Of a stretch of DNA of 39,729 bases, positions 1 through 39,729 are shown piece after piece. Where the stretch lies: contig JAFGEO010000083.1 in the NCBI GenBank assembly GCA_016931575.1, positions 1 through 39,729 on the forward strand, written 5' to 3'. Both the position numbers and the translations under genes were made by a program. Below the pieces are notes generated by a model. That model ran no database searches. It saw only the letters and a program-made list of their open reading frames with translations, and had not been told where the DNA came from. The stretch comes from Bacteroidales bacterium (GTDB lineage: Bacteria; Bacteroidota; Bacteroidia; Bacteroidales; UBA10428). Each line of letters opens with the position of its first letter. Positions within the stretch are counted from its first letter, which is position 1.

Positions 1-72
1 GGTTTGTGCAAATACCTTGCACTGTGGGTGTTTTTTGGGGATCCCCTTCTGGAAATTACATTTGATAGATTG

Positions 73-104
73 TTGTAAAGGTGCGATTAATCGCGCCCCT
101 ACAA
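73..104. repeat. 32-nt imperfect palindrome
   Basis: Two 16-nt arms, beginning TTGTA and ending TACAA, meet at a perfect GCGATTAATCGC centre. Three positions of the outer arms do not match. The element lies outside any gene, beyond the ppdK terminator. It resembles the short GC-rich dispersed palindromes found between genes in many bacteria, but other copies cannot be counted from this window. Confidence 0.5.
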
Positions 105-133
105 GCCTAATATACTAATCCGTAATGAATAAT

Positions 134-160
134 CCCCTAGACCCCTAGACCCCTAGACCC
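134..160. repeat. Tandem repeat of CCCCTAGA
   Basis: The 8-nt unit CCCCTAGA is repeated three times without change, and a partial fourth unit CCC follows. It sits between the palindrome at 73-104 and the ppdK terminator. It encodes nothing and its function is unknown. The copy number could vary by slippage. Confidence 0.85.
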
Positions 161-170
161 TTCTACAACA

Positions 171-201
171 AAAAAAGAGCCGCCCATCCGGGCAGCTCTT
201 T
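171..201 (-). terminator. Rho-independent terminator of ppdK
   Basis: On the minus strand AAAGAGCTGCCC and GGGCGGCTCTTT form a 12-bp stem with one G-U pair around a GGAT loop, and a T-run follows. It begins 22 nt after the ppdK stop codon. Confidence 0.9.
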
Positions 202-222
202 CATATATCATGGTGATAAATA

Positions 223-2931
223 CTAGCGCAATGCAGCCTGAGCAGCAGCCAGACGGGCGATCGGCACGCGGAAAGGAGAACAACTGACATAGTTCATTCC
301 GGCGCGTACGCAGAATTCCACGGATGAAGGCTCACCGCCGTGCTCACCGCAAATACCAACTTTCAGTTTTGGACGTGAGCTGCGACCTTTCTTGATACCC
401 ATTTCAACCAGCTGTCCAACACCTTCCTGATCCAGAACCTGGAACGGGTCGTTCTTCAGGATACCTTTCTGGAGGTATACAGGGAGGAATTTTCCGGCAT
501 CGTCACGTGAGTAACCGAAGGTCATCTGAGTAAGGTCGTTGGTACCGAACGAGAAGAACTCAGCAACTTCAGCGATATCATCGGCTGTCAGTGCTGCACG
601 TGGGATCTCGATCATGGTTCCTACCATATAGTCGATCTTGTCACCTTTTTCAGCGAATACTTTCTCTGCAACATTGCGAACGATGGCTTCCTGCATCTTC
701 AGCTCTTTTACTGTGCCGATCAGCGGGATCATGATTTCCGGGAAGGTAGTAACACCTTCTTTTTTCAGTTCCATAGCTGCCTCAAGGATAGCACGTGCCT
801 GCATTTCGGTGATTTCAGGGTAGGTGTTACCCAGACGGCAACCGCGGTGTCCCAGCATGGGGTTGAATTCGTGAAGGTCTTCAACTTTTTGCTTAATAAC
901 CTGAACGGAAATACCCATTTCATCAGCCATCTCTTTCTGGTTTGCTTCTTCGTGAGGAACAAACTCATGCAGAGGCGGATCCAGCAGACGCACGGTAACA
1001 GGTTTTCCTGCCATAGCGCTGAATACATCTTTGAAGTCCTGACGCTGGATAGGAAGCAGTTTGTCAAGGGCTTTACGGCGGCCGGTTTCATCATCAGCAA
1101 GGATCATCTCACGCATCCGGATCAGACGCTCACCTTCGAAGAACATGTGCTCGGTACGGCAAAGTCCGATACCCTGGGCACCAAACTTAACAGCAACTTT
1201 AGAATCTCTTTCTGTTTCTGCGTTGGTACGTACGTCAATGGTTCTGTATTTATCAGCCAGTTCCATGATGGCACCGAAGTCACCACTCAGCTCAGGATCG
1301 ATGGTTGCAATTTTTCCTTCGTATACCTCACCGGTAGAACCGTTCAGGGAGATCCAGTCGCCTTCCTTGAAAGTTTTGCCACCTGCAGTCAGTGTACGGG
1401 CTTTTCCGTCGATCTTACAATCACCGGCACCGGATACACAACATTTACCCATTCCGCGGGCAACAACAGCAGCGTGCGAAGTCATACCTCCACGTGCTGT
1501 AAGGATACCCTTTGCAATGTCCATACCTTCAAGGTCTTCCGGAGAAGTCTCGATACGGGCAAGAATGGTAACAGGGAATTTTTTTGCTTCATCTGCGTGG
1601 AAAACCAGCTGGCCGGTAGCGGCTCCCGGAGATGCAGGAAGACCCTTACCAATTACGTTAGCCGATTTGATGGCAGCTTTATCGAATACAGGGTGAAGAA
1701 GCTCATCCAGTTTATTCGGCTCCTGACGAAGGATAGCTGTTTTCTCATCGATAACGCCTTCTTTCAGCATGTCCATAGCAATTTTTACCATGGCAGCAGC
1801 CGTACGTTTTCCGTTACGGGTTTGCAGCATCCACAGTTTACCATCCTGGATGGTGAACTCGAGGTCCTGCATATCTTTGAAGTAATTTTCCAGTTTTTGT
1901 TCTGTTTCACTCAGCTCTTTGTAGGCAGCTGGCATACACTCTTCCAGAGAAGGGTATTTTGAAGCTCTGACATCTTCAGAGATACCTGCTAATACTGCCC
2001 AGCGGAGTGAACCTTCTTTGGTGATCTGCTGTGGTGTGCGAACACCGGCAACAACGTCCTCACCCTGTGCATCAATCAGGTACTCACCGTTGAAAACATT
2101 CTCACCGGTTGCAGCATCACGGGTAAAAGCAACACCTGTTCCGGAATTGGAACCCATGTTACCGAATACCATGGCCTGAACATTAACGGCAGTTCCCCAT
2201 TCTTCAGGGATCTGGTTCATGGCACGGTAATAATTTGCACGTGGGTTCTGCCAGCTGTCAAATACAGCACAAACAGCGCCCCAAAGCTGCTCCCATGGAT
2301 CAACCGGGAAATCGTGTCCTGTTACTTTTTTAACGGCTGCCTTAAATTTGGATACCAATTCTTTAAGGTCGGATACGTCCAGGTCAGTGTCATCCTGTAC
2401 ACCTTTCGCTTCTTTCACTTCTTCCATGATCTCTTCGAAAGGATCGATATCTTCCTTTGACTCTGGTTTCATCCCCAGAACAACATCACCATACATCTGT
2501 ACGAAACGACGGTATGAGTCCCATGCGAAACGTTCGTTACCGGATTTTCTGGCGACAGCCTCAACAGCTTCATCGTTCATACCCAGGTTCAGGACGGTGT
2601 CCATCATCCCCGGCATGGAAACGCGTGCACCGGAGCGAACAGACATCAGAAGGGGATTGTCTTTTGAGCCAAAGCCCATTCCCATAATACCCTCAACTTT
2701 TTTCATGGCAGCTTCAACTTCTTTTTTCAGAAGAGCTACGACTTTGTCTTTTCCCAGTTCGTTATATTCAGTACAAGTATCAGTTGTGATAGTAAATCCG
2801 GGAGGTACGGGAACGCCTATCAAATTCATTTCTGCTAAGTTGGCACCCTTTCCGCCCAGAAGGTTTTTCATATCGGCTTTACCTTCTGCTTCTTTGTTGC
2901 CGAATGTATAAACACGTTTTACGTCAGACAT
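223..2931 (-). CDS. ppdK: Pyruvate, phosphate dikinase
   Basis: This cytoplasmic enzyme interconverts pyruvate + ATP + Pi with PEP + AMP + PPi. The 902 residues match the usual family length. The N-terminal ATP-grasp domain opens with GGKGANLAEM (about residues 26-35). The phosphohistidine swivel domain has GGMTSHAAVVARGMG, with the catalytic His at about 486. The C-terminal PEP/pyruvate barrel has GTNDLTQ and the catalytic Cys in VGICGEHGG at about 861. The gene is monocistronic, with its own -7 element and terminator. It lies 1.2 kb from a divergent pyruvate kinase gene, so genes for both directions of PEP-pyruvate exchange are close together. The ATG start leaves the N-terminus complete. 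Confidence 0.98.
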   Translation of the reverse strand: MSDVKRVYTFGNKEAEGKADMKNLLGGKGANLAEMNLIGVPVPPGFTITTDTCTEYNELGKDKVVALLKKEVEAAMKKVEGIMGMGFGSKDNPLLMSVRSGARVSMPGMMDTVLNLGMNDEAVEAVARKSGNERFAWDSYRRFVQMYGDVVLGMKPESKEDIDPFEEIMEEVKEAKGVQDDTDLDVSDLKELVSKFKAAVKKVTGHDFPVDPWEQLWGAVCAVFDSWQNPRANYYRAMNQIPEEWGTAVNVQAMVFGNMGSNSGTGVAFTRDAATGENVFNGEYLIDAQGEDVVAGVRTPQQITKEGSLRWAVLAGISEDVRASKYPSLEECMPAAYKELSETEQKLENYFKDMQDLEFTIQDGKLWMLQTRNGKRTAAAMVKIAMDMLKEGVIDEKTAILRQEPNKLDELLHPVFDKAAIKSANVIGKGLPASPGAATGQLVFHADEAKKFPVTILARIETSPEDLEGMDIAKGILTARGGMTSHAAVVARGMGKCCVSGAGDCKIDGKARTLTAGGKTFKEGDWISLNGSTGEVYEGKIATIDPELSGDFGAIMELADKYRTIDVRTNAETERDSKVAVKFGAQGIGLCRTEHMFFEGERLIRMREMILADDETGRRKALDKLLPIQRQDFKDVFSAMAGKPVTVRLLDPPLHEFVPHEEANQKEMADEMGISVQVIKQKVEDLHEFNPMLGHRGCRLGNTYPEITEMQARAILEAAMELKKEGVTTFPEIMIPLIGTVKELKMQEAIVRNVAEKVFAEKGDKIDYMVGTMIEIPRAALTADDIAEVAEFFSFGTNDLTQMTFGYSRDDAGKFLPVYLQKGILKNDPFQVLDQEGVGQLVEMGIKKGRSSRPKLKVGICGEHGGEPSSVEFCVRAGMNYVSCSPFRVPIARLAAAQAALR

Positions 2932-2993
2932 CGTTTATTGTATTTTAGTTAAAATTTATTGGTTGAAAATCAATCACTTTATAAAAAAAAACA

Positions 2994-3001
2994 CAAAGGT
3001 A
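2994..3001 (-). promoter_or_regulatory. Putative -7 element of ppdK
   Basis: The minus strand reads TACCTTTG, which fits the Bacteroidota -7 consensus TAnnTTTG. It lies 63 nt upstream of the ppdK ATG. A clear TTTG -33 element is not visible, so the call rests on the -7 box and its position. Confidence 0.5.
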
Positions 3002-3138
3002 TCATAAAAATTCTTTTCTCCTAAATGACTAATATGAAATTTTCATGAATTGACTAATCTGAAATGGCTTTAAATAAGCTCTTGATTTTTCCTGTTTAGT
3101 TATTGATATTGAGTGAATTGAAAAAACAGTCAACAGGC

Positions 3139-4065
3139 TTATCGGCGGGGGTGGTGATCAATGATCGACTGCCTCAGGAATTCCCGGTCGAGGTGGGTGT
3201 AAATTTCAGTTGTAAGGATGGATTCATGCCCCAGCATCTCCTGAACGGCCCGAAGGTCTGCACCTCCTTCTACCAGGTGGGTGGCAAAGGAATGACGAAA
3301 GGTATGCGGACTGATTACTTTTTTGATTCCGGCCCTGGTTGCAAGTTCTTTTATGATGGTGAAGATCATAACCCGCGTTAGCCCTTTTCCCCTGCGGTTC
3401 AGGAAAAGCAGGTTCGATGCTGAAGGATCAATGGAAAGGTGATTTCTGTACTTCTCAAAATAGAAGTCGATTTCCTGCAGGGCTTTTGAACCTATCGGGA
3501 CCAGTCTTTCCTTATTGCCTTTCCCTTTCACCCGGATGAATTCATCCTTGCGGTATATGTCCGTAAGTCTTAGGTTTACCAGTTCCGAAACCCGAAGGCC
3601 GCATCCATAAAGGGTTTCAATAATGGCCCTGTTTCGATGTCCTTCGGGCTTACTCAGATCAATTGCGTTAACCATCCTGTCAATTTCCTCCAGGCTTAAT
3701 ACTACCGGAAGTTTTTTTCCCAGTTTCGGCGCCTCAAGCAATTCGGATGGGTTGGTATCCATCTTGTTGCTGTAGTTCATGTAATGAAAAAAGGACCTGA
3801 TGGAAGAAATATTTCTTGCCTGAGTGCGGGGACTGATACCGAATTCACAAAGCCAGTTCAGGAAATTCTGAAGGTCATCCAGCCGGATCTGCTCGGCTGT
3901 GATGCCTGGCCTCTCTGCCTCGAGATAGCTGATCAGTCTCCCTACATCGTGAAGGTAGCCATCGATAGAATTCCCGGTTAGGTTTTTCTCCAGTTTCAGG
4001 AAATTCTTGTACTCATTCAACTGTTCATCCAGAAAGCTCATTTTTTTCATTAAACTGGTTGCCAT
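3139..4065 (-). CDS. xerD: Tyrosine recombinase XerD
   Basis: Site-specific recombinase that with XerC resolves chromosome dimers at dif. The 308 residues have an N-terminal SAM-like DNA-binding domain (about 12-105) and a C-terminal catalytic domain. The catalytic residues are Arg158 in GLRVSEL, a Lys in GKGNKERL, His254 and Arg257 in HTFRH, His280 in LGHES and Tyr289 in IYTH. The first Met (MATSLMKKMS) may be upstream of the true start; Met6 and Met9 are alternatives. It is divergent from pyk with a 92-nt gap. The complete motif set and core location favour a housekeeping Xer protein over a phage integrase. Confidence 0.93.
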   Translation of the reverse strand: MATSLMKKMSFLDEQLNEYKNFLKLEKNLTGNSIDGYLHDVGRLISYLEAERPGITAEQIRLDDLQNFLNWLCEFGISPRTQARNISSIRSFFHYMNYSNKMDTNPSELLEAPKLGKKLPVVLSLEEIDRMVNAIDLSKPEGHRNRAIIETLYGCGLRVSELVNLRLTDIYRKDEFIRVKGKGNKERLVPIGSKALQEIDFYFEKYRNHLSIDPSASNLLFLNRRGKGLTRVMIFTIIKELATRAGIKKVISPHTFRHSFATHLVEGGADLRAVQEMLGHESILTTEIYTHLDREFLRQSIIDHHPRR

Positions 4066-4157
4066 GTGAATGTGAAATTATACATTTGCATTTTTTTTTG
4101 AGACATAAAGACTTAATTTTATTATAATTATCAGGTTATCAAAATTTTAGAACCAAG

Positions 4158-5582
4158 ATGAGAAAGAAGACCAAAATTGTAGCCACAGTGTCCGATCTGC
4201 GTTGTGATGTAGACTTTATTCAGAAGTTATTTGATGCAGGGACGAATGTGGTTCGTCTGAATACTGCTCACCAAACTCTTGAAGATACGCTAAAGATCGT
4301 TCAAAATGTCAGGAAGGTATCAGAAAAAATAGCCCTGATGATTGATACCAAGGGACCGGAGGTCCGCACAAACCCTTCGGATTATAAAATTGACCTCAGA
4401 AAGGGAGACCGTATTCATATCAAAGGAGACTCATCAAAACCCTCATCACCGGATTGTATTTATGTGTCGCACCCTGATTTTGCCCGGGAGGTCGGTATCG
4501 GGGATAAGATCCTGATCGATGACGGCGAAATTGAATTCGTGGTCAGGGGAAAAGAGAATGACAGCCTTATTTGTGAAACAACCAATGACGGACTTATCAA
4601 ATCAAGGAAAAGTGTCAATGTCCCTAATGCCAGCTTTTCTCTACCCACTTTAAGTGGAAAGGATAAGGACTATATCCATTTCGCCATTGAACACGACATT
4701 GATTTCATTGCTCATTCCTTTGTCAGGAACAGGGAAGATGTATTGACAATTCAGGAAATTCTTGATGAACACAAATCCCAGGTGAAAATTATTGCGAAGA
4801 TTGAGAACCAGGAGGGTGTGGACAATATCGATGAGATCCTGGAAAATGTTTATGGTGTGATGGTTGCCCGCGGCGACCTGGCCATCGAAATACCCTATGA
4901 GAAAATCCCCGGAATACAGAAAAAGATCATTAACAAGTGTATCGATGCACGGAAACCGGTGATCATTGCCACGCAGATGCTGCACAGCATGATCAATAAT
5001 CCCCGTCCGACACGTGCTGAAGTGACCGATATCGCCAATGCCATCTACAGTAAGACCGATGCGGTAATGCTTAGCGGTGAAACCGCTTTTGGTGATTACC
5101 CGGTGGAAGCGGTCGAGACTATGGCCCGTATCGCCCTGGAGGTTGAGGAAACCCGTGGGGATTTCCATAAAACGCCGCTGGTGGTACTTAGCAGCAAGAC
5201 TTCAGCCTATATCTCCAAATCGGCTGTAGAAGCTTCAATAAAACTGAATGCCCGGTTTATCCTTGCCGATACTGCATCTGGTCGGACACTCCGGAATATT
5301 GCCGGGTTCAGGGGTAGGAAGCCTGTCTTTGCCCAATGCTATGACAAGCGGATCATGCGTGAACTGTCCCTGTCTTTTGGCGTATTCCCTAATTATCTGG
5401 AAACGAACACCCCAAACGGATTCATCAGGGAGAGCCTCCTGCATTTGCACGAGGAGAAGCTTATCAATATGGACGACACCATCGTGATCCTGGGCGGGAA
5501 CTATGGGATCAGTCACGGTGCATCTTTTATCGAGATCAGCACCATTGATAATCTTTTTGAACGCTACTGCGCTGAAAAATAG
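4158..5582 (+). CDS. pyk: Pyruvate kinase
   Basis: Catalyses the last glycolytic step, PEP + ADP to pyruvate + ATP. The 474 residues open with KTKIVATVSDLR and NVVRLNTAH. The active-site signature IIAKIENQEGV carries Lys214 and Glu216, the divalent-metal segment is MVARGDLAIE (Asp240), and ATQMLHSM forms the next conserved block. Two small departures from the usual consensus are GDLAIE in place of GDLGVE and VSDLR in place of IGPAS near the N-terminus; neither removes a catalytic residue. The gene is divergent from xerD and has no obvious T-run terminator. A GC-rich hairpin lies 26 nt past its stop. Confidence 0.96.
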   Translation: MRKKTKIVATVSDLRCDVDFIQKLFDAGTNVVRLNTAHQTLEDTLKIVQNVRKVSEKIALMIDTKGPEVRTNPSDYKIDLRKGDRIHIKGDSSKPSSPDCIYVSHPDFAREVGIGDKILIDDGEIEFVVRGKENDSLICETTNDGLIKSRKSVNVPNASFSLPTLSGKDKDYIHFAIEHDIDFIAHSFVRNREDVLTIQEILDEHKSQVKIIAKIENQEGVDNIDEILENVYGVMVARGDLAIEIPYEKIPGIQKKIINKCIDARKPVIIATQMLHSMINNPRPTRAEVTDIANAIYSKTDAVMLSGETAFGDYPVEAVETMARIALEVEETRGDFHKTPLVVLSSKTSAYISKSAVEASIKLNARFILADTASGRTLRNIAGFRGRKPVFAQCYDKRIMRELSLSFGVFPNYLETNTPNGFIRESLLHLHEEKLINMDDTIVILGGNYGISHGASFIEISTIDNLFERYCAEK

Positions 5583-5607
5583 AGGATGCCGGACGGGATT
5601 AAACAGA

Positions 5608-5625
5608 GCCGCGGTGCATCGCGGC
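5608..5625. repeat. GC-rich hairpin after pyk
   Basis: GCCGCG and CGCGGC pair as 6 bp around the loop GTGCAT. No T-run follows on either strand, so it is not a canonical intrinsic terminator, although it may protect the pyk mRNA end. Confidence 0.5.
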
Positions 5626-5724
5626 GCTACTTGTTTACTATCTCTTCCCAATTAAGAAACTTTATGATCTATCCTTCCGTGAAAGTCTGTGCTTTTTTCT
5701 AAATTCGTAGTCCAGACTCTTGCA

Positions 5725-6228
5725 ATGAAGACCGTGGCATTTTCAATATTGTTTACCACCCTGCTTGTTTCAGCAACAGGGGCACATCCTGTTCACATAT
5801 CTGTAACAAATATGGAGATTCAGGCAGACTCTGGTTTTGTTGACTATTCGATCCGTCTGTTCTATGAGGACTTTCAGTCCCTGATTAATTACAGCTACAA
5901 CACCCAGCTTGATTTTTCAGGAAGAAACAGGCTTACCACTAAGGAGCAGGAAGCGATCCTGGATTATTTAGGAAAATCTTTTCAGATACTGACAGAGGAT
6001 GAAATGCTTCTGATGGCTGAATTTAAGGGGTGGAAAATGGAGGACCAATCTGTGTCATTTCTGTTCCGTACAAGCTTTGATCCCGGATTGAATGGAATTC
6101 AGATTAAGAACATCATTTTGCTGGATATTTTTAACGATCAGACCAACCTGGTGATCATACAGGGAAAAGAGGGGCAAAATGGCTGGGAATTTTCAAAACG
6201 GAAAACTTCACAACATGTGATATTTTGA
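5725..6228 (+). CDS. DUF6702-type secreted protein
   Basis: A 167-residue exported protein of unknown function. An ATG at 5725 gives a clean signal peptide (MKTVAFSILFTTLLVSATGA) with cleavage probably just before HPVHIS. A GTG at 5689 is possible but would add 12 residues ahead of the hydrophobic core. The mature part opens with HPVHISVTNMEI and continues with mixed beta strands, which resembles the DUF6702 family of small periplasmic Bacteroidota proteins. Its stop TGA overlaps the next ATG by one base (TGATG), so it is very likely translated together with the T9SS cargo gene. Confidence 0.75.
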   Translation: MKTVAFSILFTTLLVSATGAHPVHISVTNMEIQADSGFVDYSIRLFYEDFQSLINYSYNTQLDFSGRNRLTTKEQEAILDYLGKSFQILTEDEMLLMAEFKGWKMEDQSVSFLFRTSFDPGLNGIQIKNIILLDIFNDQTNLVIIQGKEGQNGWEFSKRKTSQHVIF

Positions 6229-8846
6229 TGAGGGGAAAGCTACACATACTGGTACTTTTAATGCTCCTGAATGTTTCAGGTGCCTATGCCACGCATAACA
6301 GGGCCGGGGAGATCACGTACCGTCACATCGGCGGGTATACCTATGAATTTACCATTACCACATACACCTATCGCCTTAGCATGGCTAACCGGAGCGAGCT
6401 TCCCGTTACCTGGGGTGATGGCAGCGAATCTATCGTTCCGCTGGTCGATCCGCCAGGGCATCAGGTCATTGAAAATTCAGATTATTTCAAGAATATTTAT
6501 ATTGCGCAACATACCTATCCGGGTCCCGGAGTATACCAGATCCTGATGCAGGACCCAAACCGGAATTACGGGGTAGATAACATCCCCAATTCTGAGAATG
6601 TGATCTTTTCGATCAAGACTAGCATGCTGATCGGTTCAGAAGTCGGGGCCAATAATACACCGGTCTTGTTGAACCCACCCATTGATAAGGCAACCCGCGG
6701 GCATGTTTTTATCCATAACCCTGCTGCCTACGACCCTGATGGCGATAGCTTGTCTTTTGAGATCACAATCTGTTCAGGCGCCAACGGTGAACCGATTGAA
6801 GGGTATGTATTGCCCCCGGTAACAGATACCTTGTTTATCGATGAAATCAGGGGTGATCTGACATGGGTAACTCCCGCTGAAACCGGCGTGTATAATATTG
6901 CCATTCGCGTAGATGAATGGAGAGAGGGCATCCGCATCGGAAGGATCGCCAGGGATATGCAGATCGATGTGTATGAGACGGAAAATAATCCCCCCGTGAA
7001 CCCGGATCTGAATGATATTTGCCTGGTGGCCGGAGATTCTATCTACCTGGTGACAAATGCAACTGATGCCGATGGCGACCTTATGCTGCAGGATATTGTG
7101 GGAGGCCCGTTTGAAGTGGATAATCCTTCTTTATTTGTAATTGACTCTTCAGGCTATGGGCATGCCTACTCTCATTTCAGTTGGGTGACGGACTGCTCCC
7201 ATGCGCGTAAACAACCCTACCAGGTGGTACTTAAGACTGAGGATGTGAATGATGATATTAATCTGGTGGACATAGAAACTTTTTCCATCCAGGTCCTTCA
7301 CCAGGCCCCCAACCAACCGGTTGCCATTCCGGGAACTGACACCATTCGTGTAGAGTGGGAAGTGTCATCCTGCGGAACGCCTGTCGGATATAATATTTAC
7401 CGGAAACAGGGCAGTGGACCCTATACTCCCGGCTACTGCGAAACCGGGGTGCCGGAAACTACCGGTTATCAATTGCTGGATTACGTAGCGGGAGGGAGTA
7501 CCTCGCATTATACCGACGACAACAAGGGTAGCGGTCTCGTTCCCGGAAATGAATATTGCTATCGCATTACCGCAGTTTACAACGACGGAGCGGAGAGCTT
7601 ATCCTCCGGAGAAAGCTGCACTTCCCTGGTGCCGGGCAATCCCCCGATCCTTAAAGTTAGTGTTGCTGTCAATGATGAGGTAAATGGTGCTATTGATCTG
7701 GCATGGGCCGTTCCCCGGGGGACCGACACCATTGATAACGGACCTTACAGGTACGAAATTCTACGCATGGCCCCCGGCGAGGCCGTATTAACATCGATTG
7801 CCATCATTCCATCGGCAGACCTTACGGATACAAGCTATACCGATGCGGGTATCAATACACTGGAATATCCCTATTTTTATTCCGTTGTCCTCTATTATCA
7901 GGATGATTTTGGAGAGTGGCAGCTTATTCCGGGAAACGAACTGGCCAGTTCACAATATATTCATATTGCGGCATCGGATAATTCCCTGGCTCTTACCATG
8001 AGCAAAAGGGCTCCGTGGAATAATACAGCCTATGAGGTTTTTCGGGAGGGTCCTTCAGGAAGCTTCGATCAGATAGCGACGGTCATTGAACCAGAATATA
8101 CAGATACCGGCCTGGTTAATGAAAGGACGTATACGTATTATACCATCGGTCAGGGAGTAAGGCCGCTTTTTGGTAGCGATTACCTTACTGAAAACAGATC
8201 ACACCTGGCTTCAGGCATCCCCATGGACACGATTCCTCCTTGTCCGCCTGAACTTTATGTAAGCTCGGAATGCGACCTGGATACCATCCCTTATAATTAC
8301 CTGAGCTGGGAATACTCGGTTGATACCTGCTACGACCAGGATGTTATAGCCTTCGTAGTGTATAGCCGGGATTCATTATTTGGCGATTTCAGGGTGCTGG
8401 ATACCCTCGGACCGGACACCTATACGTATCAGGACCTGCCCGGGAACTCTATTGAACAGTGTTATGCCGTAACTGCCATTGACTCTGCCGGAAATGAGAG
8501 TGAGCGCCTGCCATACTGTGTGTACAGTGTTTGCTCGTTTTTCCAGTTGCCAAACGTCTTCACGCCTAATGGAGACGGGGTAAATGACAGCTATGTCTCC
8601 TGGAACCTGAACGGGTATGTCAAGGAGGTTAATATGACCATTTACAATCGGTACGGCAAAGAAGTTTACCTAACCAGGGATCCTTACATCAACTGGAACG
8701 GGATGATCAACAACAAACTTGCCACAAGCGGCGTTTACTACTACATCTGTGATGTATATGAGCCCAGGATCACGGGCAGGGTTATTAAGACCCTGAAGGG
8801 ATTCATACATGTATATGCCGGCGAACAAAACAGTTTTGAAGAATGA
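6228..8846 (+). CDS. T9SS type B cargo with fibronectin-like domains
   Basis: An 872-residue surface or secreted protein. A signal peptide (MRGKLHILVLLMLLNVSGAYA) precedes THNRAGEITY, the usual N-terminus of gliding-motility C-terminal-domain proteins. Ig/cadherin-like repeats with DPDGDSLSF and DADGD motifs (about 25-350) may bind calcium. At least three fibronectin III-like modules begin near residues 363, 472 and 671. The C-terminal 100 residues, starting LPNVFTPNGDGVND, are the gliding-motility-associated domain that directs export through the type IX system. The ATG at 6228 is preferred to the adjacent TTG. No enzymatic domain is visible; adhesion is the likeliest role. The stop overlaps the next start (ATGA). 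Confidence 0.9.
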   Translation: MRGKLHILVLLMLLNVSGAYATHNRAGEITYRHIGGYTYEFTITTYTYRLSMANRSELPVTWGDGSESIVPLVDPPGHQVIENSDYFKNIYIAQHTYPGPGVYQILMQDPNRNYGVDNIPNSENVIFSIKTSMLIGSEVGANNTPVLLNPPIDKATRGHVFIHNPAAYDPDGDSLSFEITICSGANGEPIEGYVLPPVTDTLFIDEIRGDLTWVTPAETGVYNIAIRVDEWREGIRIGRIARDMQIDVYETENNPPVNPDLNDICLVAGDSIYLVTNATDADGDLMLQDIVGGPFEVDNPSLFVIDSSGYGHAYSHFSWVTDCSHARKQPYQVVLKTEDVNDDINLVDIETFSIQVLHQAPNQPVAIPGTDTIRVEWEVSSCGTPVGYNIYRKQGSGPYTPGYCETGVPETTGYQLLDYVAGGSTSHYTDDNKGSGLVPGNEYCYRITAVYNDGAESLSSGESCTSLVPGNPPILKVSVAVNDEVNGAIDLAWAVPRGTDTIDNGPYRYEILRMAPGEAVLTSIAIIPSADLTDTSYTDAGINTLEYPYFYSVVLYYQDDFGEWQLIPGNELASSQYIHIAASDNSLALTMSKRAPWNNTAYEVFREGPSGSFDQIATVIEPEYTDTGLVNERTYTYYTIGQGVRPLFGSDYLTENRSHLASGIPMDTIPPCPPELYVSSECDLDTIPYNYLSWEYSVDTCYDQDVIAFVVYSRDSLFGDFRVLDTLGPDTYTYQDLPGNSIEQCYAVTAIDSAGNESERLPYCVYSVCSFFQLPNVFTPNGDGVNDSYVSWNLNGYVKEVNMTIYNRYGKEVYLTRDPYINWNGMINNKLATSGVYYYICDVYEPRITGRVIKTLKGFIHVYAGEQNSFEE

Positions 8847-10060
8847 AAAAGCTGCCCCTGACATTTGCTCTTATAGTTTGTAGTATGAGTTACCTTCAGG
8901 CACAATCTGTTAAGGATCTGAAACTCGATGCTTACGGATACCTATGGGCACAAAAGTATGAGGCTGCAACTGAAAGTTTTGGGAAACTCATCCAGTCAGC
9001 ATTACCACTTCCGGAATATTACCTCGGCAGAGGTGTCGCACAGTATTACCTGGGCCATTTCGAGGATGCTTTGACGGACATAACCAAGGCCGGCAATGAA
9101 GGGGTGCCGGAGGCCGCTTTATGGAATGCCAGAATTTATGCTGCCCTGAATGATGAGGTAGCTGCCATCAGGATGCTCGGGATATACCTGAAAGCCAATC
9201 CCGGCGCAGATATCAGAGCCATTAAGAAAGATCCCGGCTTTAAATCCCTGCACACGCATGACGGATGGTTAATGCTTTGGCAGGACAGGTCTTCAGAAAT
9301 AGATGAAATCGAGACCGAAGCTGATTATTATGCCTCCCGCAACAACTTTCAGGCCGCCCACAGGGCGATTGAGGATAAGCTGCACTCCGGTTTAAGGGAT
9401 TCAAAATTATACGCCCTGAATGCCTCTTTGTATGAGCGGGAAGGGAACCTTCCTCTCGCACTTAGTGAGATCAATTATGCCTTGTCTGAAAATCCGGAAG
9501 ATAAGGCCCTCATCCTGAAAAAGGTCATGTTCCTTGAAAAAATGGGCGAATATACCAGGGCTTATTCCCTGATTGATAAGCTGGTTGGTGATGATTATAC
9601 GCACTTTGATCACCTCCTTAACAGGGCTCAGCTGGGCTTAAAAGCCGGACAGCTGGAGCAGGCTGCTGAAGATATATCTACCATTCTCCGTTATTCCGAT
9701 TCTCCGGAATATATATTTCTGGGAGGTCAAATCGCCTATGAGGAGGGAGACTACATTTCCGCTCTTAAAAATTACAACCGCCTCCTGGAGAAGGACAGTG
9801 CAAATGCGGACTACCTTAAAGCACGGGGAATGACCTACTACCAGACCCGAACCTATAAGCAGGCTGCCTATGATCTTTCGATGAGCCTGGATCTCCAGCC
9901 TGTCGACCCCGAGACCAACTATTTCAAAGGAATGGCAGAATACGCTTTGGGTGATATATCAATGGCCTGCTACTACATGGAACGGGCGATTAGAAAAAAC
10001 TACCTTCCGGCCATTGAATTTTCAACTAAGAATTGTAATGCAGCGAAAAGCCTGAAATAA
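8843..10060 (+). CDS. Exported TPR protein
   Basis: A 405-residue protein with a signal peptide (MKKLPLTFALIVCSMSYLQAQ) and degenerate tetratricopeptide repeats over most of its length. Examples are the units around YYLGRGVAQYYLGHFEDALTD and ALKNYNRLLEKDSANADYLKA. No catalytic motif is seen. Its start codon overlaps the stop of the T9SS cargo gene, so the DUF6702 gene, cargo and TPR protein form one operon. By context it could be a periplasmic scaffold or partner for the cargo; this is inference. The operon ends here, because the next gene is convergent. Confidence 0.85.
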   Translation: MKKLPLTFALIVCSMSYLQAQSVKDLKLDAYGYLWAQKYEAATESFGKLIQSALPLPEYYLGRGVAQYYLGHFEDALTDITKAGNEGVPEAALWNARIYAALNDEVAAIRMLGIYLKANPGADIRAIKKDPGFKSLHTHDGWLMLWQDRSSEIDEIETEADYYASRNNFQAAHRAIEDKLHSGLRDSKLYALNASLYEREGNLPLALSEINYALSENPEDKALILKKVMFLEKMGEYTRAYSLIDKLVGDDYTHFDHLLNRAQLGLKAGQLEQAAEDISTILRYSDSPEYIFLGGQIAYEEGDYISALKNYNRLLEKDSANADYLKARGMTYYQTRTYKQAAYDLSMSLDLQPVDPETNYFKGMAEYALGDISMACYYMERAIRKNYLPAIEFSTKNCNAAKSLK

Positions 10061-10133
10061 TCGGCATAAGCATACAGATACGAGGTATCGCGACCTGCAT
10101 CCTAACATCCGGGAAGCTTGGAAAACCGGACCC

Positions 10134-10712
10134 TTACAGCTTTACCCCAATTCCCAGTTTGAAGAAAGCAGTGGCATAACCAATCTCAGCCAGGGCGAAT
10201 ACATTATCGGAAAAATAGTATTTGGCACCTACGCCAACTCCTAAAAGGAACCGTACCTGTGGATCAAGATCGAGAACATAAATGAATGGTGGTTCGCCGT
10301 ATGCATTCCATTCTTCGTATCCCGCTCCAAGGTGTAAAAAGGCATAGGTATCCAGTTCATCGAGAAACTGATAGTGGTAAGTCGAGCGCAGGGCAAGACC
10401 TATGAAGCTTGCCTTCCTGCCGTACTCAGGTTCCCAGTATGGATTTTCTGATTCGTCCTTGTAGGTGGTTGCGGTGAAAAAGGCCCCCAGGCTCAGTGTT
10501 CCGGGCCCTAGTTGGTCCGAAGCTCCAAAATCAAATGAAATACCCACCGGTACAAGACTGGTTTGATAGCCATCCCTGAAAACCCAGGGGGTTCCGTAAC
10601 CAAGACTTAGATTAATTTCTTTATCTCCTTTGCTGAATCCCTGGGAGAATAAAGCTTCTGAGAATGCTAAAAGGATAATCAGGATTAGACAGAGTGATTT
10701 TTTCGTGTTCAT
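10134..10712 (-). CDS. Outer-membrane beta-barrel protein
   Basis: A 192-residue protein with a signal peptide ending near LAFSEALFSQ. Alternating hydrophobic strands rich in Gly and aromatic residues follow: LSLGYGTPWVF, LALRSTYHYQF, FALAEIGYATAFF. The last residues, LGIGVKL, end in a hydrophobic strand, as in small outer-membrane barrels. The length suits an eight-stranded barrel. No ligand or enzymatic function can be assigned. It lies 56 nt downstream of tyrA on the same strand and is convergent with the TPR gene, so it may share the tyrA transcript, though no functional link is obvious. Confidence 0.75.
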   Translation of the reverse strand: MNTKKSLCLILIILLAFSEALFSQGFSKGDKEINLSLGYGTPWVFRDGYQTSLVPVGISFDFGASDQLGPGTLSLGAFFTATTYKDESENPYWEPEYGRKASFIGLALRSTYHYQFLDELDTYAFLHLGAGYEEWNAYGEPPFIYVLDLDPQVRFLLGVGVGAKYYFSDNVFALAEIGYATAFFKLGIGVKL

Positions 10713-10768
10713 TATTGTTCTATATTAAGTTCAATAAGTTGCTGGTCCGGATAAATGAACAGGTCATT

Positions 10769-11545
10769 TCAGGAAATATTGTTTCGCAATTCCGCCAGGA
10801 ACTCTTTCATTTTTTTTGTATCCTTTTCCTTAATGACATTTTTAAGCTTTTCCAGTTGCATGCTGATGCTGTCGAGCTGATCATACGTATAGGGGCTGAA
10901 AAGGATTTCAGCCAGGAGATAGTCATCCTCAGAAAGAAGTCCCTGGGCAATGCTCAGATGCTTTTTAAAGGTGGTTCCGGGAGCTTCCTGTTGTTTCATG
11001 CAGGCAGCAAATACCATGGAAGAAGCAAAGGGAACTGACAGGGAGTAGGCAATGGTTTTATCGTGATCGATGAAGGTATACTCGAAGATTTTTATGCCGA
11101 AAGAGCAGTAAAAATTCCTGAAAAACTTTTTGCCTTCCTCATCGGATTGTTTGATAATAATCGCCGATTGCCCTTCCAGTTCCTTAATATTGGCAAAGGT
11201 CGGGCCGAACATTGGGTGAGTGGATACAAATCTCCGCCCACTGTTCAGGTAAAATTCCCGAAGGGGGGTTTTAACTGAGGTGATATCGGCAAGGATGCAG
11301 TCTTCAGGAAGAAAAGGAAGCACCTCCTCGAATATTGCCACCGTAAGATGAAGGCTGACCGCATTGATCACCATCTCAGGTGCAAACTCGGTAATCTCAT
11401 CATAGCTCAGAAGACGCCGGCTGTTGAACAGGTATTTCATCTTACTTTTGTCCATATCAAAAACGGCTACTTCATAGTCCAGGCAAAGCGATTCGACCAG
11501 CCACGATCCCATACGTCCTGCTCCAAGAATGAGGATTCTTCTCAT
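10769..11545 (-). CDS. tyrA: Prephenate dehydrogenase
   Basis: Oxidises prephenate to 4-hydroxyphenylpyruvate, the committed step to tyrosine. With the ATG at 11545 the protein has 258 residues and begins MRRILILGAGRMGSWL, putting the Rossmann GxGxxG motif at the N-terminus as expected; the frame stays open to 11674 but that extension looks noncoding. The conserved THPMFGP loop is present. The C-terminal helical domain is short and there is no ACT or chorismate mutase domain. It stands 5 kb away from the pheA-aroC operon and reads from its own leader, so tyrosine and phenylalanine branches appear separately controlled. Confidence 0.88.
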   Translation of the reverse strand: MRRILILGAGRMGSWLVESLCLDYEVAVFDMDKSKMKYLFNSRRLLSYDEITEFAPEMVINAVSLHLTVAIFEEVLPFLPEDCILADITSVKTPLREFYLNSGRRFVSTHPMFGPTFANIKELEGQSAIIIKQSDEEGKKFFRNFYCSFGIKIFEYTFIDHDKTIAYSLSVPFASSMVFAACMKQQEAPGTTFKKHLSIAQGLLSEDDYLLAEILFSPYTYDQLDSISMQLEKLKNVIKEKDTKKMKEFLAELRNNIS

Positions 11546-11582
11546 GTGTTTCAAAAGGCTTATTTTTTTTGAACGATGCGTT

Positions 11583-11636
11583 CCGGACAAAATCTGATAA
11601 TCGTTACTCGTCCGGGGTAATCGTTTTCCAAAAATA
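11583..11636 (-). promoter_or_regulatory. tyrA promoter and leader hairpin
   Basis: The minus strand has TATTTTTG at 11629-11636, fitting TAnnTTTG, about 84 nt before the tyrA ATG. The predicted leader holds two copies of AACGATTA and a 6-bp CCGGAC/GTCCGG stem (11583-11588 with 11610-11615). No leader peptide and no T-run terminator are visible. Whether the stem regulates tyrA is open. Confidence 0.35.
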
Positions 11637-11875
11637 GTGTTTAAAAGCGAATGTGCCTTTTTTTTTATCAGCATTCCTTAAATGATTATTTTTACACAGG
11701 TTCAACCTTAACGGCAAGACATCAGGTTATGGAAAAAATCCAGGTTTCGGGATCAGAATGATTTGGCAGTGTCAATCAGCTGCTTTACCGGAGCAGGCGA
11801 AGTTATCTGCCGTATAGGGGGATTCCGGAATCATCCGGACATGCCGGAAATACGTTCTAAATCTGCCAGTTCAGA
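11637..11875. other. Intergenic region between tyrA and sensor kinase
   Basis: No gene is seen here. The notable element is a perfect 12-nt palindrome GATTCCGGAATC at 11821-11832, 44 nt before the kinase start, followed by two further CCGGA copies. It could be a binding site for the downstream response regulator, but nothing else supports this. Confidence 0.3.
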
Positions 11876-13999
11876 ATGAGAAATATCGTGTTATGTATCA
11901 TTGGACTTTCTGCATGTATCCTTCAGCCACTTCACGCTGAAGGGGCCTTGCCGGAAAATGTTCCGGTAACTGAAGAATGGACGGTTAAGGTAGATAGTAT
12001 GGAAGCCCTGTTGGGTAACAGGAGCACTATTGAAGAAGGGTTTACCCTGTGTCATATAGGAGCGGCTTATTTCCGGAATTTTAAAGCAGACAAAAGTCTT
12101 GGATATGCAGAGGAAGCCCTTCGGATCGGGAAGGAGAAGTCCTCGGATTCACTGATACTCCTGGCCCTTCGCCTTTACGCAGACAGTTACTATTCCTTAT
12201 GCAAATTCGATTTGTCAACAGACTACTTCCTTCAGCAACTGGAATACTATAAGAAAGATAACAACTGGCAGAAGATCGCTGAAGTCTATTGCAACCTTGG
12301 GGTGAATTATGAGATCAGGGGCATGCTCGAAAAGGGAATGAGCTACTATTATCAGGCCCGAAGGATATATGAAGAGCTCGGGGATATGGAGGGGCTATGG
12401 GCGACGTACTGCAATATGGCCTACGTTTTTCGAAGCCAGGGCAGGATTGATGCCGCGATCCGGCACTTTAAAACAGCCCTGGAAATTGAGAGAAAACACC
12501 TCGCTGACCAGCGGCCGTATTACTTTCACGTGAACATCGCTGAATGTCAGCTGCTCATTGAGGAATATGATTCTGCACGGTCAAACCTCGACAGTGCTTT
12601 GCTGCTTATCGGGGACCTGGCATCACCTGACGATGAAGATATCCTGGTGCTCACGGATTGTAACCGTATCTATGGTGATCTGCTGCATCGACTGGGATCC
12701 TCAGAGGAAGCGGAACAAAAGTACATTCAGGCCCTCGAACTGGCCAGGGCGATCCATTACCTCGATAAGGAAGGTGAAGCTATAGCCGCACTGAGTCATC
12801 TTCTTATTGAACAGGGCAGGTATCGGCAGGCAGAATCTTATCTTAAGCGCGGTGAGGAGATCGCTGAGGAAATAGGGTCTTTCTACCTGAAGCGGGACAT
12901 CTACCAGTCAATGTCTGTGGTCGCCGGAAATCAGCATCACTTCAGGGAAGCCTGGTTATATCACCAAAAATACAGTGCGGCTTCCGATTCAGTCCTGAAC
13001 CTGGAGAGTGCCGGGCAAATTGCCGACCTGCAGGTCAGGTACGAAACCGAGAAAAAGGAGAACCAGATCCTGATGCTGACCCGGGACAAGGAAAGTCAGG
13101 ATCGGCTTCATGCCAAGGAGAATGAGATCAGGGACCTGCGGCTCCAGAAGAGCGAGAACAAAACGATTTATATCGGCATTGTTGCACTGCTCTTCCTGGC
13201 ACTGGCGATCATCACGTTTAGCCGCTACAGGATCCGAAGGAAGAATTCACTGCTTATGGAAGCTAAGAACCGCGAACTGCAAACGCTGAATGCCACAAAA
13301 GATAAATTCTTTACCATTATTGCCCATGACCTGAAAAATCCTGTAGCTGCCTTTTATACACTTGCCGGCGAGATAGCTGCCAATTTTGAGCTCTTCTCCA
13401 AGGACGAGCTTAAGGAGTTTATCGGGGAACTTGCAGTTTCATCAGCTTCCCTTTTTGAGATGTTGAAGAATTTGCTAGACTGGGCGAAAATGCAATTGAA
13501 ACAGTTTCAACCTGAGTTCAGGGAAACCACTGGTGAAAAAATTATGCAGCGGGCACAACGCGAAGCTGTTGGGCAACGACAGGATGTAAGAATTAAGCTG
13601 ATCAGGGACCTTGAAGGGGATCAGGCTATTATGACGGATGAAAATATTCTTGTAACCGTTTTGCGAAACCTCCTTCATAATGCTATTAAGTTTTCTCCTG
13701 CCAATGGGTCAATAACCATACAAAAGCTTCAGGAAAACGGGAATATTCTTTTCAGGGTTAGCGATGAAGGCCCGGGAATGAAATCGGACGACATAGACAA
13801 ATTGTTCCGGATCGATGTGGATACAAAGACTATTGGAAGTCCGGAGGGCAAAGGAACAGGACTCGGACTTATCCTCTGCCACGAACTGATGCACAAATTA
13901 GGAGGAGGGATAGAAGTTGAGAGTACTCCAAAAAAAGGTAGTACATTTACAGTCTCTGTACCCTTAAGCTTATCTGACCTGCATCAACATGCCAACTGA
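11876..13999 (+). CDS. TPR-containing sensor histidine kinase
   Basis: A 707-residue membrane kinase. A signal peptide or anchor (1-22) leads to a periplasmic array of TPR repeats (about 50-370). A coiled coil (385-428) and one transmembrane helix (about 430-449) follow, then HisKA with FFTIIAHDLKNP (His484). The HATPase domain has the N box NLLHNAIKFSP (Asn602), the G1 box DEGPG (630-634) and the G2 box GKGTGLGL (658-665). All catalytic boxes are intact. The TPR array is probably the sensor, binding a protein or peptide ligand. The gene overlaps the downstream response regulator by 11 nt, so the two are a cognate pair. Confidence 0.93.
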   Translation: MRNIVLCIIGLSACILQPLHAEGALPENVPVTEEWTVKVDSMEALLGNRSTIEEGFTLCHIGAAYFRNFKADKSLGYAEEALRIGKEKSSDSLILLALRLYADSYYSLCKFDLSTDYFLQQLEYYKKDNNWQKIAEVYCNLGVNYEIRGMLEKGMSYYYQARRIYEELGDMEGLWATYCNMAYVFRSQGRIDAAIRHFKTALEIERKHLADQRPYYFHVNIAECQLLIEEYDSARSNLDSALLLIGDLASPDDEDILVLTDCNRIYGDLLHRLGSSEEAEQKYIQALELARAIHYLDKEGEAIAALSHLLIEQGRYRQAESYLKRGEEIAEEIGSFYLKRDIYQSMSVVAGNQHHFREAWLYHQKYSAASDSVLNLESAGQIADLQVRYETEKKENQILMLTRDKESQDRLHAKENEIRDLRLQKSENKTIYIGIVALLFLALAIITFSRYRIRRKNSLLMEAKNRELQTLNATKDKFFTIIAHDLKNPVAAFYTLAGEIAANFELFSKDELKEFIGELAVSSASLFEMLKNLLDWAKMQLKQFQPEFRETTGEKIMQRAQREAVGQRQDVRIKLIRDLEGDQAIMTDENILVTVLRNLLHNAIKFSPANGSITIQKLQENGNILFRVSDEGPGMKSDDIDKLFRIDVDTKTIGSPEGKGTGLGLILCHELMHKLGGGIEVESTPKKGSTFTVSVPLSLSDLHQHAN

Positions 14000-14663
14000 A
14001 TTGGAAAAGCAACTGACACTATTCATTACCGACGATCATAAGATCATTCGCGACGGCATCAAATCAATGCTTGTCGCCCATCGTTATATCAGGGTTACAG
14101 GTGAGTCGGGCACCGGACAGGAATTGCTTGACCAACTCAAAGAAAGGCAACCTGACATCCTTATCCTCGACCTGGTATTGCCCGATATTTCAGGTGTCGA
14201 ACTTACCAGGCAGATCAGCAAGCTTTATCCTGATATCAGGATCCTGATCCTTACTGCTGAAATGGATGAATCAACGATCATCGAGACCATCAAGAATGGT
14301 GCCTCCGGATTCCTGAACAAGGACATTTCGGGCAGGGAATTTGTCGACGCGATCAAAAGAATTGCCGAAGGGGAATGTTATTTCGGACAACGGATATCAG
14401 GCATTATCTACCAGAGTTATATGAATAAAATCCAGAATCCGGCGTCTGTTCCTTCTGTCACAGAAACCCTGAGTGAACGTGAAAAAGAAATCATCTCCCT
14501 GCTTTCTGAAGGTATGTCCTTTAAGGAAGTAGGTGAAAGGCTTTTTATCAGTCCGCGTACAGTAGAAAATCACAAAAACAATATCCTTGAAAAACTAAGC
14601 CTGAGGAACACCATCGAGCTGGTGAAGTTTGCAATTAAACATGGTATTATTATTCTGGATTAG
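13989..14663 (+). CDS. NarL/LuxR-type response regulator
   Basis: A 224-residue cytoplasmic transcription regulator. The receiver domain (10-125) has acidic Asp15/Asp16, phospho-acceptor Asp61 in LILDLVLPD, Thr89 and Lys111. The C-terminal LuxR helix-turn-helix (about 160-215) contains LSEREKEIISLLSEGMSFKE and SPRTVENHKNNIL. The ATG lies inside the end of the kinase gene, giving translational coupling with its cognate kinase. Targets are unknown. The small protein and the beta-helix gene just downstream on the same strand are candidates. Confidence 0.94.
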   Translation: MPTELEKQLTLFITDDHKIIRDGIKSMLVAHRYIRVTGESGTGQELLDQLKERQPDILILDLVLPDISGVELTRQISKLYPDIRILILTAEMDESTIIETIKNGASGFLNKDISGREFVDAIKRIAEGECYFGQRISGIIYQSYMNKIQNPASVPSVTETLSEREKEIISLLSEGMSFKEVGERLFISPRTVENHKNNILEKLSLRNTIELVKFAIKHGIIILD

Positions 14664-14841
14664 GGATGCCGTTCCTGAATAATTATCTTAAATGCCTGGA
14701 ATTCTTTTTTTTATATCCATGCCTGTGAAATTACGGATCATTTTTGGGGATATCCCCTAGTAAGAACAAGTTATTTCCCTCATTGATTTATTGCCGCATC
14801 TCTCTCAACTTTGTTTCGAATTGTCTGAAACTAATAAAACA

Positions 14842-15093
14842 ATGAAAGATTGTGAATGTATGATACGGGAATTTCTTGATCACCTTGCATCCGTTGAAAA
14901 GACTATGTTAAACGGACAGTTGGCAATCGCATACGAAAAATTGGGTATGCTTAGGCAGCAGGTCGCTTTCGAAGTGAACAATACCTACGGTGTTTGTAAC
15001 AGTATGGAAGGAATCCAGGGTCTGATGGAAGTGATACAAGCCTGTGACAGCCTGAGAAGCCAGATGCTCCGCTCGATGGCCAGAATGCTATGA
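14842..15093 (+). CDS. Small helical protein, unknown
   Basis: An 83-residue protein not recognised as any family. The ATG at 14842 is preferred over an in-frame TTG at 14791, which would add 17 residues of unlike composition. The sequence is mostly helical (REFLDHLASVEKTMLNGQL, EGIQGLMEVIQACDSLRSQ) and has four Cys (C4, C6, C52, C68), which could bind metal or form disulfides. There is no signal peptide, so it is probably cytoplasmic. It sits 178 nt after the response regulator and 27 nt before the beta-helix gene, which suggests co-transcription with the latter. Confidence 0.55.
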   Translation: MKDCECMIREFLDHLASVEKTMLNGQLAIAYEKLGMLRQQVAFEVNNTYGVCNSMEGIQGLMEVIQACDSLRSQMLRSMARML

Positions 15094-15120
15094 CCTTAAC
15101 TGATCCAAAATAGTACTGCT

Positions 15121-16533
15121 ATGAGAACCAGAATCCTCTTAATACTACTTTCCGGCCTGTTCCTGCTGCCTTCAGAACAAGCAGAAGCTGCTGATAAACT
15201 GAACAGTCAGAATATTTTATCCGAAAACAATCTGAATCCTGCCGTTGACCTAACGGATCCAAACAGTGTGGATAGCCCTGAGGCTGCTTTTAACACCCTG
15301 GCAGCCTCAGGCAAGATCTTTTATGTATCCATCACCTCCGGGAGCAACAGTAACGATGGTTCGAAGGGAAGCCCCCTGAAGAATATCGATAAAGCAATCA
15401 AACTCTCCGCTCCCGGGGATGATATTTACATCGCAGGAGGATGTTATATGGGGACACTCAAGGCTGGGTTTATTGAAACAGACAAGCCTGTCAGGCTATA
15501 CGGAAGCTGGAATGAGGACTTCACGGCCCAGGATATGCTAGTCCATCCTACCTGTTTTCAACCCGACAATGAAACAGCACGCTCATCGCGAAAAGCCCTC
15601 CTGAAATTCACCAGGGATGTGGAAGGCACGGTGATCGATCACATAGTTTTTGATAGCGGGGAGAGGAATGCATACAGCTCGAAGGAAGGCGTGGTTGAAG
15701 GTGTGGAAGGTGGCAGGCTGTTGCTGCCAACGGAAAAACCCTCTACCGGGAACGCGACTGTCGGTGAGCCCCTGATCCAGTTTGTGAGCGCTACTACCGG
15801 AGGCGATGTTACTATTCAGAATTGTGTATTCGTGAATGGTGCAAGCTTTGCTTTACAGGCCGGACACCGAAGCGGGAAATTTCTGGTGCAGAACAATGTT
15901 TTTGTAGCAAATAAGATGGCGGGCATTGAAATTTACGGAACATGCGCAAGTACAGGGGGGCCAAATACCATGAATCAGTGTGGCGAAGTGGAGATCTGCA
16001 ATAACACCATCCTGTTCTCCTGGAGCCGGCTTAAGGACTTTCTTGATATGGGATACGGCATCCGGATCATGACCAAATGCGCCTACAACATCCATCACAA
16101 TATCATAGGAGGTAGTATCCTGGCAGGCATAGATCATACCCGGTTCAATAAAGATGAGTGGATCAGACTGGACAATAATCTTTTCTTTGTAAATAAGGAT
16201 AAAGACCTTCACTATTCACCTGCCAGCAATACACGATTACGGATCGATGCGGGTGATTTTGGGGATCTTGAATTTGCCAGTGCCACCGGGAACCGGAATG
16301 AAATACCTAAGACTTTACAGCTTAACAAACCTTACCTGGAAGCCTTTCTCTCGGCGCGTTATAAGGAACAGGTGGACTTCGATCCTGATTCTCCGGCAAA
16401 TCAATGGCGAGAGATAATGGGAATGAATAAACAGGGGACTATTTCGTCCAGCGCAAGCATGTTTGCTAACAAATATCCATGGCAGGATGCCATCCTGTTA
16501 TTTGGGAACCTTAAAGGATATGGAGCTCAATAG
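15121..16533 (+). CDS. Secreted right-handed beta-helix protein
   Basis: A 470-residue exported protein with a signal peptide (MRTRILLILLSGLFLLPSEQ, cleavage near AEA). The core begins IFYVSITSGSNSNDGSKGSPLKN, the typical opening of DUF1565/pectate-lyase-like parallel beta-helices. Ladder turns such as VQNNVFVANKMAGIEIYG, CNNTILFS and IHHNIIGGSILAGI follow. No clear polysaccharide-lyase catalytic triad is visible and no T9SS C-terminal domain is present, so its location (periplasm or outer surface) and substrate are unknown. It is the last gene before a strong hairpin and may be a target of the upstream two-component pair. Confidence 0.75.
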   Translation: MRTRILLILLSGLFLLPSEQAEAADKLNSQNILSENNLNPAVDLTDPNSVDSPEAAFNTLAASGKIFYVSITSGSNSNDGSKGSPLKNIDKAIKLSAPGDDIYIAGGCYMGTLKAGFIETDKPVRLYGSWNEDFTAQDMLVHPTCFQPDNETARSSRKALLKFTRDVEGTVIDHIVFDSGERNAYSSKEGVVEGVEGGRLLLPTEKPSTGNATVGEPLIQFVSATTGGDVTIQNCVFVNGASFALQAGHRSGKFLVQNNVFVANKMAGIEIYGTCASTGGPNTMNQCGEVEICNNTILFSWSRLKDFLDMGYGIRIMTKCAYNIHHNIIGGSILAGIDHTRFNKDEWIRLDNNLFFVNKDKDLHYSPASNTRLRIDAGDFGDLEFASATGNRNEIPKTLQLNKPYLEAFLSARYKEQVDFDPDSPANQWREIMGMNKQGTISSSASMFANKYPWQDAILLFGNLKGYGAQ

Positions 16534-16604
16534 GGATGCTCCATCTGAAAAAATGAAGGGTATTTCCCGGAATCGGGTCATGTTTTAACGATTGTGTTTG
16601 TGAG

Positions 16605-16632
16605 AAAAGCTGTCGCTTCGGTGACAGCTTTT
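16605..16632. terminator. Bidirectional terminator hairpin
   Basis: AAAAGCTGTC and GACAGCTTTT form a perfect 10-bp stem around GCTTCGGT. It lies between the convergent beta-helix gene and aroC. A run of four T follows on each strand, so it can end both transcripts, though the U-tract is short. Confidence 0.75.
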
Positions 16633-16693
16633 CCAATCTTAAACTTTTCGGTACTGAGTCGGTGCAATAGAAAAGCAGATGCTCTTTGGGAAA

Positions 16694-17689
16694 TTATTCC
16701 CGGATTCTCCTGACTGTGAGTTGTTCCAGCATCATTAGATCTGCCAGCACAAGGGCTGTGGCAGCTTCAACGATCACAGGGGCCCTCAGAGCTACGCAAA
16801 GATCATGACGTCCATCCACCTTCAGGGTTTCAACTTTTCCGGTCTTTACATTCAGGGTCTGTTGATCCAGGCTTATGCTGGAGGTGGGTTTTATGGCAAG
16901 GCGGAACACCAGCTCGTTACCGTTGCTGATCCCGCCATTTATACCTCCGGCATGGTTGGTCCCGGTTTTTCCATCCATTGACAGGATGTTATCATTGTGT
17001 TCGCTGCCTTTCATTTTTGCTGCCCCGAACCCGGAACCAAACTCGATGCCCTTCACTGCCGGGATAGCAAACATCATATGTGCCAGGAGCGATTCCATCG
17101 AATCGAAAAAGGGTTCTCCCAATCCAATAGGCAATCCCTGGGCCCGGCATTCAATGATTCCCCCGATGGAGTTTTGTTCTTCCATGGCTTTGTCGATGGC
17201 CGCATCGATATCCGGATTTCCGCCTGCTTCTGTCAGCTTTGCTTCAATATGCACCGGACTGATGAGTTTCTTTGCGATAACTCCCGCGGCAACGATCCCG
17301 GTGGTTAACCTGGCAGAAAAATGACCGCCACCCCGGTAATCCTCGTAACCCGCATACTTTTTTGAAGCAACAAAATCGGCATGCCCGGGTCGGGGCATTT
17401 CCCTCAGCTTATCATAGTCCTTCGACCGCACATTGGTGTTCTCAAAGAGAATGGTCAACGGAGCGCCGGTGGCGCGTTCATTGAACACTCCGGTAAGCAG
17501 CTTTGGTAGGTCGGCTTCCTTCCGGGGTGTGGTACCTTTGGCACCGGCCCTTCGACGTCCCAGGTCTTCGGCAAAATCCATGAATGTCACCGGCAGACCT
17601 GCAGGGACGCCATCCAGGGTGATGCCGACACCCTGGCCGTGTGATTCTCCGAAAATATGTATGCGAAATATTCTTCCAAAACTGTTCAT
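16694..17689 (-). CDS. aroC: Chorismate synthase
   Basis: Converts EPSP to chorismate with reduced FMN. The conserved blocks are FGESHGQGVGITLDG at the N-terminus, GRRRAGAKGTTPRKE, RPGHADFVASKKYAG, YRGGGHFSARLT, AGGINGGISNG and the C-terminal GRHDLC. The 331 residues are somewhat shorter than the common 350-390, but none of these motifs is missing. It is the last gene of the aromatic operon, 11 nt after aroD, and it ends before the bidirectional hairpin at 16605. Confidence 0.96.
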   Translation of the reverse strand: MNSFGRIFRIHIFGESHGQGVGITLDGVPAGLPVTFMDFAEDLGRRRAGAKGTTPRKEADLPKLLTGVFNERATGAPLTILFENTNVRSKDYDKLREMPRPGHADFVASKKYAGYEDYRGGGHFSARLTTGIVAAGVIAKKLISPVHIEAKLTEAGGNPDIDAAIDKAMEEQNSIGGIIECRAQGLPIGLGEPFFDSMESLLAHMMFAIPAVKGIEFGSGFGAAKMKGSEHNDNILSMDGKTGTNHAGGINGGISNGNELVFRLAIKPTSSISLDQQTLNVKTGKVETLKVDGRHDLCVALRAPVIVEAATALVLADLMMLEQLTVRRIRE

Positions 17690-17700
17690 GCCAATTCGAT

Positions 17701-18354
17701 TTATTCAGCTTGTTGCAGCTCGCGCTGAAGGTTTTCAATAATGGATTTCATTTGTGAGTAGGGGATCTGACCCGGAGCCGTGATCTTGCCGTCATCCATT
17801 CCGGCAAAACTGAATTCAGCCCCCAGAAAAGGAGCCATGATCCGTGTAATCTTGCCGGTTTCGCCCATACCCAGGATAACCAGGGGCTTATCAGAGGCGT
17901 AGAGGGATAGCAAACGTGCATTGTCACTCCTGTGATTCACCCGGGTGGCAAGCTTTGCAATGTCGGCACCCAGCGAAAAGCACTCCTCAATGATCATGTT
18001 CAGATCTTCACTGGAAGGAGTTTCCGAATAGTTATGGTAAGAGACGATGAGTTTGCATCCTGCTTTTTTTGCTGCGGCGCCAATGCGGTCAATCTGCTGC
18101 CTTCCGGCCTCTATTTCCACATCAACATAGGCAGCACCGCTTTCGATAGCTGCTACCAGCAGCTGATACTGGATTTCGGCATCCAGATTATCGGCCCGGC
18201 AGGTGGCTACGGTGGGGGTGGAGTGAGAACAGACTTTACGAACCTGTTCTTCATCGAAACCGGTCAGGTCGATCCGGATCTCTGCCAGTTCCACCTGCTC
18301 AAGGATCCTGAGGCAAACCTCCGGGTTTTTATCAGCTATCGCTACGCAGATCAT
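17701..18354 (-). CDS. aroD: Type I 3-dehydroquinate dehydratase
   Basis: Dehydrates 3-dehydroquinate to 3-dehydroshikimate through a Schiff base. The 217-residue TIM barrel has the catalytic His107 in SYHNYSETP and the imine-forming Lys134 in ADIAKLAT; the substrate-binding ETGKITR and EFSFAGMDDGKITAPGQ regions are also present. It is a class I enzyme, whereas many Bacteroidota have the unrelated class II form. It overlaps the end of aroB by 23 nt and precedes aroC by 11 nt, so translation is probably coupled across the three genes. Confidence 0.95.
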   Translation of the reverse strand: MICVAIADKNPEVCLRILEQVELAEIRIDLTGFDEEQVRKVCSHSTPTVATCRADNLDAEIQYQLLVAAIESGAAYVDVEIEAGRQQIDRIGAAAKKAGCKLIVSYHNYSETPSSEDLNMIIEECFSLGADIAKLATRVNHRSDNARLLSLYASDKPLVILGMGETGKITRIMAPFLGAEFSFAGMDDGKITAPGQIPYSQMKSIIENLQRELQQAE

Positions 18355-19372
18355 GAATGATATTTTGAAGTTCTGAATAACTGAATTTCCGGGTTACCGC
18401 CTTGCCAATGCTTTCTAAAAGAACAAGGTGAATATCCCGCCCTTCCCGTTTTTTATCCTGCTTCATGGCATTGAAAAGCTCTGAAACTGGGATTTCGGAC
18501 CTAAGGGGCAGACCAAAACGCTGAAGGGTTTTTTTGATGGATTCAACATCTTCTGCACGGATCATTCCCAATTCTCTGGAAACCTGGGCTGCCAGGACCA
18601 TTCCTATTGCGACGGCATGACCATGCAGGGTGCCGTTCATTTTCTCAATGGCATGCGCAAAGGTATGGCCAAAATTCAGCAGCCTGCGTTCACCTTTTTC
18701 CCTCTCGTCGGCTTCGACAACAGCCGCTTTAATCCTGACAGATTCATAGATCATATGGGTCAGGGTAGCAGGATCATACTCCAGCGCTTTGTCTGCATGC
18801 TTCCCACAGTACTCAAAAAGCGCGGCATCCCTGATTGCACCGGCTTTTATTATCTCAGCGAAACCTGACCGGAATTGTTCTTTATCAAGGGTTTTGAACA
18901 AGTTGCTGTCGCACAGCACAAAATCCGGCTGATTGAAAACACCGACCATATTCTTGAATCCTCCGAAGTTTACGCCATTTTTACCTCCCACGCTGGCATC
19001 GACCTGCGAGAGGAGGGTTGTCGAAACGAAACCAAAGGGTATTCCGCGCATATAGACAGACGCGGCAAAGCCACCCACATCACAAACGATACCGCCACCA
19101 ATGGCTAGCAGGAAAGTACTTCGGTCTGCTTCATATTCCACCAGCTTACCCATTATCAACTCAAGGGTGGAAAGGGTTTTGTTTTTTTCACCCAGGCCAA
19201 TTTCAATTATGGGAATACCGGCAGGCAACTGGTCACGGTAATGTTTCAGGATATTGGAATCGGTGAGGATGATGGTTTGCCTCCCTTCAAGGTATTCAGG
19301 CAGGTTCTTCAGTGCTTCACCGATCAGGATGCGCGAGGGTTTCGACTCGGCATTGACATTGAGGATCTTCAT
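18332..19372 (-). CDS. aroB: 3-dehydroquinate synthase
   Basis: NAD- and metal-dependent cyclisation of DAHP to 3-dehydroquinate. The 346 residues carry the NAD-binding IGGGIVCDVGGFAAS, the substrate loop STTLLSQVDASVGGKNGVN, and metal ligands in FAEIIKAG, NFGHTFAHAIE and HGHAVAIGM. It lies 43 nt downstream of the DAHP synthase gene and overlaps aroD, so consecutive steps one to three of the shikimate pathway are encoded in order. EPSP synthase, shikimate kinase and shikimate dehydrogenase are not in this window. Confidence 0.96.
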   Translation of the reverse strand: MKILNVNAESKPSRILIGEALKNLPEYLEGRQTIILTDSNILKHYRDQLPAGIPIIEIGLGEKNKTLSTLELIMGKLVEYEADRSTFLLAIGGGIVCDVGGFAASVYMRGIPFGFVSTTLLSQVDASVGGKNGVNFGGFKNMVGVFNQPDFVLCDSNLFKTLDKEQFRSGFAEIIKAGAIRDAALFEYCGKHADKALEYDPATLTHMIYESVRIKAAVVEADEREKGERRLLNFGHTFAHAIEKMNGTLHGHAVAIGMVLAAQVSRELGMIRAEDVESIKKTLQRFGLPLRSEIPVSELFNAMKQDKKREGRDIHLVLLESIGKAVTRKFSYSELQNIIHDLRSDS

Positions 19373-19415
19373 TATTTAGTATAGTCAAAAATTTAAAGCC
19401 CGAAATTACTAAAAA

Positions 19416-20501
19416 CTATTCATTCATGATTTTGGTCTGGTGGTTAATTGATTCCTGGTGTATGGCCCGAAACACTTTCACTACAAAGTCCTCGCTCAGG
19501 CCTTTCTTCTCCCCATCCATAATTCGTTTGGTAAGAAGCTGGTCCCAGCGGCTCGACTGCAGGATGGTAATATCATTCTCCTTCTTATAGGCTCCGATCT
19601 TGTCAGCTACTTTCATTCGCTTCCCAAGCACTTCCAGAAGTTTGTCATCAAAAGTATCGATCTGCTGCCTCAGGTCTTCCAGGGTGTGCGAGATAACGGT
19701 ATTATCGACATTGGCTTTACGCAAAACCAGTGAACTTAGGAGCTTTTTAAGGGATTCCGGCGTAATCTGCTGGGAAGCATCACTCAGGGCTTTGTCAGGG
19801 TTGCAATGCGTTTCAATGATCAGCCCTTCGAAGTACAGGTCCATGGCTTCCTGGGATACTTCAAACAGCATGTCACGGTTTCCGCAGATATGACTGGGAT
19901 CCGTGATCATCGGCAGATTCGGAATACGCCTTTTGAGTTCGATCGGGATCTGCCAGTGAGGATCGTTGCGGTAGAAGGTTTTTCCATAGGTGGAGAACCC
20001 GCGGTGAATGGCTGCAAGTTTCTTTATTCCGGCCTGATTAAGCCTTTCGAATGCCCCGATCCAGAGTTCGACATCCGGATTCACAGGATTTTTCACCATA
20101 ACAGGGATATCTACACCGTTCAGGGCATCGGCTATCTCCTGCACCGCAAATGGATTTGCAGAGGTGCGGGCACCAATCCAGAGAATGTCTACTCCAAACT
20201 TAAGACATTCGAACACATGGTTAACATTGGCCACCTCGGTTGCGGTGAGCATGCCCAATTCCTCTTTTACTTTCTTCAGCCAGTGCAGGCCATCCTTACC
20301 CACCCCCTCGAAAGTATTGGGACGGGTACGAGGTTTCCATATGCCGGCCCGAAAAAGGGAAATGCCCCGTTCTTTCAATTGCCGGGCTGTTTCCATAACC
20401 TGCTCTTCGGATTCGGCGCTGCAGGGGCCAGCCAGGACCAGGGGGCGCTCTTTTGAGACTCCTTCGAATACAAAGGGCTCCAGTTCAAGTTGTATACTCA
20501 T
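19416..20501 (-). CDS. DAHP synthase / chorismate mutase fusion
   Basis: A two-domain enzyme of 361 residues. The N-terminal type I-beta DAHP synthase (about 5-260) has the metal-binding Cys27 in GPCSAES, GIWKPRTRPNTFEG, and DPSHICGNR. The C-terminal AroQ-type chorismate mutase (about 274-361) begins LEDLRQQIDTFDDKLLEVLG. The fusion joins the first step of the shikimate pathway to the first step after chorismate, and the mutase domain may let prephenate feed back on DAHP synthesis. The ATG at 20501 is chosen over a TTG two codons upstream. It follows pheA by 102 nt, with a hairpin between them. Confidence 0.94.
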   Translation of the reverse strand: MSIQLELEPFVFEGVSKERPLVLAGPCSAESEEQVMETARQLKERGISLFRAGIWKPRTRPNTFEGVGKDGLHWLKKVKEELGMLTATEVANVNHVFECLKFGVDILWIGARTSANPFAVQEIADALNGVDIPVMVKNPVNPDVELWIGAFERLNQAGIKKLAAIHRGFSTYGKTFYRNDPHWQIPIELKRRIPNLPMITDPSHICGNRDMLFEVSQEAMDLYFEGLIIETHCNPDKALSDASQQITPESLKKLLSSLVLRKANVDNTVISHTLEDLRQQIDTFDDKLLEVLGKRMKVADKIGAYKKENDITILQSSRWDQLLTKRIMDGEKKGLSEDFVVKVFRAIHQESINHQTKIMNE

Positions 20502-20540
20502 GATCAATTTTTTAGTTATTCTGCTAAGATGTTTTCCGGC

Positions 20541-20565
20541 AGCGTGTTTTTCCGGGTAACACGCT
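20541..20565. repeat. Intercistronic hairpin pheA/DAHP synthase
   Basis: AGCGTGTT and AACACGCT pair as a perfect 8-bp stem around a 9-nt loop. No U-tract follows on the minus strand, so transcription probably continues. It could be an RNA-processing or stability site that sets different levels of pheA and the downstream aro genes. Confidence 0.5.
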
Positions 20566-20603
20566 AATCAGGACAAGGTTCTCTTCTTAAAATTCCATTT
20601 TAG

Positions 20604-21464
20604 TTATTCCACATATACATTTCCCTTTGTGTATTCACCAAGGATGCACACATTACTCGTAAAGGGTTCGATGGCTTTGACGGACTGCCGGTACCTGTCA
20701 TAATTATCAAATTCCAGGTCGACATAAAACTGGTACTCCCAGTCACGGCCTATAATAGGCATCGACTGGATCTTTGAAAGGTTAATCCCGTAAAAGGTTA
20801 GGATTGACAGTACTTTCGAAAGGCAGCCTATCTCATGGGCAAGGGCAAAGCTCACGGACGATTTCAAAGCATCCGCATTCTCATAGCCTTTACCGTTTTT
20901 ATCTTCCAGGATCAGGAACCGCGTATAGTTGTTCTTATTAGTCTCGATGCTTGCGGCAAGGGTATCCAGGCCGTATTTTGCAGCAGCCAGGGTGCTGGCT
21001 ATGGCACCGGTACCGGTGAGCTGTTTGTCAGCAATTTCTTTCGCACTTAGAGCCGTATCAATGCTGTCAATGAGTTTAATCTCCGGATAATCTTCAAAGT
21101 ATTTCTGGCATTGGAGCAGGGCCATCGGATGTGAGTAAACCTCCCTGATATCTGATATTTTCTGACCAGGTAGGGCTACAAGGTTTTGTCTGATCCTTAA
21201 ATACACCTCACCAATGATCTTCATGTTAGACTCCAGCAACAGGGTATAGTTTGGAAGGATGCTCCCGGCGAGGGAATTTTCTATTGCCGTTATTCCATAA
21301 TCCACTTTGCCCGCTTTCAGGGCCGCAAACAGGTCCTTAAAAGTGTTCCTTGGGACAATTTCGATGTTCTCATCGCTAAAATAACGCATGGCAGCAATTT
21401 CATGGAAGGCTCCATAACCGCCCTGAATGGCTATGCGTTTTACTTTTTCTTTGGACGTGCTCAT
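20604..21464 (-). CDS. pheA: Prephenate dehydratase
   Basis: Converts prephenate to phenylpyruvate, the committed step to phenylalanine. With the ATG at 21464 the protein has 286 residues. The catalytic domain (about 8-185) shows GGYGAFHE, AIENSLAGS and NNYTRFLIL with the Thr-Arg-Phe signature. The C-terminal ACT domain (about 197-270, KSSVSFALAHEIGCL and LSKIQSMPI) should give feedback inhibition by Phe. There is no fused chorismate mutase; that activity lies in the next gene. ATG 21485 is less likely because it touches the U-tract of the upstream attenuator, leaving no room for ribosome binding in a read-through mRNA. It is the first gene of the operon. Confidence 0.95.
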   Translation of the reverse strand: MSTSKEKVKRIAIQGGYGAFHEIAAMRYFSDENIEIVPRNTFKDLFAALKAGKVDYGITAIENSLAGSILPNYTLLLESNMKIIGEVYLRIRQNLVALPGQKISDIREVYSHPMALLQCQKYFEDYPEIKLIDSIDTALSAKEIADKQLTGTGAIASTLAAAKYGLDTLAASIETNKNNYTRFLILEDKNGKGYENADALKSSVSFALAHEIGCLSKVLSILTFYGINLSKIQSMPIIGRDWEYQFYVDLEFDNYDRYRQSVKAIEPFTSNVCILGEYTKGNVYVE

Positions 21465-21486
21465 TTTTCTGTTCTGAAGTTGCATC

Positions 21487-21515
21487 AAAAAAAAAGTCCC
21501 GGCTTAGCGGGACTT
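21487..21515 (-). terminator. Attenuator terminator of the pheA operon
   Basis: On the minus strand AAGTCCCG (21508-21515) and CGGGACTT (21494-21501) form a perfect 8-bp stem around CTAAGC, and nine T follow (21487-21495). It lies between the Phe-rich leader peptide and pheA, so it stops transcription before the structural genes. Its 5' arm AGUCCC can instead pair with GGGGCU at 21545-21550, part of segment 2 of the leader, which would dissolve the terminator. Confidence 0.9.
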
Positions 21516-21551
21516 CTCTGTATATTTTTCATATCCATACTAATAGCCCCT

Positions 21552-21608
21552 TCAGCGCAATTTGCTAAAGTAAAAATAGAAGAAGCTAAAAGTGTTGTTT
21601 GTTCTCAT
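21552..21608 (-). CDS. pheL: Phenylalanine leader peptide
   Basis: An 18-codon ORF, MRTNNTFSFFYFYFSKLR, with five Phe and two Tyr within eight residues (7-14). It begins about 20 nt after a TAnnTTTG promoter element and ends just before the pheA attenuator. Its codons 8-10 (AGCTTCTTC, 21579-21587) pair over 9 bp with two G-U pairs to GAAGGGGCT (21545-21553), which overlaps the stop codon. Ribosome stalling at Phe codons would mask the first segment and free the second to form the antiterminator. The symbol is given by analogy with enteric pheL; the peptide sequence itself is not homologous. Confidence 0.85.
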   Translation of the reverse strand: MRTNNTFSFFYFYFSKLR

Positions 21609-21627
21609 ATCTACGCTTATGATGATG

Positions 21628-21635
21628 CAAATATA
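21628..21635 (-). promoter_or_regulatory. Putative -7 element of the pheA operon
   Basis: The minus strand reads TATATTTG, fitting TAnnTTTG, 19 nt before the leader-peptide ATG and 43 nt after the ABC-F stop codon. No convincing -33 TTTG is found. Its position would give a short untranslated lead to the attenuator peptide. Confidence 0.6.
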
Positions 21636-21677
21636 GAAATAATTTGGAATATTTGTCATTCAGGAAGAAAATATACC

Positions 21678-23552
21678 TTACCCTGCCTTCTCAGACAGCT
21701 CCAGCCATCTATCCGATTTATTCTCAAGTTCCTGGATCAGAGAACCTATCTGCTGTGATTTATCCACAAGCTCATCCGGGGTAAGCATCCCGCTGTTCAG
21801 GGCTTCTTCGAGTTCACTTTTCTTGCTTTCCAGCTCATCGATCGCGGCTTCAAGCTCTTCCAGTTCCCTTTTTTCTTTAAAGCTGAGCCTGGCAGAATTA
21901 CTTTTAGAAACACCTTTGGCTGCCTGTGCCTTCTGTTTTTCTAAGTGCTCCTGCTTTTGTTGCTCCTTTTCCTCTTGTCGGCGTGAGTCGAAATATTGGG
22001 AGTAATTGCCGGGAAAATCCTTGATCCGGCCCGTCCCCTCAAAAACAAACAGGTGGTCTATCACGTGATCCATGAAATAGCGGTCGTGCGATACTACCAT
22101 AACACAGCCATTGAAGGTAGCCAGGTAGTCTTCCAGCACCTGCAGCGATGCGATGTCAAGATCGTTTGTAGGCTCGTCCAGGATGAGAAAATTAGGATTT
22201 TGCATCAGGACCTGGCAGAGGTAGAGCCTTCTTTTTTCACCTCCGCTAAGTTTATAGATATGATCGTTCTGCCGGGCATGAGGGAACAGGAAGCGGTTGA
22301 GGAATTGAGCCGCAGTAAGCGTTGTGCCGTCGGCCATCTGTATGGTTTCTGCCGTATCGGTGATGGCATCGATAACCCGCATATCTTCCCGGAAATTCAT
22401 TCCGGCTTGCCGGTAATACCCGAAGCGCATCGTTTCCCCGATCTCAATTGAGCCTGCATCCGGCGTGAGGTTCTGCATAAGAATCTCAAGGAAAGTAGTT
22501 TTACCGCTGCCGTTTTTTCCAATGATCCCGATTTTTTCAAAACGGCTGAATGTGTAACTGAAATCTGTCAGGTATGGGACATCATTCCATGCGAAATGAA
22601 GGTTTTTTGCAACCAGGATCTTTGAACCTGACCGGGATTCCTTAATGGTGATGTTCAGCTTTTTATCGTCTCGTTTGCGCGATGAGATATCTTTTAATTC
22701 ATAGTATTGATCGATTCGGTATTTCGCCTTGGTACCCCTGGCTTTTGGCATCCTGCGCATCCATTCTTCCTCCTTGCGCAGCAGATTTTTAGCCTTCTCA
22801 ACTTCCTGTTGTTCCATCTCGATTCGCTGTTCCCTCAGCTCTGTGAAGCGGCTGTAGTTGCCCTGGTAGCTGTGAACCCTTCGTTGATCGATTTCCAGGA
22901 TCGTATTGCATACCCGGTCTAGAAAAAAGCGGTCGTGTGTCACCATGATCAAACTGATCGAGGCACGTAGCAGGTATTGTTCAAGCCATTCGATGACTTC
23001 CAGGTCCAGGTGATTGGTTGGTTCATCGAGGATAAGCAGGTCAGGTTCATTCAGGAGGGAATTGGCAAGGGCAACCCTTTTTTTTTGCCCCCCGGAGAGC
23101 TCCCGGACCTTTTGGTGATAGTCTGTAATTTTCAGTTGGGTTAGGATTTGTTTGATCCGGTTTTCAAAATCCCATAGCTTCAGGCGTTCCATTTCGTTTC
23201 CGGCCAGCTCAATTCGCCTGACATCCCCGCTGAGCAGGGCTTCTTCATACTCCCGGATGACTATGAGCAGCGGATTATCCGTTTGAAACAGCGATTCCAT
23301 CACAGTGGCGGTACCGGGCAATTCGGGCTCCTGTGGCAGGAAAGCAAGCTTGGTTGAGGGGAGCAGGGTGACTTCTCCTGAATCGGGGGCCTCATTTCCC
23401 GCAATGATATTAAGGAGGGTACTTTTTCCGGCACCGTTCATTCCTATCAGGGCAGTTTTATCCCCCTGGTTAAGATCGAAACTAACTCCCTCAAACAGGG
23501 CAAGATGCCCGATGTATTTACTGATGTCCCTTAGCTGAAGAATCGATGACAT
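21678..23552 (-). CDS. ABC-F ATPase, Uup-like
   Basis: A 624-residue soluble protein with two ABC domains and no membrane segments. These proteins act on the ribosome; Uup members affect translation and transposon excision. The first domain has Walker A GMNGAGKST (37-45), signature LSGGQ (152-156) and Walker B LLILDEPTNHLD (172-183). A charged linker (about 235-300) inserts near the ribosomal P/E site. The second domain has GKNGSGKTT (345-353) and LSGGEKRRLYL. A C-terminal coiled coil (about 545-620), typical of Uup, ends the protein. The ATG at 23552 is preferred over an upstream TTG at 23579. It is divergent from nth. Confidence 0.92.
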   Translation of the reverse strand: MSSILQLRDISKYIGHLALFEGVSFDLNQGDKTALIGMNGAGKSTLLNIIAGNEAPDSGEVTLLPSTKLAFLPQEPELPGTATVMESLFQTDNPLLIVIREYEEALLSGDVRRIELAGNEMERLKLWDFENRIKQILTQLKITDYHQKVRELSGGQKKRVALANSLLNEPDLLILDEPTNHLDLEVIEWLEQYLLRASISLIMVTHDRFFLDRVCNTILEIDQRRVHSYQGNYSRFTELREQRIEMEQQEVEKAKNLLRKEEEWMRRMPKARGTKAKYRIDQYYELKDISSRKRDDKKLNITIKESRSGSKILVAKNLHFAWNDVPYLTDFSYTFSRFEKIGIIGKNGSGKTTFLEILMQNLTPDAGSIEIGETMRFGYYRQAGMNFREDMRVIDAITDTAETIQMADGTTLTAAQFLNRFLFPHARQNDHIYKLSGGEKRRLYLCQVLMQNPNFLILDEPTNDLDIASLQVLEDYLATFNGCVMVVSHDRYFMDHVIDHLFVFEGTGRIKDFPGNYSQYFDSRRQEEKEQQKQEHLEKQKAQAAKGVSKSNSARLSFKEKRELEELEAAIDELESKKSELEEALNSGMLTPDELVDKSQQIGSLIQELENKSDRWLELSEKAG

Positions 23553-23635
23553 TCTAAATTCTAAAATGGTAAGCCGCAAAATTACACTTCTTATTTGTAC
23601 TGAAAATTTTATTTTCGTATTTCAATCCATACGGA

Positions 23636-24277
23636 ATGAGAAAAAGTGAACGATATCAAAAATTTATAGTGTATTTCCAGCGGGAACTTCCGCTTGCGGA
23701 AACTGAGCTGGACTATTCCGACCCTTACGAACTAATGGTTGCCGTAATCCTTTCGGCCCAGTGCACCGACAAGCGTGTGAACCTGATTACGCCAGCCTTG
23801 TTTGAAGCATATCCTACAGTTTATGACATGGCGAAAGCAGAGCCTGAAGATATTTTTCTCTATATCAAATCATGCTCCTATCCCAACAACAAGGCCAAAC
23901 ACCTTGCAGGGATGGCAAAAATGCTTGTAAAGGATTTCGGTGGGGAGGTGCCGGCAGATAGAACACTTCTACAGAGATTGCCCGGTGTTGGAAGAAAAAC
24001 TGCTAATGTCATCGCCTCGGTAATCTACAATATGCCCCATATCGCCGTGGATACCCATGTCTTTAGGGTGGCTGCAAGAATTGGACTGACCACAGGGGCC
24101 AAAACCCCGTTGCAAACCGAGTTGCAGCTGATTGAATACATTCCGGAAGATCTTCGGCCACTGGCACATCACTGGCTGATATTACACGGTCGCTATGTGT
24201 GCAAAGCCCGTAAACCTGAGTGCGGGCTTTGTGGACTGAAAGATTTTTGCCGTTATTTCAAAAACTCTCATGCCTGA
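23636..24277 (+). CDS. nth: Endonuclease III
   Basis: DNA glycosylase/AP lyase that removes oxidised pyrimidines in base excision repair. The 213 residues contain the helix-hairpin-helix LPGVGRKTANV with catalytic Lys121, the catalytic Asp139 in AVDTHVFRV, and a C-terminal 4Fe-4S loop with Cys189, Cys196, Cys199 and Cys205 (C-x6-C-x2-C-x5-C). All diagnostic residues are intact. The gene is divergent from the ABC-F gene with an 83-nt gap and is followed by an unrelated secreted protein with its own promoter. Confidence 0.96.
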   Translation: MRKSERYQKFIVYFQRELPLAETELDYSDPYELMVAVILSAQCTDKRVNLITPALFEAYPTVYDMAKAEPEDIFLYIKSCSYPNNKAKHLAGMAKMLVKDFGGEVPADRTLLQRLPGVGRKTANVIASVIYNMPHIAVDTHVFRVAARIGLTTGAKTPLQTELQLIEYIPEDLRPLAHHWLILHGRYVCKARKPECGLCGLKDFCRYFKNSHA

Positions 24278-24329
24278 TGGCTGTTGATTATTCACGGGGA
24301 ATCACTATATTTATTAACAATGTGTTTTT

Positions 24330-24337
24330 TACCTTTG
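24330..24337 (+). promoter_or_regulatory. Putative -7 element, secreted-protein gene
   Basis: TACCTTTG fits TAnnTTTG and lies 25 nt before the ATG at 24363. The same octamer precedes ppdK and uvrA in this window. No clear -33 element is visible. Confidence 0.5.
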
Positions 24338-24362
24338 TGTAAGGACGAAAAACCTGAATTGG

Positions 24363-25244
24363 ATGAATTTTCTCATTAAGCTGTCGTTGATTCTGGTTCT
24401 GTTGGTGAGTACAAGCTTTAAGATCGATCGGATAGATTTCCGGGACGGTATGTACAACAATGTTTGTAAAGACTTAAAGAACAATGTGTTGGTATACTTT
24501 ATCTTCGTAGACAGTAAGGCTACTTCCCCCTGGACAGAGTTCGATATTCAGTCGACCCTCGATTCCATGGAGCTGGCAATTCGCTGGATTGAAGAACAGG
24601 CGAAATCGAATGATATTCAATTAAATATCATTTCTGACTATTTTATTGGACTGGAATATGCAACCGTCAGAAAGAATTTACCGTATGAAACGGTAATGAA
24701 TTCGGCCACTACACCATCTTTCAACAAGGGACTGGATGCTCTCAGTAAATGGGCGGACAATATCGCCCGTACTGTTGGTAGCGAAGTCAATATCGTTGAT
24801 AAGGATGGCATACCGGAAATTCGTAATCCAAGGAATAAGGAAAGGCTTGCAGCACACCTGCGAGATGAAAAACAGGTGGAAAGTATAGCACTTCTGTATA
24901 TGGTGAATAATTACTACCGGAATGATATTTCTCTTCCGGTGAACCATCTGGATACTGAGGATATTGAATTTGCGATTGTGAGCTATAAGTACCCTGCAGT
25001 CATTGCCCAGAATATCCTGAGTCTTTTCGGTGCTGCAGACCTTTCCGGAACATTGTACCGGAGAAATGAGAAAAAGATCAGGCTGGCAGCGGAGTATTTT
25101 CCGGAAGATATTATGCAGGACGTATATGCTAAAAGCCTGAGTGATCTAACGATTGGGGAGTTAACGCAGTATTTAATAGGGTGGAAAACACATCTTGATC
25201 CAAAATATCATACTTTGTTGACGGATAACATAATAAATTATTAA
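24363..25244 (+). CDS. Exported protein, possible inactive zincin
   Basis: A 293-residue protein with an N-terminal hydrophobic segment (about 4-17) acting as signal peptide or anchor. The fold is not certain. The segment AQNILSLFGAADL (about 217-229), followed by EYFPEDIMQDV and ELTQYLIGW, resembles Bacteroidota putative metalloproteases in which a HExxH helix precedes LFGA-DLY. In this protein the positions expected for HExxH read AQNIL, so the zinc ligands would be missing. Read this way it is a pseudoprotease; the comparison is from memory and could be wrong. It is monocistronic or starts a run of exported genes on the same strand. Confidence 0.55.
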   Translation: MNFLIKLSLILVLLVSTSFKIDRIDFRDGMYNNVCKDLKNNVLVYFIFVDSKATSPWTEFDIQSTLDSMELAIRWIEEQAKSNDIQLNIISDYFIGLEYATVRKNLPYETVMNSATTPSFNKGLDALSKWADNIARTVGSEVNIVDKDGIPEIRNPRNKERLAAHLRDEKQVESIALLYMVNNYYRNDISLPVNHLDTEDIEFAIVSYKYPAVIAQNILSLFGAADLSGTLYRRNEKKIRLAAEYFPEDIMQDVYAKSLSDLTIGELTQYLIGWKTHLDPKYHTLLTDNIINY

Positions 25245-25359
25245 ATTAAGAAAGCTTTAGCAAAGCATTAAAAGTCAATTTTGTAAATAAAAAAAAAATA
25301 CTAATTTTACTACGAACATCAGGTTTTCGCGGAAATGCAGAACACTAAAACGTCTACAC

Positions 25360-26352
25360 ATGACTAGGATACTTAAAATCTACACCATGCCTTTTTTACT
25401 GGCACTTTTTGTGATAGTTTCTCTGAATAGCTGTGACTCAGGCGGCGGATCAGGAGATGAATCAAAAGACCAGGCCAAATCAAAAGGCCAGGATTACGAT
25501 CAGAATCTTACTGAGTTGGATACTTCATTATATAACTCATTTTTTGGTAACGACGAATTAAGTGAGGATATTGAGCAGGCCAAAAAGATCTTTCATTCAA
25601 TCCCTTCGCCTCTCGAAACAGCTATGCTCCTTAAAAGTGCCGGTGCTGAGTATGATGATGTTTTACTGAACTCGAATGATAATGTTGAGAGGTATACTTC
25701 TACCAAATCCATGGCACTGAACTTAGGGATTTATACTACCGACCTGAGTTTTGCCAGCCTGTTCAACTATACACAGACTGCGATGGATTATATGAAGGCT
25801 GCCAAATCAATGGCAGAAGGACTTGACATTACCGATGCAATTGATAATGAAACTCTTGAACTCCTTGAGGAAAATCTTAATCAGCGTGATGTGGTAATGG
25901 ATATTATCTCGGAGACTTTTCTTAATTCCAGTTCTTACCTGAAAGAAAATAAAAGAGAAGATGTTGCTGCTATCGTGCTGGTTGGCGGCTGGATAGAAGG
26001 TTTATACCTTGCCACTAAACTCGTAGGTGATGAGCCAATTAAGGGGAATAGTCTTGTTGACAGGATCCTTGAACAAAAACTGGCTTTCGATATTGTCAGA
26101 AAAGTACTTGCTGACAACCTGGAGAACGAAAATGGTAAACAGAATCCGGATATAGTAAGCCTGGTGACCCAACTGCAGCCTCTTAAAGAAGCTTTTGATA
26201 AAGTAAAAGTTACAACTACAGAAGCTAAAAGTGTACAGGGAGCCAATCAGGTTTCCACCATAATGTCAAAAACTACTGTCGAAGTTGAACCGAAAGATTT
26301 TGAACAGATTAAAGTAGTTGTAGACCAAATCAGAACCAGCTTTATACAATAA
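25360..26352 (+). CDS. Lipoprotein, unknown
   Basis: A 330-residue lipoprotein. The lipobox LNSC places the lipidated Cys at 25. A Gly/Ser/Asp-rich tether (CDSGGGSGDESKD) follows, resembling acidic export signals that send Bacteroidota lipoproteins to the cell surface. The mature part is helical and acidic (ETLELLEENLNQRDVVMDIIS, AAIVLVGGWIEGLYLATKLVG); no catalytic motif or known family is recognised. The next gene starts 13 nt downstream, so the two are probably co-transcribed. Confidence 0.7.
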   Translation: MTRILKIYTMPFLLALFVIVSLNSCDSGGGSGDESKDQAKSKGQDYDQNLTELDTSLYNSFFGNDELSEDIEQAKKIFHSIPSPLETAMLLKSAGAEYDDVLLNSNDNVERYTSTKSMALNLGIYTTDLSFASLFNYTQTAMDYMKAAKSMAEGLDITDAIDNETLELLEENLNQRDVVMDIISETFLNSSSYLKENKREDVAAIVLVGGWIEGLYLATKLVGDEPIKGNSLVDRILEQKLAFDIVRKVLADNLENENGKQNPDIVSLVTQLQPLKEAFDKVKVTTTEAKSVQGANQVSTIMSKTTVEVEPKDFEQIKVVVDQIRTSFIQ

Positions 26353-26365
26353 ATAAATGTGTATC

Positions 26366-26812
26366 ATGAGAAGAACTTACCATCTGATAGCCCTGTTAAT
26401 AGTCATTACTTTTATTAGTTTTGATGCATCAGCTCAGTGCAAGGGATTTGCCAAAAAAATGTGCAAGCCTGAGTTAACCCCTTATATCCATGATGGGAAT
26501 TATCATGCCGCTTTATTGCTTGAGGGAGAGGAGGCGGATCTGTATAAAACATTCTATTCCGGGCAGGAGTATAGGCTGGCAGTATGCGGAGGAGCAGAAC
26601 TCCCCGATATTGAGTTCAAGGTATATGATGCTGCGAAGAATTTATTGTATGACAATACCAAAGATAATAACAGCAGGGTCTGGGATTTTAAAATGCAATC
26701 CAGTCAACAGCTCAAAATAGAGATTAAAGTGCCTGTTAGCCCGAAACCAGCCGAGGAACCAATGGAGGGGTGTGTATCAATTATGTTCGGCTTTAAGGAC
26801 ACCGGAGAATAG
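26366..26812 (+). CDS. Small secreted protein, unknown
   Basis: A 148-residue exported protein. The ATG at 26366 (MRRTYHLIALLIVITFISFD) gives a standard signal peptide with cleavage after ASA; an ATG three codons upstream is also possible. The mature protein has four Cys, two of them close together near its N-terminus (CKGFAKKMC), and a beta-rich middle (EYRLAVCGGAELPDIEFKVYD). Its function is unknown. It follows the lipoprotein gene by 13 nt and ends before a strong terminator, closing that two-gene unit. Confidence 0.7.
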   Translation: MRRTYHLIALLIVITFISFDASAQCKGFAKKMCKPELTPYIHDGNYHAALLLEGEEADLYKTFYSGQEYRLAVCGGAELPDIEFKVYDAAKNLLYDNTKDNNSRVWDFKMQSSQQLKIEIKVPVSPKPAEEPMEGCVSIMFGFKDTGE

Positions 26813-26837
26813 GAAATATTCAGCATATTTTTTAAAT

Positions 26838-26863
26838 AGCCTGCACCTGCAGGCTTTTTTTTT
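26838..26863 (+). terminator. Rho-independent terminator
   Basis: AGCCTGC and GCAGGCT pair as a perfect 7-bp stem around ACCT, followed by nine T. It lies 26 nt after the small secreted protein gene. Confidence 0.93.
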
Positions 26864-26930
26864 GGCAGGATTATTGAATCAATTTCCTGATTTTATACGT
26901 TAAACAGTAGAAACTGTAAAACAGGTGATT

Positions 26931-27821
26931 ATGAAAAAACTACTCCTTCCGGTATTTATGACACTCTTTATGCTTGTCTCTTCCTGTGACTTTTTGGGAA
27001 ATCTCGGTCTTGATACTACCGATGGCATCTCAAAGGATGAAGTGGTCAAAGGTTTAAAAACAGCACTGGAAATTGGAACGGATACGGCAACATCCCGACT
27101 GGCAGTTGAAAATGGTTATTACCAGGGGCATCCCCAGTTTATCAGGATACCCCTTCCTGAAGAAGCTGAAGCTGTAAGGGTGAAATTGACCAGTTCCGGT
27201 TTGATAGAGGATTTTGCCAGCGTGGTAAATCTTGACCTGGATGAACAGTTTGAAAAGGTGATCCTTGCAGTAAACCGTGCTGCAGAGCATGCCGCTGATA
27301 ATGTTTTTCCGATCTTTAAAAATGCCATTGACAGCCTTTCCCTGGAAGATGCCTGGGATATCCTGAATGGCATAGTCCCCGGAGGAGAAAAATCGACAGG
27401 GTTTGATTCTACAGCAGCTACAGAATACTTCAGGTTACAGACCTATAATAATCTACTGGGGGTCTATCTGCCCATCATTAATGAGGCGCTGAGTAAAGAC
27501 CTTGGTTTGGGTTTTTCGGCTAACGAAGCCTGGTACACCCTGACCAGCAAGTATAATACGGCTATGAAAAATACCCTTGTGAAAGGAGCTGTTTTTGCAT
27601 ACGAATTACTTTATGGAGCGCTGAATCTCCCGGCTACGATCGACACAGACCTTTCCGGGTTTTCCTGCAGGAGGGCCCTTAACGGACTCTTCTACCGGGT
27701 AGGAGTTGAAGAGGGAAAGATCAGGGAAGATCCATACAAATGGGCCGATGATATCATCCAGAAAGTATTCGGATACATCCAGGATAATTATGATCCAAAC
27801 TACGTAGCCGGCTCAATGTAA
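26931..27821 (+). CDS. DUF4197 family lipoprotein
   Basis: A 296-residue lipoprotein with lipobox VSSC (Cys19). The sequence after it (DEVVKGLKTALEIGTDTA, GYYQGHPQFIRIPLPEEAE and LNRAAEHAADNVFPIFKNAI-like helices) is typical of DUF4197, a helical family of unknown function common in Bacteroidota and Proteobacteria. The ATG at 26931 is preferred to the GTG at 26925 that lies inside the ribosome-binding region (ACAGGTG). It is transcribed alone, between terminators at 26838 and 27853. Confidence 0.83.
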   Translation: MKKLLLPVFMTLFMLVSSCDFLGNLGLDTTDGISKDEVVKGLKTALEIGTDTATSRLAVENGYYQGHPQFIRIPLPEEAEAVRVKLTSSGLIEDFASVVNLDLDEQFEKVILAVNRAAEHAADNVFPIFKNAIDSLSLEDAWDILNGIVPGGEKSTGFDSTAATEYFRLQTYNNLLGVYLPIINEALSKDLGLGFSANEAWYTLTSKYNTAMKNTLVKGAVFAYELLYGALNLPATIDTDLSGFSCRRALNGLFYRVGVEEGKIREDPYKWADDIIQKVFGYIQDNYDPNYVAGSM

Positions 27822-27852
27822 GCTGGTTACAGGGAAATATTAAAGCTAGGTT

Positions 27853-27880
27853 AGCGTAGTCTTCAGGCTACGCTTTTTTT
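27853..27880 (+). terminator. Rho-independent terminator
   Basis: AGCGTAG and CTACGCT form a 7-bp stem around an 8-nt loop, followed by a run of seven T. It ends the DUF4197 transcript and lies 5 nt from the end of the convergent uvrA gene. Confidence 0.9.
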
Positions 27881-27884
27881 ATAG

Positions 27885-30686
27885 CTAAAGCTTATTCCGC
27901 AGAAATTTCCCCGTATAGGAAGCTTCACAATGGATCAGATCTTCAGGAGTGCCCGCAAAAACCACAGTGCCTCCCTCATCACCGCCTTCCGGCCCCAGGT
28001 CTATTACCCAGTCGGCACATTTAATGATCTCCTGGTTGTGTTCAATGATAATAATGGAATGTCCTCTTTCTATCAGGGCATTAAAGGAATCCAAAAGTTT
28101 CCTGATATCATGGAAGTGTAATCCGGTAGTCGGTTCGTCGAAGATGAAGAGGCTGGGAGAGGTCTTTTCCAGCACCAGGAAAGATGCCAGTTTAACACGT
28201 TGACTTTCGCCGCCGCTAAGGGTGCTGGAAGATTGTCCAAGTTTCACATACCCAAGGCCGACATCTGCAAGGGGCTGGAGCCGGTGAATGATTTTTTTCT
28301 CCAGGCTGTTGTCCTTATCTGCCAGGGAGAAGAATTCAATGGCTTCGTTTACCGTCATTTCCAGGACATCGAAAATGTTCTTATCCCTGTATCTGACTTC
28401 CAGGATATCGTCCTTGAAACGTTTGCCATTGCAATGCTCACAGGTAAGGATGACATCGGCCATGAACTGCATCTCGACTTTGATAGACCCCTCACCCTGA
28501 CATTCCTCGCATCGGCCTCCATCAACGTTAAAGGAAAAATGCGAAGGCTTGTACCCGTTGCTTATTGCGTAGGCCTGGTTTGACCAGAGTTTGCGGATCT
28601 CATCATAGGCTTTCATGTAGGTGACGGGATTCGATCGGGATGATTTACCGATCGGGTTCTGATCAACAAACTCGATGGAGCTAATGGAATGGTAATCACC
28701 CTTCAGCTGGCTGAACTTCCCTGTCTTTTCACCGTAGCCTCCAAGGATCTTACTCAGGGAGGGGTATACGATATTCCGGATCAATGAAGACTTGCCGGAA
28801 CCGCTGACCCCGGTTATTACGGTCAGGATATTCAGGGGCAGTTCGACACTTATATTCTTCAGGTTATTTTCGTGAGCACCAATGATCTGGATGGCATTAT
28901 TCCATTTCCTGCGTCGCACCGGAACGGGGATCCGTTCCTTTCCGGTCAGGTAATGTGCTGTCAGTCCGGCGTTCTCATCGATCATCTTTTGGTATGGGCC
29001 GCAAAATAATATTTCACCGCCAAGCCTTCCTGCATAGGGGCCAATATCAATGATATTGTCACAGGCCTGAATTATTTCTTCTTCATGCTCTACGACAAGA
29101 ATGGTATTCCCGATATCCCTTAATTTATTCAGTACCCGGATCAGCCGGTGGGTGTCACGCGGGTGCAGGCCGATGCTGGGTTCATCCAGCACGTACAATG
29201 ATCCGATCAGACTACTTCCCAGGGTGGTGGAGAGGTTGATGCGTTGCGATTCACCTCCGGAAAGGGTAGAGGATAGCCGGTTCAGGGTAAGGTAACCCAG
29301 TCCGACATCGCAAAGGTATTCCAACCGGTTCTGAATTTCGATCAACAGACGACCGGCTACTTTTTGCTCATAATCTGTGAGTTTGAAATCTGAAAAGATC
29401 TCCTTTAGTTTGCTCACTGCAAGGTCTACGATCGAATGGAGGGTATAGCCGTTTATTTTTACGAAGGATGCCTCTTTTTTTAAGCGCCTGCCCTGGCAAT
29501 CGGGACAGGTTGTTTTACCCCTGTAGCGGGCCATCATGACCCGGTACTGGATCTTGTACTTGTTTCCCTCCAGGTAGTCGAAAAACTGGTTCAGGCCCAT
29601 AAAATGACTGTTTCCGGTCCATAGGAGTTTGTATTGCTCCGCAGTGAGTTCCAGAATGGGTTTGTGAATTGGGAAATCGAATTTATCAGCACTGTAAATG
29701 AGCCTCATTTTCCATTCCTGCATTTTATCTCCCTTCCAGCAGACGATGGCATCCTCATAGACAGAAAGGCTTTTGTCAGGGATCACCAGGTCCTCGTCAA
29801 TGCCGATCACCTTCCCGTATCCCTCGCATCTCGGACAGGCTCCCAGTGGATTGTTGAAGCTGAACATGTGCACGGAAGGCTCTTCAAAAGTCATCCCGTC
29901 CATTTCAAATTTATTGGAGAATACCCGCTTTTCGGGATCCCCGGCATCCAGGAAGCGGATGGCACAATAATCATTTCCCAGGCGATACGCATCCTGAATG
30001 GAATCGGCAAAGCGGCTCAGTGAATCCTCGTCGTGCCTGATAACAATCCGGTCAATAACCAGAAAAAACTCAGTGCTCTGATTGAAGGTGTCTTCCTCAA
30101 CCTGGTCCAGCTTCAGGACTTCCTCATTCAGCACAATCCTGTTTATGCCCATATGCTTCAGGTCGCTGATGAGCTGCTTGAAATCAATATTTCTGAAAGA
30201 ATCGTAGGGGGCAAGAATCAGGGCTTTCTCACCCTCTGCCCTGGAAAGAATATAGTCGACAACATCGGTGATGGTTTCCTTTTTAACTTCATTTCCGGAG
30301 ATGGGGGAGTAGGTCCTTCCAATACGGGCAAAAAGTAATTTAAGGTAATCGTAAATTTCTGTAGATGTGCCCACAGTCGACCTGGGATTGCGTGTATTTA
30401 CCTTCTGTTCGATGGCAATTGCCGGAGGAAGACCCCGGATCAGGTCCACTTCAGGTTTGTTCATTCTGCCGAGGAACTGTCGGGCATATGAGGAAAGGCT
30501 TTCCACATAGCGACGCTGGCCTTCGGCATAGATGGTGTCAAAAGCCAGAGAAGACTTTCCGGAACCCGAGAGTCCGGTGATCACTGTAAACGAGTCTCGC
30601 TCGATTGAAACGTCAATATTTTTCAGATTATGGACCCGGGCCCCTCTGATCTCAATGTGAGTATTTCTCTTTTCTTCCGATGGCAT
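27885..30686 (-). CDS. uvrA: Excinuclease ABC subunit A
   Basis: The damage-sensing ATPase of nucleotide excision repair, acting with UvrB. The 933 residues are normal for the family. Walker A motifs are GLSGSGKSS (38-46) and GVSGSGKSS (626-634), with signatures LSGGES at 475-480 and 823-828. Zinc-binding Cys pairs lie at 284/287, 394/397, 726/729 and 749/752, the last two pairs forming the DNA-binding C4 finger. No truncation or lost motif is seen. The gene is monocistronic, and UvrB and UvrC are not in this window. Confidence 0.97.
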
Positions 30687-30715
30687 GAAAATTGCGGTTT
30701 TCCAAAAAATCTAAG

Positions 30716-30723
30716 CAAAGGTA
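30716..30723 (-). promoter_or_regulatory. Putative -7 element of uvrA
   Basis: The minus strand reads TACCTTTG, 29 nt before the uvrA ATG. It matches TAnnTTTG and is identical to the boxes upstream of ppdK and the gene at 24363. No LexA-type palindrome is evident nearby. Confidence 0.5.
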
Positions 30724-30830
30724 TTTGAATAAAGAAAAAAAAATGCTTACTTGCAGTAGATTTTAAGTATTCATTCAAAAAAATATGCCTATAGATACAA
30801 CTCTACTTTCTTTATAAAACCAAAATAAGA

Positions 30831-30837
30831 AGGAGGT
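30831..30837 (+). promoter_or_regulatory. Strong ribosome binding site with TTG start
   Basis: AGGAGGT lies 4 nt upstream of the TTG at 30842. This near-complete Shine-Dalgarno sequence is unusual in this window and decides the start of the sigma-factor gene, since there is no ATG in frame nearby. Confidence 0.75.
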
Positions 30838-30841
30838 AGTT

Positions 30842-31435
30842 TTGAAAACTCTCAGTAACCTCAGTGATTTTGAGCTTGTTCAGGATTTTATTAAAGGAAA
30901 CCAGGCAAGCATCGAAATTTTAATTAATAGGCATAGAAAAAAAGTCTACACGTATATTGTAATGGTTGTGAAGGATCAATATCTTGCAGAAGATATTTTC
31001 CAGGACACCTTTATTAAAGTTATTAAATCTCTCCGCGAAGGAAGGTACAAAGATAACGGGCGCTTCTTATCCTGGGTCATCCGGATATCCCATAACCTGA
31101 TGATCGATCATTTCAGAAAGGAGAAGCAGTTGAGTACAGTTTCGAATGACAGCTATGAGACCGATATCTTCAATTCCAGAAAATTTGCGGAACCTACCAT
31201 AGAGGAGGAAATGATTCATGGACAGATTACCCGCGATGTCAGGCGATTAATTCAGGAACTTCCTGATGATCAGCGTGAGGTGGTTATTCTCAGGCATTTC
31301 TGCGGCCTCAGTTTCAAGGAGATTGCTGAACAGACGGATGTCAGCATTAATACGGCACTGGGAAGGATGCGGTATGCGCTGATCAACCTGCGCAGGCTGA
31401 TCAAGGAAAAGGACCTGAGCCTTTCCCTGAAATAG
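30842..31435 (+). CDS. ECF sigma-70 factor
   Basis: A 197-residue alternative sigma factor. Region 2 (about 22-95) includes AEDIFQDTFIKV and GRFLSWVIRISHNLMIDHFRKEK. Region 4 (about 140-190) includes LPDDQREVVILRHFCGLSFKEIAEQ and the recognition helix ending INTALGRMRYAL. The TTG start is supported by the AGGAGGT site. No FecR-type or zinc-binding anti-sigma gene follows. The only neighbour on this strand is a 65-residue acidic protein, so regulation is probably by expression or by that partner. Confidence 0.92.
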   Translation: MKTLSNLSDFELVQDFIKGNQASIEILINRHRKKVYTYIVMVVKDQYLAEDIFQDTFIKVIKSLREGRYKDNGRFLSWVIRISHNLMIDHFRKEKQLSTVSNDSYETDIFNSRKFAEPTIEEEMIHGQITRDVRRLIQELPDDQREVVILRHFCGLSFKEIAEQTDVSINTALGRMRYALINLRRLIKEKDLSLSLK

Positions 31436-31533
31436 TGTAAATCAGAATTCGTCGGATTTTTTTTGAGGTTTGGAAAATAATTTGTAACATGTACCGTTTT
31501 GTACATGGTATAAAAATTAATTAAGCAGTGCCT

Positions 31534-31731
31534 ATGACAAAAACCTCTACCATTCATTTTACTATAAACAATCTGGCATCCAAGGCAAAGGGGGAATTTA
31601 TTGATAGGGATTCAGCCTTTGAATGTGAAAACGAATACGCCGAAATATTCGAGATGCTTGAAGACATGAGTCTGGATGTTCGTCAGGAGGTTGTCGATCA
31701 GATTTTAGCGATAACAGCTCAGCACGAATAA
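31534..31731 (+). CDS. Small acidic protein after ECF sigma factor
   Basis: A 65-residue protein, MTKTSTIHFTINNLASKAKG onward, not recognised as a named family. It is acidic (FIDRDSAFECENEYAEIFEMLEDM) and ends in a helix (RQEVVDQILAIT). The ATG at 31534 is preferred to the GTG two codons upstream. It follows the sigma factor by 98 nt and ends before a strong terminator. Its place and size suggest a regulator or partner of the sigma factor, but no anti-sigma motif can be seen. Confidence 0.65.
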   Translation: MTKTSTIHFTINNLASKAKGEFIDRDSAFECENEYAEIFEMLEDMSLDVRQEVVDQILAITAQHE

Positions 31732-31750
31732 AGATTGTTTAAGAAAAAGA

Positions 31751-31784
31751 AAAACCGCTGAAAGATATTTTCAGCGGTTTTTTT
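31751..31784. terminator. Bidirectional terminator
   Basis: AAAACCGCTGAAA and TTTCAGCGGTTTT form a long stem around GATA, with T-runs on both strands. It serves the sigma-factor unit on the plus strand and mdh on the minus strand. Confidence 0.92.
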
Positions 31785-31807
31785 ATACTTTTTATAAGGA
31801 AGAAGGA

Positions 31808-32734
31808 TTACATTTTATCCAGCACATCCATCATTTCTTTGACAGCAGCAGCAGATTTCTGCAGCAGGCCGTGTTCTTCCTCTGTAAGATCCAGTTCTAT
31901 GATTTGTTCAACACCATGCCTTCCCAAAACAACAGGAACTCCAACAAAAACGTCCTTAAGTCCGTATTCTCCTTCCAGTTTCACGCAACAGGGCAGCACA
32001 CGCTGCTGGTCACGGGCAATAGCTTCCGCCATGCGGGCTGCAGCAGATCCCGGAGCATACCAGGCTGAAGTACCCATGAGCTTCACGAGTTCACCGCCGC
32101 CAAATTTGGTGCGTTCGATGATCTTGTCAAGTTTTTCTTTTGGGAGCAGCTGATCAACAGGGATACCGGAGACAGTGGTATACCGGGGCAGCGGCACCAT
32201 GGTGTCACCATGTCCTCCCATCAGAATTCCCTGAATATCCTTGGGATTGATCTTCAGTTCGTTTGCAATAAATGCACGATAGCGACCTGTATCGAGGACT
32301 CCCGCCATTCCCATTACCTTAGTTCGGGGAAGCTTTGAAGAAAGATATGCCTGGTAAGTCATTACATCCAGGGGATTGGATACAATGATAAGCGTTGCTT
32401 CAGGTGAATACTTCATTACATTTTCCGTAACGGACTTAACAATCTTCGCATTTGTAACGATCAGATCGTCACGACTCATGCCTGGTTTTCTTGGAAGACC
32501 TGAAGTGATCACAACAACTTTTGAATCTGCTGTGGCTTCATAATCATTGGTGACTCCCTTTGTTCTTGTATTGAACCTGTCAATCGGCGCACTCTGCCAG
32601 ATATCCAGCGCTTTACCCTCTGCAATACCTTCCCTGATATCCAATAATACTACTTCGCTGGCTGCTTCTTTATGTGCCAGTACGTCGGCACAGCTTGCCC
32701 CAACATTTCCAGCCCCAATTACACTAATCTTCAT
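31808..32734 (-). CDS. mdh: Malate dehydrogenase
   Basis: NAD-dependent interconversion of malate and oxaloacetate in the TCA cycle. It belongs to the LDH-like group. The 308 residues open with MKISVIGAGNVGASCAD (GxGxxG). The active-site loop GLPRKPGMSRDDL holds the substrate Arg residues typical of malate rather than lactate binding. VSNPLDVMTY and the catalytic His in GGHGDTMVP follow. The ATG at 32734 puts the Rossmann strand at the start; an ATG four codons upstream is possible. It is transcribed alone, from a TAAATTTG element to the shared terminator at 31751. Confidence 0.96.
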   Translation of the reverse strand: MKISVIGAGNVGASCADVLAHKEAASEVVLLDIREGIAEGKALDIWQSAPIDRFNTRTKGVTNDYEATADSKVVVITSGLPRKPGMSRDDLIVTNAKIVKSVTENVMKYSPEATLIIVSNPLDVMTYQAYLSSKLPRTKVMGMAGVLDTGRYRAFIANELKINPKDIQGILMGGHGDTMVPLPRYTTVSGIPVDQLLPKEKLDKIIERTKFGGGELVKLMGTSAWYAPGSAAARMAEAIARDQQRVLPCCVKLEGEYGLKDVFVGVPVVLGRHGVEQIIELDLTEEEHGLLQKSAAAVKEMMDVLDKM

Positions 32735-32782
32735 TATATCACGCATGTTTTTGAATAATTTGATTTAACCCTTACCAGAGTG

Positions 32783-32790
32783 CAAATTTA
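32783..32790 (-). promoter_or_regulatory. Putative -7 element of mdh
   Basis: The minus strand reads TAAATTTG, fitting TAnnTTTG, 48 nt before the mdh ATG at 32734. A -33 match is not clear. Confidence 0.45.
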
Positions 32791-32933
32791 ACGTTTATTG
32801 GACAGTTATACTTGCAATTCCAGAATAAGATACATATTCTCCTAATAAAGAACAGTCCTAAACAGTATTTGTTCCCTACCGGGGAAAAGGCGCTATTTTT
32901 TTACTAATTTTATACTTTTAAGAAAGCTGTCAA

Positions 32934-33608
32934 ATGCCCCTTGCTGAAGAATTAAAGAAAATAATTGACCATCTACCTGAAAATGTACGACTTGTGGCAG
33001 TGTCCAAAACAATGCCGCTGGAAGTCCTTATGGAAGCATACCGTGCAGGTCAGAGAATTTTCGGGGAAAATAAGGTTCAGGAACTGGTTCATAAATACGA
33101 AGAACTTCCGAAAGATATTGAGTGGCATTATATTGGTCACCTTCAGACCAACAAGGTGAAATACATTGCCGGTTTTGTTCAATTGATCCATGCAGTTGAC
33201 AGCCTGAAATTGCTAAAAGTCATCGACAAGGAAGCTCAGAAAGCAAACCGGTGTATCTCGTGCCTTTTGCAAATTAAAATTGCCTCGGAGGATTCAAAAT
33301 TCGGTCTTTCCCGGCAGGAAGCCGTTTCCCTGCTTCAATCGGAGAGTTTACCCCTTTTGAAAAATATACGGATCTCCGGTCTGATGGGGATGGCAAGTTA
33401 TACCGACGATTCAGAGCAGGTGCGGCGGGAGTTTCAGAATTTATATACTATATTTAAAAAACTAAAAGAGGACTACTTTAAAGCTTCTGATGATTTCAGC
33501 GAGATTTCCATGGGAATGTCTCACGATTACCCGATAGCTCTGGAAGAAGGGGCGACGCTAATCCGGGTAGGAAGCCTGATTTTCGGTGAAAGAAATTATA
33601 ATACTTAA
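32934..33608 (+). CDS. YggS-type pyridoxal phosphate homeostasis protein
   Basis: A 224-residue single-domain PLP-binding protein of the YggS/PROSC (PLPBP) family, which keeps free PLP low and affects amino acid metabolism but has no established catalytic activity. The PLP Lys is in VAVSKTMP (Lys25). IFGENKVQEL, WHYIGHLQTNKVKYI, the LMGMAS segment and MGMSHDYPIALEEGATLIRVGS, which binds the PLP phosphate, follow in the usual order. Only 6 nt separate it from the next gene, so the two are probably one operon. Confidence 0.94.
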   Translation: MPLAEELKKIIDHLPENVRLVAVSKTMPLEVLMEAYRAGQRIFGENKVQELVHKYEELPKDIEWHYIGHLQTNKVKYIAGFVQLIHAVDSLKLLKVIDKEAQKANRCISCLLQIKIASEDSKFGLSRQEAVSLLQSESLPLLKNIRISGLMGMASYTDDSEQVRREFQNLYTIFKKLKEDYFKASDDFSEISMGMSHDYPIALEEGATLIRVGSLIFGERNYNT

Positions 33609-33614
33609 GTTCAA

Positions 33615-34589
33615 ATGGCAAATCTAGAAACAACTTACCTGGGAATCCCGCTGAAAAATCCCGTCATTGTCAGCAGCTGCGGTTTATCCTCCAGCATCGA
33701 GAAAATAGAGAAACTTGCGGGTGCCGGTGCAGGAGCAATCGTCCTGAAATCCATTTTTGAAGAACAGATCAATATGGAGGCGGGCAGCATGTTGAAGAAT
33801 AGCGACTATCCTGAGGCAATGGATTATATCATGGCCTATTCAAAGAGCAATGCACTCGATCAATACCTTAAACTTATGGAAGATGCCAAGCAGCGCGTTG
33901 ACATTCCGATATTTGCCAGTATCAATTGTGCAACAGCTGCTGAATGGATATCCTTTGCCAGGAGTATGGAAGATGCCGGTGCGGATGGATTGGAACTGAA
34001 TATCTATTATATCCCCAATTCCCTTACAAATGGGGAAAGCATCGAGGATCTTTACTATGATATACTGCGGAAGGTAAAGGAAAAAGTGACCATTCCGGTT
34101 GTCCTGAAGCTTGGCCAGCAATTCAGTAACCTTCCGGTATTTGTCAACAAACTAAAAGCTTATGGTGCCAACGGAGTGGTTCTCTTCAATCGTTTCTATG
34201 CGCCTGATATCAATACGGATACCCTGACATTCACGACTTCAGAAGTATTCAGCAGTCCGGGGGATATCCGCTTTTCCCTCCGATGGGTTGGGATAATATC
34301 ATCGCTTGTTCAGAAACTTGATATCTGTGCATCTACGGGGATCCATAATGGAACAGCTGCTGTGAAACAGATCCTTGCCGGGGCACAAACCGTGCAGGTT
34401 TGTTCAACACTCTACAAAAACGGCCCCGATTACCTATCAACGATCTTAAAAGGAATCAGCGATTGGATGAAAGTCCATAATTATAAAACCCTGGCCGATT
34501 TCAGAGGAAAAATGAGCTACCGGAATATCCCGGATCCAAGCATCTTTGAGCGTGCCCAATTCATGAAGTATTTCTCGAATATGGTTTAG
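33615..34589 (+). CDS. Dihydroorotate dehydrogenase-like flavoprotein
   Basis: A 324-residue FMN-binding TIM barrel of the dihydroorotate dehydrogenase superfamily. MANLETTYLGIPLKNPVIVSS is the usual opening, and GIHNGTAAVKQILAGA with VQVCSTLYKNG forms the FMN phosphate site. Where true PyrD proteins have N-x-S/C-x-P-N with a catalytic Ser or Cys, this reads NIYYIPN, so a pyrimidine role is doubtful. The substrate is unknown. It is the last core gene before the accessory region; RHS-like coding begins in the same frame straight after its TAG. Confidence 0.85.
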   Translation: MANLETTYLGIPLKNPVIVSSCGLSSSIEKIEKLAGAGAGAIVLKSIFEEQINMEAGSMLKNSDYPEAMDYIMAYSKSNALDQYLKLMEDAKQRVDIPIFASINCATAAEWISFARSMEDAGADGLELNIYYIPNSLTNGESIEDLYYDILRKVKEKVTIPVVLKLGQQFSNLPVFVNKLKAYGANGVVLFNRFYAPDINTDTLTFTTSEVFSSPGDIRFSLRWVGIISSLVQKLDICASTGIHNGTAAVKQILAGAQTVQVCSTLYKNGPDYLSTILKGISDWMKVHNYKTLADFRGKMSYRNIPDPSIFERAQFMKYFSNMV

Positions 34590-34625
34590 GAAACTGATAA
34601 AACCAGGCAGATTTATTCGGAGTGG

Positions 34626-35399
34626 TTGGATTATGGGGCGAGGATGTATGAGCCTAGTTTGGGACGTTTTCATACTCTTGATCCACATGCAGAAAATTAT
34701 TTAAGTTGGACTCCATATAATTATGCTGCGAACAATCCAATTCTTTTTATAGATCCGACTGGCATGGATTGGGAAAAGACAGAAAGTACGGATGACAATG
34801 GAAATATTCATATGGAATATACAATAACTGTTAAAGTCAAAAATTCGGCAGGTCTTGACGATGAGGAACTTGGAGAACTAACAGATGCCATTATTAATCA
34901 AGTTCAATCAACATTCCAGGGTGAGAATGAGGATGGAACATTTTCCTATACAACAAATCTGATTTTTGATTTTGAAGGAGAAGTTGAAGAAGGAGATTTT
35001 TATTTTGATTTCGTTGATCAGGTTGATGATAATGGAACACCTACAAATTATGTTGGTAAAGTAGATGAAATTGGTGATTTTAGTTCGAATAGAATACAAG
35101 TAAAGGTGAATAGACCAAGTCTTGAGGAAATGGCAAAAGTCTCAGCACATGAAATTGGACACACAGGCGGCTTGACACATCCAGCATATCCAGTTTATGA
35201 TGTAGATGAAAATGGAGTAAACATTGGTAATGAAAGAGAAAATGTAATGAATCAGGGATATTTTGGAACCAAAGTTACATATGATCAATTGTCCTATATT
35301 AGACATGTCATGAATAATGGTTATAATGCTACTCCTTATAATCGAACATTGAAATCAAACTTGACACCAAATAATATTAAAGAACCAACTATAAGATAA
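34626..35399 (+). CDS. Truncated RHS module with metzincin-type toxin
   Basis: A 257-residue C-terminal piece of an RHS protein. Residues 1-46 ([19 protein letters not shown], then [17 protein letters not shown]) are the end of the RHS-associated core. The variable tip (47-257) carries [11 protein letters not shown] (His175, Glu176, His179, His185), an exact HExxHxxGxxH metzincin motif, with a possible Met-turn at NVMNQ (Met208). There is no signal peptide, no RHS repeat shell and only a TTG start, although the frame is open back to 34590. It is best read as an orphan toxin tip that works only after joining a complete RHS gene. The low GC sets it apart from upstream genes. Confidence 0.7.
34628..34651 (+). 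repeat. RHS-core direct repeat, copy 1
   Basis: A 24-nt sequence, from GGATTATGGGGCG to GTATGA, identical to the copy at 36026-36049. It encodes the DYGARMY segment of the RHS core and marks the 5' edge shared by the two truncated modules. Confidence 0.9.
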
Positions 35400-35406
35400 A
35401 TATTAT

Positions 35407-35847
35407 ATGAATAATTTTTTCTTCACCGCAGTGATTTTTTTCTTTTTTGGAAATGGAATTCTTATCGCCCAAGTAGCTGAAAAAACAATATTAGATATTT
35501 CTAAAGGAGATTGCTTTAATCAGGAGAGTATAATTGATGAGGAGTCTGATACGCTTAATTACTACTTCATTTTCGAAGCTTTTTTTATTGATGACACTGT
35601 AATTGTATATTCGAATGAGCAGCCTATTATAAAGGAGGTTATTATTACAGATCAGATAGTTGGCAGGGCAAAAATGGTTCGAGTAGGAGATATTTCACAA
35701 ATCAGATCCATTGGTTTTAAAATTAATCAGAGAGGCCTAGTTACTATAAAACCGGATCCGCATAAAGCCTACTATAGAATTCGATACAATGATTCAATGA
35801 ATCTGGTTGAGATTTGTGTTGCAAAATATATGCCAGTTTCGTTTTGA
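35407..35847 (+). CDS. Exported protein, candidate immunity to metzincin tip
   Basis: A 146-residue protein starting 7 nt after the metzincin-type module. A hydrophobic Phe-rich signal peptide (MNNFFFTAVIFFFFGNGILIAQ) sends it to the periplasm. The mature part is small and beta-rich (TLNYYFIFEAFFIDDTVIVYS, MVRVGDISQIRSIGFKIN); no family is recognised. Tight linkage to the toxin tip, low GC and export fit an immunity protein that neutralises a toxin arriving in the periplasm. That role is inferred only from position. Confidence 0.55.
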   Translation: MNNFFFTAVIFFFFGNGILIAQVAEKTILDISKGDCFNQESIIDEESDTLNYYFIFEAFFIDDTVIVYSNEQPIIKEVIITDQIVGRAKMVRVGDISQIRSIGFKINQRGLVTIKPDPHKAYYRIRYNDSMNLVEICVAKYMPVSF

Positions 35848-35850
35848 TTT

Positions 35851-35923
35851 TTTTCCCTGCTGCCGCGAGTTCCCCCGCATGGCGCCAGCGTCTCGCTGGT
35901 GCCTGTCTATCAGCCAGGGAAAA
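35851..35923. repeat. Nested hairpin element (REP-like)
   Basis: An outer imperfect inverted repeat, TTTTCCCTGCTG (35851-35862) and CAGCCAGGGAAAA (35911-35923, one extra C), encloses an inner hairpin GGCGCCAGCG/CGCTGGTGCC (35881-35890 with 35894-35903, one G-T pair). It is GC-rich inside AT-rich DNA and lies between the two RHS modules. It could be a mobile palindromic repeat and may also end the upstream transcript. Confidence 0.6.
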
Positions 35924-36025
35924 ACAGCAATTCTCAATCGCGAGCTGGAAAAATGAAAACAAAACCCCTATTTTAGAAGCACCAATGTTCTTTGAATAAG
36001 TCTGATTTTTGGGTGTAAGTTGTTA

Positions 36026-36049
36026 GGATTATGGGGCGAGGATGTATGA
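36026..36049 (+). repeat. RHS-core direct repeat, copy 2
   Basis: Identical over 24 nt to 34628-34651. The triplet immediately before GAT TAT in this frame is TAG, so the RHS reading frame is closed at this edge, and homology to copy 1 weakens upstream of it. Confidence 0.9.
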
Positions 36050-36866
36050 TCCTGCTATTGGTAGGTGGCATGTGGTGGATCCGTTAGGAGAGGAATATTA
36101 TTCATTATCGCCTTATAATTATGTAAGCAATAATCCAATTATTACTATAGATCCAGATGGAACTAAAGGCTATACAGTTAACGATGATGGTGTTGTTGTG
36201 CCCATTAAGGATCAAAAAGATGATGCATACGGAGGGGCCGATTATGATATTTTATTTACAGAAACTGATTATAACGAAGGGAAAACTGGTGAAAGTGATG
36301 GACTTAAAGTAAATGACACCGATATTCTTTCAGGTTTAGCGGAATATAATGATGAATATGAAGGGCACTTTTCAACAACCAAAAATAAGAAAGAAGCATT
36401 TAAAGTATTCTATTATATGGCAGAGCATACTGAAGCTGAGTGGAATATTAGTGGATTTCGCACTTCTTCAAAAAATTTATTTTTCATTGGCACAAATAAT
36501 GTAACTCATAAAACTAATGGTCTTTATGCCTCAGTTACAGATCCCACGGAACTTGATAGATTTGAGGATAAAAGACTTGTATTCTCAATGCACGATCATC
36601 CTGGAACTGAAACATGGGAAGGAACAAAAAGAGGTTCAGGTACAGATATGTATTGGGCATCTGTGAGATACAAGGATTTTGAGAGACATGGTATGAAATA
36701 TTATAAATGGTGGTTTAAATATGATGGTACATGGACTGTTTATCCACATCATTATGTTTATCATAAGCAATCAAAAACATTGTATTTATACCAACCATGG
36801 AAAGGTGACTATTATATTAGGCCGATCAATAAATCAAATGATCTATATAGAGATTTAGGTTTTTAG
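36042..36866 (+). CDS. Truncated RHS module with JAMM-like toxin
   Basis: A 274-residue C-terminal RHS fragment. Residues 1-41 ([20 protein letters not shown], then [18 protein letters not shown]) are the end of the RHS core. The tip contains HDHPG (His184, His186) and SGTD (Ser199, Asp202), preceded by an acidic EAEWN segment. Together these resemble the Glu...HxHP...SxxD metal site of JAB/JAMM peptidases found in polymorphic toxins, though the spacing between His186 and Ser199 is longer than usual. It has no N-terminal shell, and a TAG sits just upstream in frame. A different nuclease or deaminase fold is possible. Confidence 0.6.
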
Positions 36867-36868
36867 CT

Positions 36869-37390
36869 ATGAAGCATAAAATAATTTTCATTTTCATAGT
36901 ATTAATTGGCTTTTCTTCATGCAAAGAAAAGCCAATTAATACTATGAAAAAAAATGAAGCAAAACTAAGTTTGAAGGATAGTGCGCTATATATTGTATCT
37001 GCTGATTTGATGAAAATACTTAATGATCATATAGCCTATGGAAGTACAATAAATGACAATGATGATTCAAGAGGGAATATCTATATAGTTGATTTTCAAA
37101 AGCGATATAATGACTGTTACGTCCAAATTTTCGAATCGCCGTTCTATTTAAGTGATAGCTTATGGGGTTATTTTATTCTTAATGATAAATTGATAGTTTT
37201 CAATAAAGATGTTCATGGCGAGTGTAGTCGAGGGCTTGTCAATCTTGATAAATTGGAAACTGACTTTCCTGAACAATTTCCTAATGAAAATTCAAATATT
37301 GTTAAAAGGACTTATGATGGATATGCTGCAGAATATAAAATCATACTAACAGATAGTATTCCTAGACTCATTTTTGTTCGACGTATCTGA
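36869..37390 (+). CDS. Lipoprotein, candidate immunity to JAMM-like tip
   Basis: A 173-residue lipoprotein whose ATG lies 2 nt after the toxin-tip stop. The lipobox GFSSC lipidates Cys18, followed by a KEK tether. The mature domain (DSALYIVSADLMKILNDHIAY, YNDCYVQIFESPFYLSDSLWG) is not recognised. Envelope location and near-overlap with the toxin gene suggest an immunity protein. Its signal-peptide codons contain a 27-bp perfect inverted repeat that should strongly fold the mRNA near the start. Confidence 0.6.
   Translation: MKHKIIFIFIVLIGFSSCKEKPINTMKKNEAKLSLKDSALYIVSADLMKILNDHIAYGSTINDNDDSRGNIYIVDFQKRYNDCYVQIFESPFYLSDSLWGYFILNDKLIVFNKDVHGECSRGLVNLDKLETDFPEQFPNENSNIVKRTYDGYAAEYKIILTDSIPRLIFVRRI
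36891..36950. repeat. 27-bp perfect inverted repeat inside lipoprotein gene
   Basis: The left arm 36891-36917 and right arm 36924-36950 are exact reverse complements separated only by CATGCA. The repeat covers about codons 8-27 of the lipoprotein gene, including the lipobox. No T-run follows on either strand. Confidence 0.95.
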
Positions 37391-37415
37391 ATATCGGTTA
37401 GACCGGGTTTTCTAT

Positions 37416-37769
37416 TTACAGAGCATAAGCCTGCCTGGCGTTAAAATCCCGGATAAGCGCACTAAGTACTTTCAGGATCGATTTTTTCTCTTCATCGGGC
37501 AATTGATCGAGTTGTTTGAATTGTTTGATCAGTTCAGCATCTTTTAGTGTCTGCTCTGCCTTATCAGACTTATTGCCGTTAACCATATAATCAATAGAAA
37601 CATCGAAAACATCGGCCAGCCGTTGGAGTACATCAGCAGGTGGTTGAACTTTATTGCTTTCATATCTGGTTAGCTGTGTATGTGAAATACTAATCTTTGC
37701 GGCCAGTTGCGCCTGTGTAAGTCCTGTTTGCTTTCTTAAGTCTTGTATGCGATTACCTAGGTCTGACAT
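37416..37769 (-). CDS. XRE-family transcription regulator
   Basis: A 117-residue DNA-binding protein. The N-terminal Cro/CI helix-turn-helix (about 6-62) reads IQDLRKQTGLTQAQLAAKIS and SISHTQLTRYESNKVQPP. The C-terminal helices (KAEQTLKDAELIKQFKQLDQL, DEEKKSILKVLSALIRDF) probably dimerise. No protease or metabolite domain is present. It is divergent from the recombinase remnant, and its upstream region has repeated CTTAT-type palindromes, one between its -7 box and the -33 position, so it is probably an autorepressor. Confidence 0.9.
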   Translation of the reverse strand: MSDLGNRIQDLRKQTGLTQAQLAAKISISHTQLTRYESNKVQPPADVLQRLADVFDVSIDYMVNGNKSDKAEQTLKDAELIKQFKQLDQLPDEEKKSILKVLSALIRDFNARQAYAL

Positions 37770-37801
37770 GATTTATTGTCTTTGAAGAAGAATTATACCT
37801 A

Positions 37802-37827
37802 CAAATTTACCAAATAAGGCGCTTATT
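37802..37827 (-). promoter_or_regulatory. XRE gene promoter with overlapping operator
   Basis: The minus strand reads TAAATTTG at 37802-37809 (TAnnTTTG), 33 nt before the XRE ATG. AATAAG-GCG-CTTATT at 37813-37827 is a perfect 6-bp palindrome with a 3-nt centre, placed in the spacer upstream of the -7 box. Binding there would block the gene's own transcription. Confidence 0.55.
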
Positions 37828-37842
37828 GTGGATAAAGCTTAG

Positions 37843-37919
37843 TCTTATTGTTAAGAACTTTCCGGAAGGAAAATACAATCATTTTGCCTTTTAAGACTTA
37901 TTTTGTTCTTATAAGACAA
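37843..37919. promoter_or_regulatory. Further CTTA-type operator candidates
   Basis: TCTTA-TTGT-TAAGA (37843-37856) and TCTTATAAGA (37907-37916, inside the wider palindrome 37903-37919) share CTTA/TAAG half-sites with the palindrome at 37813-37827. Their spacing differs, so they may be secondary sites for the XRE protein. Confidence 0.4.
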
Positions 37920-37934
37920 TCAAAAAGTTATTAA

Positions 37935-38459
37935 TACGCAGCCTACCCGGTCATTGATGCCCGCACAAAGCGAAACAAGATCATGCTGGGCATGTACATT
38001 TACCAGGGAGTAAAGACCGATGAATTAAAGAAACTGCAGACAAGTCATATCGATTTGCAGCAAGGCAAGATCCATATTCCCGGCAGCAAGCGCAGTAACA
38101 GCCGGAAACTATCCTTAAAACCATTCCAGATCCTTGATCTGCATGAATACATAAACCGGGTAAGATCGGAATTAATCACAGAACCTACAGACCAACTTTT
38201 TATCAGCCGTGAAGGAAACAGAAACCTTAAAAACAGCATGCATCATCTTTTCAGGGCACTAAGGCGGATAAACCCGCAGGTAAGGGATGCCCGTCAGATC
38301 CGCAGCAGCGTGATCGTTCGCTGGCTGAATAACCACAACCTGCGGCAGGTGCAATACATGGCCGGGCATAAGTATGTAAGCAGTACGGAGCGGTATGCTA
38401 TGAATAACCTGGAGGAACTGAAAAGCGAAGAAGAAAAGTATCATCCGCTTTCGGACTAA
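37935..38459 (+). pseudogene. 5'-truncated tyrosine recombinase
   Basis: Only the catalytic half of a tyrosine recombinase remains. The frame is open from 37935 (after a TAA) and reads YAAYPVIDARTKRNKIMLGM into the domain; the first ATG is 37983 (158 residues). GVKTDELKKLQTSHIDL is the first box, with Lys in the usual Arg position, and RQIRSSVIVRWL replaces the usual HxLRH. MAGHKYVSSTERY keeps GH and the nucleophilic Tyr. The N-terminal DNA-binding domain is missing. It resembles Bacteroidota recombinases of accessory regions, not XerD. Probably inactive, but it marks the region as mobile. Confidence 0.7.
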
Positions 38460-38523
38460 ATTTTGTATAGGCAGAACAAAACTAAAGTATGTTTTAATCG
38501 TTAAATTTGTAGGAGATAAATCA

Positions 38524-38745
38524 ATGGAGCTTATGAATACTATTGAAAAAAGAGATTACATTCAAAGCCATCTGCATATTGCAGATGATAGCGTAATCAA
38601 TGAGTTTTATGAGATGCTTCGTAAAGAAGAAGCATTAAAGGAGAAGTTAACACAGAGGGCTAAAAAATCAGAGCAGGATATTCTTTCAGGAAAAGTATTT
38701 ACCCGGTCTGAAATCGAACAAAGAACAAATAATATTGGTCGATGA
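38524..38745 (+). CDS. Putative antitoxin of ParE-type pair
   Basis: A 73-residue helical, charged protein (YIQSHLHIADDSVINEFYEML, LKEKLTQRAKKSEQDILSGK, then FTRSEIEQR). It is preceded by AGGAG 8 nt upstream of the ATG and overlaps the toxin gene by 4 nt (ATGA), the usual arrangement for an antitoxin. No named DNA-binding fold is clear; the size and the C-terminal FTRSEIE segment are like short addiction-module antitoxins. Confidence 0.75.
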   Translation: MELMNTIEKRDYIQSHLHIADDSVINEFYEMLRKEEALKEKLTQRAKKSEQDILSGKVFTRSEIEQRTNNIGR

Positions 38746-39041
38746 AGCTTGTCTATACCGAACAATCCCTGAAAGGTTTGGAAGAAGCACTGGAATTTAT
38801 AGCACCGAAAGTATCCTATCAGAAGTTAATTGAAATAAGGGATAAAATATTAGATACCGCTGACTCCCTGATCTTGCAACCATTAAAAGGCCAAAAAGAA
38901 CCATTCCTGGAACACTTGGAGTTAGATCACCGCAGATTGATAGAGGGACATTACAAGATAATTTATAGGGTTATTGATGAGTACATTTACATCACTGATG
39001 TTTTTGATTCCAGGCAAGATCCTGACAAAATGAAAGCATAA
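38742..39041 (+). CDS. RelE/ParE-family toxin
   Basis: A 99-residue toxin of the RelE/ParE superfamily. It opens with MKLVYTEQSLKGLEEALEFI, matching the family start in which two helices pack on a small sheet. The C-terminal sheet reads HRRLIEGHYKIIYRVIDEYI and then ITDVFDSRQDP, the conserved R...YRV...I..V.D.R pattern. ParE members attack DNA gyrase and RelE members cut mRNA on ribosomes; the sequence does not decide between these. It is translationally coupled to its antitoxin and sits in an accessory region beside a recombinase remnant. Confidence 0.88.
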   Translation: MKLVYTEQSLKGLEEALEFIAPKVSYQKLIEIRDKILDTADSLILQPLKGQKEPFLEHLELDHRRLIEGHYKIIYRVIDEYIYITDVFDSRQDPDKMKA

Positions 39042-39276
39042 TTAGCTTTATTCCCCGCAGGCAAAATTAACCGGCTCCTGCCGCCAACGCCAAATTTTAC
39101 CTACTCCCCGGAGTTTACCCCGACCCGGCGGGGCCAGCCCTTCCGTGGTCTTGCTCTCCCAACGCTATTTACAGCACATTGTATTTTTTCTTTCAATTGA
39201 ATGATTTAAATAGGTAAAGAATAAAATACAAAGAGCTGTAAAAGCTAACGCACAGATAAAACCACCCCAAGCTATA

Positions 39277-39382
39277 TTAACATAATAAACCTTATATGAG
39301 CAGCCGCCACCGCGCAAACCAAACCTGCCTTCGCTGAAGCTACGGCAGGCGATGGCTGTCGGTATAAGGCTTACTATGTTAA
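39277..39382. repeat. Long hairpin with 20-bp arms
   Basis: Arms 39277-39296 and 39363-39382 are reverse complements at 18 of 20 positions; on the minus strand both mismatches are G-U compatible. The enclosed 66 nt hold smaller pairings, CCTGCC/GGCAGG and CAGCC/GGCTG. The overall size is similar to integron attC sites, but the attC core-site consensus was not found. Confidence 0.7.
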
Positions 39383-39480
39383 ATAGCCGCACGGCCCGAT
39401 GCTCCCTTCTGATGGAGCACCCTCCATAAATGACCACCTTAAAACCTGATTAGTCGAAGATAAGCCAGCGCCCACCCGCA

Positions 39481-39569
39481 GTCAAGGTCAAGCCCTGCGG
39501 GTTCCGCCAAAAAAGTTTTTTCTTTCAATTGATTTAAGCTGTAAAAACTTTTTTACCGGAAACCTTGAC
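39481..39569. repeat. Long nested hairpin
   Basis: The outer arms GTCAAGG (39481-39487) and CCTTGAC (39563-39569) enclose a perfect 12-bp stem AAAAAAGTTTTT/AAAAACTTTTTT (39509-39520 with 39543-39554). GGTTCCG and CGGAAACC can pair between them with a bulge. It is noncoding. Confidence 0.65.
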
Positions 39570-39660
39570 ACTTCCCAACCCACGGCTTGAATAGATGCCT
39601 AATCCGGAATTAAGGTTAGCCCTGTCTTAGGCCTTCAAATCCCATTATTTTTAGGCTTCG

Positions 39661-39668
39661 TATCTTTG
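39661..39668 (+). promoter_or_regulatory. Putative -7 element of last gene
   Basis: TATCTTTG fits TAnnTTTG and lies 30 nt before the ATG at 39699. It is AT-rich around the box, with no clear -33 element. Confidence 0.5.
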
Positions 39669-39698
39669 TGATAGTAAACATTTTAAACCAATAAAAAT

Positions 39699-39729
39699 AT
39701 GGGAAAAGAGATCGATTTTAAGTTAGCGA
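39699..39729 (+). CDS. Start of a gene cut by the window edge
   Basis: An ATG 30 nt after a TAnnTTTG box opens a frame reading MGKEIDFKLA up to the window end. Ten codons are too few to name a family. The promoter position supports a real start. Confidence 0.5.
   Translation, partial: MGKEIDFKLA

Follow-up and report, generated by a model that had tools for sequence, protein, structure and literature searches.

The question raised by this locus is whether the short reading frame on the minus strand ahead of pheA is the leader peptide of a transcription attenuator and, if so, which amino acids are sensed by it. The window is the whole 39,729-nt stretch of DNA from a Bacteroidales bacterium that was analysed (contig JAFGEO010000083.1). 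The first-pass annotation had proposed a complete four-segment attenuator at this position, and all of its coordinates proved correct when the minus strand was read again (Table 1). The TAnnTTTG box and the 18-codon ORF with FSFFYFYF are present as described. Segments 1 and 2 can pair over 9 bp, two of which are G-U, and a 6-bp helix with one G-U is possible between GGGGCU of segment 2 (21550-21545) and AGUCCC of segment 3 (21514-21509). The segment 3:segment 4 stem is 8 bp long and is followed by nine U; by sequence and fold, the intrinsic terminator between the leader ORF and pheA spans 21515-21487, and the pheA ATG at 21464 lies 22 nt past the U tract. For the leader of 141 nt the folding z is -2.51, and 2 of 200 shuffled sequences fold equally well. 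A simple terminator scan reported nothing on the minus strand, the leader terminator included, probably because the stem count of the scan extends into the U tract and too few T are left.

Table 1. Leader elements and downstream genes of the pheA operon, in window coordinates.
Feature	Position	Strand	Basis
Promoter -7 box TATATTTG (TAnnTTTG, Bacteroidota sigma-A type)	21628..21635	(-)	sequence; exact-box counts upstream of pheA
Leader ORF, 18 codons, MRTNNTFSFFYFYFSKLR	21552..21608, stop UGA 21554-21552 included	(-)	sequence; conserved upstream of pheA
Control codons FSFFYFYF (5 Phe, 2 Tyr)	21567..21590	(-)	sequence
Segment 1 AGCUUCUUC, partner of segment 2	21579..21587	(-)	sequence; fold; own-versus-swapped pairing
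Segment 2 GAAGGGGCU	21545..21553, overlaps UGA 21554-21552	(-)	sequence; 2:3 own-versus-swapped pairing
Segment 3 AAGUCCCG, common to antiterminator and terminator	21508..21515	(-)	sequence; fold
Segment 4 CGGGACUU, closes terminator	21494..21501	(-)	sequence; fold
U9 tract of intrinsic terminator	21487..21495	(-)	sequence; two U also in stem
pheA, prephenate dehydratase, first structural gene	20604..21464	(-)	PF00800
DAHP synthase fused to chorismate mutase	19416..20507	(-)	PF00793 + PF01817
aroB, 3-dehydroquinate synthase	18332..19372	(-)	PF01761 + PF24621
aroD, type I 3-dehydroquinase	17701..18354	(-)	PF01487
aroC, chorismate synthase	16694..17689	(-)	PF01264

It is highly probable that this element is a ribosome-mediated transcription attenuator, in which a translated leader peptide controls the pheA aromatic operon, and the reading is carried by the anatomy, the conservation, the partner-specific complementarity of the segments and their spacing. 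As predicted from the sequence, RNA polymerase would start near 21620 and a ribosome would translate the 18-codon leader. Under a shortage of Phe-tRNA or Tyr-tRNA, the ribosome would stall in the FSFFYFYF run and cover segment 1, segment 2 would then pair with segment 3, and the operon would be transcribed in the absence of a terminator. When the supply is good, the ribosome would reach the stop codon and cover segment 2, segments 3 and 4 would form the U9 terminator, and transcription would end near 21487. A stalled ribosome was modelled by setting its edge 12 nt beyond the first nucleotide of each of the seven Phe/Tyr control codons in turn, and at every position 6/6 bp of the 2:3 helix form in the RNA of this leader that stops short of segment 4. 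Once the RNA is complete, the terminator prevails (8/8 bp) in the minimum-energy fold at all of these ribosome positions, so antitermination must be kinetic and depend on the folding order during transcription. When the RNA stops short of segment 4 and carries no ribosome, its minimum-energy fold has 5/6 bp of 2:3 and 0/9 bp of 1:2, although the 1:2 hairpin, taken by itself, is the more stable of the two (-15.5 vs -10.9).

Conservation was studied in the regions upstream of pheA in relatives. PheA matches came from 9/9 genomes of the genus, 22/23 of the family, 63/148 of an order sample and 215/247 of a phylum sample, of which the best 30 of the 215 matches were taken into the main set and a further 60 were viewed; an additional 25 loci lie on named genome contigs. 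The 137 loci with a PheA match were reduced by 11 with an identical gene start to 126, the window's own counted. A leader unit was called when an ORF of 8-45 aa contained a stretch of eight residues with five or more Phe/Tyr and a stem-loop with a U tract lay no more than 130 nt behind it. Such a unit is found at 109/126 loci, or 109/123 when restricted to loci with at least 200 nt upstream of pheA, and the same caller was positive for 4/630 dinucleotide shuffles and 2/126 reverse complements. The comparison of pheA upstream regions that the first-pass annotation had suggested therefore favors a kept Phe/Tyr-rich ORF with a terminator, and its presence upstream of pheA is, by these sequence controls, not due to chance. 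Among the 17 loci missed by the caller, three have less than 20 nt upstream and seven have a unit by a looser rule, which is also positive in 23/126 reverse complements and was given no weight. Ten of the 126 loci have no unit even by the looser rule, three of them being almost without upstream sequence; L030, L049, L077, L088, L104 and L109 appear to be without a leader unit. At L027, which was missed with 212 nt upstream, a leader with a poor tail is apparently present by eye. When 21 leaders from the family were aligned with MAFFT, the invariant columns fell at the start of the ORF, in the Phe/Tyr run, in segment 2 and in the terminator.

The joint occurrence of ORF and terminator bears on a different role for the peptide, in which it would act on pheA by translational coupling or reinitiation and not by termination. 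Short leader ORFs have been put forward as sites of reinitiation, and the peak given for Bacteroidetes is at 11-14 bp (PMC4833913). Here the leader stop and the pheA ATG are separated by 87 nt that include the terminator, and ORF and terminator are found together at the 109 of 126 loci. Coupling or reinitiation onto pheA is therefore extremely improbable.

The attenuator reading further predicts that segment 2 fits the partners of its own locus. The mean duplex energy of segments 2:3 over 109 loci is -7.99 kcal/mol for own partners and -6.13 kcal/mol for swapped partners, and for segments 1:2 the values are -12.66 and -9.47 kcal/mol, determined in windows fixed around the stop codon so that loci with segment 2 inside the ORF score poorly. 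For both pairings 0/1000 permutations were as good, a count that is not a probability since the loci are related and the permutations are not independent samples. Chance would give the own partner a mean rank of 0.5 of the field; the mean ranks seen are 0.30 for 2:3 and 0.36 for 1:2, and the advantage of the own partner is clear when summed over loci and moderate at each locus. A simple helix finder pairs segment 2 with its own segment 3 over 7 or more bp at 81/109 loci, compared to a mean of 36.1 (maximum 49) with swapped partners and 10.1 with shuffled sequences. Segments 2, 3 and 4 vary jointly between loci, for example GGGGCT/AGTCCC/GGGACT, GTCGGG/CCCGGC/GTCGGG and GAGCAGGA/TCCTGCTC/GAGCAGGA. 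The covarying stems that the first-pass annotation had pointed to as a check are thus found, and the mutually exclusive 1:2/3:4 and 2:3 pairings are kept through the joint change. Own-versus-swapped pairing was used for this purpose in place of column counts because the alignment of the 21 family leaders misplaced the stems. The inner extension of the antiterminator is weak, with a mean z of -0.67 over the 109 loci.

The distance between the control codons and segment 2 is narrow. From the last Phe/Tyr codon of the run to the start of segment 2 the median is 14 nt, and the distance is 7-23 nt at 106/109 loci, with segment 2 misplaced upstream in the other three. When the helix finder was started at the end of the run, segment 2 lies at 7-25 nt in 108/109 loci, and shuffled sequences gave quartiles of 7, 17 and 28. 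The spacing is about that expected for the edge of a ribosome, so that one stalled in the run would leave segment 2 free and one at the stop codon would mask it. The promoter is conserved as well. The TAnnTTTG consensus is that given in PMC9723704, and an exact box is located 8-60 nt before the first leader ATG at 76/109 loci, with a median gap of 20 nt, compared to 6/109 shuffled windows; a box with one mismatch discriminates poorly (101/109 vs 60/109 shuffled). Conservation, own-versus-swapped complementarity, ribosome-compatible spacing and the conserved promoter box together uphold the four-segment reading of the first-pass annotation.

These results can be weighed against a terminator that is constitutive or controlled by a protein or ligand, as in a riboswitch, T-box or sRNA, with the ORF present by chance. 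Such a terminator would be in line with the Rfam search, in which no family reached the gathering cut-off in the whole window, T-box and riboswitch families included, and which leaves room for an unknown aptamer; an STnc100 sRNA match over the terminator is weak (25.1 bits, cut-off 47). Such a terminator is countered by the tight spacing of the Phe/Tyr-rich ORF and segment 2 at most loci and by the invariant columns of the 21 family leaders at ORF start, run, segment 2 and terminator, and we regard it as very improbable. The specific T-box, riboswitch and sRNA readings were rejected on the lack of an Rfam match at cut-off and on the conserved ORF and spacing.

A permissive Rfam search returned 18 sub-threshold matches, of which Phe_leader (RF01859) is the sensible one, and in the window it scores 25.1 bits, below its gathering cut-off of 55. 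Phe_leader is over cut-off in 0/148 genomes of the phylum and in 1/14 control genomes, which is taken to be E. coli. At E <= 1 it is found in 135/148 phylum genomes, in some directly upstream of pheA (G313, G255, G233) and in many elsewhere. Rfam-based annotation misses the Bacteroidota pheA leader because the nearest Rfam model falls below its cut-off. The enteric pheL/pheA attenuator modeled by RF01859 is alike in having a Phe-rich leader peptide, four segments and an intrinsic terminator ahead of pheA. In contrast to enteric pheL, the window leader has Tyr codons in the run, a different peptide, and an operon with DAHP synthase and shikimate-pathway genes. Enteric pheL is not known to contain Tyr.

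The genes that would be controlled bear on what is sensed. Pfam assignments agree with the first-pass annotation that the leader heads a five-gene operon including DAHP synthase, the order being pheA, DAHP synthase-chorismate mutase, aroB, aroD and aroC. Operons were viewed in two relatives, where the gene labels come from reading the translations and not from a family search: in L020 the same five genes come first and an apparent prephenate dehydrogenase gene (tyrA) next, and the order in L034 reads pheA, tyrA, DAHP synthase-chorismate mutase. The gap between pheA and the DAHP synthase gene in the window (20508-20603) contains by eye an inverted repeat, AGCGTGTT..AACACGCT, without a U tract, and an inverted repeat is likewise seen by eye in the pheA-DAHP synthase gap of L003.

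The first-pass annotation had described control by Phe codons. The five Phe codons are there, and two Tyr codons are also part of the control run, which thus does not consist of Phe codons alone. In the eight-residue control windows of the 109 loci (872 residues), which were selected for high Phe+Tyr so that both residues are favored in the tally, there are 459 Phe and 294 Tyr; Phe is present in 109/109 and Tyr in 104/109. Residues other than Tyr whose codons lie one step from a Phe codon seldom occur there (S 28, V 3, C 2, L 1 and I 0 of 872). This composition suggests that the attenuator probably senses Tyr as well as Phe, through charged tRNA-Tyr and tRNA-Phe. Joint sensing is the natural reading given the DAHP synthase in the operon and the tyrA-like gene in L020 and L034. 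A sensor of phenylalanine alone, in which the Tyr codons are a neutral fill-in, would fit the excess of Phe over Tyr in the control windows and the position of pheA, a gene of the Phe branch, at the head of the operon. However, a neutral fill-in is difficult to reconcile with Tyr in nearly all of these windows, selected as they are for Phe+Tyr, when the other one-step neighbours are rare, and the pyrimidine-rich segment 1 would favor Phe, Leu or Ser codons over UAY. The DAHP synthase and the tyrA-like genes also count against it, and sensing of phenylalanine alone is considered unlikely.

Two Phe/Tyr leaders in series, each with its own terminator, are located upstream of pheA at 11/109 loci (L019, L024, L026, L028, L033, L051, L052, L091, L098, L102 and L110), the first leader of L019 being the weakest. 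The second start codon is 9-61 nt past the first terminator stem in the 11 tandems, and a segment 2:3 helix of 4-11 bp is found in 22/22 tandem units. An exact promoter box precedes the second leader in 0/11 and a one-mismatch box in two (L024 and L110). Since the second leader has no exact box, one transcript probably carries both units. A division of labor with one leader for Tyr and the other for Phe was considered and rejected, as the compositions do not split cleanly in this manner. On a quick PheA tree the tandem label needs 8 changes, compared to a shuffled mean of 10.6, and 7 are forced by well-supported branches; each change may be a gain or a loss, and its placement is unsure because of several long branches, such as L098 and L102. 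The chances are about even that in Bacteroidia the aromatic operon has long been headed by an attenuator for Phe and Tyr jointly, and that this attenuator was doubled on several separate occasions into a pair of complete, same-signal units carried in series by one transcript, which would act as an AND-type, steeper gate on supply. The tandem forms are a ready-made natural case in which the effect of a second, identical attenuator in series can be tested. The tandem attenuators of Salmonella mgtCBR are similar in that two leader ORFs lie in series on one mRNA (PMC3641672). The mgtCBR leaders answer different signals, ATP and proline, and are termed a singular example of tandem attenuators with different signals (PMC3641672), whereas both tandem leaders here are Phe/Tyr-rich and each has a terminator.

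The spread of the unit was followed beyond the main set. A batch of 20 further loci has the unit in 18, namely 17/19 from the class of the window and L207 from another class. Among 40 further loci, all from other classes of the phylum, the unit is found in 1/40, a comparison that is partly unfair because 8/39 misses have a matched frame of at least 380 aa, so that the 700 nt taken may fall inside the same gene. From these sequences the leader unit looks typical of the class of the window (Bacteroidia) and rare outside it. Units outside the class are those of L155 (G300), L207 (G233), L113 (G181), L125 (G323) and L032 (labelled Ignavibacteria), and they may reflect transfer of the operon or an older origin. 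The PheA proteins of L113, L125 and L207 are nearer to that of the window (46-51% identity) than are other listed members of their own families, a likeness that hints at a joint transfer of operon and leader. In family f121, pheA of L196 and L209 appears to lie closely behind another coding region and has no unit; L201 of the same family differs. Overall, the distribution suggests that across a whole class of Bacteroidota the aromatic operon is as a rule controlled by ribosome-mediated attenuation.

Ribosome-mediated attenuation is best known from Proteobacteria, as the first-pass annotation had noted. Its remark that attenuation is much less described in Bacteroidota has to be amended, as PMC9723704 already describes signs of leader-peptide attenuation in front of amino-acid operons, together with a conserved 5' element ahead of pheA in Flavobacterium psychrophilum. 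This element is likewise structured, located upstream of pheA in a member of the Bacteroidota, and without an Rfam match; its conservation is spoken of for Flavobacteriaceae, whereas the present set spans many families (PMC9723704). A pheA 5' element in Bacteroidota is thus already known (PMC9723704), and what is added here is the breadth of its occurrence, the Tyr content and the tandem doubling in 11 of the 109 loci. The same paper describes flavobacterial mRNAs as being without Shine-Dalgarno sites (PMC9723704), and leader-like short ORFs have been reported in B. thetaiotaomicron (PMC7366714). No description of a class-wide Phe/Tyr leader or of same-signal tandem leaders was recognised among the literature matches listed, and the subscription literature may hold earlier pheA predictions. 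The Bacteroid-trp RNA (RF01692) is a Trp leader attenuator. It is also a proposed cis-regulatory RNA of Bacteroidetes in PMC2864571. Bacteroid-trp has no gathering match in the window and none in the genome of the window at E <= 0.001, though trpE in this genome has a WWW leader.

A second Phe/Tyr leader was not found in this genome with a strict pattern of six Phe/Tyr codons, which would miss interrupted runs. The pattern has 9 matches genome-wide, compared to 24 for a reversed control, and among the 9 only that of the window looks by eye like a leader with a terminator behind it. Three other amino-acid operons of the genome (His, Trp and Ile/Leu/Val) were checked by eye, and all have a leader and an apparent terminator. 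The hisG gene (L139, C161) has a His leader, MVLPDIHTHHHHTARR, with a terminator just before hisG, and an inverted repeat, GACATAC/GTATGTC, is seen by eye in this leader as a possible 1:2 stem. The trpE gene (L221, C160) is preceded by the Trp leader, MNSILFTNWWWLRIRQKP, with its WWW and then a terminator. The ilvD gene (L223, C31) features an Ile/Leu/Val-rich leader, MIQNLLIVVVILVSVLKTLN, that is also followed by a terminator. Together with the Phe/Tyr operon, four of four amino-acid operons viewed in this genome have leader peptides with terminators.
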